Assembly: GCA_949358305.1 (NCBI GenBank)
Contig: OX442314.1
Span: forward strand, 18,035,060-18,099,059
Reading direction: 5' to 3'
Source: Strigamia acuminata
Taxonomy: Eukaryota; Arthropoda; Chilopoda; Geophilomorpha; Linotaeniidae
Length of the DNA stretch: 64,000 nucleotides
Position 1 is the stretch's first letter; each line of letters opens with the position of its first letter. Positions 1-64,000 of the stretch are shown in pieces. The notes under the pieces are model-generated. The model was not told the origin of the DNA, made no database searches, and saw only the letters and a list, made by a program, of their open reading frames with translations. The translations under genes and the position numbers were made by a program.

Positions 1-1126
1 TCGCAGAGCAAAATCGTTCAGTAGTGCACAAATACCATTTTTATAATTCAGATTTATCTATGTCATACGAGTAAAAAAAATTGCAAAAGAACTCGAAGCA
101 ATTCTTCACAAGTCTCGAACCCCTCAACCCACCATTCAGTAATACAATCTCACTTCTGATTGAATATAACAGCAAGCAAAATGCATAGGCCTAATAAGAT
201 TTTTTTGTCAATCAGCAGAGAAATAAGCCTGCACATACGTACGAAATACAATCAAGTGTGTATTCAACCAGCATAAAAACTACCTCTAATTTCAAAAGAC
301 TAAAATAATAAGTGTGGAAAAGTTTTATCAAATGAATATTTAAATTCTCGTTGTTGATTAGGGAAAAAAAGGGGGAAAAGATAATCCAAGAGAAACAGAA
401 ACGAGCAAAAAAGGGTAATTCTCTGCGCTTATGTTGAAAGAAAAGTTGAAAACTCGCTAGATAAGAGGAAATGACTGAGAAAACTCATCATTCCTGTGGG
501 AAAAGTAAAACTCACTTTAACTTTGAGGGAAGGGAGAAGGATATACACAAAAAGACCACTCAAAGTGACACATAAGATGCTCCTCCAGAATGCAGATGTG
601 GATCTTTGGAGACGCATGACCGCTGTCTTGACCATATATTGTGAGGAAAAAAATCGAAAAATCTATTTTTTTACATTAAAGTATAATTTTTCCTAAAAAC
701 TGCCTCATTAAAAGTATTGCATGTCTCATAAGTTAAAAATAATTACAAAAAATGACAGCGCTCAGCCAAGTAAACTTGGCAAGAAGAAGCTTGCCCTTGT
801 CTTATCTGGGGACGATAAAGATTAGTGAAACGTCGTTGTATATGACTGTTTTAATAATTCCTTGTGATGATGAAAAGTCTTCTAAAAATGACCCCATTAG
901 TTGTTTTTCAAGCGAACATAACTTGCTGGAAATTTCTGAAACGATTCTCATCGTATTGATCCGGAGCGGTGAAATAGCAATGTGTTTATTTTATCGAACC
1001 AATATTTTTTTCTTAAACAAACCAATTACAGTGCTGAAGACAGCAGGAACCCAAGACCGTTAGTCAGGTACAGGTCCCATTTGATTAGTAGCGCTGTTGA
1101 CCTATTTTCTTTCTGTCTTTAACTTA
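1..1126. other. AT-rich DNA without recognisable gene
   Basis: No reading frame here has a recognisable domain or a credible exon pattern. The short frames near 496-696 and 752-1063 have the composition of translated AT-rich DNA. I see nothing functional that I can name. Confidence 0.5.
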
Positions 1127-1387
1127 CCGTATTTTATCGATTAATAGCCGCGGCTCTTATTCAAAACTGCCATTTTTGTCAGCAATTACAATTTCGGTTT
1201 TTCGTTTGTTACATTTGTTTAATGTAACAAATAAAGTCTGAACGTCACGAACCAAGCGTACGTTCGTCGTTCTTGAGGTTAAATATGGAGACAATACCGT
1301 ACTTTTGCAAAAATACAGTGTCTCAGCCGCGGCTACTATTTGAGGTCAGCTACAATTCGAGGGCGACTCTTAATCGGTAAAATACGG
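1127..1387. mobile_element. MITE with mariner-like TA duplication
   Basis: The two ends are inverted copies of each other over roughly 25-30 bp. Both read CCGTATTTTA followed by a CGATTAA-like block, and a motif containing AGCCGCGGCT lies inside each end. The element is flanked on both sides by TA (1125-1126 and 1388-1389), the target duplication typical of Tc1/mariner. It is 261 bp long with no coding capacity, so it is a non-autonomous miniature element. Confidence 0.7.
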
Positions 1388-4300
1388 TATTGAATATTTT
1401 CAAGTATTTAGCTATTATGGCGTATTCCATTAAGTATTTAAGTATTCGCCACTTCCGCCTTCTAAAAGGCACTTAAAGAATATATGTAAAGTCATAATTA
1501 AACGCATACTGAAGTTAAAACAATCAGGAACTCCACGGTAACACTTAGGGCTCCTTGTAGCTTATGCAGGATCGCTCCTGGTCTAATGACTAAAGTGTAC
1601 CGAGAAGAGTTAAGAATATCACTTTGACAATAGTTCTGTAAGGAGGAGGAAGGAGCGTGGAGGGCCTAGCTTAAAGAACAAATGTTTGTTTGTTGCTATA
1701 TATTTTATTCATGTCTGATTTCCTTGTTGAAAAGGAACAAGAATTGTTTTTTGTTTTTAATAACAAGACGACAACTTCTGGAAATAAATCCTAGACAGAA
1801 TCAAAACAGGAAACAACCTGTCAAAATCTAGCTCTTACCGCATAATAAATAAAAAAAAAAATAACTGTTCTTATAAATCGCTGTTTTTTAAACAGTTGTA
1901 TGACTAACGAAATCAAAATGCTGAAAAAATGCTGAAATTTTTTTTCTGCATACATTAACATTTTTTTCTTTTCAAATCAGCTTGAAATTAAATTGTAATT
2001 TTCTGCGAACTCTTTAATAATGATCGAAATGACCTACCGTATCGTCGGCGTAGTTATTGATTAGAATTAATTTAAATTTATTCTATAAAAAAATTAAATC
2101 AAATTACCATTATTAAATCCCTTAAAAAAAACTCATTGCGTCTACGAAAAAATGTTAAAAGTTCAAAAAGAAATTTAGCATTCAACATTTAAACTTTTTT
2201 TTCTCGTCCATAAATTCCCAAACTCTACTTTTCACCACTTTAATTAGCCGATTAACGAGCAGCAGATGACAAATCACAGAGAAAAAAAATACCCCATTTT
2301 TCTTAAGTGAACCATAAATCCCTGCCGTGCTTTCCTTCGTGTACACAGGAGTTTCAAACAAATATAGCACTCATTTAATTTTCAAATAAAGTTTCAAGTT
2401 TCTTTCCCGCTTTATCAACAACATTTGTTTCCTATTACTCTCACTTCCGGTTATTCCTAACAGTATTGAGGTGCCACAAAATGAAAAGAAAAATCAAAGT
2501 GGAAAAGCGTGTTCCCGATCAAAAACATCAAGAAAAGATCTTCACCAAAGAAAGAAAAGACGCCGCTTTCGATTGTCATCAGCACGCGCCTTAGTAAAAG
2601 AAAATGGCACTTACTAGAATTTAACGTTGAAAGGAAAATAAGAACAGTAATAAAAAAATATAATAAAAAAAACTCATTTCTCATTTTAATTGTGAAAATC
2701 CCTTTCATATTTCACATCAAACATCACGCTAAAACTTTTTTCCCCCATTCTTTCCTGCTTTATTTTTTTTCTCCCTGAACAACGGGTTCATAGACGATTT
2801 TTCACTCTGAATAAATTGTTCGTTGATAGGTGGAAAAGGGTCCGCAGGTGCAGCGAGTGTGGCTTTACGAACGGCGATTAATCCTTCCCTCAATCTCATT
2901 CATCTTTCTCAACGCCTTTTTGCCACCCATTTAAATTAGAAACAAAATCAATAATTCAAAAAAAATTTAGAATATATAAAAAAAAAAAACTTTAAAAAAT
3001 ATAAAAACACATCTCTCAATTTCATCAAAATAACAAATTGCATCCTTTCAAACTTTTTTATCGTTGCCTATAATGTTTTTTTTAGATTTTTCGGAATGAC
3101 GTGCGACATTTACACGAATCCTGCAACCACTTTAAACCCTGGCATTTGTTTCGCAAATATATTCAATGAAACGAGATGACTTTTCCTTTTCACATTTGAA
3201 CCCCTTTCAAGGTTCAAGGATTATTCTGGTTTGAGATGACTCAGCAAGAAAAAAAGCAACTCCTCAAATGGACTAGTGCAGATAGCAACTTAAGATGCTT
3301 AGTCCTCCTACATCACCGCCCAAGCTTTCTTAGTTGGTGGCCATTAACAGCAAATGGGGCCGCGATCTGACCCTTTTCATCCCAGAATATTAGAAGATGA
3401 GATGTGAGCTGCAACTCACGTTCCACTCATTAACGAGCATGTAACAGGCAAACCGCATCAAGCCTGGCACACATGCTGCGTTATCCTTTGTTCCTCTTGC
3501 ACACAAACACACAGAAATCTAGAATCATTTCCCACCTCCAGGTCTGCACCCAACATCTTAAATGTCAAATCCAAAAACTGAATTTTTCTCCACAAAACAC
3601 TCAACTTTTAATTGTTTATTATTCTTTGTCAAATATGAATCTATTTTCACAAAGAATTTTTTTCAATTGTATTACAAAATGCATTATTTAATGTACAAAT
3701 AATAAACGTGAAATGCCACACATTTTGAAAAGCAATACATTGTTGAACCATGTGTGATTTTTCAATTTTTCAATTAAATTTTGACATCAAGATATAGTTT
3801 CGTAGTTCTCACATCCCACGACCCAGTGCCGAATTTTTCTTTGTAGTAAATTCTTCATGGTTGATGAACTCCATCATTATCGCAATTGAAGGATGAGCAT
3901 TAAGTCATTTATTTCACAGTCAAAAAATAAATTGCTTCATTCAGTATCAGACCCTCGTCTTATTTTAAGACATGAGCACAAAAAAAAAATTTAGAAACTC
4001 CGAAGAATTTTTTAATTTATAAAGACTGAAATATTTTTTGATAAAAATGACTAGAAAAAAAATATGACTACAATCTCGAAAACGTTAGATTCGTCTGGAA
4101 TTTTAATTTCAAGCTTTAAAAAATACCGCAATCAGAAAAAATTACATTGTTAACCCAACTACTCCCTTAAACCCACTCAATCATTAAATTCTCGACGTCA
4201 GGACATTAAAAATTAATAACTTATTTATGTTTAAACTGACATGTGTATAAAACATCAGTCTTCCGTCCGTTGACAAAAATCAACTTAATATAAATTAACA

Positions 4301-6025
4301 TCATCAATTCCGAACGCGTCTTAATATAAAACTTCATTAAAACCCCATTACAATTTCATTGCTCTTCCTTTTACCTCAAATTGAAGCAACAAAAAAATCC
4401 CACACGCATACCCAAGTTCTCCCAGCAACACTCAAGTATTTTGTTTACTGTAACAAACAGCAATCGTATCCCAAATTGCGAATCATTCCTGCACCTGAAA
4501 AGAACATTAAAATGAGTTCTTTTCATTTATATTTAATGACTAATAAGCTAGGACGAGCTAAACTTATTTAAAAACCATGACAACTAAAGCCCTTTTAAAA
4601 CATAAACCGTTGTTTTACAATCTGAGTTGTATTAAAAAGTCGTCGTAACACTTGTTGTATTCCTCAAACGAGTCATTCGACTAACCGTTTCCTTTTTTTA
4701 ATACCACAAGAACTAGGATTCTTTACGATTGCAGCACACAATACAAAGTGAAGGCAATAACTTTTTTTTCTTTTTGAGATGTCTAGCAACCCCACAAAAT
4801 AAATGGTGGGTGTGGGTGAAGCATAGCCTGGCTTGTTTTCTGCTTGGTCGCCCTTCAATGTCTTCTTCTCCCCAAACTTTTTCGCTTGGTTAAAAGCAAT
4901 GATTGAAAACCAAAGAGTGAGAATTAGAGAGAACGGGAGAAGAGAAAAAAAAGTTAAGGTTCTTTTTGCTGACTTAAGCGATGGAAAAGCACTATTTTTA
5001 GTAAACTTTGTGACAAAAAGAAATGTGGTAAGCCACTAATTGAGTTTACTCTCCTTGCCACACTCCAGATGGGATAAAACGCATCAAAAATCATGTTAAG
5101 CATGTTTTGTTTGCCACGCGTTACGTTTTATACCAATTAAGAATTTGCTAACAAAACAAATCAGGATGGACATGCTTTCCAGCGATGCTTTTCTTTCCTC
5201 TTTATTTTTCTCCAAAGTTAGGCTCAAGGTAAACATTAAACAAATCAATAATTGAAACTTACATTTAAAATTTAAATTCAAATTTAGAAAAACGTCACTT
5301 CACTTCTCCACTTCCATTTCCTAAGTTGTCAAAACATGGTTTCTGCTTAAAGTTCACAGCCTTTGATTTTCAAAAATTGTGTCAGTTGAAATAAGTGTTT
5401 AAAAAAGATAACATTTTAATGGAAATCTGGGACATTCAATCTTGCTGACAATAAATGTCATTTCCTTTTTTCCATGCAAAAAAAGAAAGAAATATTTTTT
5501 TAAAATCTAAACAGACGTAAAATAAACATTTAGCAAACTGTGCACCATATTTTATTAAATATCTTTGCCTTCCTTTTAAAAGATTCATTGCTTAGTATTT
5601 AGTATTCACCGAATGTGTCAAGCTACAGACATCACTAAGACTTAGCTTATCACCACGCATGAGCAAATTTAATTGCAACCCAAATTTAAAAAGTGTCGCT
5701 TTAAAGTTTAAACCACACTCAGCTCAAACTGTTTAATCTTGAATCGGATGGACTCAACACCTAGAACTTTGACTCTACTAACTATCTATAACATCAATCC
5801 CATGATGCAATTAGTCAACAAAAAAAAGCAGCAGCAACTAGTTTTAATTATTAACTCAAGGCCGACTAAGATTACCGAATTCACTTGACATCACTATAAA
5901 TTTCCACCCGAATCTAAACACGAAAAGTAAAAGCTTAGCCATAATAGCACTCGCACATAAAGCACCTTATATTAAGTAAAATTAAATTTCTTTTAAATAT
6001 AAATTAACGAATGCTTTAGTGGACG

Positions 6026-6150
6026 CAAGCACGAAGTCATTTAAACTTGTTTATATTTTTTAAACCACTCTAAATGTAAAATTTTACGTGTTAAATTTTA
6101 AAAATTGATTTAAAAAATACAAACAAGTTTAAATGACCTTACGAATGCGC
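6026..6150. mobile_element. MITE family A, copy 1 (degenerate)
   Basis: An inverted repeat with arms reading GTCATTTAAACTTGTTTATA (from 6036) and its complement (ending 6137). The interior resembles a second copy at 25573-25679, including the motif AATGTAAAATTTTACG. The outermost bases are less well preserved than in the second copy. No coding capacity. Confidence 0.6.
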
Positions 6151-7179
6151 CTAGTAGTATTTTCATTTCTATAAGGAAATCCTGCGTTTTTATTGGGAAA
6201 CATATGTTTGTTTCATTAAAAAAATAATAATTTAAACATGTGACAGCCGCACTACAATTCATTTCGAATGTAACATAAACTTAAATTGAATTAGACAAGT
6301 TCTTGAAGCACCTTACAAGTCAAGAGACAAAAACAAAAGCAGAAAAGTCATTTACGAAATTAAAAAGTTTCCTTCCCTAGATTTATAGATTATAATAAGA
6401 CTGTTTACGTTTCTCCAGCCAACGGGGACTTCAATTTCAAAAATAGAAATTCAAACTCCCACATTTCCAGACGTAATTAATGAAAACAGAGAAGGAATAT
6501 CCAATTTTCTTTTGATATATATACACTCATATTAATAGACGCTGTTTCAGCGCTGAGTCAACATAATTTCGATTGGAATTGGAACCTAGAGGTTGCTCTA
6601 CTATGGGAAGTATCAATAAAAACAATAAACCTTCTAAGGCGTCGAAGCTGAGTCAGACATTTGCAATGAGTTTGCTTTAAAGGCAACGTTACATTTTCTG
6701 TTCAACAAGTTGAGGCATTCGAGGCACAAAACTTGGAGACTTTCCAAAAAAAGGGGAAAAACGCTTTTTTTATATCAAGAAAAAATAAAAATTAAATAAA
6801 AACACTCCTGACAAAGATGAAATACATGGTGCAAGTGGTTTCAACCTGCTTATTCCGAAACAAGGCGTGTTAAATTAATTTAATTGAGCCTTGCAACCTG
6901 TGCCTTTCCCAAATGCTCCCATCATGCACTCCTAATGGACCTTGTTTTGTAAATAAACTACAATTAGCCTTAAATTTAATCAAGTGCACCCATTTGTTTC
7001 CCAAAGTCATAAAAAGTTTTAAAAATCTCAAAGTTACGAAATAAATTACATTACCATAAATTAAATTTATTATTATGGTATATATTTTTTTTAATATTTA
7101 TAAAAGCTAAAACTCACCCAGAAAACATTCTAGAAGATATGCTTCGTCGTCTTGTATCCCTCGGTTGATCACTTTTGAT

Positions 7180-7680
7180 CATAGTAGATGTAAGCATTCA
7201 TGTCAAACCTGAGGCTTGCGACCCCGAGTGTTGCAAGGCGAGATATGGCACAGACAGAACAGCTCAAGCGACTAGTAACAACTCTGGCCGTCACCTGCAG
7301 AGGCACCTGCATGTGAATGCGGCGCTCGATTTCGATCGTTTCACCACACCTGCCCGCGATTTACATTATCTCTGCACACAGCCAGAGACTGAGCGCGTTT
7401 TGTCAACACTTAAAAGTGGGATAAATTTCTCTCGATAATTGCGAGACACTCGGAAATCAAATCGCTATTTCCAGAGTTTCGTGTGCAGGAATTGTGCCAA
7501 GTTTCGTTGACGTTCCTCTCACTATTCGGAGTGTCGAGGGGTCTTGGAATTCCTTGCCTCCGAGGCACATGGCATGGAAGGAAGTGGAGCAGGTCCACTC
7601 GTAGTTCAAGGGTTGGTGGACTTTCTTTCCAAGGCCAATAAAATAGGGAAAAGTACGTCGATCCGTCCGCGTGCATATGT
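7180..7680. other. Locally GC-rich, CpG-containing block
   Basis: Base composition rises clearly above the surrounding AT-rich DNA, with many CG dinucleotides. Frames stay open on both strands for 80-90 codons (7175-7438 plus, 7410-7676 minus), but neither resembles a known protein. It could be a promoter or first exon of a gene outside my recognition, or an old transposon piece. The call rests on composition only. Confidence 0.3.
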
Positions 7681-8519
7681 TAGGCCCATTTTCACTATTT
7701 TTTAAAAGAAACCTGCGTTCCGTTCATCACTTTCTTGGACAAGTTTCAAGCTACGAAACTTTAAATTCCGACTGCACGAAGTACTGATTAAACAAGTTTA
7801 TTTTTGTATCTCAAAAAAATAAAAATGAAAATAAAAATGAAATAAAACTTTCATGAAAAAAATCTGCGAAATTGCGTGAAAGAGCCAAACTCATCAAAAC
7901 CTGAAATGAAAATGAGAAATAAATTTATCACGAAGAGGAACACACCCAAACCGACAACAACCATGAATAAATAAAAATAAAAATAAAAATAAAGGCTAAA
8001 ACAAAAGATAAGCTGTAAAACTGAATGTTTGACACATGGTGGACGATGAGACAGGTCAACGAGTCAAGCAGGAAATTAAAATGTGCCTCACTAGTGTCCG
8101 AAGAGACAAGAGTGGCACGCACAAGAGAAAATTGCCCAATTCCCTTGCTTATGTGAGGGAGAGTCACGAAAAAGGATCAAGACAAAGTCATCAGCAAAGT
8201 CGTCATGTACTTAAATACTGAACACTCAAGCGACCACATCATCGCTCTCAACTTAATGTCTACTTCATACCACGACAACAAATAGAAAACTAAAACTCTT
8301 CCGCATCGGAAAACATCTTTTTTCAGTCTGTTGGTTCCCCCAACCGCGAAAAACCGTGTGAATTGCATGCAATATGTACAATAGAGTACAATGCAGGTGA
8401 AAACTGTTGCAAATAATATAAGATCTAATAAAAGCTGAGGGCTTTTCCTTGTTTCGACGATTCACTGATCTCAAGTATTAAAAAAAAAAGATGAAAAATC
8501 GTTGTACTTTTCAATAAGT

Positions 8520-8740
8520 AGGTGCGTTCCAACACATTTGGTGTCTCCTGTGTAATGTCAAATTTAATGACGTCACTTACTTTTCAGCCGTGTGTCTGCA
8601 CCCAGTGTCAGCTAACGATTCGCATTTTATACGTAACGACACTCGTTTCAGAGTTATAGCGGTGTTTTGGAGCGCCAACCAAATTTTTATAGCCAACCTA
8701 CCAGAAATGTGATCCTTGGCGAATATTTCGGAACGCACCT
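8520..8740. mobile_element. MITE with AGGTGCGTTCC terminal inverted repeats
   Basis: A perfect 11-bp inverted repeat, AGGTGCGTTCC at 8520 and GGAACGCACCT ending at 8740, bounds 221 bp of non-coding DNA. The ends resemble hAT-type miniature elements. I could not identify an 8-bp target duplication, so the family is uncertain. Confidence 0.55.
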
Positions 8741-10573
8741 GTAACAGCTTTTCTTTTTCAACGATTATCAGACGTCAAGATATTTCTTCATTCGCCCCCT
8801 ACAGGCCTAGATCTCTCAAGACATGTCGCGTGGTGGTGAGTTAATCTTTAACTTTAGAAAATCCAGTTCAGTATATAATGTAATCTGGGCGCCATGCAGT
8901 TTCTACTGCAAAAGAAGAGTAAACAGATCAAAAGATCATGATATCCTAGTGTAGAAAGCTCTGATTGGCTGAAAGTGTTTTCCCACACGGAAAAAATAGA
9001 AATATATACTTTTTCAGACCTAAATTTTGCGCTCAGTTGAAAAAGCGTGCAATTTCAAACTTGGGTATGGTCTCGAAAAAAAAAAATTACATTTCTTTTT
9101 TTTTCTCATTAATTTTCCATCAAATTATTACTGCAAAAAAATAACAACAATAATTTAACCATTAAAAATATTATTTTTTGCATTCTTTTTTATTTCTGCT
9201 CGTTTTTTATTTAATTTCTTTAGGGAGTTTACTTTTTTCTGGCGGAGTTTCCGAGCTAATTCAAGCACCTTTAAATCCGAGCTGAAAGGAAAGAAAAGGC
9301 ATTGATTCTGGTCTAATGGAAGAGGTGGATGGATTCATCACCTGGAATAATGGACGAGTGACCTCGAAACAAGAACCGTGGCACACAAGATTTGTAAATG
9401 CATATCCGTAATGGAATAAGGGAGATTACACCATCTCAACCACGTAATTTCGATCTGTCTATGCCAAATGTCATTTGGAGGTCATGAGATATGAAACAAG
9501 ACCAAAATGGAAAAAAGAAAGCCATGTTGCACTACAAAAGTGTTATAAAAAAAAAGAAAAAAGGTAACAGTTGCAAACTTGATAAGAAATGCATGAGTTT
9601 CTTCCATACCCAACAATTCACTCAAACTTGCATGAAGCTACGAGAGTGAAATTCCCGTCCCCGTACAAACTTTATACTTCATTTTATCATCTCTAGGGTT
9701 AAGCAATAAAACACATCAAAAACTTAATACAAAATAAAATATTAAAAGAAGTTTGGTATGTGTTTCTCTTTCAAATTTTTTTAAGATGATAGAAAAAAGT
9801 CATGATTTAATGTCGCCACTCGATTGTGAGAAAAAAATCGATACTATCGCTAATTGAATTAGGAGCGAAGAATTGTACTTTGTTACAGCAAAATATAAAT
9901 AAATAAATATAAAGTGCATTCAAATTGGTTAAGCAAATACTTAAAGTCTGCTTGAATGAATAAAAATAAATGTTCCTAAATAAAATATTATAACTAATGC
10001 GCATGCTTGTGCACAGCTGAGATCTGAATGATTGTTCAACTGAGCATGCGCAAATCGTTGTCGTAGTTGCTTAAGATAAATTAAGGAAAATAAGTGGGCT
10101 CAACAGATTGCTTAAAGTTAAGTTAAATATAAATGGCGAATTAAGTAAAAAAAGGCCACAGCCTGAAGTGAAAACGAGGTTATCAACTTAAAACTTTTAA
10201 ACAAATTTTTCTTAACCAACTTGTACATCGATAGTTCAACTTCTTCTTTTTACTTATCTTCACTGAAACAAAAACAAATAAATGGAACTCCAATTTACCA
10301 TACCACAAAAACCATTGTATGCAGTTCCTTGCCCGGAGTCACTGTACCTAATGCTCATTTTCCAAATGGATTTGATGTCATTTTCAGAATAAATATTTGC
10401 AGTAAAAATTGAAACGAACGTAGTTTTCAGTTTAAAACAGAGCTAAGGCTTTCTTTGAAACATAAATGAAAAATTTAGTACAATGATGAACCAAAGATAA
10501 CATGGACACTTATCCACATGATCAGTGCATTTTGCCACCGATGGCGCCACATAATATATAGCTGCACTGTATT
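8741..10573. other. AT-rich DNA without recognisable gene
   Basis: No coding exon, RNA gene or bounded repeat recognised. It ends at the 5-bp target sequence CTGGG used by the LTR element that follows. Confidence 0.45.
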
Positions 10574-10578
10574 CTGGG

Positions 10579-10710
10579 TGTGAGCGATAGCTCCCCCTGG
10601 GGGTCATTTCGAGACTTGTTCTATCTTTTGTATGATTGGTTCTAGGTTTTATGAATAAATCAGTCTAGTTTAGACAATCATCTTGATCGGTTGTCTTTAT
10701 CATTCTCACA
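10579..10710 (+). repeat. 5' LTR
   Basis: Starts TGTGAGCG and ends TCTCACA, so it has the TG...CA boundaries of an LTR with short inverted ends. It matches 13387-13518 base for base by eye. It contains an AATAAA hexamer near 10652. Confidence 0.92.
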
Positions 10711-10728
10711 TGGCGCAGTCGACATAAA
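10711..10728 (+). promoter_or_regulatory. Primer-binding site of the gag-only element
   Basis: TGGCGCAGTCGAC follows directly after the 5' LTR. It begins with TGG, the complement of the universal tRNA CCA end, as expected for minus-strand priming. The specific tRNA is not determined. Confidence 0.65.
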
Positions 10729-10957
10729 AAGACTTTGGGGAAGGTGAAATAGTTGAAACAGTTGGAAATTGATGACGGCGATTTGGATGAAGAGCGCGTG
10801 GGCTTAACATTTTCGAAAATCGAGTTGCGGAGAAATTTGGGGACGGAGACGAAGGAGACGACGCGCGTTACACGTGGAAAACGTCCAGATAACGTTCGAT
10901 TTGGAGACGGAGACGTATATAAGCAGTTGAAAAGTTGTTGGTGATCATTGTCGGTGG

Positions 10958-13453
10958 TTGACGAGATCGGTGATTGTTGTTGAAAATTTTGCGAAACACG
11001 TGGCGGACGTAATGGCGGAAAATTTGGCGGTAATTTTGCAAGGATGTCGTTCGTCGCTTTTGTCCGTCGTCGAGGACGTCCTGAACGTATTCACGGTGAC
11101 GATTTTGAAAGGAGAAATCGACAGGCGCGGATTGGAATCGACGAGCAATTTGAAGCAAGACTTGATGACGGTACTTTTGCAAAATAACATGGAAATCGTT
11201 GCGTTTGAGGCGGCGGAGGCGGAGAGAATCGCGGCGGAGAAGTTGGTGGAAGACGATGCGGAGATCGTAGAGAAAACGTCAGCGGAGGAATTGGCGAAAG
11301 AAAGGTTGGAGGCGGAGAAACTGGAAGCGGAGGAGGCGGCACGTCCGGCCGGCGGAAGTGGGGCATCGTCCGCCGAATTGATGGTTTTTCAAATGGCCGA
11401 GATGATGAAGATGTTGATGCGGGACAAGTCGGAGACGGCGGCGCGTAATGCGGAAACGGAGGCGCGTAATGCGGAGAAGGAGACGCGGAATTCGGAGTTG
11501 TTGGCACAAAATACTTTGGTGATGAACCGCCTCATCGCGTCCCAGTGTTCGCAGACGGGTCCCGCAACCACGGTGGTGCAGATGCACTCAACCGTCGACA
11601 CCGTAAAAGCCATATCCTCTTTTTCGGGCGACGATAAGGAGAACGTGCATTCGTGGGTGAAGGAGGTAAAACGCGTGGCGAAGCTTTCGGCCTGGACGGA
11701 CGATCTGACGCTATTGAACGCAGCAACGAGGCTAGAAGGTCACGCCAGCGACTGGCAGAAGACTGAAGGAAAGAAAATATCGAGTTTGGAGGGCTGGATG
11801 TGGGCTCTAGAAGATAGATTTAAGTGCCGCATGAACTTGAACGAATTCTTTGAAATGCAAAAGAAAAGAAAACTGGAAGCATCGGAGACGATCGTTCATT
11901 ACATTTATTCAAAGAACACTTTACTAGAGCGTTGTGCGAGCCATATAAGTGAATCGGATCGAGTGTCGATGATTTTGGGCGGAATTGGCGAGGAGTTGGT
12001 GTCGTTTCCGTTGGCATCTGGCAACATCGGTTCGGTTGAGGAGCTTTTACATCGCGCGAGGGGTTTGGACGGGGCGAGAAAAGTGAAGACAACGGACAAA
12101 AATAGTAGTAACGTCGAAGTTAAACGAGCAGCGGAGGACGTGGTGAGGGAATCGACGAAGGAAGCATTTTCGGCGGCGTCGACGAACAAGAACTCACAAC
12201 GTCACGTGCAATATAGATACGGGATGGATAAATCTACTCTCACGTGTTTTAAGTGCGGTAAGATCGGACACGTGTCTTTCGACTGTTTGTTGGCAAGTGC
12301 GGGAGCAGTTACGACGGAGAAAACGCCGGAGAAGGTTATAGCTTGTGTTGTCAAGACGAGGAAACCGGAGATGAATTTGACGGTCGTTGCGTGTAGTGTG
12401 GAGGAGTTTGACACGGACGTTGAGGCGCTGATTGATCCGGGCGCAAACTTGACAATTATCGACGGCAGATTTTTGAAAGACAATACGGAATTAAGAGCGA
12501 ATAGATCGGGGGCCAGTTTTCATTCCGTCAATGGCCCGTTGGAGATCGATGGATTTCTCGACATTTCGTTTCGTATTGGCGATATTCAATCGAGAATGAG
12601 GAATGTAGCAGTGTCGTCAGGTTTACCTTTTCCTATCATCGTAGGCACAGACTGGCGTAGGCAAGAAGGTCTGAGGCTGATTTTGGAACCGAATGGCGAC
12701 ATGAATGTTTCAAGAGATCGCAGCAAGGTTCGGACTGTTGGTTGCACAATATTCGAGAAAGAGGCGAACCGAGAAAACGTGTGTTTGTCACTGGTCGTGG
12801 AATATGACAAGATTTTGGACGTAGCAGACGACGACAAGGACGGAGAAGTTGACGAATTTGAAAAAAACGATCAAGTTGAAAACGAAAATGGCATTTTTGA
12901 CAACAACGACGAAGAATTTGTTGAAAACGACGACGATCTTGGCGTGGAATGCGGGAAGGAGAACTTAGAACTTGACGTTACGAAAATCGAGCTAGTTGCG
13001 ATCGTAGAAAATGTGAATTTGGGAGAGGACAGATCAAAATTCGACGAAACGGTTCCGGGGTTCAATGAAGTTGACGCGAAATATGGTGAGGAACACGACG
13101 AGAAAGGCGAGGAACACGATAAGAATGAGGCGAATGAAAATGAAGACGAATCGAGTCACAAGGGCAAGATTGTACGAGAAAATTTGGAGCCGGGCTGGCT
13201 GGAGGACCTGGAGCTTAAGAGATATTTTGCCGAAGAACAGGAAGAGACTTTGACGGGAGAGACGGACTCGACAAAGATGAGCGAGGAGTTATCGGAGGCT
13301 TGTTGTGCATTAGAAAATCGCATTGTATCGAAATTGTTGAATTTTTTGTTTTGTTGTCGAGGGCGACAACCCAAAAAGGGGGGTCGTGTGAGCGATAGCT
13401 CCCCCTGGGGGTCATTTCGAGACTTGTTCTATCTTTTGTATGATTGGTTCTAG
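10958..13453 (+). CDS. Gag-protease polyprotein of a non-autonomous LTR element
   Basis: An 831-residue frame open to a stop inside the 3' LTR. The N-terminal third is charged and coiled-coil-like (residues about 70-190, rich in Glu/Ala/Lys). A capsid-like region follows. A CCHC zinc knuckle CFKCGKIGHVSFDC lies near residue 431. A retropepsin-like segment near residue 491 reads LIDPGANLTIIDG; the catalytic triplet is DPG where DTG or DSG is usual. The C-terminal part is very acidic. A frame at 10753-10944 lies just upstream but is separate. The true start may be 10958 or the Met codon at 11012. No polymerase domain is present. Confidence 0.85.
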   Translation: MTRSVIVVENFAKHVADVMAENLAVILQGCRSSLLSVVEDVLNVFTVTILKGEIDRRGLESTSNLKQDLMTVLLQNNMEIVAFEAAEAERIAAEKLVEDDAEIVEKTSAEELAKERLEAEKLEAEEAARPAGGSGASSAELMVFQMAEMMKMLMRDKSETAARNAETEARNAEKETRNSELLAQNTLVMNRLIASQCSQTGPATTVVQMHSTVDTVKAISSFSGDDKENVHSWVKEVKRVAKLSAWTDDLTLLNAATRLEGHASDWQKTEGKKISSLEGWMWALEDRFKCRMNLNEFFEMQKKRKLEASETIVHYIYSKNTLLERCASHISESDRVSMILGGIGEELVSFPLASGNIGSVEELLHRARGLDGARKVKTTDKNSSNVEVKRAAEDVVRESTKEAFSAASTNKNSQRHVQYRYGMDKSTLTCFKCGKIGHVSFDCLLASAGAVTTEKTPEKVIACVVKTRKPEMNLTVVACSVEEFDTDVEALIDPGANLTIIDGRFLKDNTELRANRSGASFHSVNGPLEIDGFLDISFRIGDIQSRMRNVAVSSGLPFPIIVGTDWRRQEGLRLILEPNGDMNVSRDRSKVRTVGCTIFEKEANRENVCLSLVVEYDKILDVADDDKDGEVDEFEKNDQVENENGIFDNNDEEFVENDDDLGVECGKENLELDVTKIELVAIVENVNLGEDRSKFDETVPGFNEVDAKYGEEHDEKGEEHDKNEANENEDESSHKGKIVRENLEPGWLEDLELKRYFAEEQEETLTGETDSTKMSEELSEACCALENRIVSKLLNFLFCCRGRQPKKGGRVSDSSPWGSFRDLFYLLYDWF
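13370..13386 (+). promoter_or_regulatory. Polypurine tract
   Basis: A-rich then G-rich purine run (AAAAAGGGGGG) immediately upstream of the 3' LTR, the position used to prime plus-strand DNA synthesis. It overlaps the coding frame. Confidence 0.7.
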
Positions 13454-13518
13454 GTTTTATGAATAAATCAGTCTAGTTTAGACAATCATCTTGATCGGTT
13501 GTCTTTATCATTCTCACA
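13387..13518 (+). repeat. 3' LTR
   Basis: Identical by eye to the 5' LTR at 10579-10710. The gag-protease stop codon falls 67 bp inside it. Confidence 0.92.
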
Positions 13519-13523
13519 CTGGG

Positions 13524-16500
13524 ATGACAACAGGTAACAGACAAGCTTAGTTGGCACGGAATGCATGACACGTGATTGCTGTCATCCAATCAGCGCACAG
13601 TACGAATCAAAGGAAATAACACATGAATACGTGTCCATGATATCCTTGGTTGATGGTACAATTTCATGGATAGAACAGGGTGTTTAGTATGAATTCAACC
13701 GCAGCCAGTGTACAGGAAATAACTTTTGGTCCAGCCGCTTAAGATTAGCCGAGGTCGGCCCAACACACAACCATTTCCTGCGTCTACGTTTTCAGTGGTC
13801 GAATTTCTGAGCAATGTAATTAGAAAAATAAATTTTCAAACAGAAATATATTTTTGTATAAATATAGCGTCAGTCAATAGATTTGTAGAAAATTAATGAG
13901 GATGGCTGAATGCTCTTTCGATTCATGCGTCATGCGGTTTCATCAAACATTAATCAAGACTATTGTAATTAGCTGCTGCTCAATCATCACAGCGTGGAGC
14001 CACTGATTGGCTGACTTCTGAATTTTAATACTGTGCAGTGGGGAACGTAAGATTGCAGCTTTCATTACCGTTATTACGACCACCACAGCGTAACGCGTAG
14101 ACCTAAACTCACCGATTTAACTTTTAAGATTATTGCGAAAATCATCATTAGCAAAGGAAAACTTCTTGTCGTCATTTATTCTATCCCCTTTGTAAGCAAC
14201 GGAGTAAAACTTAATCAGCATAAAGTAGCAATCTACCAAATTCACAGTAATTTTGGTTGCCAAGCATTTAAATGCGTTTTATTCATAACCAACATAAGCA
14301 ACGCTGATGTAACAACTGCAAAGTGACTGTTAAAAAGTTAACAACAACCAAAAAATCCAACATAAAATGTTAATAAAACTGATTTCTTTTTTCCAAGTGT
14401 AATCCCTTTCAAGAAATTCTCAAAATACATTTTTTCTCTTCTTTTTTTGAACCACACGCCAAATTTTATTATAATTTCATTCGCAACTCACACATTCCAA
14501 GAAAATCCTAAACCAAAACATATATACACCTAAATCCTGCTGTGAAAATCCTGCAAAAATCTCCATACGAAACGACATGTGCTATTCCACTCAAAGCGGA
14601 ATAATATTTCAATCACACTTACAAAACTGTATTTTTCTCTAAACAAATCCTGTTTCATCCACGTTTCAATTCACAACAAGCGAAACCAACACTTTGATCG
14701 ATGAGTTAAACTCGGGAAGTAAATTCAGAGAGATCAATACCGTTTTCAAACTGCAAATACGACCTCACAATGGAATGGTGCTAATTAACTTCCGTCATCG
14801 AGTATCAAGTCATTATCCAAAAGCTCATCTTACACCCTCATAAAACCAGAGAGGTGGGGCTGCCATAATTGAGAAGGAGTTCCAACACCCCATTTTCTGC
14901 TCGAGCACCACTGCTTTTTCTTTGGCTCATAAATTCTAAAGGGATAAGGATCTTTACATGCCATATATCCAAACTCATGAATACTAAATGAGGTAACAAA
15001 GAGTTAACGAATGATTAAAAAAGATGAGATAAATCATTTCTCGTAAATCGAACAAACTTTCTTCTTTTTATCTTATTTAATTAGTACAAAAGTTAAATGA
15101 AGGGGAAAAAATGATGCAATTATATGCAGACAACACGCAATAATCAAGATTTTTTTTTTTAAAAAAAGTTCTCTCTGAATTAATTAGCCCACCATCTCTT
15201 CCGGCACGAGTTGGGAGTTGGAAGGAAGCCTGTAGTCAATGGACTGAAGGCCCATTGCCAAGCCGCTAAGCTTAAACGATTAAAGCGCTTTCCTTCGGCC
15301 CATAGGTAATAAGTTCAGATGGGAACAGACGACTGGTTTATATTTTTAGACCAAAAAATAAATATGTATAAATATAAAAGCCATCCTTTAGCGGAAAATA
15401 AAGCCGTTAATCCTGTGCAAACTTCTGAAGACGACTGAATTGCGATGAACACATCTTTAAGTTTGAAATACTTTTGTTTAGAAAACTTTGTACCCAAAGT
15501 TTGTTTAGGTTTCATTGGAATTTGGCACAAGTTTCACTCTTTTCAAGACTAAGTCTTTTTTTCTCTCTGTTTTTACAGACACATGTTGTCATCCGAAACT
15601 CACAATGTAATGAAACAATGAAACAATTTCAAACTATCCGTCATTCCATGAGTTAAACCAGAAATTTCTCACAGAAGTTTTCAATTTCAATCGCCAACAA
15701 TTTAAGAAGTTTAAATTACATTCTCTGGATATTTGCTTGCAAAATGATTAAACGAATGCCTAAAATTTCTCGAATTATTTCTAAACTTTAAGATAAAGAT
15801 AAAGCTAGTGTCCAAATGGATACAATTCGACTTTATTCAATTAGAGAAACCTCACGACGCCGTTTTAGCAAACGACTCAACCGACCCATTCATGATGATT
15901 AACGAGCTTAACTTTATTTCCTGTACATTATATTTATAAAGTAAAAATAGATTTAAAAAAAAGAAGAAAACCACCACACCCACACATTAGCAAGGGTCAG
16001 TTTGCGTCGCCTTAGCAACTTATTAAATTATTTTTAGCTTGCACAGTTGAGTGAGATTTAACTTGCAGAACAGAAACAAACTAATTTACGGAAGAAAGAA
16101 ACGAGAGCAGAAAATTCTCACCGCAAATCTCATTACACATGTAACTTTAAACATGAAGTTTGTAATTCATTCACCAGATGATAAACTGAAGCTGAGCAGA
16201 ATTTGTTTTCACTACATTAATTTCACATATGCCTTTCAAAAGCAACAAACCGATGCGCCATAAAAATATCCTCGAGACAGGTAGGGGATTAAAGTGGGGG
16301 TGTTGAATTACCATTCTTGAAACCAGGGGGTACGACATTCAACCGAATCTCCGGCACGGACTTTCGAATCCCGTTCCAAATCCCTGAATCTCCGAATCCC
16401 GAATCTTTACATTTTGTAAAAATTTTGAATTTTTTGTCGAAAATTGGACAAAAGTTCAAATATTTTCAACTTTTTGATGAAAATAATCATCTAAATCTTT

Positions 16501-19500
16501 CCGAATCCCAATCAAATCCTAAGAAAGATTCAAATCTCTGACACGCAGTGATTGAAACACACATTTTATTCAAAAAGTTTTGTGGTTCATTAAAATTAAT
16601 TCAGCCCGTTTTCAAATTCCAAAGATATGAGCTTGCGACTCGAGTTGATAGAGTCAATACAAGAGCAACTGTGTCAGATAACAGCGATAAGCGGACATTC
16701 ATCTTGTGCGACTGGACCTGTCTTGTGCTCACTGCTCAGTGTATAGATACGCCTTATATTATAGTCCTTAATCATGCTGTCGCTTTCCTTGATAGTTTCG
16801 CCTCACTTTCTTCTAATCCTGACGAATTACATGTCCAAAAAGCAGCCAGTTTATTGCTCCATTCCATTCCTTCTCTTTTACTTTTAGACTCAATTAATTG
16901 AATTAAATTGTCACTCGGGGTGATGAGGCGGCACACTTTTATTTTTCCCTTGATGAAACGTTCGCTTGTACCTAATTCCGTTGATCGTGGCATCGCGCCG
17001 TTGTAAAACACGAGTTGCCATCTGAGTGTTGAAATTGACTGCGCAAGTGTTTGCAGTTCACAACAATTTTTCCTTTTAGTTGTGAACAAGTTTCAACTTT
17101 AGGGCGTTTTCCAAGTTGAATAAAAAATTAATCCCTAAAGTGATGCGATATCAATAACGTGATACAATAAATTAGCTTCAACATTTTACTTTCAACAAAT
17201 AAACTTTTCATGTTTGCGTCGTTAAACACACAAAAGAGAAGCATTTTATATTGCAGCCGATAGCAGTGAAAGTCAAGTCCTAGTTTATTTATCCCGACGC
17301 AATTGGTTTATTTTATTAAACTAACGTGTCTGGAATTGATGAACTCTATGATTTATATTAACGAACTTCCCTGTTCAAATGTTTAAACAAGTGTGCCTCG
17401 AGCTTTTCCGAGCTACTAATAACAATTTAATTGGTAAACATGGTTATTTTCATGCATATTTTAAAGACTTTTATTTAACTTGACATGACCGATTGTATGT
17501 TTCAACGTCCGACGACTTAAACTACAGAAGCTGTAAAAGTATTTACTTGACATATTAATTTACAGTCCACTTGATCTTCAATCTATCGTCTTTTTTTCTG
17601 ACAATGGCGGCAGCAATAACAGAAGCAAGCACTTGAACATACCTTAAACAAATATTCAAGCAAGAGCAAACAACCCTTGCAACTTTTTATTGTCACTACA
17701 CAAGTGACAAGGCGATTTAATCTGAAGATGGGATTGGACAGACTAGTGGGTGTTGCCTGTCACTAGCACTTTCCTATAACCCAATAAAACAACTGCAAAA
17801 TTTTAACAAAATTCTGACTGCCAAAACCCAGTAAATTCAAACAAAAAACAACAATTGTAAAATGTGGGGGGAAAAGCATTTTTGTCCAAAATATTTGCAT
17901 AAATCAAATAAACCATCTATGACGAAAACTTTGAATGCACTTCTTGAGTGAAGTATTGCGAGTTAAAGTGAATGTTTAAGAAAAAATAGCTACGGTACCT
18001 CAGAAAAATCCCTTGGCCACCATTAGTTGCTTGGCAACTGCATACAGATATCTGTAAAAAGGAAGAAAATGCAATAAAGACCCTTCAACCTCGAATATAA
18101 AAAAAACACCAAAGTTGACCTGGAAAACAGTAGAAACATGCGCAGATTGCAATCGTTTTGCTTAACAAAGTTTTGAAGAAGAAAGAAAAACAAACCCTCA
18201 TCCCAGATAAGAAGAAAAACAATCAAATTATCCCGAAAGTTCATCCTTTTTGATTGCAACAAACTCTTTCATACGATGCAACGAATGTTAATAATCAATG
18301 ACATAAGTATAGAATAACAACATATGGAAGAAGCAGTCTTCTAAACTTTCTACTCCCACAAGAATTGTTTTGCATTCTTGCGGTTCAATATAACTAAAAA
18401 TATATAGAAAAAAAACGAGTTCTTCTCGACAGCACGTTGAATAATGCTCATCTATTTACAATATACCCTTTTTTATGTGGCTTAAAATAAAAAAAAATAA
18501 AAAAAGAAGAAATTCTTAAGAAATTCGATAAAGGTCTTTTTCGTGATCAGCATTTTTGAGTTTCCTAGGTAAAATATCGGATTACACATCCAAAAAAGAA
18601 AAAAAAATCAAATTTCCAGGTAAAATACAATATAAAACAAACAAATTTCCTACCACAATAAATATATATTGATTTTTTTTATTACTAGCATTCAACTCCA
18701 AAGATAAGAAAAACAGAAATGTTTGTTGCAAATGCTGAATAAATATTGACTTTTTATACGACTCCGCCTTTTTTTTTCTTCTTCTCATTTTAACTCAATT
18801 ACGAATGAATTACTGTATTTGTATTCAGTAAACAAATCGACCAATTTAATTACCTGCAAACTACAATTAATGCGAGATGAAAACAAACTACACAAACATC
18901 TATCTAATGCTGAAAATTATTTTCATTTTTCAATCAATCATTTAAAAAGTTGCCATGACAATTTTATTTTCCAATTTCTTGCATTTCTCGATATAAAATA
19001 TTGAATTTCTTAGTAACGGTATTCAATTTTTCTCGTGAATTCACACTTTTTTCTTGTCAAATATGCAGGAGGAGGAAAGAAGAGGATAAAAGATGAAGAA
19101 AAAAAATCTTTCATCATGTTTCTCTGTCTGAGAGAAGACGCGAGTAATCCCAGAGAATACAATTTTCTAGCTCGATCATATTTGTCAAGACACGTGAGAC
19201 ATTTCTCCAACCGGGAGATTACGCAACACGATTTTAATCCGTACTGTCTCCAAAAACATTTTCTTTTAAATAAACAAAACTTTAAATCCAATAAATTTAT
19301 TTATACAAAAGACAACTTGATCTTTTCAAGTTACTTTAATTTATTCTTTTTTACAACGTGTATATTTTATAACTTGTTTTGAGAGCAACAATATATTTAA
19401 ATCCAAAAATCGTATTTTTGGAAATTTAATAACTAGAAAATCTGTTTTACGCCAAAATCTATAAAATTCTCTGCATGTGTTTTCTTTATTACAGTAGTAG

Positions 19501-21136
19501 TTCACAGGCATTCGACCACGCATGTGTTGCACCATCGTGTTATTGATCAATGGTATTGAACCCACTGCAATCGACCAACGCACAAACTACGTAAACCAAA
19601 TTGGAATTACGATTTAAGCTCACAATTTCGCTCTATTTTTATTTTCCCTCCTATAAAAGAGTTTTTTAGTAGAAAAAAAAAATACTTGGCTTTTAAAAAT
19701 TGTGGAAAACGAACCGAAGCGTATAAATTTCATTTTCACTACAAAGGGCAAAACATAATCTTCTTTCTTTTGAAACTAATTATATCTCTATTACTTCCGG
19801 CAGTTTTTCTGCAATGACGTCAAGGAAGTTTCTGTAAAATGCCCGAAAAAATATTAATAAGAATAAAGTGCTTTTAGTCATGAATTCTTCTCAAAGTAAG
19901 TTTCCAGCATTTCAAAGGAGACCAAATCCCGTTGTAAATAAAATGAGGTCGTTAGCACATAACTAATGGCTCGCCTACTGTATAATAAGGAAATCAAATC
20001 AATTTTCATTGCCTGTGACTAACAAGAAAAGCAACTCCAATGTTTCCAATTTATCATTCCTCGCGGATACAACGTCAAATATTTACGAAAACACAACTTT
20101 TTTTTATTTATTTATCACTGACAAAGCAAAAAATCCTGCTTCAGCCGTCAATTCATCTGGAATCAAACAATGGCCGCGGCTCAAGTTAACATTTCGTAAG
20201 AAAATGACAGTTTTATTAAGAAATTCTACTCCCCACGTACACAACTGGAAGCTCGTTCTGACGTTCATTGCAATATGATACGATTACTTTGATCCTGACT
20301 GAACTGTCAAAAACACTAAGCTAATTTCCTACCTCGTAACCGTAACAACAAATTTATTTATAACTACAAATATATTTTCTGCCATTTCACATATAAAATG
20401 AATTTTCTGAGCCAACTGTCACCCCCAACAGTCACCTGAACAGTTTTGTGACCATAAAATTGCACTTGACCACATAGTAATTGTAAATTTTGCCAAGATA
20501 TGAAGCAAAATATTAATTCTATAAAGAACAAGTTAAGTCGCTTATTGCGTATCCAATTAATTTACTTAATTTATTGTTCTTTCCCACAGAAAATTGCTAC
20601 ACCTTCTGTATCACATACAGTAGATCTTGGACGAACAAGAGTAGATAAAAGTTCAGCTTCTTCACCAACAAAATTGTTGGTTTAACTTCCGGTCTGGTCA
20701 CTATGGATTGAACTGAGGATCAGGTCTGTAAATAGCCCGGAAGGAGAGCACGCCACTTTGATTTTATTCTTTAAAGCACTATTTTTATACTTGATTTTTC
20801 AGAAAATAAGGCAAGATAAGGATAAAGTAAAAATAAAACATATTATTATTCAGCAAACAGAGTGCAGCAAGCAGCAAACGGCCCTGTTCCCGGAGAATCA
20901 AAGACTCAATCCGCAGCATCCCTGATGGGCAGATGCATTGCAAACTTGCTATCAAAAACTTCCTACGGAACACGAACTGATGTACAAAACTGAATGTCAA
21001 ATTGGCGAATTTAATTTGAAATCCAATTCCTAACACGGCAACATACACAGCATAAACTTAGCATATTATCGCCTAATTGAAATCAAAGGTTCCGGATACA
21101 ATCAAATAGCAAAAGAAATTTAAATTTCCCCCTCAC
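13524..21136. other. AT-rich stretch without recognisable gene
   Basis: No exon series, RNA gene or bounded mobile element recognised. A segment at about 16270-16545 repeats the word CGAATC(C/T) and may be an old transposon remnant. The frame at 16548-16901 (117 codons) resembles nothing I know. The rest is low-complexity AT-rich sequence. Confidence 0.45.
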
Positions 21137-21494
21137 TTACAAGGGGAGAGCACCAATAAGCTATCACAGATTGTTATAATATTAAACAAGAAGGATTGTT
21201 ATATCATGCTGAATGAGACCCTAAAATAATTTTATTCCATAGACAGCCAACAATGCAAACAATGAGCTCAAAGTTGGCACTATTTTGTCTGTGTATACAT
21301 CAAATCTGAGCAATCAGGCCTAGTGTATGAATACTGTAAACAACAGTTGCTAGGTAAAAAATAGTCCCAAGATCCAAGTTCAATTTTATCATTTGAGATT
21401 CAATGATGTCATTTCCTCTTTTGATATCACATGACATATGACATCAGAACTTTGTTCAACAACATGACTGTCTTCATGAAGACAATAATAGTTT

Positions 21495-21566
21495 GTAGTG
21501 GTGGTCCAGTGGTTCAGGCAATGGACTAGGAATCTTTCCACACAGGTTCAAATCCTGGTGTGTGTG
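21495..21566 (+). other. tRNA-like segment with A and B boxes (left arm)
   Basis: An A-box-like TGGTCCAGTGG (21502-21512) is followed at normal tRNA spacing by a B-box-like GGTTCAAATCC (21545-21555). The acceptor strands do not pair, the T stem has a mismatch, and I cannot build a five-pair anticodon stem with a seven-base loop. It is a tRNA-derived relic or internal Pol III promoter, not a working tRNA gene. Confidence 0.55.
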
Positions 21567-21732
21567 AAAATTTTTTACTTTTATTTTTTAATTTTTTTTA
21601 GCAGTAATTTTAATGTTTGTAATTTTATGTTTGTTAAAAAATTAAAATTAATTAATTAAAGTTTTCTAAAAACAAACATAAAATTACAAACATTAAAATT
21701 ACTGCTAAAAAAAAATAAAGTAAAAAATTTTC

Positions 21733-21805
21733 ACACACACCAGGATTTGAACCTGTGTGGAAAGATTCCTAGTCCATTGCCTGAACCACTGGACCACCAC
21801 TACAA
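21733..21805 (-). other. tRNA-like segment with A and B boxes (right arm)
   Basis: The inverted copy of the left-arm segment: B box complement at 21743-21753, A box complement at 21786-21796. The same folding defects apply. The two promoters would transcribe toward each other through the hairpin. Confidence 0.55.
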
Positions 21806-22161
21806 ACTATTATTGTCTTCATGAAGACAGTCATGTTGTTGAACAAAGTTCTGATGTCATATGTCATGTGATATCAAAAGAGGAAATGACATCATTGAAT
21901 CTCAAATGATAAAATTGAACTTGGATCTTGGGACTATTTTTTACCTAGCAACTGTTGTTTACAGTATTCATACACTAGGCCTGATTGCTCAGATTTGATG
22001 TATACACAGACAAAATAGTGCCAACTTTGAGCTCATTGTTTGCATTGTTGGCTGTCTATGGAATAAAATTATTTTAGGGTCTCATTCAGCATGATATAAC
22101 AATCCTTCTTGTTTAATATTATAACAATCTGTGATAGCTTATTGGTGCTCTCCCCTTGTTA

Positions 22162-25100
22162 GATCATTTAAAATAATAAAGGTCGCTTCACGTCTCTTAA
22201 AACCAAGAAACTAAAAAAAAATAAAAATAAATCCATATAATCCATTTACCTTTCCCCATAAATCAGTTCCGTTTTAATTCCCACCTTGCAGTCATTAGCA
22301 AAAATGAACCGCCGTAACATTTAGTCATAATTAAAGAAGTCCTTCAGAGCGAGTGTCCGCAACGTGAAGACCAAGCAACCAACCAACCAACCACCGCAGC
22401 AGCTGCGCTTCTCATAATAGTCGAAGGGGAGTGAGTGGAAATCTCGACAAACATTCGGATTGAAAGGTAGGTCATTTTCGATGTTCACGGTCAAATGCAC
22501 TTTCTGCAATCAACTGGTTTCTAATGCCCACCATCAATTTCTTTTCACATACCAACTTCCGGTGTTAGCAAACCCTCAAAACTTGTCTTTTAACTCCCTT
22601 TTGCAAGCAACGCCAAGCATTTGTTCGATCATCCTATAATTTTCCTTCCACTCGGATGAGTTCGTGAGCACTTCAGACAGGAAGCCGAGATTCTTTAAAA
22701 CACAAAATGGACTCTTTCTCGACCGACCAACGTCTATCATCTCGCGCAGCTGGAACTGTTCCCAAAACTCAATCATACAAGACGTTGAAACGGCCTACGG
22801 CGCGCATCAGCGTACATGACGCCTACATTTACGCCTAAATAAATTTATATTCCTCATGTTTCCCGAATGTTGGAAAGCCAAAACCAATATAGATAACATT
22901 TTTAAAGTTTCTCACTTTTAAAAACCATCCAACTTGAGCAAAAACATACGGTAAACAAACATTTAACTTGCAGCTCGTCAATATTGGCTCGATAAACTAA
23001 CGAACTAGGACCCACACGTGTTTACTTACACAACATGTTTTTCTATCCCCCATTAGAGTTTAGCCAACGAGGAGAATGTTTGCTTGCATATAACTTGTAG
23101 CAACAAATGAGATAAAAGCTGCCATGTTTGTCCTCCAAAGTTAGCAGTTTCTAATCCTTTCTTACCTCGTTAAATTTGCATACTATCAATGTGTCATCGC
23201 CTATAACTTATTCCAAATCAACAAGGATTTCTGTAATTGCAACTCACTTAATCCCTCAGTTTACCAATCGACTAGTAATTACTTCTATCTTAATCGGGTT
23301 TGGCCCTATCTATTTTTATGCAAACTGAATAACGGCTGACGGAATGATGCATTTAGCATTATCTACAAATTAACGAGCTTGTAGATAAATTCAAAGAAAT
23401 CCATGAACATTACAGTAATCTGCGACCAAAATCCCAGATTCTACGAGATCACTACATTTACATGCCAAAGATATCCGGAGATTCCGAGTTTGAACTCTTG
23501 AAAAAATGTTCCTGTTGACGCGGTCAGGAACATTTTTTCAAGAGTTCAAAGATTCCATGTTTGTTTTCCAGCACGCTTGTTGATTTCCTACTAAAAACAG
23601 CAATCTAATCGAACATTTCGCAGTAAAATATTGCACTACCGTAAAATATCGCGGTTGAAAAGCAAAAAAAAATTCTACTTCGCACTTTTCTTGAGATATC
23701 TGATATCTGCAATTCTTCACCTCCTAAATTCCCAATCCATACATTCATGCGTTCAAGGTTCTTCTTTTTCTCCAATTTGATTTAAAACATCGATACAAAA
23801 CCTAACTCGAGCGAATGCATCACGTGTTTGTGACAGGAAGCAAATTCCCTTAAATTTAAAAAGATGATCTTCAATTTTAAACTAAAATACAATTTTAAAA
23901 AATACCGGTAACCGAACTTTTTATTACTTTAATATTACCAATAAACCATCATGATGTTAGTATCAGTGATTGCTTGTGACAAGGAAATCTATAAATTCGC
24001 CCACATTTTACTCTTCGAAAATTTGATTCTTTTTTTCCCTATCAAACTCCTGACACTGATAAACTATCTCAATGTCCATACCACTATCTCCTTAGTAAAA
24101 GACAATGTCCAATCTCCTCATCTTCGAGTCAATGGGAATAAAAGAACGAACCGCCAATGGGCCATATTCGAATTGCAAGTTGGGACGATCTTACTCCCAA
24201 CACTATTCAATATACATTTTTTTTTGTTCCCTATGGTTTTACTGAACGTGGGAACAAAACTGCTGAGTACAGGTAGAAGAGTGGAAAGCCCAAAGCTGCG
24301 AAAAAAAAAGTTTTTCGTGAAAGAAAAATTGACTATTTTAAAGAAAAAATTTCTTTTTCTTTTTATTATTATTAAAAAAAAAAGAAAAAAAGATCATTTT
24401 GAAATAAATGTACGTAGACGATCATTTTAAGCAAATATTATACTTGTTAATTGCCAGTCGTTTTAAAAATTACTTCTTTTTGAAATTAGTTTTACAAAAG
24501 AAGTTCAAGAAGAAAAGAAATTAGCAGAACAAGAGCAATTTTCATTCATGTTTTCTGACTATTTACCGACATAATAAATTTGAAATCGTATTCGCATCAA
24601 TTTGAATAGTTAGACACGGCTTCATCAGTTGGCGAATAAATAAATTCAAATGCGCCATTGTTCAAATTCTCATTACAATAAATTACGCGCTGTATTTTAA
24701 TGGAATTGCCGATGATCTTCCCCCCCCCCCCTACCCCTTTCATTTAAATTCACACTATTATTTCTCATTACATTCCCAGCAATATTATTTCCCTTTTGTG
24801 AGATATTAAAAATCTATTATGGTATTTTAATTTACAGTAATACAGCACACAAAAAGATGATTTCAGAGATGATATGAAAACATTTATTTGTCACCTGAGC
24901 GCTGCAAATAGCAATTTATTTCCTCGTCTAAATCATATGTGACAAAAGCATTCAATGTCCTCAGGTGTGGCAAATTAAATTTCAAATAAAATAAAAAAAA
25001 AGGAAAATAAAATGTAAAATATGCTTATCTGATAGAAAATGAAATTCTACAATGCGAAACATATTTTTTTTTCCTTTAAATAATTATTCTGACATTTAAG

Positions 25101-25572
25101 GCATTTGCACGATATTAAACTCTCATTATCATTATTATTCATTCAATGATTTACGATAATGTATTCATTAAAGTTGAAAACATCCAAAATATATCAACTA
25201 AAAATTATTTATCGCTAGAAAAAACTTTGGAAAGTTTAAATCAGTGTCCAAAACACCTGCATTAACGTAAATAAATAACCACTCACCCAAATGTACGAAA
25301 CTTCACTTTATCCTCTACTTCTATTTTTATTTTTGTTTTTACAGCCAATCAGCATTGTGCAGAAAATTTAACTACGTATTACGTATTACCATATAAATGA
25401 CGTCATTACATTTTAATGCAAGTGCAGTGCATGTTTTTAGGCATTTTAATTCTGGATTTTGCCACCCAATAACCGTTATACCTAGTTCCAATGAAAGCCA
25501 CGGTCAATCTAAGCAGCACTAACATTAGACATTGACAAAACCATCTGAATATATTGACAACATTGCAAAGGC
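22162..25572. other. AT-rich stretch without recognisable gene
   Basis: No gene supported. It holds a short perfect hairpin at 23489-23550 and a C run near 24720. The 159-codon frame at 23951-24430 is Phe/Lys/Leu-rich translated AT DNA with no family resemblance. Confidence 0.45.
23489..23550. repeat. Perfect 26-bp inverted repeat (hairpin)
   Basis: Arm 23489-23514 (starting TTTGAACTCTTG) is exactly complementary to 23525-23550, separated by a 10-base loop, TTGACGCGGT. No mismatches are seen. It is too perfect for a typical microRNA precursor; it could be a recent fold-back duplication or template-switch scar. Confidence 0.8.
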
Positions 25573-25679
25573 GCATTCGTCAAGTCATTTAAACTTGTTT
25601 ATATTTATTAAACCAGTCTGAATGTAAAATTTAACGTAAAATTCTACATGTAAACAAGTTTAAATGACTTGCCGAATGC
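25573..25679. mobile_element. MITE family A, copy 2
   Basis: Terminal inverted repeats of about 27 bp begin GCATTCG and continue into CAAGTCATTTAAACTTG, with the complement at the right end. The interior matches the copy near 6026-6150. Length is about 107 bp, with no coding capacity. Confidence 0.65.
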
Positions 25680-25691
25680 AGTTACAGTATA

Positions 25692-25854
25692 CAGTCGAAA
25701 CTCTTTATAACGAATCGCAAGGGACCCGAAAAATCGATTCATTATAACGAGAATTCGTTATATCAAAATTTTTTAACCCGGTGTTCTATGGCCAGCCAAC
25801 CAAACCGGCCATTTTTAGGTATTCGTTATATCGATAATTCGTTAGTTTCGACTG
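25692..25854. mobile_element. pogo/Tigger-like MITE
   Basis: Begins CAGTCGAAACT and ends AGTTTCGACTG, flanked by TA on both sides (25690-25691, 25855-25856). Inside, each end carries a TTATAACGAAT-like motif in inverted orientation. These ends and the TA duplication fit the pogo branch of Tc1/mariner elements. It is 163 bp and non-coding. Confidence 0.72.
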
Positions 25855-25856
25855 TA

Positions 25857-27986
25857 TATCAATATATTTAGAAAAATAACTTTTTCTCTCTTCTTTTTTT
25901 ATGTAAATCATGAATTCCAACATATTCAAAAAGCAGGTCAGCTTTATTTCGTAAAAAAACACCAGATGCAACAGAATTCATAATCTGCCCTTCATGTATC
26001 GAAATAGATAAAAATTTAAGATATCAAGTTTTTTTTTACATGATATCTCGAATTTTTATCAAACTTTCATGGTTTCCGATCAATAACTCAGATGTTTATC
26101 AGTTATCACCAAACAGAGATAAACAAACCAAAAAAAATCGTTGTGTGTACAATAATTTGTCCCATTTACACGATTACCTTTATCTTCCAATATCAAACAA
26201 ACTTTTTTTTGTTACTTTCCCCACAATAAACAAAAGAAGAAAAAAAGTTATTCCTATCAAAAACTTCCTTTATGACATCAAATTGCTAGTTGAGAGAAAG
26301 CATGAAAAATTGCTGGCACAATACTACAACACTAATGACTGCAGAAAAGTAGTTAAGAATGGTTTGTTGTTACCTGCGGCAGCATGCAATCACCTATCCT
26401 GTCGTCTTGTGACTAGTACACATGATTTTCTTTCTTTTAATTTCACTCGGTATGGGGTGGTAGGAACGGTGAACATTGGCAATTCTCTTGTAATTAGCTG
26501 GAAGAGGCAAACAAAAGAACTTTAAAAACCAATTAATGTGATATTGCGAGCGGAGTCCTTTTGCCTGGCATCTTGCCATAGACAAGACAAGAACAAACCA
26601 GCAAGTGTTTGCTTGCCAACTCCCTACTGGATATATTCCCTTTTGGGGTTTGTCATGTGACTTTATCCGATATATGATAAAAAATATAGCTTCATTAGCC
26701 CTTTACGTGTTAACCCTAGTGAGTCATTTATTTCCTGAAAACTCGTGCATAATGTACATTTTTTTTCGCTTTTTTTTCTTTTTCTTTCTTTCTGGTAAAC
26801 GTTGTGAATTTTTCATTCGGCTGGAAATGTAGTTAAAATCAAATTAGCTAAAAGGATAAGGAAAGGAAATAAATCAATATAGAATGGTAAAATAAAATAG
26901 GAAATGTCAATTCAAATATTTATTGTGTTAAATCCTCATTGAATATATTTCCAGCACCAATTTCTTGTTTGAAATTTGAAGAAAAATGGAAAATAAATAA
27001 ATAAGTGAATACATTTTTCAGAGAAATTCTTTTTTAAATTGAGTCAGGCTTGAAAATGTTACCAAACAAAGTTTAAATTCGAGACAATCTGCACGAGATT
27101 TGACAGAAAAAATTGCCTTAGACGTGCTGCAAATAAAGTTGTGCTCATAAATTCGTGAAAGAGAACGGTGAGTGAAACAACACTTAAAAGTAAAAATAAC
27201 TGACGTAAATTGTGTCATTTCAAGTTGAGGATCGTGAGTTGAAAGCATGCCTCTTTCTTGAGGAGTATCTCGTCCGCAGTCACATACACAGAGCACTTAA
27301 ACATTCTGATCTGTGAAATAACTCATTCATGATACAATATGCTTGTTTACCTGTACGTTTCCGTGTGTTCGTCTGGCATTTTTCCAGGAAGATCAAGCAT
27401 GCCGTGCGAAGACTCTTCGCAATCTTTTCAGCTCGCCTTCATGTTGATAAGCGAAATGTATGATGGGATTGATAAATTGCGACATCTGTTGCCCAAATGT
27501 TTTAAAAATTTAAGTTTTATTTAAAACCGCGGATTTTAAGTATGAATTAAGTAATTATAATAATTTAAAACCGCAGAATTTTATTTTAAAGATTAATTAG
27601 CTTTTTAAAAAGAACTTTTATTTGTCATTCAACATTACTTTATTCAAATTAGCAACTGTTTGAATAAGAAAACTAGCAAAAAGTTTTCAAAATTATTTTC
27701 AGCCATCACAGAAAATTAGACTGAAAAAAAATCAAATAAATAATAACCACTAGCAAGCTATCAATAACCAAATACAAAAATATGCTTATTATATTATATT
27801 ATCGACTGATACAGACAGATAAATGTATCCAAGTCTCAAGTTTATCTCGTGACGGAGTTTATAGTTAATTTTTACAAAATTTTGTAGGCAAAATTCATTC
27901 CGTCAATGCGAACAATCGGACGCAATAAAAACACAAACGAATAAAAAAAAATTATATAATGCTTTTTGTAAATATAAATTCTGAAT
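25857..27986. other. AT-rich DNA without recognisable gene
   Basis: No exon pattern or repeat boundary found. The 161-codon frame at 26040-26525 and the 92-codon frame at 27018-27296 resemble no protein family I know. Confidence 0.4.
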
Positions 27987-28179
27987 TTATCTTTTCTTTG
28001 TTGTAGAAATTAGTCGCTGAGAATTCGATCGAGTCATTTTTTGATTGGAAGCAACAGATGGAAGCAGTGACTGTTTTTTCCCATGTCCAATCGATCGAGG
28101 TAAAGTGGCTGCTCTATCACTCACTCTGCTCGCTTTTTCGTGCACAACTATTACGGATTGACTCATAGGTGGATGGTCG
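27987..28179 (-). CDS. Possible alternative last exon of CEP104
   Basis: On the minus strand an acceptor-like CGTGACAG precedes an open frame of about 64 codons rich in Ser, Arg and Lys, ending in a stop at 27987. It lies 80 bp beyond the CEP104 stop. A weak donor in the preceding exon (after the Cys-Pro-Tyr-Asn codons) would join it in frame and extend the protein. It could equally be 3' UTR. Confidence 0.3.
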
Positions 28180-28259
28180 TCTGTCACGCAAAAGCACAAT
28201 TAATTAAACCATTATCACTCCTAAAAAAATCAATTCAAACATCAATGTATTAATGTTTA

Positions 28260-31200
28260 TTAACCCTTTGTTTTATTTCTTCGACAATTATAAGGACATC
28301 CATTCACTTCAGTAAGATGTTTTTTCCAACTTTCTTCACCAGGTGGAATATTGATGTGGCATAATGGACACCGACTTGAAACGTGTTCAGGTGGAGCGGC
28401 TGTTAATATAATTTCTGGATTAATATATATTTTTTTAATTTTTTTAATTAATTTGAACATTTACGATTGCACGATTTTAATTCGACGTGAGTTTGGTAGG
28501 AAGATTTTGGAATGGCTTCTAGACACCGGTCACATTTTTTAAAATCATCTTTGTTCGCGCATTCCATAAGCAGATGTATAGTAAAAGCAGCGATTTCAAC
28601 TATCTGTAAATTGTCGTCATTATTTTGCTTTCCTCCTCTATATAAACAAATATTTATAATACCTGTCTGCAAAACCGGCATTTGATGAGCATCGGGCATG
28701 ATTTCCAGTAATGAAAATCTAATCCTTCACTATTAAAACTATCATTAACTTCTTCACAAAATATACAAGTTCTAAAATTAAAATAAAGTTTCATTCATAT
28801 ACGTACTTGATTCACTTAATAACATGTATACTTACTTATCTAATATTTCCATACTAATCAACTCATCCGGTATATCTTTACGAGGAGACTTTTCATTTGC
28901 TTTTAAATCTTTGTTGACAATTTTTACTTGTTTTTTATCCTGATTTAACCTAGTTTTTGGTGGATTTTGTTTGTCAATTTTGTCTAATTGCTCGTACAAT
29001 TGTCTATATAAAATATTCCTTCTGGGCTTTTCGTCATCCAGTGGTAAATGTTTTCGAATCTCTTTGGCTGGTCGTTGTTTATACAAATAAATTATAATAT
29101 GTTCTGCAATCTCCCTCACGGGTCCTAAAGGGTGTTGAAGAGCGGGAGCACAAAAATTCATTACAAGATCGACAGTAAGGTGCCCTTGGATTCCTTTTTT
29201 CATGACCAACTGCTCCACTAATTCCGCCCTGCTCTGAGCCAATCTTGGCGTTACATTGCTTTGGATTGGACGGCAACACTGCGATGGAATATTGTGTAGT
29301 GATGCAAGTTCAGGAAATTCGGACATAGTGATAATATAGTTCATCGCTGCACCACGGATCCTCGGCGACTAGAAGGTACAATTAGCAGTAATAAAATGGC
29401 GAATTAAATTCATTTAACTTACATTGTCACCAAGGCGATTGATCAACTCTGGAAGAACTTTATCCACTGCGATTGATAATTCATTTTTACTTATTCTGTA
29501 CATTAAAATATTAAAAAATTAAAAATTAATTTTGATTATTAAAACGAGTTTCTTCTTAATTACTTGTTATTCTCTGGAAACCGCTTTAATAAACTTGTAA
29601 GAACGTTAATGGCTTGAGTAAATACCTTTTTCAAAAATATATATATATGATTATTTGTTTGAATAATATTTCTCTCGTTAACTTACTGTTAGTACATTAT
29701 CGTTAAGTGTTTTTAAAATAAGAAACAGTGCTGCTTTGAACATTTTTGTAGCTGAAACATCAAATTTTTCCAGACTGAAATCTCGTAAATGCTTTTGAAT
29801 AGCTTTCAAAGCCAAGATCCGTTCAGAAAATGTTTTAGAATACGCATTTTCCACTAAATTCAATCCAAACACATCAACCGGTAAAACGGCTTCACGTCTG
29901 TCCCTATCTGATAACGTGTACTTTGAGTTCTTCAGAGCTTTGGTTGTGTCTTCGTCCGAGAGTTCTTCATCCATACCATTTCGTCTACAATGTAGTAACA
30001 AGCAGTTATTATCACTTGGTATTGAAAACAAAATTATATTTTCAATACTTTCTTAAAGCAGGTACTGTAGTATTTTCATAATCTTCAAAAGTATTTCCGG
30101 CATCTTCTTCAACAAAATAGTCATCGGCACCACTTTTTCCTGACAGAAGATCAGGCGATAAAGGTTTTTCTGCAGGCTCTGTTAACGATCATCAATCCAG
30201 GCAACCACAAGAATTTTGTTTCAAGAAATTAACTTACCATTTCGGGGTGATGGTGATGATTTTGGAGGCTAAAATTCAACAAAACAATAATTTATATTTC
30301 TTATTCAAATTTTTCAAGTTCAGACCTGATCGTCAAGCAGTTTATGCAATTCAAATTGAGCATAAACACCCATGCGATATTCTTCAATTTGGTGCTGTTT
30401 TTGTCTTGCTTTATCAAAATCACTCATGTCAGTTGCTTGCTTTTTCTCAATTTCGTACTTCCCAAGTTTTTCTCCCGCTTTGTGTAACTCAAAAGTAATG
30501 TTTTTTAGTTTTCTAGCAAAATCGTATTGTTCATCTAAAAAACAAAATCGATTAGCAAAACAATTATTTTTTTTTTACAAAAAATTGTATATATATATAT
30601 TAATAAATGTACCTGAGATAGCTGCTTGTTTTTTAGTTTCTAATTTTCTGATAATAAGCGCCACTTCAGCATCCTGATACATATCAAAAGCTAAATCATC
30701 AAGCGGCGATATTATATCAGATTTTCGTTGATTTATTGCGCTAGCTTCATTCGTTGAGTAATTAACGTCATAATCATCACCAATAACATTAACAGCTACT
30801 AGTCCCACCTGAGATAACATTTTTTTGAAAGGTTACTACAATGATTTGACAGTTTAAACGTTCGCCACTACCTGATTGCAAAGATTGTGCCTATTGACAT
30901 AATTTTTATGTAGTATAAATTTGACGAATATTCCGATTGCGTCCACGTGAACTGATTTCAGTTCGCGTGCTTTATAATTTGTACCTTCATTATCCGATAA
31001 AGTCACCGACCTTGTAAAAAAAAAGAACGGCTATTAAAAATCCAATAAATATCAATGTTTACAGTACCCAAGTAATTGATAAACAGCATTTTGAGATGCC
31101 ACAATTGTATTATCATCTACCATATCTCCGACTAATAAATCTATTTTTGTTGCTAAAAATTAATTAAAAAAAGAAAAAAAAAATTTAAATTATTTAAGGA

Positions 31201-31516
31201 ATATTTTTTTTTTAAATTTAAAGATAATGGATTTACCTATAAGAAACTGATGCGATAACATTTGAATTTTACATATTTTTGTGCGACTGTCCAACTGGAT
31301 GGTGAGTTCTTGTGGATAAATGCAAAATCTAGGATATGGATAAACACGCATAAACATGTTTAGTTAAACATTTCAATTTGACGCATTACATTTCAAGATG
31401 TACTTTGGGGAATGCCATCCTTGAATTGTTGGTCCATGAGTATTCAACTCTTTAGCTCGAAATTTTTCATCTTCGCCAGAAACAGAAGCAACTCGAAAAA
31501 CTATTTTGTGCGGCAT
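28260..31516 (-). CDS. CEP104: Centrosomal protein of 104 kDa (CEP104)
   Basis: Fifteen exons on the minus strand: 31516-31404, 31328-31237, 31152-31068, 31010-30872, 30808-30613, 30534-30326, 30268-30238, 30178-30049, 29984-29687, 29625-29564, 29495-29423, 29368-28836, 28771-28663, 28603-28465, 28399-28260. All junctions are GT-AG and together give 783 codons including the stop. CEP104 is a tubulin-binding protein of the ciliary tip and centriole. Seen here: an N-terminal jelly-roll start (MPHKI...), the motif SDIISPLDDLAFDMYQD, a coiled coil, a TOG-type helical array (about residues 330-600), and a C-terminal Cys/His zinc-finger array (CIFC, CRFC, CDRC, CPLC). Human CEP104 is about 925 residues, so this protein is somewhat shorter. 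Confidence 0.93.
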
Positions 31517-33335
31517 CACCTACCGTTGCATTGGTTTAACATGCTAAAAATAAATCAATTATGATCGAATTTTATCAATGAAGCCCAAAGCTCAGTGTTG
31601 ATTAGATCACAAAATTAATCTATTCTGCTTAAAAAACAAAGAAATTAAGACGAACATGGAGACCAAACGCATAAACAACACGAGTGACGTAAGACTGCCG
31701 TGCAGTGAAGCATCCGTGGGGTGCTTTTCAGTCGTTAGCAACTTGAATGTGAAAACCCATACGGCAGTAACAGTAATAACAATAAACCATTAGAATTTGT
31801 AGAATCAGATTCAAGGCCTGATAAATCGTTAATTTATTTACGTAATTTTCCGACAATTCAACGCCAGTTACTCAATGATAAATAATTTAATGAATAATCA
31901 GAATCGCCTGTCTCACGTCAATGATTGCAATGTGTAATCATCTCTACTCGGAAGTTGTAGGAATTCCAGTAAAGCCTCATTTCCATCAATATTTTCCTTT
32001 TCACTTGCCAATTTCCATCTCAGCCTAATAATTCATCGATTACACAATCTGTTAATCACAGTTTTTAACTCGACAGATTTACTTTTTCTTCTATATATCA
32101 TTTTTTTAAAAAGTATTCTCGAAACAATTACCCAACTGCAATTCAACTTTCTTTAATACTTTTAAAATATTAAAATAAGCTTAGATCATTATATAACACA
32201 ATGACTCACTTGGGTTTTTGGATTAAACAACGGAGAGCAATAGCATGCAGCAAACACTTTAGCGTTTTCTATTATTTAGGCCTACCTAAAAAAAAAATCA
32301 ATAGAAAAAGCGTGGTTAATTTTTCAAAGAAAGCAAAATTGAATTGTGAAATATTTTAAAATTCTGTGAATAAATATGTATTTGAAAAATAACCTGCCTT
32401 GGGTATGGAGATGTTACTAGGACCACGCGCTGGAATCTATTGATTTGGCTCTTCCCCTGCCCCTCTCAATGGTTCGGTTCCAGTTTTCTGCCTCTCAGCC
32501 CTCTGCCACCAGAAGATTCATTGGATGTGGCCCTCTCTGCCAATTACACCTTGGCTCATTGCCGTTTTTTTTCTGTTCTACTTTGTTTTGACCCATTTTT
32601 CTTTTTATTATTATTATTTCGACACACTTAATCCTTTGTGAACCATAAAATGATGATTTATTTCAGTATAGTTAGTGCAAGATATATCGAAACTATGATA
32701 ATCTCTAATCAACTATAAACGGTTCAAACTCTATACGACAAATACAAATTAAAAGTCCATACAAATTTGATTTACTTCAATTCTAATCTACCTTTCTGAT
32801 GTGATTTAAATACAAGTGTATTAAATTAAACTTTTGATCCAAAGAAAGCAACTAAAATGTTTAGCAGTTGTGTAAAGCACGTTCAAATGTCTTAAATATT
32901 AAAAAACGTACAAATTTCGAGTACATTAGAGTATAATAAAATGCAATAGTGCATTCAACAGTTGTAAAATACTACACAATTAGCAAAAACGTGTTTAAAA
33001 ATGTGGGCTATAACTATGAAGACGTAGTTTGAATATAAATTACGTAAAACCGACATTCAATTTACCTCAAGTAATAATAAATAACAAAACAAACCAAACA
33101 TCATCATCACTTCTCAAAATCCTTAAATTAACCACGTAAATTAGACGGAAAAATATAATTAGCTGCCATGTTTTAAGTACTTTGTATCTCCGTAATTTTG
33201 AGCAACTTTAAAATTGCATTTCCAAACATGCAAATCAAAGTCCAAAAAACTTGAAAGACAAAGTAGTGTAATGGTTAAAAATGAACCGAACGCGTAAAGC
33301 AAAATTGTATAAAGAAGTGATGCAAATCCGCATCA
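31517..33335. other. Intergenic, CEP104 upstream to DFF45 downstream
   Basis: AT-rich DNA between the start of CEP104 and the stop of the DFF45-like gene, both on the minus strand. It should contain the CEP104 promoter and 5' UTR and the DFF45 3' UTR. No further exon recognised; the frame at 32440-32631 is not convincing. Confidence 0.5.
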
Positions 33336-34221
33336 TCACACCTTTTTGTCGGAGATATTTTTACACATTCTTACAAATCTTAACGTATCGTTCGGCTCAG
33401 CATGATCGATGAGGTAACGGTCACAAGCTTCTTGTATGATAGTCAAAAATTTAAGCTCGTCTTCATCGCACGCATGATCCTCAGGTACCATATCCGCAAG
33501 AAGCTACAGATTAAAAACAGTTTAACCGCCTCAATCCTCACGCTTCGTGTGTGAATTTATGTACCTGTAACTCTGGCTCGGTAAGAAGAAAAATACGACC
33601 AGTGTCTTGTTTTAAACCTTGAACCAACCTATCCAAAGGGCTTTGTGAGACATCACTTGATCCAACGGCTCCATCAGAAGAAGCCAATTTCCATTTATCC
33701 GACTGCACTGACCGGACAAAAAGTATCGAAATCGTTAATTTTCACGTGAGAGGCGTTATGTCAAAACAGAACATGGAAATACTTTGCAATTTTGGTTTCC
33801 ACTTCTCCCCGTTTCTGAGTAAAAGGAAAATAGTGTTTGTCGGTAGCATTTTAAAGTAATCCTCTTCATCCACTTCAGTTCCATCTTCTTCCAATACTAC
33901 AATCACCTCATCATCGCCAACTCCGAGACAAAGCTTTCCTGCATAGCATAAACGTTTCGTGTCTGAGATAAATTGGTGTAAATGAACAACATTTATGATT
34001 ACCTCGTTCAATGAGCTCTCTCAAACTTCCAGCAACAATTGTATGCTTCGTTGATCGGTCAGAACTCCAAATTTTAAACGGGCGTAAACAAGGACCCTAA
34101 GAAAAAAAAAATGAAAATAATAATAATTGCAATAAAAAAGTTGCATTATTGTTTCTGTTTTTATAATCCATGCTATTTTTTCGTGAATAATTCAGTAATG
34201 AATAGTTACCGCAGCTGTCAT
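33336..34221 (-). CDS. DFFA: DNA fragmentation factor 45/ICAD-like protein
   Basis: Five minus-strand exons: 34221-34210, 34096-34003, 33938-33783, 33707-33565, 33503-33336; 191 codons including stop. DFF45/ICAD chaperones and inhibits the apoptotic nuclease DFF40/CAD until caspases cleave it. The N-terminal half is a CIDE-N domain (PCLRPFKIWSSDRS, then LCLGVGDDEVIVVLEEDGT and EVDEEDYF), the acidic surface typical of the family. The C-terminal half (from SPLDRLVQGL) resembles the DFF-C helical domain. It is shorter than human DFF45 (331 residues), and I see no clear caspase-3 site. A CIDE-N protein of the insect Drep group is the alternative. The short first exon (MTAA) is the least certain part. 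Confidence 0.8.
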
Positions 34222-34723
34222 CACTGATTTTTGCTCAAGAAATAATTCCCATTTCTTGGTTGCTGGCGTTACAAAGCGAAGAAATATAGTGAATAGAAAA
34301 AGCGCCAGAATCCACCTAGTGGCAAATTGCGAAACAACTATAATTAAATTTATTTTCTGTAAACAAGATGGAAAATTACTAAATGTTTTTGAAAAGGTTT
34401 ATTTTTTTAAATCTGCCTCAGTTCACGTAAAGAATTACGAAAATGTCATCATCATTTTCTTTGCAGTAATCTTTATTTACTTTAACGACTTACCAAAAGA
34501 TGCATACTACAGTACATCACTGAATCAACATACATTTCTAGCGTACATAATGCCAACAAAAAAATATTCAACTTAAATTTATTATGGAATTAGATATGAT
34601 TTTGCTAACAGTTAATCGATTACTTTTTTATATATATATATAATATATACAACAAACAAAACCATAAAATTGACTCTTGACTTTAACGTCGAACATCGTT
34701 ATTGCGATAGCAAAATAAGGAAG

Positions 34724-37269
<2,546 letters not shown>

Positions 37270-38031
37270 ATGACTGTAGTCAACGTAAGTTTTAAAATTG
37301 CTACTTGTTATTGCATAAAATCGCATATTAAGGATGGTGTATTGGAATATCTTTCTTTCGAATACTTCAAACATAATTTTAGTCATTGATCCTCGTTTAA
37401 AAACCCGTAAAATGTGATTTATAAATAGGCCTAACGCGTGCTTATTGTACTGGTTGTGAATTAAATGATGAGTATATTTTTTAATTTAGGCCCAACAAGC
37501 GGCTGCAAAAAAGCCATCCAAGCCTGGAAAACCCCAGCAAAAGGGTAAAGGAAAGAAGAAGAAGACTCAATTGAAATTCTCCATCGATTGCAGCCATCCA
37601 GTTGAAGATGGAATTATGAATGCGTCCGATTTCGTATGTTGCTAACGAATTTGATATTAACAGATAGACAACGATTGAGCTTATTTGTTATTTTGTATTT
37701 AGGAAAAATTTCTGCACGACAGAATAAAAGTAAACGGCAAAACGAAGAATCTGGGCAAAGATATTACGATCGAGCGAAACAAGTCGAAAGTCAATCTTAC
37801 ATCGGACATCGCGTTTTCCAAAAGGTATTCAAATACTTAAGTGGCTAAAATGAATAGTGAATTTGATGTATTCGAATTGTTAGGTACTTGAAATATTTAA
37901 CGAAGAAATATTTGAAGAAAAACAATCTTCGAGATTGGCTCCGCGTTGTTGCTACTACTAAGGATGCGTACGAATTACGCTATTTCCAAATTAACAACGA
38001 GGAGGAAGACGACGACGAAGACAATGATTAA
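37270..38031 (+). CDS. RpL22: 60S ribosomal protein L22
   Basis: Four exons: 37270-37284, 37490-37633, 37703-37824, 37884-38031; 143 codons including stop, GT-AG junctions throughout. This is eL22 of the large ribosomal subunit. Features: a short Lys/Gln-rich N-terminus, the core motif [20 protein letters not shown], then [22 protein letters not shown] and [20 protein letters not shown], and an acidic Asp/Glu tail, all as in the family. It lacks the long N-terminal extension of Drosophila L22. The first exon encodes only five residues, common for ribosomal protein genes. A polyadenylation hexamer is near 38068. A genomic fragment of this gene recurs at 62443-62535. Confidence 0.96.
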
Positions 38032-38343
38032 ACAGATAAATTTGTTATTGTGAAATTAACAGGAAAAAAATAAACAAAACAAAAAAATTTAAGTGGCGCT
38101 TATTTTCATGATTAGTAAGATTTTAAGTGTTTTTACACTTATCTAGTTATTGCATTTCGGCCGGGACCTGATGCGCGCATCTCGAATGTGCGTACACCGT
38201 TTAAATTAAAATAAATTTAATAATAATAATAATAATTAGTAAATAATTAATTCATCGTACAGACAGACAATGCAGTGTAAGAAATGTGACTGTAGATGAG
38301 TAGGTATATAGAATAGATTCACTTCTTATTACCATTTAGCAAA

Positions 38344-39345
38344 CATGGCACTTCAGCTGCACATTCACCTCTACAGCCCTATTGATGCTTGCAGACCTGT
38401 AGACAATGTTGCACTGGTGTTCACTACACATCTGACAGGTGGAGTCATTTGGCTCTTGCTGCACGACTGGTCCTTGAGTTGCATCAGTGAGGAGCAGTGT
38501 TGTGCGCGGTACGCGCTCCTGGACCGCCGGTACGCGTTACTGTATCGGGACCGGGACCGCGTTACTTTTGCAGGTATGAGTACCGGGACCGCGGTACTTT
38601 TATAAAACCGTGTACCGCGGACCGCTTGTGCGGTACATTTCGCGGTCCACGAGAAAACGCGAGAAAACACGAGAATATTGTGTTTTCTCTCGTTCTCCCA
38701 TACCAATTTAAAAATTGTTTTTAATTACATTAAATGTCTCTTTATTTGCAGGAACCAGAAACCCACAGCTTCTAAAAATGAAAAATATATATATTTTTAT
38801 CGTTTATTTTATATTTTGTAATTTTAAAATTTTAAAGTAATTACAAAATATAAAATAAACTATAAAAATATATATATTTTTCATTTTTAGAAGCTGTGGA
38901 TTCCTGTAAATAAAATAAGAGCCACAAACATGTACTCCGTAATTAAAAACAATTTTTAAATTGGTATTGGAGAAATGGAGAATGAGAGAAAACACCGATA
39001 ATCTCATGTTTTCTCGAAAATCTCGCGTACCGCGAGATGTACCGCAACATCGCGGTCCCGGTACTGTACCGGGACCGCGGTATCGGAACGCGGTACACGG
39101 TGTACCGCCTATCGGGACCGCGGTACTTTTTTGCAGCCGGGACAGTAACGCGTACCGGGACCGCGGTCCATGTTGTGTGTACCGCGCACAACACTGGTGA
39201 GGAGCTGAATGGACTCCACCGACAATGCATGCACCTCTACCGGTAGCAACTCAATCTCTCGCAACCGTTGCTGCTCCCGGATAGCGTCCCGCGTTACCGC
39301 ATACTCTTCCTCCTCAGCTGCGGATGCCGTAATGTTTCGCCTACT
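38344..39345 (-). pseudogene. Element-encoded frame split by the nested fold-back element
   Basis: On the minus strand the segments 39345-39197 and 38486-38344 read as one open frame of about 97 codons when the nested element and one 8-bp duplication are ignored. It starts in a Glu-rich helix-like stretch and ends in a Cys cluster (TCQMCSEHQC...CHVC) before a stop codon. No start codon is evident, so it is probably the 3' remnant of a larger transposon protein. Its function is unknown. Confidence 0.5.
38495..39196. mobile_element. hAT-like fold-back element, nested
   Basis: Ends CAGTGTTGTGCGCGGTA and its complement, typical of hAT elements. The 8-bp duplication GTGAGGAG is at 38487-38494 and 39197-39204. 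The whole 702 bp folds back on itself around position 38830. Each arm carries repeated variants of GGGACCGCGGTAC. Frames inside are shadows of this GC-rich repeat. It is inserted into the older element at 38158-39527. Confidence 0.85.
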
Positions 39346-39756
39346 TTAGTTTGCCAACGTTTCTGTCTATAACATTGCAAACACGTTACGGGCTTAATAA
39401 ATTTCTTAAATGCGTGCGTTTAAACGCGCGTGTATTAGAATTATTCCTTTATTATTTTTTAACTTTTTAATTGTTTATTAATTTAATTCTGCGCGCGGAT
39501 CGGAGAACGCGCACCAGGTCCCAACCGTTGCATTTATGTAATTATTTTTTCACTATCATTTGGTATTTTAATTTTTGTTTCAAGTTGTATCTGAGATGAA
39601 TTCTTACAGTGGTTTATATCATAAAATAAATTTGTTTAATACACCTTAATGTCTGGCGATTCTAAGAGCAGTTTAGCTTGATTTGTGCAACTAATCAATG
39701 AGGGGAACCGTTACAAGAGAGTCAATCTGAAAAACATAAAACCGCATTTGACATAT

Positions 39757-40027
39757 GGGGCCGTCCATATATTACGTAAAGCACCAGGGGTTGGGGGAGG
39801 AGAGTTGTTCAAATTTTGTGTTACGTTCCATGTAAAAAAAAATTAATTTTTAATAACGAAAATATAAGCATTTTTTTTTATGATTTTGGACAATTTTGAG
39901 GGGGTGATTTAAGTTTTGTTACGCAATTAGGGGTGGGGGGGTTCGGGAATTTTTTACGACCATGTTACCGAGGGGGAGGGGGTCTAAAAATCTTAAATTT
40001 TGCGTTAGGTAATTTATGCACGGTCCC
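39757..40027. mobile_element. MITE with GGGCCGTCCATATATTACGTAA-type ends
   Basis: The left end GGGGCCGTCCATATATTACG and the complement of the right end, GGGACCGTGCATAAATTACC, are imperfect inverted repeats. The interior is non-coding with G runs. Terminal sequences of this kind occur in miniature elements of many invertebrates; the superfamily is left open. Confidence 0.6.
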
Positions 40028-40171
40028 TATAATTGCTTTTTAGTTTACTGATGAAAATCAGGTGAAATGATCTTTTGCGGGTATGTTAAACAACCCCGAA
40101 TGGCATTGAAATCAAATTTAAATTTCTCATAGTGAGAAATTTAAATTTTCATATTTTGTCGGCAATTCTGG

Positions 40172-40179
40172 TATAAATA
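40172..40179 (+). promoter_or_regulatory. TATA box
   Basis: TATAAATA about 60 bp upstream of the ATG at 40235, followed about 25-30 bp later by a pyrimidine-rich stretch suitable as a start site. It is the clearest core promoter in the window. Confidence 0.6.
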
Positions 40180-40234
40180 GGGCCCGGTATGCCGATTCTC
40201 TCTCTTTCCTCGCGATCAAATCGAATTACAGTCA

Positions 40235-40440
40235 ATGATGGAGGAGGTTGAAGGAGATTTCTTATTAGGAAGAGAAATTCGGTAAGAGACTTTTCCAGTG
40301 TTATTTTATTTATTTTTAACTTTTTCTTTTTTAGTTGTAATACTTGCCTACAGATAATTTCTGGTGAGCTAATTTTTACGAAGTTTCAATTTGATGGAAA
40401 TAATGCAAATCGCACAACATGCCCTCATTGCGTCGAATAA
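40235..40440 (+). CDS. Small zinc-ribbon-like protein (hypothetical)
   Basis: Exon 1 at 40235-40281 and exon 2 at 40335-40440 join in frame across a 53-bp GT-AG intron, giving about 50 residues. Two CxxC pairs, CNTC and CPHC, are spaced about 32 residues apart like a four-Cys zinc ribbon. Alternatively exon 2 may stop at a strong GTGAGC donor near 40363 and splice to an exon ending at 40669 that encodes a basic tail with KKRKR and KRQKTE (nuclear-localisation-like). I do not recognise the family. A TATA box lies upstream. Confidence 0.45.
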
Positions 40441-40725
40441 CCACCGTACCGTATTCACTTAGTGATAAGATTATATTCATTTCTATATTTTTTAGTCAAC
40501 TTTGATAATTAATCGATTTTTTTTAAGACAACTGCAGGCATTGTATCACAAATACTGATGGAAGGAACGATGGTGGCGCTGAATGAATTCGATATAGACA
40601 TAAAAAAAAGAAAGCGACTTGACTCCGGATCCAACATCAAAAGGCAAAAAACCGAAGGCGTCATATAGTTTACGAGGAAGAGTTTCTTAATTGTTAATTG
40701 TTAATTTCTGAATTTTATTTTTTAC

Positions 40726-40796
40726 TTTTTAATGAATAAAGCCCATCATCAGTAATATTTTTGCAACGTCGTAATTGAAGACAATTTTTACCTATT
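40726..40796 (-). pseudogene. Short copy of the LRR gene
   Basis: About 70 bp matches 55921-56005 (inside the N-terminal part of the LRR gene) in the same orientation, with one internal deletion of about 16 bp. It is a non-functional fragment 0.6 kb beyond the original 3' end of the LRR gene, probably from local duplication. Confidence 0.7.
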
Positions 40797-41334
40797 CGGA
40801 ATTTTTACCGTTGTATCGGCGTCCATCCAATTAACGCGTCTACACAGTAAGATTGAGCATAATACACCGATAATACGTATTATCTCTCACTTATTTAGCA
40901 TTCTATGCAGGTGATCACCGATTCAAATAGGATTTCAATAAGAAGATAGAAGATAGTAACTCTAATTCAGCAATTCCACGACTGTGTTAATTTATGACAA
41001 GTCCTTTTACAGACATTAAAATTTTGTCGAAATATTTACAAATAATATAAAATAAAAATAATTGTTTTAAAACATATTAAGAATTTATGACGTTATCAAG
41101 TTATACATGTAATGCACAAGCACAGTATACAGTATATCAAGCAGATAAGTCAAACTCGAGCAAATTTTTGCAGCCCTCTGTGGCGCTATTTGGAATTACA
41201 CGGTCCATGTGAATAATTATTTTTGCATGCGATTTATTTTCTCTGATACATGAATGTGGTTTTTTGTATGAGATAAAAGCAATTGTATTCTAACTGCTAG
41301 AAATGAAAATAAAAGCGTTTTATTTTTTTCTCTT

Positions 41335-41510
41335 TTAAGCACTCGAAAATATAAATTTCAAATCCAAGTTCTTAGATTTAATATTAGTGTGAATTTCTTC
41401 ATATACTGACAAGTTGATATTAAAACAACTAGCTATTACTAAATAATTAATCAAACTTTGCATTTCTAATAACTTGATGATCATGCTTACATTAATTGAG
41501 TGGCATGAAT
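41335..41510 (-). pseudogene. LRR gene, C-terminal part
   Basis: The minus-strand frame continues that of 46288-46910 across the gypsy insertion once one 5-bp duplication is counted. It ends at a stop at 41335, closing a 454-codon frame. The end of the protein is Leu/Ile-rich as in repeat C-caps. Confidence 0.75.
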
Positions 41511-41515
41511 AAAAT

Positions 41516-41684
41516 TGTGGTATCTTGATATGTATCTGCGCCACTAGATGGCGCTACGCGCGGTGACACCTGGCGCCGGTGTTTACCTGCGTTAATGAAT
41601 GAGAATAAAACTTCAGTTTACAATTAGTGCATCAACTCATACAAACGTGTCCTTTATTGTGTCTATAGAATCGAGGATACGACA
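41516..41684 (+). repeat. 5' LTR of gypsy element
   Basis: 169 bp, TG...CA ends, contains AATAAA near 41607, identical to 46114-46282 by eye. Confidence 0.93.
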
Positions 41685-41703
41685 TTGGCGACGAGGATTA
41701 AAG
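41685..41703 (+). promoter_or_regulatory. Primer-binding site of gypsy element
   Basis: TTGGCGACGAGGATTAAAG directly follows the LTR. The TGG after one spacer base is the usual complement of a tRNA CCA end. The tRNA is not identified. Confidence 0.6.
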
Positions 41704-41814
41704 TAAATGTAATCCGCTCGCATCAAATGCTGAACTCGTCATCCATTGATTTGAGTGGAGTGAGTGTGTTTGAAAAAGTGGGCGTGGCAGTGATAAAGCT
41801 GTTTTTCGGCGGAA

Positions 41815-44800
41815 ATGGCCACCAATCTGAATTTACCGACGGTTGGAAATTTCGACATTACAACTGGGAATTTGGACTATAGCTGGAAGAAATGGAGTAA
41901 GTCACTTCAATATTATTTGGAAGCGGCGAGAGTGGGCGAAGCACAGAAGTTGGCAACGCTGCTACACCTCGCCGGCACGGATGTACAGGACATCTATGAT
42001 ACGTTTACGCCGGCAAATAAACTGACATATGATCTAACACTCGCCGCGCTCGGTGTGTATTTCAATCCACGGAAAAATCTGAGATTTGAAAGGCACGTGT
42101 TTAGACAACAAACACAGGAGCCCGCCGAGGTAATGGACGCTTTTGTTACACGCTTGAAAACGAAGGTGAAAAGCTGCGAATTTGGCGTTTTAGAAGACGA
42201 TTTAATCGTCGATCAAGTGTTAGAGAAAGGCCGCGACAAGGGCTTGCGGCGGCGCTTGCTGCGCGAAACTGACTTGACTTTAGACTCTTTATTAAAGCTA
42301 GCTCGCTCAGCAGAGGCAAGTGAGCAGCACGCAACGTCGATGGAGCGAACGACGGCCGAAAACACCAAGGAGATCCTTGTAAACCAGCTCACGGGTGAGA
42401 AAAAGCCATTTTTTAAAAATCGTGGTAAAAGTGGGCGTGGCACATTTCGCAAATTCAACGCGAAACCGCAAAATTCGGACGACAGACGTTTCGATAAATC
42501 CCAAGTGGTGAAGGAATGCTATCGTTGTGGCCACAAGGATCATCTAGCAAATGATTGCACCGTTGCAAAGAACAAGGAGTGCGGGTTTTGTCACAAAATT
42601 GGACATTTTGCTAAAGTTTGCAGGTTGAAAAGCGCCGGAGGTCGTGCACGTGGCAAGGAGCGTGTCCAGTACGTCGGCGTGAACGAATACGACTACGACA
42701 GCGAGTATTCGTGCTGCGTGACGTCTCACGAACGGAATAATGGCGTGACGGTGAAGATCGATCAACAAGACGTAAGAGTTTTAATTGATTCTGGTTCATC
42801 GGTGAATACAGTGGGTCAAAAGGCATGGACATTATTAAAAAAGAAGGGAATTAAATTAACACCAACGAAGACAAGACTGTTTGCGTATGGAGTGAATGAG
42901 CCACTAGTAGTTAGCGGTGAATTTAATACGCAGGTGCAAGCGGCTGGAAAATCAGTAAATGCGAGATTTTTAGTCGTTCCATCAGGAAAAATGCCGTTGT
43001 TGTCTCGAAAAACATCCAAAGAGCTGGGATTGTTGAAAATTGATGAAGAAATTGCAAATGAACTTACTAATGATGATTCTTTATTCGATGAGTCTTTAGG
43101 AAAATTGAGGAAGGACTTGGCCAATCGAATTACAAAATTTCGAGATGTTTTTAAAGGGATTGGAAAACTCAAGGAGTTTGAACTGGAATTGTATATGGAC
43201 GCGAACGTGCGACCAGTTGCGCAATCGGTGCGCAGAATACCTTTCCACATCCGCAAACAGCTGGACATCGAAATAGATAATTTGTTGCAGGCCGACATCA
43301 TCGAGCCAGTCACCGGCGCGACGGAGTGGGTTTCACCCGTCGTGCCCGTGAAAAAGCCGGATGGCTCAATCAGGCTGTGCCTTGACATGCGTGCCGTCAA
43401 TGAGGCGGTGAAGAGGAACCGCCATCCGCTCCCCACGATGGAGGAGGTTTTGGATGAAATTGACGGTGCGGAGTTAATTTCAAAACTCGATTGTCGCCAG
43501 GGATATTTACAAATCCCTCTCAAAGCGGATTCGAGGCGGTTTACTGTTTTTGTCACTCACAGGGGACTTTTCCGCTACAAGAGACTGTTCTTTGGGATCG
43601 CCAGCGCACCCGAGGAGTATCAACGGATTCTCCAGAACATCTTGGCCGAGTGCGAGGGGACGAAGAATTCTCTTGACGACATCGTCGTGCACGGGAAAAC
43701 AGTCGAAGAACACGATCAACGTCTGGAAAAAGTTCTCGAAACACTTTCTCGAAATGGATTGACTTTGAACTTGAAAAAGTGCTGTTTTGGCGTGTCGAAA
43801 GTCACGTTTCTTGGACATGTGATTTCAAAAAGTGGCATTTCCGTCGCGGAATCAAAAGTCGAAGCGGTGCGGAATGCAGTTGCGCCAAAGAACGAGACGG
43901 AAATCCGAAGTTTCTTGGGCCTAATCAATTATTGTGCTCGGTATATTCCGAACTTCGCGACTGAAGCGGAGCCATTACGATTGATGGCCAGGAAGGACGT
44001 CACTTTTGAATGGGGGAAACGTCAGAACGACGCATTTGAAAAATTGAAAGAACTTTTATGTAGCTCGGACGTTTTGGCATTTTTCCGAAAAAATGTCGAA
44101 ACCGAATTAATCGTCGACGCGTCGCCGGTCGGTCTTGGCGCCGTCCTCACTCAGCGTCAACCGGACAACCAGATGAAACCAATTGCGTTCGCCAGCCGAA
44201 CGTTGTCAGACGTTGAACGACGATATTCTCAGACTGAGAAAGAAGGGCTCGCAGTCGTCTGGGGCTGTGAGCGCTTCAGAATGTATTTAATCGGCATGCC
44301 ATTTCTTTTAATAACAGACCACAAGGCGCTGGAGACCATCTACGGGACCAGATCGAAGCCGTCAGCAAGGATGGAAAGATGGGTGCTGAGATTGCAGCCA
44401 TTCGAATTCACGATTCGTCACCGGCCGGGCAGCGCGAACATAGCGGACGCGCTGTCTCGTTTGCTGCCCGCCGGAGAAGGGAAAAGTGTTCTGGGACGAA
44501 CAGAAGCTTATGTGCGATTTGTGGTCGAGAGTGCGCTGCCGAGGGCAATGACTTTGCGAGAAGTCGAACAGGCGTCGAGAGCAGACGAAACTATTTGCGA
44601 AATCAATAAGTGTTTGCGCGACGGAAACAAATTTAATAACGCTCTTCAAAAATTTCAGCTGATAAGGAGCGAATTAGCGATGACAAACGGAGTTTTGCTT
44701 CGAGGACCACGAATTGTGATGCCGGAGTCACTGCGGAGGAGAGTGGTCGAATTGGGACACCAAGGTCACCAGGGCGTCGTAAGAACGAAGCAACGCCTGC

Positions 44801-45921
44801 GTGAAAAGGTCTGGTGGCCTGGCCTGGACCACGACGTCGAGCGTGCAGTGCAGCGATGCCACGCTTGTCAGCACAGCAGTGCGACGGAGAAGCCGGAACC
44901 AATTCGGAGCACGCCGCTGCCAAAAGGACCATGGCGGGAGCTGGCGATCGATATTTGCGGTCCATTCAAGGACGGCAATTCGATTGTCGTTCTCGTCGAT
45001 TATTACTCGCGTTTTCCGGAGGTACTAATTTTGAAGTCGACAGTGTCGGAAAGGATAATTGTTTGGCTGCGTCGAGTTTTCGAGCGCTGGGGAATTCCGG
45101 AGTCGTTGACTTCGGATAATGGGCCCCAATTCGTCTCGGAGCAGTTTCGGGTTTTTCTGGAGGAGCAGGGAGTCCACCATCGTAGGGTCACTCCATACTG
45201 GCCCCAGGCCAACGGAACTGTTGAGAGACTGAATAAGTCTTTTGTCAAAGCTTTTCGGGCCGCGGAAGTCGAAGGCGGCAACTGGAAAAAGGCACTCGGG
45301 ACATTTTTACAATCGTACAGGAGTACGCCACACCGTACCACAGGAGTGTCGCCGTACGAACTAATGACGAAGAGGAAAATGCGAACAAAGATTCCGCAAA
45401 TGATGTTGGAAGAAAAAGGAAAATTACATCAAATTGTAAAAAGGAAAGATGCGGAGGAAAAGGAAAAATCGAAGCGGTATGCAGATCAGCGTCGCGGGAG
45501 CAGGGAAAGCGACATCCAGCGGGGCGACAGAGTGCTGGTTGCGAAGTCAAGAACACACAAGCTCGATCTTGCATACGAGCACGATTTAATGACGGTATTT
45601 CAAAAGAATGGGAATTGTTTGCTGTTGAAAACAAACGACGGCAGAATCGTCAAAAGGAACGTGACGAAAGTGAGGCGATACTTCCCATTAGATGATGACT
45701 TACCGTTACCCAATGATGACAACATTCCAGTAGAGGCGATTCCAGGTCAGCCGAGACCAGATGCCCATTTGCTGCCTGGGCCACCAGTGAGAGGCGGTAG
45801 ACGGGGAGCAAGACGTGCGGCCGACCCTAATTTCCAGCCGAGGAAGTCTGATCGTAAAAGAAGGGCACCGGAATACCTGGGCGGTTACGACACGTCTACA
45901 CGTCGTAGAAGAGTTGTGTAA
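41815..45921 (+). CDS. Gag-Pol polyprotein, Ty3/gypsy type
   Basis: 1,368 residues in one frame. Gag carries two zinc knuckles near residues 235 and 256 (CYRCGHKDHLANDC, CGFCHKIGHFAKVC). The protease motif LIDSGSSVNTV is near 323. Reverse transcriptase includes KLDCRQGYLQIPL near 556 and the catalytic segment SLDDIVVHG near 619, where the family norm has Tyr in the position of Ser. RNase H begins near 766 (IVDASPVGLGAVL). Integrase has the HHCC finger (about 980-1020) and the D, D, E residues within DICGPF, TSDNGPQF and ANGTVERLN. No chromodomain or envelope gene is seen. The likely role is retrotransposition of its own element and perhaps of non-autonomous relatives. Confidence 0.93.
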   Translation: MATNLNLPTVGNFDITTGNLDYSWKKWSKSLQYYLEAARVGEAQKLATLLHLAGTDVQDIYDTFTPANKLTYDLTLAALGVYFNPRKNLRFERHVFRQQTQEPAEVMDAFVTRLKTKVKSCEFGVLEDDLIVDQVLEKGRDKGLRRRLLRETDLTLDSLLKLARSAEASEQHATSMERTTAENTKEILVNQLTGEKKPFFKNRGKSGRGTFRKFNAKPQNSDDRRFDKSQVVKECYRCGHKDHLANDCTVAKNKECGFCHKIGHFAKVCRLKSAGGRARGKERVQYVGVNEYDYDSEYSCCVTSHERNNGVTVKIDQQDVRVLIDSGSSVNTVGQKAWTLLKKKGIKLTPTKTRLFAYGVNEPLVVSGEFNTQVQAAGKSVNARFLVVPSGKMPLLSRKTSKELGLLKIDEEIANELTNDDSLFDESLGKLRKDLANRITKFRDVFKGIGKLKEFELELYMDANVRPVAQSVRRIPFHIRKQLDIEIDNLLQADIIEPVTGATEWVSPVVPVKKPDGSIRLCLDMRAVNEAVKRNRHPLPTMEEVLDEIDGAELISKLDCRQGYLQIPLKADSRRFTVFVTHRGLFRYKRLFFGIASAPEEYQRILQNILAECEGTKNSLDDIVVHGKTVEEHDQRLEKVLETLSRNGLTLNLKKCCFGVSKVTFLGHVISKSGISVAESKVEAVRNAVAPKNETEIRSFLGLINYCARYIPNFATEAEPLRLMARKDVTFEWGKRQNDAFEKLKELLCSSDVLAFFRKNVETELIVDASPVGLGAVLTQRQPDNQMKPIAFASRTLSDVERRYSQTEKEGLAVVWGCERFRMYLIGMPFLLITDHKALETIYGTRSKPSARMERWVLRLQPFEFTIRHRPGSANIADALSRLLPAGEGKSVLGRTEAYVRFVVESALPRAMTLREVEQASRADETICEINKCLRDGNKFNNALQKFQLIRSELAMTNGVLLRGPRIVMPESLRRRVVELGHQGHQGVVRTKQRLREKVWWPGLDHDVERAVQRCHACQHSSATEKPEPIRSTPLPKGPWRELAIDICGPFKDGNSIVVLVDYYSRFPEVLILKSTVSERIIVWLRRVFERWGIPESLTSDNGPQFVSEQFRVFLEEQGVHHRRVTPYWPQANGTVERLNKSFVKAFRAAEVEGGNWKKALGTFLQSYRSTPHRTTGVSPYELMTKRKMRTKIPQMMLEEKGKLHQIVKRKDAEEKEKSKRYADQRRGSRESDIQRGDRVLVAKSRTHKLDLAYEHDLMTVFQKNGNCLLLKTNDGRIVKRNVTKVRRYFPLDDDLPLPNDDNIPVEAIPGQPRPDAHLLPGPPVRGGRRGARRAADPNFQPRKSDRKRRAPEYLGGYDTSTRRRRVV

Positions 45922-46113
45922 TGTTGTCAGAATAAGTACTAATGTTTAACTAAAATAGTTTATTGTTAAAAATTGAAATGTTCAGGCCTGGACGAAAAAC
46001 GTGTTGTAAATAATTTGAAATTGTTATTGTGAATAGTTCGAATTGTTGAATAATTTTAATTAATTTATTTTAAATACTGTTACATGTTATTGTTTAAAAA
46101 AAAAAAAGAGTGA

Positions 46114-46282
46114 TGTGGTATCTTGATATGTATCTGCGCCACTAGATGGCGCTACGCGCGGTGACACCTGGCGCCGGTGTTTACCTGCGTTAATGAATGA
46201 GAATAAAACTTCAGTTTACAATTAGTGCATCAACTCATACAAACGTGTCCTTTATTGTGTCTATAGAATCGAGGATACGACA
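46114..46282 (+). repeat. 3' LTR of gypsy element
   Basis: Identical by eye to the 5' LTR; preceded by an A-rich purine tract ending AAAGAGTGA. Confidence 0.93.
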
Positions 46283-46287
46283 AAAAT

Positions 46288-46910
46288 GATACACTTTTTA
46301 CTTTTTTAAGTGCATTTAATTCATCAAGTTTTAAAATGAACTTGTTTGTAAGTGTTTGACAATTATTAATAGTTAAATGTTCTAAATTCTGACTTTGTGC
46401 AATTAACATTATCAGTTCTGATTCTGTAGTAATACTATATTCATCCGCACGTATGTGTAGTCCACTCAAGTTTCGAAAATAAAAATGTTTAGATAAATCA
46501 TCACGTACTTTTTCAGTATTCAAAATAGTACAATACTCTAAGAATAAATTTTGTAACAATGGACAATAGTTATCGATAAGCCTAAGATTAACTAACGTAA
46601 AATCATACAGTGTTAGTGTGGTCAATCGTTGTGTCCGTGCCAAGACAATATTTAAATCGGGACTACTCAATGCATCTAACGTTAAACTTGATAAATAGGG
46701 AAAAATTGTGGTCATAATGATGATATCTTCGGTATTATTTCCATTGAAATATATTTGTTTGATGGAATAAGTACGCAACGTTTTCTCTGATTTGAACTGA
46801 TATTTTAACAGATCAAACAGACTTTCCCACCAATCGTGTTCAAACGTTTTTAAAAGAGGCAGTTGGTTTAGAATGAACAAACATTTCTCGGGTGTGACAG
46901 TCGTATTAAC
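46288..46910 (-). pseudogene. LRR gene, middle part
   Basis: About 208 codons of leucine-rich-repeat-like sequence on the minus strand (for example LTLYDFTLVNLRLIDNYCPL). It lies between the fold-back element (46911) and the gypsy element (46282). The frame stays open at both ends into the insertions. It joins the N-terminal part through the shared sequence TCGTATTAAC (46901-46910 and 55879-55888). Confidence 0.75.
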
Positions 46911-47157
46911 GGAAAAGCAGCAGTCTGTCGACAGTCTATCTGTCGACAGGCTATCTGTCGACAAAATATTCCCCACAGCATTCTGTCGACAGTCATTCTG
47001 TCGACACAATGTCCTGCCCAAGCAATCCCTCGACAGTCTATCTGTCGACACACGCCAGACAAGCATTCTGTCGACAACAGCTTAACGGCTTAACGACCAC
47101 CTGTGGTCAGCCTGGGGCCTCACCTGAAATGGAGACTTTAACCCTCTCAGCCCTAAT
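46911..47157 (+). repeat. Left terminal inverted repeat, tandem TGTCGACA units
   Basis: About eight units of 14-15 bp around CTGTCGACAG (46921-47075) are followed by a unique block including CCACCTGTGGTCAGCCTG (47098). The block reappears inverted at the right end, with similar but not identical sequence. Confidence 0.85.
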
Positions 47158-47217
47158 TTTGATCTAAAAATGGGTTTTTATTTTTATTTAATTCGTTGTT
47201 TTATTCTTTTTTTCTAG

Positions 47218-47922
47218 AAGTGGCTAAATTGAGTCTGGAATCACCGCGAATTTGGCGAAAAAACGGTTGAAAAATGAATCAAATTCCGATAAAAACGTTG
47301 AATTTTGTAATTAATTTTGTAATTTCAGGCTCGCCCATGGAGAAATCACGTGTACATGTTTGTCAAGACCAAAAGAATTACAAACCACGACAGATAAGTA
47401 AGTTTGTCGGTGTTTTTAAATAAATATTTCTATATAAAAAAACGAATTTTCTTCGGTTTAGAGAAATTCAGGATTTAGTGAACAAACAAAATACACTCGT
47501 GGCGAAATTACTAGCGAAAAAGCCGAATGTGATGCAATAAAAGAGCTCTGGTTCCTTCTCCAGCAAGATAGCTACAAGTTAAGAAACGAGAAAATGCAAC
47601 TGGTATGTGAAATAGAAGAACTCAAAGAGGAACTGGAGTCCCCGCGGCCGAAATCGGCATTTAGCGACTCGGACCCGTCAAAACAGTAAAATAATCTTTA
47701 TTAGTTGATCGATAATTAATAATTACATCAAGTTAAAAAAAAAATTATTTTCTTTCTTTCAGATTGGACGACGTGGTTTTTAAGAACTTGAAATTGGCGA
47801 ATACCCTGCGAATCGTTTTCCAAAAACTCGTCGTTGGCAGTGGAATAAATTGGGCCGCCGACGACAAATTGATGCATTTGGTACTCGAGTTGGGACGAAA
47901 CGCAAACATAGAAAACAAATAA
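47218..47922 (+). pseudogene. CENP-H-like gene fragment
   Basis: Likely exons 47218-47265 (weak), 47329-47397, 47472-47685 and 47763-47922 on the plus strand join in frame across GT-AG introns and end at TAA. The product has a coiled coil (IKELWFLLQQ...EIEELKEELE) and a C-terminus LVVGSGINWAADDKLMHLVL. That C-terminus resembles the end of CENP-H, an inner-kinetochore (CCAN) subunit. Only about 160 residues are present against about 240 in vertebrates, and the 5' part is cut off near the transposon terminal repeat. It ends tail to tail with the UBA6-like fragment, 29 bp away. Confidence 0.5.
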
Positions 47923-47951
47923 AAAAAATACTTTTCTTTATTTCATTCAAA

Positions 47952-48252
47952 TTATTTCAAGTAATATCGTATCGGGGTTCCCATGATGTCGTCGCCCGAC
48001 TCCGGATTTTCAAACGCAACGGATAAATCAGTGAAACTTTTATGTAGTTTTTTTTAAAAAAGTGTGTTTAATTTGAATAAAATTGAATAAAATTGATTTT
48101 TTTCTTCATTTTTAATTACGTGTGAGCGAATCGTTTCTCGTATCCGGGCATTATCAGCAAATACACGATGAGTTTTCCATCGACGATCATCGACACTTGT
48201 AAACCCGTTTTGGCCACCAATTGGTCGATCAACTGCTTTAAAGTGAAGTAAA
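47952..48252 (-). pseudogene. UBA6-like E1 enzyme, last two exons
   Basis: Minus-strand exons about 48252-48120 and 48036-47952 join in frame across GTAATT...AAG. The first encodes FTLKQLIDQLVAKTGLQ and LLIMPGYEKR; the second encodes LSVAFENPESGDDIMGTPIR and ends YYLK-stop. This matches the C-terminal ubiquitin-fold domain of UBA6, the E1 for ubiquitin and FAT10, more closely than UBA1 (compare the vertebrate ending PPVRYYF). UBA6 has about 1,050 residues, so over 90% is missing. Beyond 48260 the sequence changes to a degenerate AT-rich repeat. Confidence 0.7.
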
Positions 48253-48269
48253 TTCATGGCGAATATGTT

Positions 48270-48441
48270 AACTTTTTTTTTTTCTTTAATTCAAAAATGT
48301 TTTAAATTTGCTTTAAGTTGAGCAAAATTGATCAAAATATTGTCAAATTTTGTCTAAAACTATCAAAAGTTATTTAAATTGTGTCAAAAAATATTCAAAT
48401 TATGTCAAATTTTGACAATTTCCGTCAAAAACTATTCAAAT
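48270..48441. repeat. Degenerate repeat flanking the TG...CA insertion (left)
   Basis: Irregular repeats of words such as GTCAAATTTTGACAATTT and TCAAAA. The same pattern resumes at 50594 beyond the inserted element, so the two belong to one stretch, apparently the truncated cytospin intron. Confidence 0.6.
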
Positions 48442-50593
48442 TGTGACGAGACGACCTCGAAGCGCCATACCCCCGACTGGTGGGATGTTGGCCAACTACG
48501 GGACTTACATTCCTTACCACAATAAAGAATATCTAATAATCATATGACTATCTTGTATGGAAAGCGCTAATCACCTGACTATCAAGTACACCACCGAATA
48601 ATCATCTGACTATTCGCATAAGCACATATAAATGGCATATAAATGGACTCGTTCCATGGCCATGGTGCAGCTCTCTAATTCATTAACAAGATTGATTATT
48701 TGAGACAGGCATTCTACTCCAACCCTTCGGTCACCACATTACAGACAGGAAAAAGAAGGAATCTATCGCCGATTTTCCTCCCTTCAGTGACGTCACCCCT
48801 GCCCAAGAGACGCCTCCCCGTCTAGCCATGCCAGATGTCCTGCTGTGAGAGAGAGAAGTATTTGGTCACGCCCCCAATTTAAAGGGCGAGTTAAAGACCA
48901 GTTAACCCGTCTAGCACACTGTTATGACTGGTTACATAACAGTTGTGCTTCCCTGGTGTTATTTAGTGGCCCTACCTTTGGGTATTTAAGGGCTCACACC
49001 AGTTTATTCACCCCCCTTGTTGCATACACTTTGAAATTGACCTTACACATTATATTGCTTGAAACCTTATGGTGAATACAATTTATGTTGTGCGTCAATT
49101 CATTGACGCACAGGCAAGCGTTAGTTGTTTGGCCCTACGCGCAACGGCACAAGACAAAGACGAGTAAACTAGCACTTTGTCTAACCGTAAAGACTCGTCT
49201 GGTTAGGACCCATGGCGAGTCAGGATGGCCATGGAGGAGAGATGGTTTTGTTGCCGGCATCTGATCGTTTCTGCCCTGGAGACGCCCAGAGAACTTCCCA
49301 CCAAGGTAAACCCGTTCCTTTTTACTATGCTTTGTGATGACACAGTTCACTCTGGTCACTTAGCTATTCTCTCTCACCGCTCCTTATGTACCGTGGTGCC
49401 TAAGCCTCTGCTGGCCATGTGTGTTACACCTTGCTGATATTTCCGGTTGTGCGATAAGACTACTCACAATGACTCAGTTCGCTGGTTGTGAGTCCGCCTC
49501 AAACTCAGCATAAGGTGTTTAACTAGTTTCGACTGGCCTTTTGCGTGGCGGTTAGTTTTATCTCTCCCGTCTCTAACTCCTTTTCCGGCGTTCGCCGACT
49601 ATTCCGTGCCACCAAGGGTGCCTAAGTTCGTCTGGCCCTTGTGTGTAATTCTTCACCCCACGGTGTAATAAGCTCACCTTGTTGAGCAACGTGGGATTGC
49701 TTTTACTCTTCAATTAATAATATTTACCTAGCTTGCCTTTCTGATCTGGACCAAGTGGTCAGAAAGGGTTGTTTGTGACGGACCCAGTATCACAAAGAAC
49801 CACTCATGCAATCAACTCAACATAATTGCCATATGATGAAATATGGTATCCATTCCGCATTACTGATCTGTGTAGTTAAATACCCGATATGTCATGTTTA
49901 GTTATGCAACTGGAAGCGTTGCTAATCCTGTCAGCGTAAATGTGACCATTGTTGTCACCTACGATTGTTTAGATTGGCGTGTTATACTCACGCCTGTTTG
50001 TGCTTAATCCTGTCAGCGTAACTTCATTTAGTGTTATATAAATTTACTATAGAGTGTTTAGTCACTCTACAGAGAGTCACGTTTAGATCCTGTCCATGCG
50101 CTTGAAATACTTTGATATTCTTGTTTTTGTGCTTATTAATATTAGGCCTAGATTGACCATCAATAAATGGTAAATTGTCATGTTTTGATAAATCTGTTGT
50201 GTTTGCTCATTCCAATATATTTAGTTCGTATCATCAATCTATTAATTGTTTTCATGCTGTTGCTATTTAATTGTCTAGTTATATTGTTACGAAGTCAGAT
50301 CCCTTTATCTTATTTTATTACTTGAATTTCAATGAGGCCGACAAGAGTGAAGAACTTCACAGTTCTCCCCTCTTGTGGCGACGCAGACATTCCTCTCAAG
50401 GTCGGAGCCTTGGAGAGTTTCTATGGATGGCCATCTGCACCTTTCTATGGCACTCCATTTGGATGGAGTAGATCCTGTCGCCATCTTTCTTTCTACAGTA
50501 GTTCATGTGAACTATGGGAGACTAATGCTAGTCCCCGGATGTAGAGTAATAATGGTCGTGGTATATATTGATAAGCTAGGTTTTCCCGTCACA
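48442..50593. mobile_element. 2.15-kb TG...CA repeat, possible solo LTR
   Basis: Begins TGTGACG and ends CGTCACA, with AAAT on both sides (48438-48441, 50594-50597). The flanks are otherwise continuous. No long reading frame with a known domain is inside. Two internal TGTGACGGACC/GTATCAC-like words occur near 49770. TG...CA ends with a 4-bp duplication fit a long solo LTR, but a terminal-inverted-repeat DNA element is not excluded. It is nested inside the fold-back element's cargo. Confidence 0.5.
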
Positions 50594-50842
50594 AAATTAT
50601 GTCAAATTTTGACAATTTCTGTCAAAATCCATCAATAATTTATCAAAAATTATTCAATCTCTGTCAAATTCCATCAAAATTTATCAAAAGTTATTCAAAT
50701 TCCGTCGAAATTTATCATCAATTTATCAAATTTCATCAAAAACTTCGTCACATTTCTCTAAATTCCGAAAATATTGATCAAAAAAATTCCAAAATTTCTC
50801 AAAACACATTAATAACTCATAATTACACCACCGTAAAATCAC
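50594..50842. repeat. Degenerate TCAAAAxTTAT repeat (right part)
   Basis: Continuation of the low-complexity stretch at 48270-48441, made of irregular copies of ATCAAAATTTATCAAA. It follows the last recognisable cytospin exon on the minus strand. Confidence 0.6.
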
Positions 50843-51654
50843 CTTCAATTCCTCTTCAATATCAACCATCGCATCTTTCAACCTGGTCGTTTCAAATTGA
50901 CTAAAAGCAAGTTGCTCTGACAAAACAGCTGCGTGTGATTCTAAATCATCTTTTTCTTTTCGTGCGTTGTCAAGGAGTTCGTCCAATTCACTTTTATCGA
51001 CAATCTCCCGTGCCTGGTTGAGCTCCGACACCTACAACAATCAAAAATTAAACAAAAAACCCAAAAATTCCTCTAATCTAAACCAAAAAACCAAAAAAAA
51101 AACCTTAATTCTCTCATTCTCCAACTGAGTTTTTGTCCTGGACACTTCAATCTTCAAATTATCGAGCTTTTCCCGACTTTCGGTCGATTTGTTTCGCCAA
51201 CATCCGTTTAGCGGTGTTTGCGCTCTCGATATTTAACTGTGAATTCAGCGTTTCCTTCTCATCTCTGGAAGTCTGAAAAGTGTGAATAAATAAATGTTAG
51301 TGAAAGATTTATTTGATTTGTTTTGGTATTTTACTTTTAATAGTTCGAGTAACTTTGCATCTCGGTCGCAGGACGAGAGTTGGGAGTTGTTGAAAAGCAA
51401 TTGCCTCAAATTATCGTTTTCGACGCGACAATCCTCGAGTTTTTCTGTTCGACTGCAAAGGGATTCCAACAAAACAGTTTTTCCTTCAGCCAGATGCTCG
51501 TTTTCCGCTTGCAATTCCGTCAGCTGATCTTGCAGATCTGTTAATTCCTGAAGAGTTGCCTGAAGTTCCTCGTTTGTACTAAAATTCAATCAAAATGCAT
51601 TAAATTCAATAAATCTCAGTAAAAATTCTATAAAATTCAGTCAAAACTGAAAAA

Positions 51655-51720
51655 ATCAGTAGAAATGATGAAAAAATCAGTAGAAATGATGAAAAAATCA
51701 GTAGAAATGATGAAAAAATC
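51655..51720. repeat. Short tandem repeat, about 20-bp unit
   Basis: About three copies of AAAAAATCAGTAGAAATGAT inside a cytospin intron. Confidence 0.8.
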
Positions 51721-51796
51721 ACTCAAATTCCGATTAATTATTCAATATTAATGCAATAAAATGCCATATAAAGCCATATAATGCAATAAAATAGAG

Positions 51797-51935
51797 CCAA
51801 AATTCAATGAAATTCAGTCAAAATTCAATGAAATTCAGTCAAAATTCAATGAAATTCAGTCAAAATTCAATGAAATTCAGTCAAAATTCAATGAAATTCA
51901 GTCAAAATTCAATGAAATTCAGTCACAATTCAATG
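51797..51935. repeat. Tandem repeat, 21-bp unit
   Basis: About six near-identical copies of CAAAATTCAATGAAATTCAGT in a cytospin intron. Because 21 is a multiple of 3, it opens a repetitive frame (51807-52007) that is not a gene. Confidence 0.9.
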
Positions 51936-53028
51936 CAATTCCATCAAAATTTAATACAATTCCATCAGAACCAATCAATTTCCATAAATTCCAAACAAAT
52001 TCATTAACACCAAGTGTTGGGCGTTGTACGCGGTACCGTACGGGCTTACCAGTGTTTATTACTTTCAAAACGAATAAAAACAATCAAAATCAAAACCAAA
52101 AATCACCTGTAATGTGTTTCCTCCATTTGCAATATGCGATCTTGCAAACAAGCGACAGACATTTCGCTAATGCTGCTGTTACTTTGTTTGTCCCAGTCGC
52201 ACGATGGCAAAATGCACTCCAATGTTTCAGCCAGATCTTCAGCTGTTGAATCGCATTTTGCACTCTGATTGCGCATGCCGGCCTAAACCAAATCCAAAAC
52301 AAACAAAAATAATAATCAAAACCAATTTTTCCCCTAAAAATTGCCACTAACTAACATCAGAAAAATCTGGATGGCTGGAACTATTCCCAGCTTGAAGAAG
52401 CATTTGCTTTTCGTCGTCCGAAAATGCTTCGGGATTTATCAACATCCCAAACTTCAAATCATTCGTCAGATACTTGGAATCGTACGCCAAACCCGATTCA
52501 TCTTCTTCCTAATGATTCACGACAACAAATTAACATTTTTAAACGTTTTTTAAACGTTATTTTAACGTTTTTACCCTGTATTTCTTCAAATCGAGCTTGA
52601 GTTGCGCGATTTCCGTCGTTTTTGCTTCCAGGTTGTGGATCAGTTCGGACAATTGTTTCTCCACGTTGTTAGATTGACTTAGGCTTACTTTCTCTCCATC
52701 CCGTGCTTGTCTCCCGTCCATTTCTATTTTTTTCTAAACGATTTGAACAAATTAAACGCAAAATTCAATGAAATTTTCATTGTTTTTTTTTTAATATTAC
52801 CGGGTACCGACCTTTTTGTTTCGAATTTCAAATTACGTTTCCATCACTGCGCATTTTTTTGAACACAAAAACCGCATTGAACATGAAATAACCGTTGTAA
52901 TCTGACATATGGGAATGTTGATAGATGAGCGCCACGCACCTCCCATTTGTCCCAAATACTGAAAATTATTCCGTCTCTGAATTTTAAAATGATTTAAATG
53001 AATTTGTTTTGGGATTTTGCGATTTCTT

Positions 53029-53935
53029 TTACCGGAGTTTCACGGGATTTATTTGACACGGTTGAGACGAGACGAAAAGTGGCAGTGCGAGGTTGATAAA
53101 ATAATTCTGGTGGCGCTCCCGCTGGAAATTACTCGCGAATTCAATCACTTCCAACGTTACCTGCAAGAGAATGTAATTTAAAATCGATCTTTTTTGATTA
53201 CCGTAGTTGTGTGTTTAGTACCAATCTGGTGACGACAGACGTTGTTGTTATTGTAACGGTAATAATTTTCTCGTCGATTTTTCTTATTGCGGCCGTGTCG
53301 GCCGTCTTGATTTCGTACATTTCGGCTCGTTAGTTCTGAAATGGTTGGTATCTGTATGGGGCGTAATGAGTGCATTTTTATGTTTTTTGATATTGCTTAC
53401 TGTGGTACAAAATATAAAGTTTTTGTAAACGTTTTCTTTTCTTGCTCCTGTTGGATTCATCAATATATCGTCGGGGATTTTGATTCCCGCATTTAAGACC
53501 TTTTCGATTTCGTTTGCACATTTGACTGGATCGTCGGCTGCGACTGAAATTTCCACACAGGAAATTTGGGTTGATGGCGCAATTGAAGCATAAACAAACA
53601 TCCACCATTAATCGACAAATCAGAACTCTAAAACAAAAAATTTGTACATTCATTTGAAATATTTGAATACTTTTTAAAAAATTCGATTTTTTTCACTTAC
53701 CAAAACAATTCTCTCTCGCTCCAGAGTGAAATTTCCTGTCATCGTATCGTACCTGGCACTTGAAACATTTTTTGCTCTCAATATCTCGCGTGCTAATAAA
53801 GTGTTCGAATCGTTCCTACAAACAAGAGAACAATACTAAACTTGTTTGTTTGCATTTCGACCACAGGATTTGAAATCACAAGTCTATGTTTGGCTCTAGT
53901 TAATGCCACGTACAGAATGTTGCTTTCGTCGCCAT
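53029..53935 (-). pseudogene. FBH1-type UvrD helicase, 3' fragment
   Basis: Candidate minus-strand exons 53935-53862, 53815-53701, 53625-53401, 53335-53202 and 53160-53029. The first encodes SNILYVALTRAKHRLVIS, the conserved end of UvrD-family helicases (motif VI), closest to FBH1, an F-box helicase that disrupts RAD51 filaments. The following exons encode a Cys cluster (KCFKCQ, then CLCFNCAINP) like the zinc-binding tail of FBH1. The helicase core and F-box are absent. Some junctions are weak, and the last two exons are uncertain. The end lies 300 bp upstream of the cytospin start on the same strand. Confidence 0.55.
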
Positions 53936-53972
53936 CTAACCAGGATTAAAAAACTAGTTGAGTTTTCAAATT

Positions 53973-54110
53973 TGTAAAAATCTACTGGTCACTCAAAAGA
54001 GGTCAAAAGGGGGGTAAGTTTTAACCCCTCACATTCCGTTTACCATGTGACCAAAGGGTCAGTAAACTTGCCCTTTTGACCTCTTTTGAGTGAGCAGTAG
54101 GTTTTCACAA
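53973..54110. mobile_element. Small MITE
   Basis: Inverted repeats of about 45 bp containing ACTCAAAAGAGGTCAAAAGG (left, about 53990) and its complement (right, about 54070) enclose a short spacer. No coding capacity. It sits within or next to a helicase intron. Confidence 0.6.
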
Positions 54111-54163
54111 GTCATCTAAAAAAAAATGATATATTTCAATTTTATTTTTTATTTTTTAAATAC

Positions 54164-54268
54164 GTGCAACGACACGTATTTAGCATTAAAACATTCCACC
54201 ATTACTCTTGATGCTAGATCCAATAACTTCTGAGCTAAACCTAGTCGTCTGTGTGATCTTTTCACTGC
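54164..54268 (-). pseudogene. NAA10 (ARD1) single exon
   Basis: One minus-strand exon of 105 bp with AG and GT boundaries encodes [20 protein letters not shown] and then [12 protein letters not shown]. This is nearly the human N-alpha-acetyltransferase 10 sequence, including the acetyl-CoA-binding R-R-x-G-L-A loop. NAA10 is the catalytic subunit of the NatA N-terminal acetyltransferase on ribosomes. No neighbouring NAA10 exon is present on either side, so it is an isolated gene fragment. Confidence 0.8.
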
Positions 54269-54394
54269 CTAACATTAGTAGTACATAACAAATATTTTTT
54301 TTAAACGATTTTATATGAAAAATCAAAATTCGTCCGTGCTTCTCGTGTTACAAGTGCGCATGTTTATCTCAGGGATGTCAATTTGACGTTTTAC

Positions 54395-54625
54395 TTTACA
54401 ATACAATTGATGTTTTTACTACTCTCTTAAGGTAAAAATAAGAGAAAAACGTCAAATTTACCTTAAATATGAAGTAAAAACGTCGATTTTACTGTAAATA
54501 TAAATTAAAAATGTCGATTTTACTGTAAATTTGAAGTCAACACGTCGATTTTAAGGAAAATATAAAGCCAAAACGTCAGATTTGCAGTATAAAATGCCTT
54601 AAAGATCATTTTTACAGTAATTTGT
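54395..54625. repeat. Degenerate tandem repeat, about 38-bp unit
   Basis: Five or so irregular copies of a unit like AAAACGTCGATTTTACTGTA followed by an AATATGAAGT-like block. Non-coding. Confidence 0.65.
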
Positions 54626-54961
54626 TCGTTTTTTTTTAATTTTAATTAAACTAGAATTAGCTATTTCACTGCGTCGCCATCTATCGGCAGAATAAAAAGC
54701 TCAAAAACAAGCTCGAAATTCAAATTTAGTAAACTAAAAACGTGAAAAAATATTTGATTGGAAACGCAAAATGTGTTCAGAAGTGCTGTATAAAATTGAG
54801 TTATAAAATTGAGTCATTTTACATCTTGTCAACCGATTTATTCAAAAACATAGAAATAAACCTATACAAACATTCCAAATTAAAACAATTATATTCAATA
54901 ATATGACAATTACAAAAAACGTGGGAATGTAACAGCGATAAATACAAGTAGTTCATGTATT

Positions 54962-55224
54962 TTACAACCACGGATGCCACGCCGGATCCATGCGACACAA
55001 ATTGTCCTGGCAATTTGCCGCAGCCACCAACGTGCTCACCTTGCTCTCGGCGCCGTTGAATGTGGCGAGATCTAAAAAATTCAATTTATTTTAATCAGTG
55101 AATGTCGAAAAACTAAACTATTTCCAATTTTCTCACTTTGCAGACGCGCCATAATTGCATTGCATTTACGGCTTTATTCACCTTTCATATTCAGCGTTTG
55201 CACACTTGAAACGTCTTCTTGTTT
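54962..55224 (-). pseudogene. TRRAP, last two exons (FATC end)
   Basis: Minus-strand exons 55224-55182 and 55071-54962 join in frame and end NLCRMDPAWHPWL-stop. This is the very C-terminus (FATC domain) of TRRAP, the pseudokinase scaffold of SAGA and NuA4/TIP60 histone acetyltransferases; the stretch NGAESKVSTLVAAAN is also typical. TRRAP has about 3,800 residues, so almost all of the gene is missing. The sequence upstream gives way to AT-rich DNA and then the transposon terminal repeat at 55627. Confidence 0.85.
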
Positions 55225-55626
55225 CTGAAAATCAACAAAAATTACATTAAAATTCAAAAAAATATATTTAAATTTTTTTCTTTTTTTTTTACTTTTCGCT
55301 TTTTACTAACAAAAATATTCAATCCATTATTTATTTCACATTGAATTTCTCAAGTTCCGCTGAGCGAGTGTGCCTAAAATTGACTTAAGGTACGAAAAAA
55401 TGTATCATTTTCGTAAAATAACTCATTTTTACATGCAAAATTGACATGGAAATTAAGCAATATTCATTTTTAGCACGCTTGCAAAAGTTTGAAATTGATC
55501 TTTTTGTGTAAAAATGTGTTATTACGTGCAAAAAATCGTGAAAAAAAATAAGTAAGCTGTAAAAATCGAGTCAAAATATTTAAAAACAGTAAAAATAGTG
55601 TATAATAATGGTCAAAATTAATCTGA

Positions 55627-55878
55627 GGTTGGGGCAGGGAGAGTTAAAGCCCCCATTTCAGGTGGAGGCCTCAGGCTGACCACAGGTGGTCTTTAAGCCC
55701 TTGTCGACAGAATGCTTGTCTGGCGTGTGTCGACAGATAGACTGTCGAGACAATGCCTGGCACAGGTGTCGAGGGATAGACTGTCGATAGATTGCCTGTC
55801 GACAGATTGCCTGTCGACAGATTGCCTGTCGACAGATTGCCTTGTCGACGGATAGACTGTCGATAGACTGCTACCCCA
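55627..55878 (-). repeat. Right terminal inverted repeat, tandem TGTCGACA units
   Basis: Inverted counterpart of 46911-47157: a unique block with CAGGCTGACCACAGGTGG (55672) comes first, then about ten units around CTGTCGACAG, some mutated to GTCGATAG or GTCGAGGG, ending CTGCTACCCCA at 55878. Confidence 0.85.
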
Positions 55879-55888
55879 TCGTATTAAC

Positions 55889-56446
55889 GCGGAGCTCCAA
55901 ATACTCCAGTTTCTCGCAACTTTTTAATGAACAAAGCCCATCATCAGTAATATTTTTGCATTTTAGTAACTCTAAACGTCGTAATTGAAGACAATTTTTA
56001 CCTATTGCAGCTAGAACTTCATCCGTGCATTCTTCACTTCTCGACCAATTGAACCATTCAAGTTGTGGCAATTGCTGCAGAAGTGTGATCATATATTCAG
56101 GTGGAATTTTCACATCAACTAAATAATTCAGGTCCAATCGCAGAAGGTTTCTACACAATTCTCCTATTCTATTTAATACAGAAGGATACACTGGCAGGCA
56201 AAACCAATCTAAATGTTGAAGCGATTTGGTGCCAGAATGAATGAAAACATTTGAATCCAAGCGTGGACGAGGACCAAGTGAAATTGGTCTTGGCTTACAC
56301 AGACGTTGATATACATTGGAAACGAATACCGAAGGTTGTGTCATCAGTTGTGTTTGTAAAACATCGAAATTAGAAAAAATCTTTTGCAAACACATTTGCT
56401 CGAGATTCGCTGCTGACTTCCTGCGAGGCATGTTGCTAACTATCAC
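55889..56446 (-). pseudogene. LRR gene, N-terminal part
   Basis: 186 codons from the ATG at 56446 (an in-frame alternative, MPRRKS, is five codons in). An N-terminal helical region (LEQMCLQKIFSNFDVLQTQL) is followed by leucine-rich repeats of the AMN1/F-box type (for example ITDDGLCSLKSCEKLEYLEL). No clear F-box is seen. The frame runs into the fold-back element after residue 186 and stops five codons later. The family is thus LRR, substrate-receptor-like; specific function unknown. Confidence 0.8.
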
Positions 56447-57257
56447 AAGAGATGAATTAAATTCAAAATGAGATGGGGGTGTGTATATACGTGGATAAGG
56501 ATTAGGGGTTACGGAAACAGGACGTGTGTCGCACGGATGACGAAAACGAACTAACTGTAGCGTGAACGTGCACCGACACTATTCAGAAGTGAATTTTTAA
56601 AATTTTGATATTTTTTTTTTTTAAATTGATTGTTCTTTTCTATTGACTTCCCACGTATGAGAATCACGTACGTCTCTTTTTTACACTTGCCGACGAAATA
56701 AACGTTAAAAACAGCCTACTTTGGTTGTTTTTATTGCAATTTATCTCCGTTTTTGTTCGCTTTCTAATCTTTTTATTTCTTTGTCAGTTTGTTCATATTG
56801 TATTTCATTTTTTTCCGTTTATTCATGTTTTATTTCAATTATGCGCGTTTTTATTTTTTTTTAGATGTCGCACACTGGAGAAAAGATCAGGAAATTCTAG
56901 AATAATCTTGTTACAATACAACATAAATTAAAGTCCTTTTCAAACATTTTTATTCATAACGAAAACTTTAAAAAATTCCAACAGCGTCATGCGAAATCAC
57001 CGTGGTCGAAAATATGGGAACTATGTTGAAGCGACTATACTGTATAAAAAGCCCAAGCCGCGTGTTTGCTTATGTATTCCAATTCCGTATTTTGTCACCA
57101 AATGGCGCTAAGAACAAATAGGCCATGAAAACGCATTAACACACAGGGTGACAGCGGTAACTTTTTTTATACATAAAATGAGGTTCTGGACTTTACTCAT
57201 TTTTCATCTGTATAATCATCCGATACATAGGCGGGCTAACTAGTTTATTTGTTTATG
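56447..57257. other. LRR gene upstream region and AT-rich DNA
   Basis: Contains the presumed promoter of the disrupted LRR gene. No other gene recognised; the frame at 56725-56931 is Phe-rich translated AT DNA. Confidence 0.45.
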
Positions 57258-57482
57258 CAGGGGCGGATCTAGCTTTTCGGGGGCCCGGGGCTTGAGGTTT
57301 TTTCGGGGCCCCTTTCTCAAAATTTTTTCGCCACCTTTCTTCTTTTTTCTTTTTTTTAGCGACCCTTTTTTTTTTATTTATTTTTTTTTTTTTTTAGTAC
57401 CTGGCCCAGAGTCTCGGGGGCCCCCTAGGATTTGGGGGCCCGGGGCTCAAGCCCCAATAGCCGGGTGCTAGATCCGCCACTG
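57258..57482. mobile_element. hAT-type MITE
   Basis: 225 bp with ends CAGGGGCGGATCTAGC and GCTAGATCCGCCACTG, the CAG(N)GGCGGATC termini typical of hAT elements. The 8-bp duplication TGTTTATG is at 57250-57257 and 57483-57490. GC-rich ends contain GGGGCCC words; no coding capacity. Confidence 0.88.
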
Positions 57483-57489
57483 TGTTTAT

Positions 57490-58010
57490 GTATTTAAATG
57501 TTGTACATTCATGGTTGAGTCCATTGTAGAACAAGGAGGTGTTTCTACAACAGTTAGAAAAATGTTTGCAGCGTCTTATACATTGCGCGTAAATACCATA
57601 GAGTAAATACGCACACGAGTAGATTGTCGAGCGGAGAGGGAAAAAAAATGGGAGTGAGTTCAATTTTACGAAAGCACGGAAAGGAAAAGAGTTTTGGAGG
57701 AAGTTTGAACGATGAATATTGGCTTCGAAAAGGAAGCGTCTTGTGGTTCAAGACTGAGGTGCAGGAAAGGAAATATTTTGTAGTAAATGGGTGTGTTGGG
57801 TCATGGAGTCACGGAGTAAGTCGGCAATAGCAATAATATCAGAGCAATAGAGAAGGTTGTCGAAGTTTAGCGGTCTGTTGACTGCAAGCGGTTGTTATGG
57901 GTCCATTTGGGAGAATGCTAAAAGCGGCGCGAACAACACAGTTGAAAACATGTGTAAGAGGCATGTGGAAGGGAACCAAATATGGGAGGCGTAGCGGATG
58001 AGTGGGTATA
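57490..58010 (-). pseudogene. Degenerate LINE reverse-transcriptase 3' relic
   Basis: Minus-strand frames, broken by stops and shifts, include PLIRYASHIWFPSTC and IADLLRDSMTQHTHLLQN. These resemble the C-terminal region of CR1/Jockey-type LINE reverse transcriptases. The identification is from short motifs only. Confidence 0.35.
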
Positions 58011-58499
58011 ATTTAGATTTTAAGAACTAGGTGATTTCCCGGACTCTGACAGCGAGGAAAATGTGTTAATAAGTAATAAATATTCTATTTGTCATGAAAT
58101 CTCAAGATAAATAGAATACTTATTAACAGTTCAAAACGCATATTTTGAAATTGAAATGTTTTGTTTATGCTCGTTTATTGGAACAAAAGGTTTTCCCTGT
58201 TTTTATTTTCGGCACAAACCAGAGATCCTGCGATTAAAATGCGGAAACGGCAGCGAAAAGAAGGGAAAAGAATCTACTTGCTGCGTTTCACCGCACGATT
58301 TCCACAAACTGCCAAAACTTCACCACCCGAGTTTGATGCCGAACGGTAACGTCGAGACACCTACCGCCATGTTCCTCAAATTAATTCGTTCGTGTTGGAT
58401 TAATTTTCCAAAAAAGTTGCACCAAACAAGAAAAAGTAAACAAACAAAAATTTAATTGGCGATTATTTTCATGATTAGTAAAAATGACAAGTTTTACAC
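58011..58499. other. Unassigned sequence before the transporter stop
   Basis: Includes a hairpin formed by TGTTAATAAGTAATAAATATTC and a near-complement at 58100-58125. Two overlapping plus-strand frames (58156-58455, 58161-58349) are more GC-rich than the flanks but match nothing known. The part from 58440 onward is shared with the 3' flank of RpL22. Confidence 0.35.
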
Positions 58500-60462
58500 T
58501 TAAAATCTAGTTGTTGCATTCATGGAATTATTTTTTTCACTCTCATTTGACATTTTTCTTTCTGTTTCAAGTTGTATCTGAGGTGAATTTTTACTGTGGC
58601 TTATTCCATAAAAAAAATAGATCAGCATTCCTGAAAGTAAAGGAAATTAATTTGTTTACAATACGGTTTAGCCAGATTTGTGCATTTACGTTACCTATAA
58701 CCATCCAAACTGCAAACCGAATCCACGCGTAGATATCTAAACTGGAAAGAAGGAAAATGTTGCAAAAAATGCTGAGTGCCGGAATAACTGGTACCCACGG
58801 GACCTTGAATAAATTTAATTCATATTTAATTACTTAAACGAAAACTTTATCGAGTATAATTTCTTACCCTAAAAGAAAGTTTCGCGTTACTCTGTTGGTA
58901 AATGAACAGAATTCCAAAACTTCCCAAAATTCCAACAAAAAATATGATAATAAGCAAGATGGGCCACCAAGATGCTTTTCCAATTTGTACGGAAGCGAAC
59001 TGCAGCACACAACACAATCCTGCAAACATTAAAATCAGGAAAAGAGTGGCCATCGTCGGCACGGTCCCGGCCGAGAAACGATCGAAGATTTTTATTTTGA
59101 AGAAAATTGACGGTTTGAGGCGTCCTCCACAATCTGTAATCTTTACAGAAAAGTTTTATTTGTAACTCACATTTTAATTTTATATTAATCTTACTTCAGG
59201 ATTTGGTTGCGGCCTGTACCTTAATACAATGACGCTAGCACTAACCAATGTATAAGCCATTAGTGTGCCGATTGACATGAAATCTACCAATTTATCCATA
59301 CTGAAAAGCAAGGCAATCGTGGCAGTCAATATGGTGCACGTAATTAATGTGAAAATCGGTGTCTTGGTTTTTGGATGCACGTAAGCTAGAAATTCAAAAA
59401 GTAATCCATCGGAAGCCATGGCATAGACAACTCGGGGTAATGAAAAGAGACTTCCGAACATGCTCGTAGTCATGCCTACTAAAGCACCGACAGAAACTAC
59501 GTAGTAAACCCAGGTTGATCCAACACCTGAAAAGGCGTCGGGAAATGCTGATGCAGGATTGATGTGATCGTACCGGACCAGAAGAGTTAAGATGACGGAC
59601 ATGGCGATGTAAGCGGTTGTTGTTATAAACATCGCTGCAAACGTGGCGATGGGAATGGACCGGGATGGAGTTTTGGCTTCTTCGCCGCTCGTTGCTATGC
59701 AGTCAAAACCAACAAATGCAAAGAAACACTTGGCTGCACCTTGAATCACTCCCCAGAATCCGAATGCAAAAAACCCATTCGGTGCTTCTGACCAATTTTT
59801 CCCGTTTGCATAATAGATGCCAGCTCCAACGACGAATACAATTATCACTAAATTACCAGCTGTTAAGAATGTGTTCACATTGGTGGAACTTTTAACTCCC
59901 ACCACTAAGAATATGCATATAAGAACACATATGCCGACTGCGACAAAGTCGGGAGTTTCTCCGAAAAATGAAACGTGGAGGTTGCCCACGTACTTCGCGG
60001 TCCCATTTGCAATGGTTCCTTTTAACAGACCGTCCAAATAACCACTCCATCCACGGGCTACACTAGCAGCTCCAATCATCTGCTCCAACACAACATCCCA
60101 TCCGACGATGAAAGCCCAAACTTCACCTAATGTTACGTACGTGTACACGTAAGCCGATCCAGCTTTTGGCACGCGTGCACCAAATTCGGCGTAACAAACA
60201 GCCGACAATAAACTGGTGATCCCTGCAATTAGGTAAGATAAAACAACACTGGGTCCGGATACAGTTTTGGCCACTTCTCCTGTTAGCACGTAGATGCCTG
60301 CGCCTATCATGTGACCAATACCTAATTTTAAAAAAAGTTTTGTTTACATTTAAACAAAATGAAGTGATCTGAATTTATACGCTACCTAACAGGCAGATGT
60401 CCAGAGTGGTCAAGCATCTGTTTAAAGGTGTGGAAAGGACATCACTGCCAATGATTTTTCTT
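58500..60462 (-). CDS. Cationic amino acid transporter (SLC7A4-like)
   Basis: Minus-strand exons: about 60462-60386, 60321-59195, 59140-58868, 58803-58695, 58630-58500; all junctions are GT-AG and in frame, with the stop at 58500. An APC-superfamily membrane protein: the seen part gives about 570 residues with many hydrophobic segments. Signature pieces are [58 protein letters not shown] and [14 protein letters not shown]. The C-terminal transmembrane pair ends in [11 protein letters not shown]. It is closest to SLC7A4/CAT-type carriers for lysine, arginine and ornithine; SLC7A4's own transport activity is debated. The first coding exon(s) upstream of 60462 were not found. A copy of the last exon lies downstream of RpL22. 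Confidence 0.9.
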
Positions 60463-62442
60463 CTGCTTAATTTACTTATTGTATTTTTCAGACAATGGCA
60501 AGTCTCAGTGTTTTCAGGTGGGATAACCATTAAAGTTTTATCATGGTTCGACGAACCTGTAAAAATTGTTGAACAATATAAGTCACGTTACAATAATAAA
60601 CTTGATGTTATGTAAACAAATGGGAACTCTAGAGTTTCTATCAAAAATATGCAATCCAAACAGATCTGTTTGGATTGTATTTTATTTTTTAGTTACCCGA
60701 CTAATGACTGTCCATTGGGCAAAAAAATTAATTTATTTGGCTAATTCAAACAACAACAACTAAAAGCTTTCTTTTATTTATAGAAATTTTTTTTAAAAAA
60801 ATAATAGGGTCAACTGTAAATTTTTCATTTCGAAACTTCTTGGTATGGTCTTAAAATTTCTCCAGGAAAAAATTTAAGTATTTTGCAATCATATACCTCA
60901 GTATCGGTTCACAGTGTAAGAACGGAGTAATAAAATAATGCGTAATAAATTACAAACAAAACAGTCAAGTTTAGTGTATAATTATTAGCAAACCTATATT
61001 TTGGTTTATATTCACAATCATAGCCAGGTTAAAAATGCGAAATTAAAAAATATCAGCATTTTGCCATTCTCCCATTCTGTCATTAGGAAAAAAATGCAAA
61101 GAAATGCAAACCGCATTACATTTTTTTTATGTTAAGTCGTAACAACTATATAATCTAAGTTAAATTCTTAACTTACCATTCCCAGCATTGACAGAAGGTT
61201 GTCTTTTCTGATTTGTTACAACAAACACATGCAAATGAGACCAGTTGAGACTAGCCAACTCACGAAACCATGACAATCATTAAAATCTTGCTTCACTATT
61301 GGTTTTCCCTGATAGACTCAAAATTATTAATTAATGTGTGTGAAAAATAAATAACAATAAGTTTCCAGACGTTTAATTGTATTTATTTATATAGATAACA
61401 TTATAAATAAAGAAATAATTTTTTTTTTAGATTTACACGAGTTTTACACACAAAATATATTATTTACACGTGAATTGAGTAAAATCACAAAAAGTACGTC
61501 ACCATCGCAACAAAGACTAAAGATTAAGTAAATTTGCATAATATTTTTGTATATTTTTAAATCATTTAATAGTTATTTGAAAGAATTAAATTATTCAGCT
61601 TTAAAAAACACAAAATAAAATAATAAAAAATTAAGTGTTATACATTCCATTATAATCGGCACTTCGAGAAACATTAAACAAAATTTTTTTATCATATACA
61701 TTTCCTTTTCTTAACTTGAAGGTATTTTTTTAAAAGGAGTTTCGTAAGAAGTCCCTTATTAACACTACATAATTCATACCGGAAAAAATTAAAACAATAA
61801 TTTTTAAAATAATTTCTTCCGGTGTGTAAAAACTTTTCTTTTTTCCCGCAAAACCATTTGCACTTTAACGATTTCCTTCACCTCAATTGACATTTTTTTT
61901 CCATTAGCACTTTTGCCATTACCAAATTAATGCCGGTACAATTTTTAAATTTTGTTTCTAGTATAGGTAATGTGTTATTATCCATTTTATTCCTCCCGAT
62001 GTTTATCCCGCCCTCCCTTTGGTTATTATTTTTTTTCATCGTCATCTTGTTTGGAAACTGGCTGTTGATGATGACACATTGAAGTGTCACCTTGAACTAC
62101 GTAGTAGCGCATAAAATTGATACCCTAAGATTTTCTTTGTTGTGTCTGATTCCATCAAGAAAGTAAGCCAGCAGACCTCAAAATAAAAACGATTTAGAGA
62201 AAACTGAAATTAAACTTAATACCAGTTACATAGTCTACGAACCAACAACCAATCTATGGTGGTCCAAACTCTATAACGTAACCAAGTCATGTGATACAAT
62301 CCAAGCGTGTCATAAGAGCAAGATAGGAAAATACGTTCACAAGTCAGTTAGGTAAGAGGTTTTAATGGTACCAGAAAGCGAGAAAATATTGGTAGAATAT
62401 TTAACAATACATCTTAAATCTTAAAATTCTTGAAATTCATGT
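60463..62442. other. Transporter upstream region and unassigned DNA
   Basis: Should hold the missing transporter 5' exon(s) and promoter, but I could not place them. A minus-strand donor-like site near 61195 (ATG followed by GTAAGTTAAG) may mark one exon. The 61195-61925 part is duplicated at the window end. Confidence 0.4.
61195..61925. repeat. Duplicated unit, copy 1
   Basis: Shares many blocks in order with 63235-63960: TTTCTGATTTGT, TAGCCAACTCA, AATGTGTGTGAAAA, GTATTTATTTATATAG, GGAGTTTCGTAAGAAGTCCC, TTTGCACTTTAA and CATTAGCAC. The units lie about 2.04 kb apart in the same orientation. Confidence 0.8.
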
Positions 62443-62535
62443 AATCTTATATCGGACATCGGAGTTTTCCAAAAGGTATTCAAAAACTTGGAAGCTAAAA
62501 TGTGCACGAAATCTGATGTACCGGTTCCTAGGCGT
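62443..62535 (+). pseudogene. RpL22 genomic fragment
   Basis: Matches RpL22 around 37792-37885: the end of exon 3 (ATCGGACATCG..GTTTTCCAAAAG), the following intron including GTATTCAAA, and the acceptor region. Because intron sequence is kept, it is a DNA-level duplicate and not a processed retrocopy. Confidence 0.75.
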
Positions 62536-62622
62536 ACGGACTCTCTAGATTTGCCTGAAGAAAATGTTTGATAAAATGGGCTGGTGGGCTGGATCACGCA
62601 GTGATTCGGATAGGCAGGTGTG

Positions 62623-62914
62623 GTCAGAATAATATGGTCAGGATAATGTTATCGAAATAGAGGAAGCAATATTTAGAAAGAGTTTCAGTTATGGGACACA
62701 GGTGGAAGCCGATTTTAATGGTATAAAGTGAAGTAGTTTTTGGTGGACGGATGCATAAGTTAATTAGAGCCACTCTATTGGAAATAATGATTATTGCAAG
62801 TTCTAGGTGGCTCAGTTTCTTGTAGAAGAAAATTTGTGAGTTGATCTTACTGGTCAGTTTTGATATATTCAATTTGAAAGTAAGGTTTGGGTCAAAGATG
62901 ACTGATGACTCCAT
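62623..62914 (-). pseudogene. LINE reverse-transcriptase fragment
   Basis: An open minus-strand frame of 96 codons contains VIFDPNLTFKLNISKLTSKI and then a KLSHLELA-like stretch. This is the pattern near the C-terminus of CR1/L2/Jockey-type reverse transcriptases. It lacks the catalytic region. Confidence 0.5.
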
Positions 62915-63234
62915 GGATATTTATCAGTTGCTCAGAATTATTCGGGTGTTGGGAAAACGTGATTGATTGAGTTTTTTCAGTGTTTGCACATTGTGCGTCA
63001 TTAAGCTATGGATTTTTTGATGACTACCTTTGGACTGAGTCACCGCAACTTTTTATTTTTATTTTTAGAAATTATCCTTACCGTCACCGAGCTCGATACA
63101 AACCTATAGAAATCGTTCAGATTGATTCGGTAGTCAGTAGATAGTAGTCACGTCAGTTAAACAGTTTAGCCGCAATAAATAATAATTTAAGTTAGTTCTT
63201 GACAGAGATTTCCCATCTTCTTATCGCGATTAAA
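62915..63234. other. Unassigned DNA
   Basis: No exon, RNA gene or bounded repeat recognised between the LINE fragment and the second duplicated unit. Confidence 0.4.
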
Positions 63235-63975
63235 GATTCATTTTTCTGATTTGTAACAACTAGGTGATGCTAGCCAACTCATAGAATCATTGCAAACATT
63301 AAAATCTTTCTTTACTAACTCTAATTCTAACAGATTCAAAACTATTTTTTAATGTGTGTGAAAAGAAATAAGAATAATTTACAAGACATTTAATAGTATT
63401 TATTTATATAGTTGTAGTTGTCATTATATAAAGAAAATAAAATATAGTTTCTTGGGTTTGACACACATTTTACACAAAAATAAAATATATTTTCTTGGGG
63501 TTAATACACATTTTACACAAATAATAAATTATTGATGTATTTGAATTTAGTAAAATCACAAAAAATACATCACAAGCACAACAAATAATAAACGATAAAC
63601 AAATTTCCAGTATCGGTATATTTGTAAATATTTTTGAATCATTTACAGCATTTGAATATTACAATTTCAGCTTAAAAACACAAAAATAAATAATAAAATA
63701 TTACATAACAGGCACTTTGCGAAACATTTAAAACACACCAATTTATAACCGACACTTATAAATTTTCTAACCTTTACTTATGTGTGTTTTTTAATGGAGT
63801 TTCGTAAGAAGTCCCTATTAATACTAATAACTTAATTTCTTCCCGTATGAATTATGTAAAAACTATTCTCTCTTTCCCGCAAAAGCATTTGCACTTTAAT
63901 GATTTCCTTCATCTCAATTGACATTTTTTTCCATTAGCACCTTCGTCATTGCCAATTTACTAATAAAATTTCTAA
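63235..63975. repeat. Duplicated unit, copy 2
   Basis: Second copy of 61195-61925, diverged by substitutions and short indels. The minus strand of both copies keeps a short frame with KVLMEK near its end, so the unit may include the 3' end of an unrecognised gene. It runs to the window edge. Confidence 0.75.
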
Positions 63976-64000
63976 ATTTTCTTTTAAGTACACATGTAGG

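Follow-up and report, generated by a model that had tools for sequence, protein, structure and literature searches.

A single transposon occupies positions 46911-55880 of the window, the 64,000-nucleotide stretch of Strigamia acuminata contig OX442314.1 analysed here. Between inverted repeats of about 250 bp, built of 15-bp tandem units, it carries duplicated DNA-level pieces of host genes. We interpret it as a non-autonomous Pack-type TIR transposon whose tandem-repeat termini are foldback-like. It would most likely depend for movement on a MULE (Phantom/Tm1-type) transposase, would have taken up host genes stepwise at the DNA level and would then have transposed, a reading to which we assign a probability of roughly 85%. 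The element is a unit, its insertion and its donors can be located, and its captures are nested and graded in divergence; the transposase class, the repair mechanism and the full order of capture are inferred. If this interpretation is correct, multi-gene capture would extend to an animal element whose tandem-repeat ends are Tm1-like.

Boundaries and insertion site

The extent of the element was set by comparison with four sibling copies. Its left terminal inverted repeat (46911-47156, forward strand) carries the terminus GGAAAAGCAGCAG and, around TGTCGACA, tandem units of 15 bp, together with a shared block at 47084-47156, while the right repeat (55629-55880, reverse strand) ends in CTGCTACCCCATC and is 15 bp longer than in the copies on contigs C3 and C13. 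The two arms are 78% alike across about 245 bp, and the tandem unit reads TGTCGACAGTCTATC. The end signatures are GGWAAAGCAGCA and CTACCCCATC, with asymmetric outer motifs, GGWAAAG at one end and CTACCCCATC at the other. Inverted repeats of about 250 bp made of tandem units plus a shared block had been described in the initial annotation and are present where it located them.

Directly outside the repeats lies a target site duplication, the identical 8 bp GTATTAAC at 46903-46910 and 55881-55888. The sequence TCGTATTAAC, noted earlier at both ends, does flank the element, but as a 10-bp duplication it does not hold, since only GTATTAAC is duplicated. The right-hand TC is the element's own, because four sibling copies end in TC ahead of their own, differing 8-bp duplications. 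Fixed ends and perfect 8-bp duplications were found in all complete elements (5/5), each of the five loci having a different duplicated sequence, and such inverted-repeat termini with a target duplication are one property of Pack-type TIR elements.

The window copy was inserted into an LRR gene and broke it. Joining the flanks, namely the 3' portion of the gene at 46233-46910 and the 5' portion at 55889-56578 (both on the reverse strand), restores a 456-aa reading frame. The empty site is preserved in paralogues, with 38 of the 38 scored non-self matches crossing the junction (40 of 105 candidates scored). What had been an inference, that this is one mobile unit, is upheld by the shared ends with different duplications at five loci, the empty site and the restored frame. 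The same observations refute a non-transposon origin, in which a single complex rearrangement or a segmental duplication would by chance be bounded by inverted repeats: complex repair alone could give the mosaic order, and the donors lie on five contigs, but the clean empty site and the recurrence of these ends at five loci, each with its own perfect 8-bp duplication, leave it with practically no weight.

Pieces of six genes from five loci

Fuller genes for the cargo are found at five loci on five contigs, where more of each gene continues past the captured piece and where CENP-H and UBA6 are neighbours. Internal host gene sequence with a parental gene elsewhere, here five donor loci and six genes, is a second property of Pack-type TIR elements. 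Capture A begins at 47238-48249 (forward strand) with CENP-H exons and, in reverse orientation, part of a UBA6 exon (donor C5:7909189-7908130, 91.1% over 1,060 columns), and resumes at 52930-53556 (reverse) with the remaining UBA6 exon and neighbouring UBA6 sequence (donor C5:7908123-7907493, 92.5%). Inside this exon sits capture B, from the cytospin-A locus, with its start at 48250-48441 (reverse; donor C1:29181003 downward) and the rest, comprising exons, introns and minisatellites, at 50594-52929 (reverse; donor C1:29180699-29178108, 88-92%). Capture C (53562-53966, reverse) is the last part of the FBH1 helicase (donor C12:5604752-5604310, 86.4% with gaps). A palindrome with 40-bp arms and 59 bp between them (53972-54110) is partly common to a related element on C8. 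Capture D (54162-54650, reverse) contains an NAA10 exon and an intron with 31-bp repeats (donor C3:11725820-11725085, 82-86%). Capture E joins the TRRAP 3' end with its FATC domain (54752-55298, reverse; donor C4:17014306-17013732, 86.9%) to an earlier TRRAP segment (55297-55537, reverse; donor C4:17011128-17010892, 90.0%); the two meet at a 2-bp overlap, and 2.6 kb of the TRRAP gene is missing between them. A 5-bp stretch at 53557-53561 and other gaps fall outside the donor-assigned blocks.

Fragments of these six genes had been named from the sequence alone, and on testing every name is supported by domain, PDB or donor-exon matches. Pfam recognises CENP-H in the element (E 7e-14) as well as E1_UFD, GNAT and FATC domains above cut-off, with UvrD_C_2 just under its own. 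NAA10 and TRRAP were identified by PDB sequence from element peptides, and UBA6, FBH1 and cytospin-A from donor exons. Two short NAA10 donor exons were not recognised by Pfam; the first NAA10 donor exon, which lies upstream at the donor locus, was confirmed by PDB sequence. The cytospin donor exons drew no name from PDB or NCBIfam; a later comparison found cytospin-A relatives for them. Two further candidate donors were rejected, C1:40858534 for NAA10, a broken relative inside a retroelement, and C9:2673131 for FBH1, merely a fragment in another mosaic.

Could the cargo have been kept for a useful chimeric RNA or protein? The whole mosaic was recently amplified, and some Pack-TIRs are described as transcribed (PMC8277862). 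The copies on C1, C3, C13 and C12, however, have a 1-bp CENP-H frameshift in common, the UBA6 exon is split and the identified gene pieces are partial, which makes such a role very improbable.

Order and manner of capture

The UBA6 exon is unbroken in donor A, whereas in the element it is split by the piece from donor B. At this junction 6 bp of the exon are lost and one side has a 2-bp microhomology; the cytospin block itself has neither a target duplication nor terminal repeats. Outside tandem repeats, divergence from the donor is 34/1,434 (2.4%) for B, 16/394 (4.1%) for C, 78/1,626 (4.8%) for A, 17/261 (6.5%) for D and 66/775 (8.5%) for E. Fisher tests separate A from B (p=3e-4) and A from E (p=5e-4), while at a threshold of p<0.05 C is inseparable from A, B or D, and D from A or E. 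That A is more diverged than B agrees with B being nested in A.

This gradation suggests stepwise capture in which some steps are inseparable. The proposed sequence is read from how far each piece has diverged from a single donor: the TRRAP and NAA10 pieces would probably have come first, the CENP-H/UBA6 segment and the FBH1 end next, and the cytospin segment last, put inside the UBA6 exon. The host segments would have been copied at the DNA level in several steps, through break repair or through fork template switching extending to other loci. Whether TIR transposons acquire host genes by gap filling or by fork switching followed by transposition is described as unsettled (PMC8277862). The S. 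acuminata genome contains the donors, the nested junctions, an early TRRAP-only relative, an empty site and copies of different age (one older, several young), which allows the order, the type of junction and the timing to be read directly.

Copies and relatives in the genome

In the copies on C1 (the window copy), C3 and C13 the mosaic is nearly unchanged. Four mismatches in 6,799 positions separate the C1 and C3 copies, and 16 in 6,769 the C3 and C13 copies; for C1 and C13 a count of 32 was left unused as inflated by misalignment around an LTR, the BLAST pieces giving 5+6+9. Because three near-identical copies lie on three contigs, the mosaic is not due to chance. The C12 copy is older and broken, extends over 107 kb and is missing one small cargo stretch. 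It was rejected as a giant original, its cargo being mostly cut at 2-10-bp overlaps, as by later insertions. One C12 cut, at overlap 4335-4339, is also present in donor B, so that here it is the other copies that have undergone a loss. The finished mosaic would have transposed to at least four sites, early to C12 and recently to C1, C3 and C13.

Searches for the terminal block and for copies with different cargo, both proposed in the initial annotation, were productive: complete elements with these ends are present at five loci, and the C8 element combines the ends with a middle different from that of the window copy. The C8 element was rejected as an early stage (E without A-C), because its E piece, 3.0% (15/508) from the window copy, is younger than captures A, C and D. 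As it lacks A-D and yet has a young E piece, its middle must have been lost or replaced. In another relative (C12:7086627-7087736), which differs by 8.3% from the window copy, the E pieces are already joined beside a family end, and A-D are absent from the stretch compared. Modules also recur in other mosaics, the NAA10/TRRAP flank at C12:7948827 and C12:451272 and the FBH1 bit at C9:2673131.

These recurring modules and the replaced C8 middle would fit cargo brought in by individual transposon insertions or exchanged among elements, not copied from host genes by repair. The cytospin block, lacking terminal repeats and a duplication and accompanied by the loss of 6 bp, argues against this, and we hold it to be improbable. 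Alongside stepwise copying from host loci, we tentatively propose, at somewhat less than even odds, that the family consists of accreting gene shufflers in which host segments are layered, middles replaced and modules traded (NAA10/TRRAP flank, FBH1 end, C8/C9 middle) before a mosaic is amplified. On this view a single element would be a record in which successive captures at several loci are dated.

What moves the element

No MULE transposase lies within the element among the matches of a genome-wide search that scored 150 of 169 candidates, and Pfam gives no transposase match among 18 element peptides, in line with the initial view that there is none between the ends. Such lack of an own transposase is the third Pack-type TIR property. 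The genome is rich in MULEs, with at least 118 matches among the 150 of 169 candidates scored and 97 in a search with the MULE relative of one neighbour. An end-pattern search found 34 left-type ends; set against 148 MULE places, two have an inner-side MULE neighbour within 10 kb versus 0.21 expected at random. One is C1:48420602, at 4.5 kb, the other C13:1580707, at 5.7 kb; neither yielded a second end. A real MULE domain is located at C1:48420515-48420931, 4.5 kb inside a family end, with neither a second end nor an exact duplication in the stretch examined around it. MULE searches, end patterns and inward reading from single ends at C4, C10, C9, C6, C1:8.7 Mb and C13 gave no bounded element with a transposase as autonomous partner; the copy with a Mutator/FB-type transposase that the initial annotation proposed to look for did not appear between these ends in the MULE and end-pattern searches. 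As these ends were met with no transposase, the assignment to a class is provisional, and Mutator/FB membership is unproven.

Alternatively, the transposase moving such a Pack transposon might belong to a different superfamily with 8-bp duplications, namely hAT or the P/Galileo group, whose elements can have long repetitive termini. hAT and P elements make 8-bp target duplications, so the duplications in 5/5 elements fit them as well as a MULE; Galileo resembles Foldback, yet is classed with P, and MULE and end searches found no MULE between these ends. On the other hand, hAT elements usually start with CAG and P elements with CA, starts that the termini GGWAAAG and CTACCCCATC lack, and asymmetric outer motifs with variable 14-15-bp tandem units fit the foldback elements of the Phantom/Tm1 type, Tm1 being a Phantom MULE. 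We therefore regard a hAT or P/Galileo origin as unlikely, though worth keeping in view. A Mutator-like (MULE, Phantom/Tm1-type) transposase acting in trans would most likely have moved the element, whose 8 bp lie within the 8-11-bp range of MULE target duplications (PMC6446971).

Comparison with known systems

By eye, which is no test of descent, the motifs resemble those of the Tm1 Mutator/Foldback elements of root-knot nematodes, which are described with outer motifs CGGTTAA and CCTACCC, variable 13-15-bp tandem units (CGATTCAGTATCCGC), an inner conserved motif and 8-10-bp duplications, mostly 9 (PMC3169594). Asymmetric short outer motifs, tandem units, an inner conserved motif and the duplication size (8 here) are alike. 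Tm1 elements are reported either to be MITE-like, with nothing recognisable inside, or to contain a histone-hairpin motif or, in one kind, a transposase of Phantom type (PMC3169594), whereas the S. acuminata element has multi-gene cargo and no transposase was found in it.

Muta1 derivatives of Aedes aegypti share an arthropod host, 8-bp duplications (8 or 9 bp there) and host gene sequence, about 20% having internal sequence alignable to host genes; the example given is a single 276-bp fragment, in contrast to the pieces of six genes here, and an active autonomous copy is known (PMC5225508). Muta1 is grouped with Phantom, and the arthropod Spectre MULEs likewise make 8-bp duplications, but have simple termini of 74-76 bp and a transposase; the available text on them does not mention tandem units (PMC6446971). 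The Drosophila Pack-TIR Ssk-FB4 is also multicopy and gene-carrying, with repetitive FB-type termini, duplications that differ per copy and a 2-bp microhomology at a breakpoint. It holds one nearly complete gene and has termini of about 700 bp and 9-10-bp duplications (PMC8277862), unlike the multi-gene pieces, termini of about 250 bp and 8-bp duplications in S. acuminata, which thus do not match Drosophila FB4.

The plant Pack-MULEs of rice are similarly non-autonomous TIR elements with duplicated gene pieces. Multi-source chimeras exist among them, and their termini are not known to have tandem 15-bp units. About one third are reported as multicopy (PMC8277862). For animals, the available account of a survey of 100 genomes reports four multicopy Pack-TIRs and not one Pack-MULE in the reference genomes (PMC8277862). 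The initial annotation had considered an arthropod-like element with many fragments unusual: the multi-donor layering is indeed new, but Pack-like elements as such were already published for arthropods (Muta1 derivatives, Ssk-FB4). An animal element with layered, multi-donor, multicopy capture did not turn up among the results of searches in open PMC papers.

A nested LTR

The LTR that interrupts capture B (48442-50593, TGTGACG...CGTCACA, 2,152 bp) was overlooked in the initial annotation and makes up about a quarter of the element's length. It is flanked by duplicated AAAT and absent from the C3 and C13 copies, and is a later insertion, which would have arrived after the LRR gene was broken. 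It probably represents a solo LTR; relatives (96%) lie at C3:6145233 and C3:6161655.

A family of mobile elements

The element in the window comprises 8,970 bp (46911-55880) and is bounded by a pair of inverted repeats, each about 250 bp long. Each repeat combines an outer motif with tandem 15-bp units around TGTCGACA and a further block of roughly 70 bp. The outer motifs are unequal, with GGAAAAG at the left end and CTACCCCATC at the right. When the genome was searched (237.5 Mb in 157 contigs, denoted here by C and a number, with the window on C1), five complete elements with these ends emerged: the window copy and four more at C3:35612009-35618807, C13:7301893-7315193, C8:4273844-4278904 and C12:348191-455776. 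In all five, the 8 bases outside the left end equal those outside the right, and they differ between loci (GTATTAAC, ATGCTTGT, AATTGAAT, GATTTTTA and CGGGCGCC). The ten-base TCGTATTAAC originally described as flanking both ends consists of the 8-bp duplication and a TC that, at the right end, belongs to the element.

The element interrupts an LRR gene (46233-46910 and 55889-56578), and joining the flanks yields a single frame of 456 aa. The joined flanks (423 nt), with 40 of 105 candidates scored, returned 40 matches. Two of these are the halves of the site itself; the other 38 are paralogous places, and every one of them crosses the junction without an insert. The paralogous places of this target gene, at least 38, lie on several contigs. 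Common ends with different perfect duplications at five of five loci, the empty site and the restored frame together establish the single mobile unit that the initial annotation had proposed.

How closely are the copies related? Between the copies on C1 and C3 there are 4 mismatches in 6,799 aligned bases, between those on C3 and C13 16 in 6,769. Inside the C13 copy lies a Ty1/copia element whose 558-bp LTRs are identical, and inside the window copy a 2,152-bp LTR (48442-50593); each is missing from the sibling copies and was therefore added later. The C12 copy carries the same cargo with 1.1-1.8% substitution in six segments (one aligned in part only), interrupted by other sequence totalling about 100 kb. 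This older copy is swollen to 107.6 kb, its perfect 8-bp duplication still present. The C1, C3, C13 and C12 copies share a frameshift in their CENP-H exon, so the cargo was already non-coding for CENP-H before the spread. A copy with different cargo also exists: the C8 element has the same ends as the window copy and a TRRAP part 3.0% divergent from it, with another middle.

Host genes as cargo

The suggested cargo of CENP-H, UBA6, cytospin, FBH1, NAA10 and TRRAP pieces could be traced to fuller genes at five donor loci. Capture A derives from two adjacent genes, CENP-H and UBA6 (C5:7907493-7909189), B from cytospin-A (C1:29178108-29181003), C from FBH1 (C12:5604310-5604752), D from NAA10 (C3:11725085-11725827) and E from TRRAP (C4:17010892-17014306; two pieces, 2.6 kb omitted). 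At every donor the gene continues past the captured piece (UBA6, cytospin-A, FBH1, NAA10, TRRAP kinase domain); beyond these donor-side tests, gene names are based on Pfam and PDB sequences. Of the eight places in the genome that match the NAA10 peptide, seven lie in element copies or relatives and one in the C3 gene. Introns in the captured pieces indicate capture from DNA. A few short stretches have no assigned source, among them a near-perfect palindrome with 40-bp arms (53972-54110) between the FBH1 and NAA10 pieces, part of which recurs in the C8 element.

Probable layers of capture

The UBA6 exon, continuous in donor A, is split in the element where the cytospin block lies: 6 bp of UBA6 are missing, one junction has GT in common, and there is no duplication. 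A 2-bp overlap joins the two TRRAP pieces, and 5 unassigned bases separate captures A and C. Judged by their sequence, such junctions look like those left by repair with template switching, unlike a transposon insertion.

Counted outside tandem repeats against one donor per capture, divergence is 2.4% for B (34/1,434), 4.1% for C (16/394), 4.8% for A (78/1,626), 6.5% for D (17/261) and 8.5% for E (66/775). A and B (p=3e-4), A and E (p=5e-4) and B and E (p=1e-10) are separable; the counts do not distinguish C from A (p=0.6), from B (p=0.08) or from D (p=0.2), and likewise do not distinguish D from A (p=0.23) or from E (p=0.36). The nesting of B inside A agrees with this order. So does a diverged relative at about C12:7086627-7087736, where a family end lies beside the two TRRAP pieces already joined, with no match to A-D within the 4.1 kb examined; it is 8.3% from the window copy, and about 8-9% from both that copy and the TRRAP gene.

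The C8 element was dropped as evidence on capture order. With its TRRAP part younger than captures A, C and D, it split from the window lineage after these, and must have lost its middle or had it replaced.

What moves the element

At least 118 MULE matches occur in the genome, many with open frames, and 34 left-type ends (reversed control pattern: 0); among these matches and end patterns, no element with a transposase between such ends was found. At two ends, C1:48420602 (match at Pfam E 9e-12) and C13:1580707, a MULE match lies on the inner side at a distance of up to 10 kb, where 0.21 would be expected at random placement, which is at most suggestive of a link. The published layout of the ends of Tm1, a Phantom-type Mutator, matches that of the window element (PMC3169594), and an 8-bp duplication lies within the MULE range (PMC6446971). 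A MULE, the one transposase class that the genome search covered, appears the likeliest mover.

Relation to known Pack elements

Pack-MULEs are established in plants, and an animal survey of 100 genomes gives 370 Pack-TIRs, four of them multicopy, 0 Pack-MULEs in reference genomes, and Ssk-FB4 as a Pack-TIR in fly populations (PMC8277862). About 20% of Aedes aegypti Muta1 derivatives contain sequence alignable to host genes (PMC5225508), and a 2026 arthropod MULE survey mentions that large size may come from the capture of host genes (PMC13359780). The open PMC literature, searched mostly through listings, yielded no element of an animal into which six or more genes from five loci had been taken up in layers. 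The kind is thus already known; this layered uptake is the new part.

Related mosaics and surroundings

A second repeated mosaic, carrying an NAA10 exon, lies at C12:7947300-7951000 and C12:450300-453300, the latter copy flanked by the two ends of the 107-kb C12 element and with a fragment that we take to resemble SYF1/XAB2. Parts of the C8 element's middle recur at C9:2672000-2674600, near an FBH1 fragment; by their sequence, these common parts would reflect module exchange between mosaics. The wider family has an end at C1:8707475-8707798 with about 19 near-perfect 15-bp units in satellite-like tandem. Close to both a family end and a MULE fragment, two open frames (C13:1576040-1577707) presumably resemble 38K-like and BRO-like proteins of nuclear arthropod DNA viruses.

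Beside the window element lies an intact 1,368-aa polyprotein frame (41815-45921), by eye of Gypsy type. The window also encodes a transporter, from which the host is taken to be an arthropod lacking a near relative among the named hits; its named matches, among 120 listed of 5,486, are nearly all from arthropods (best named about 61%), with one from a nematode.
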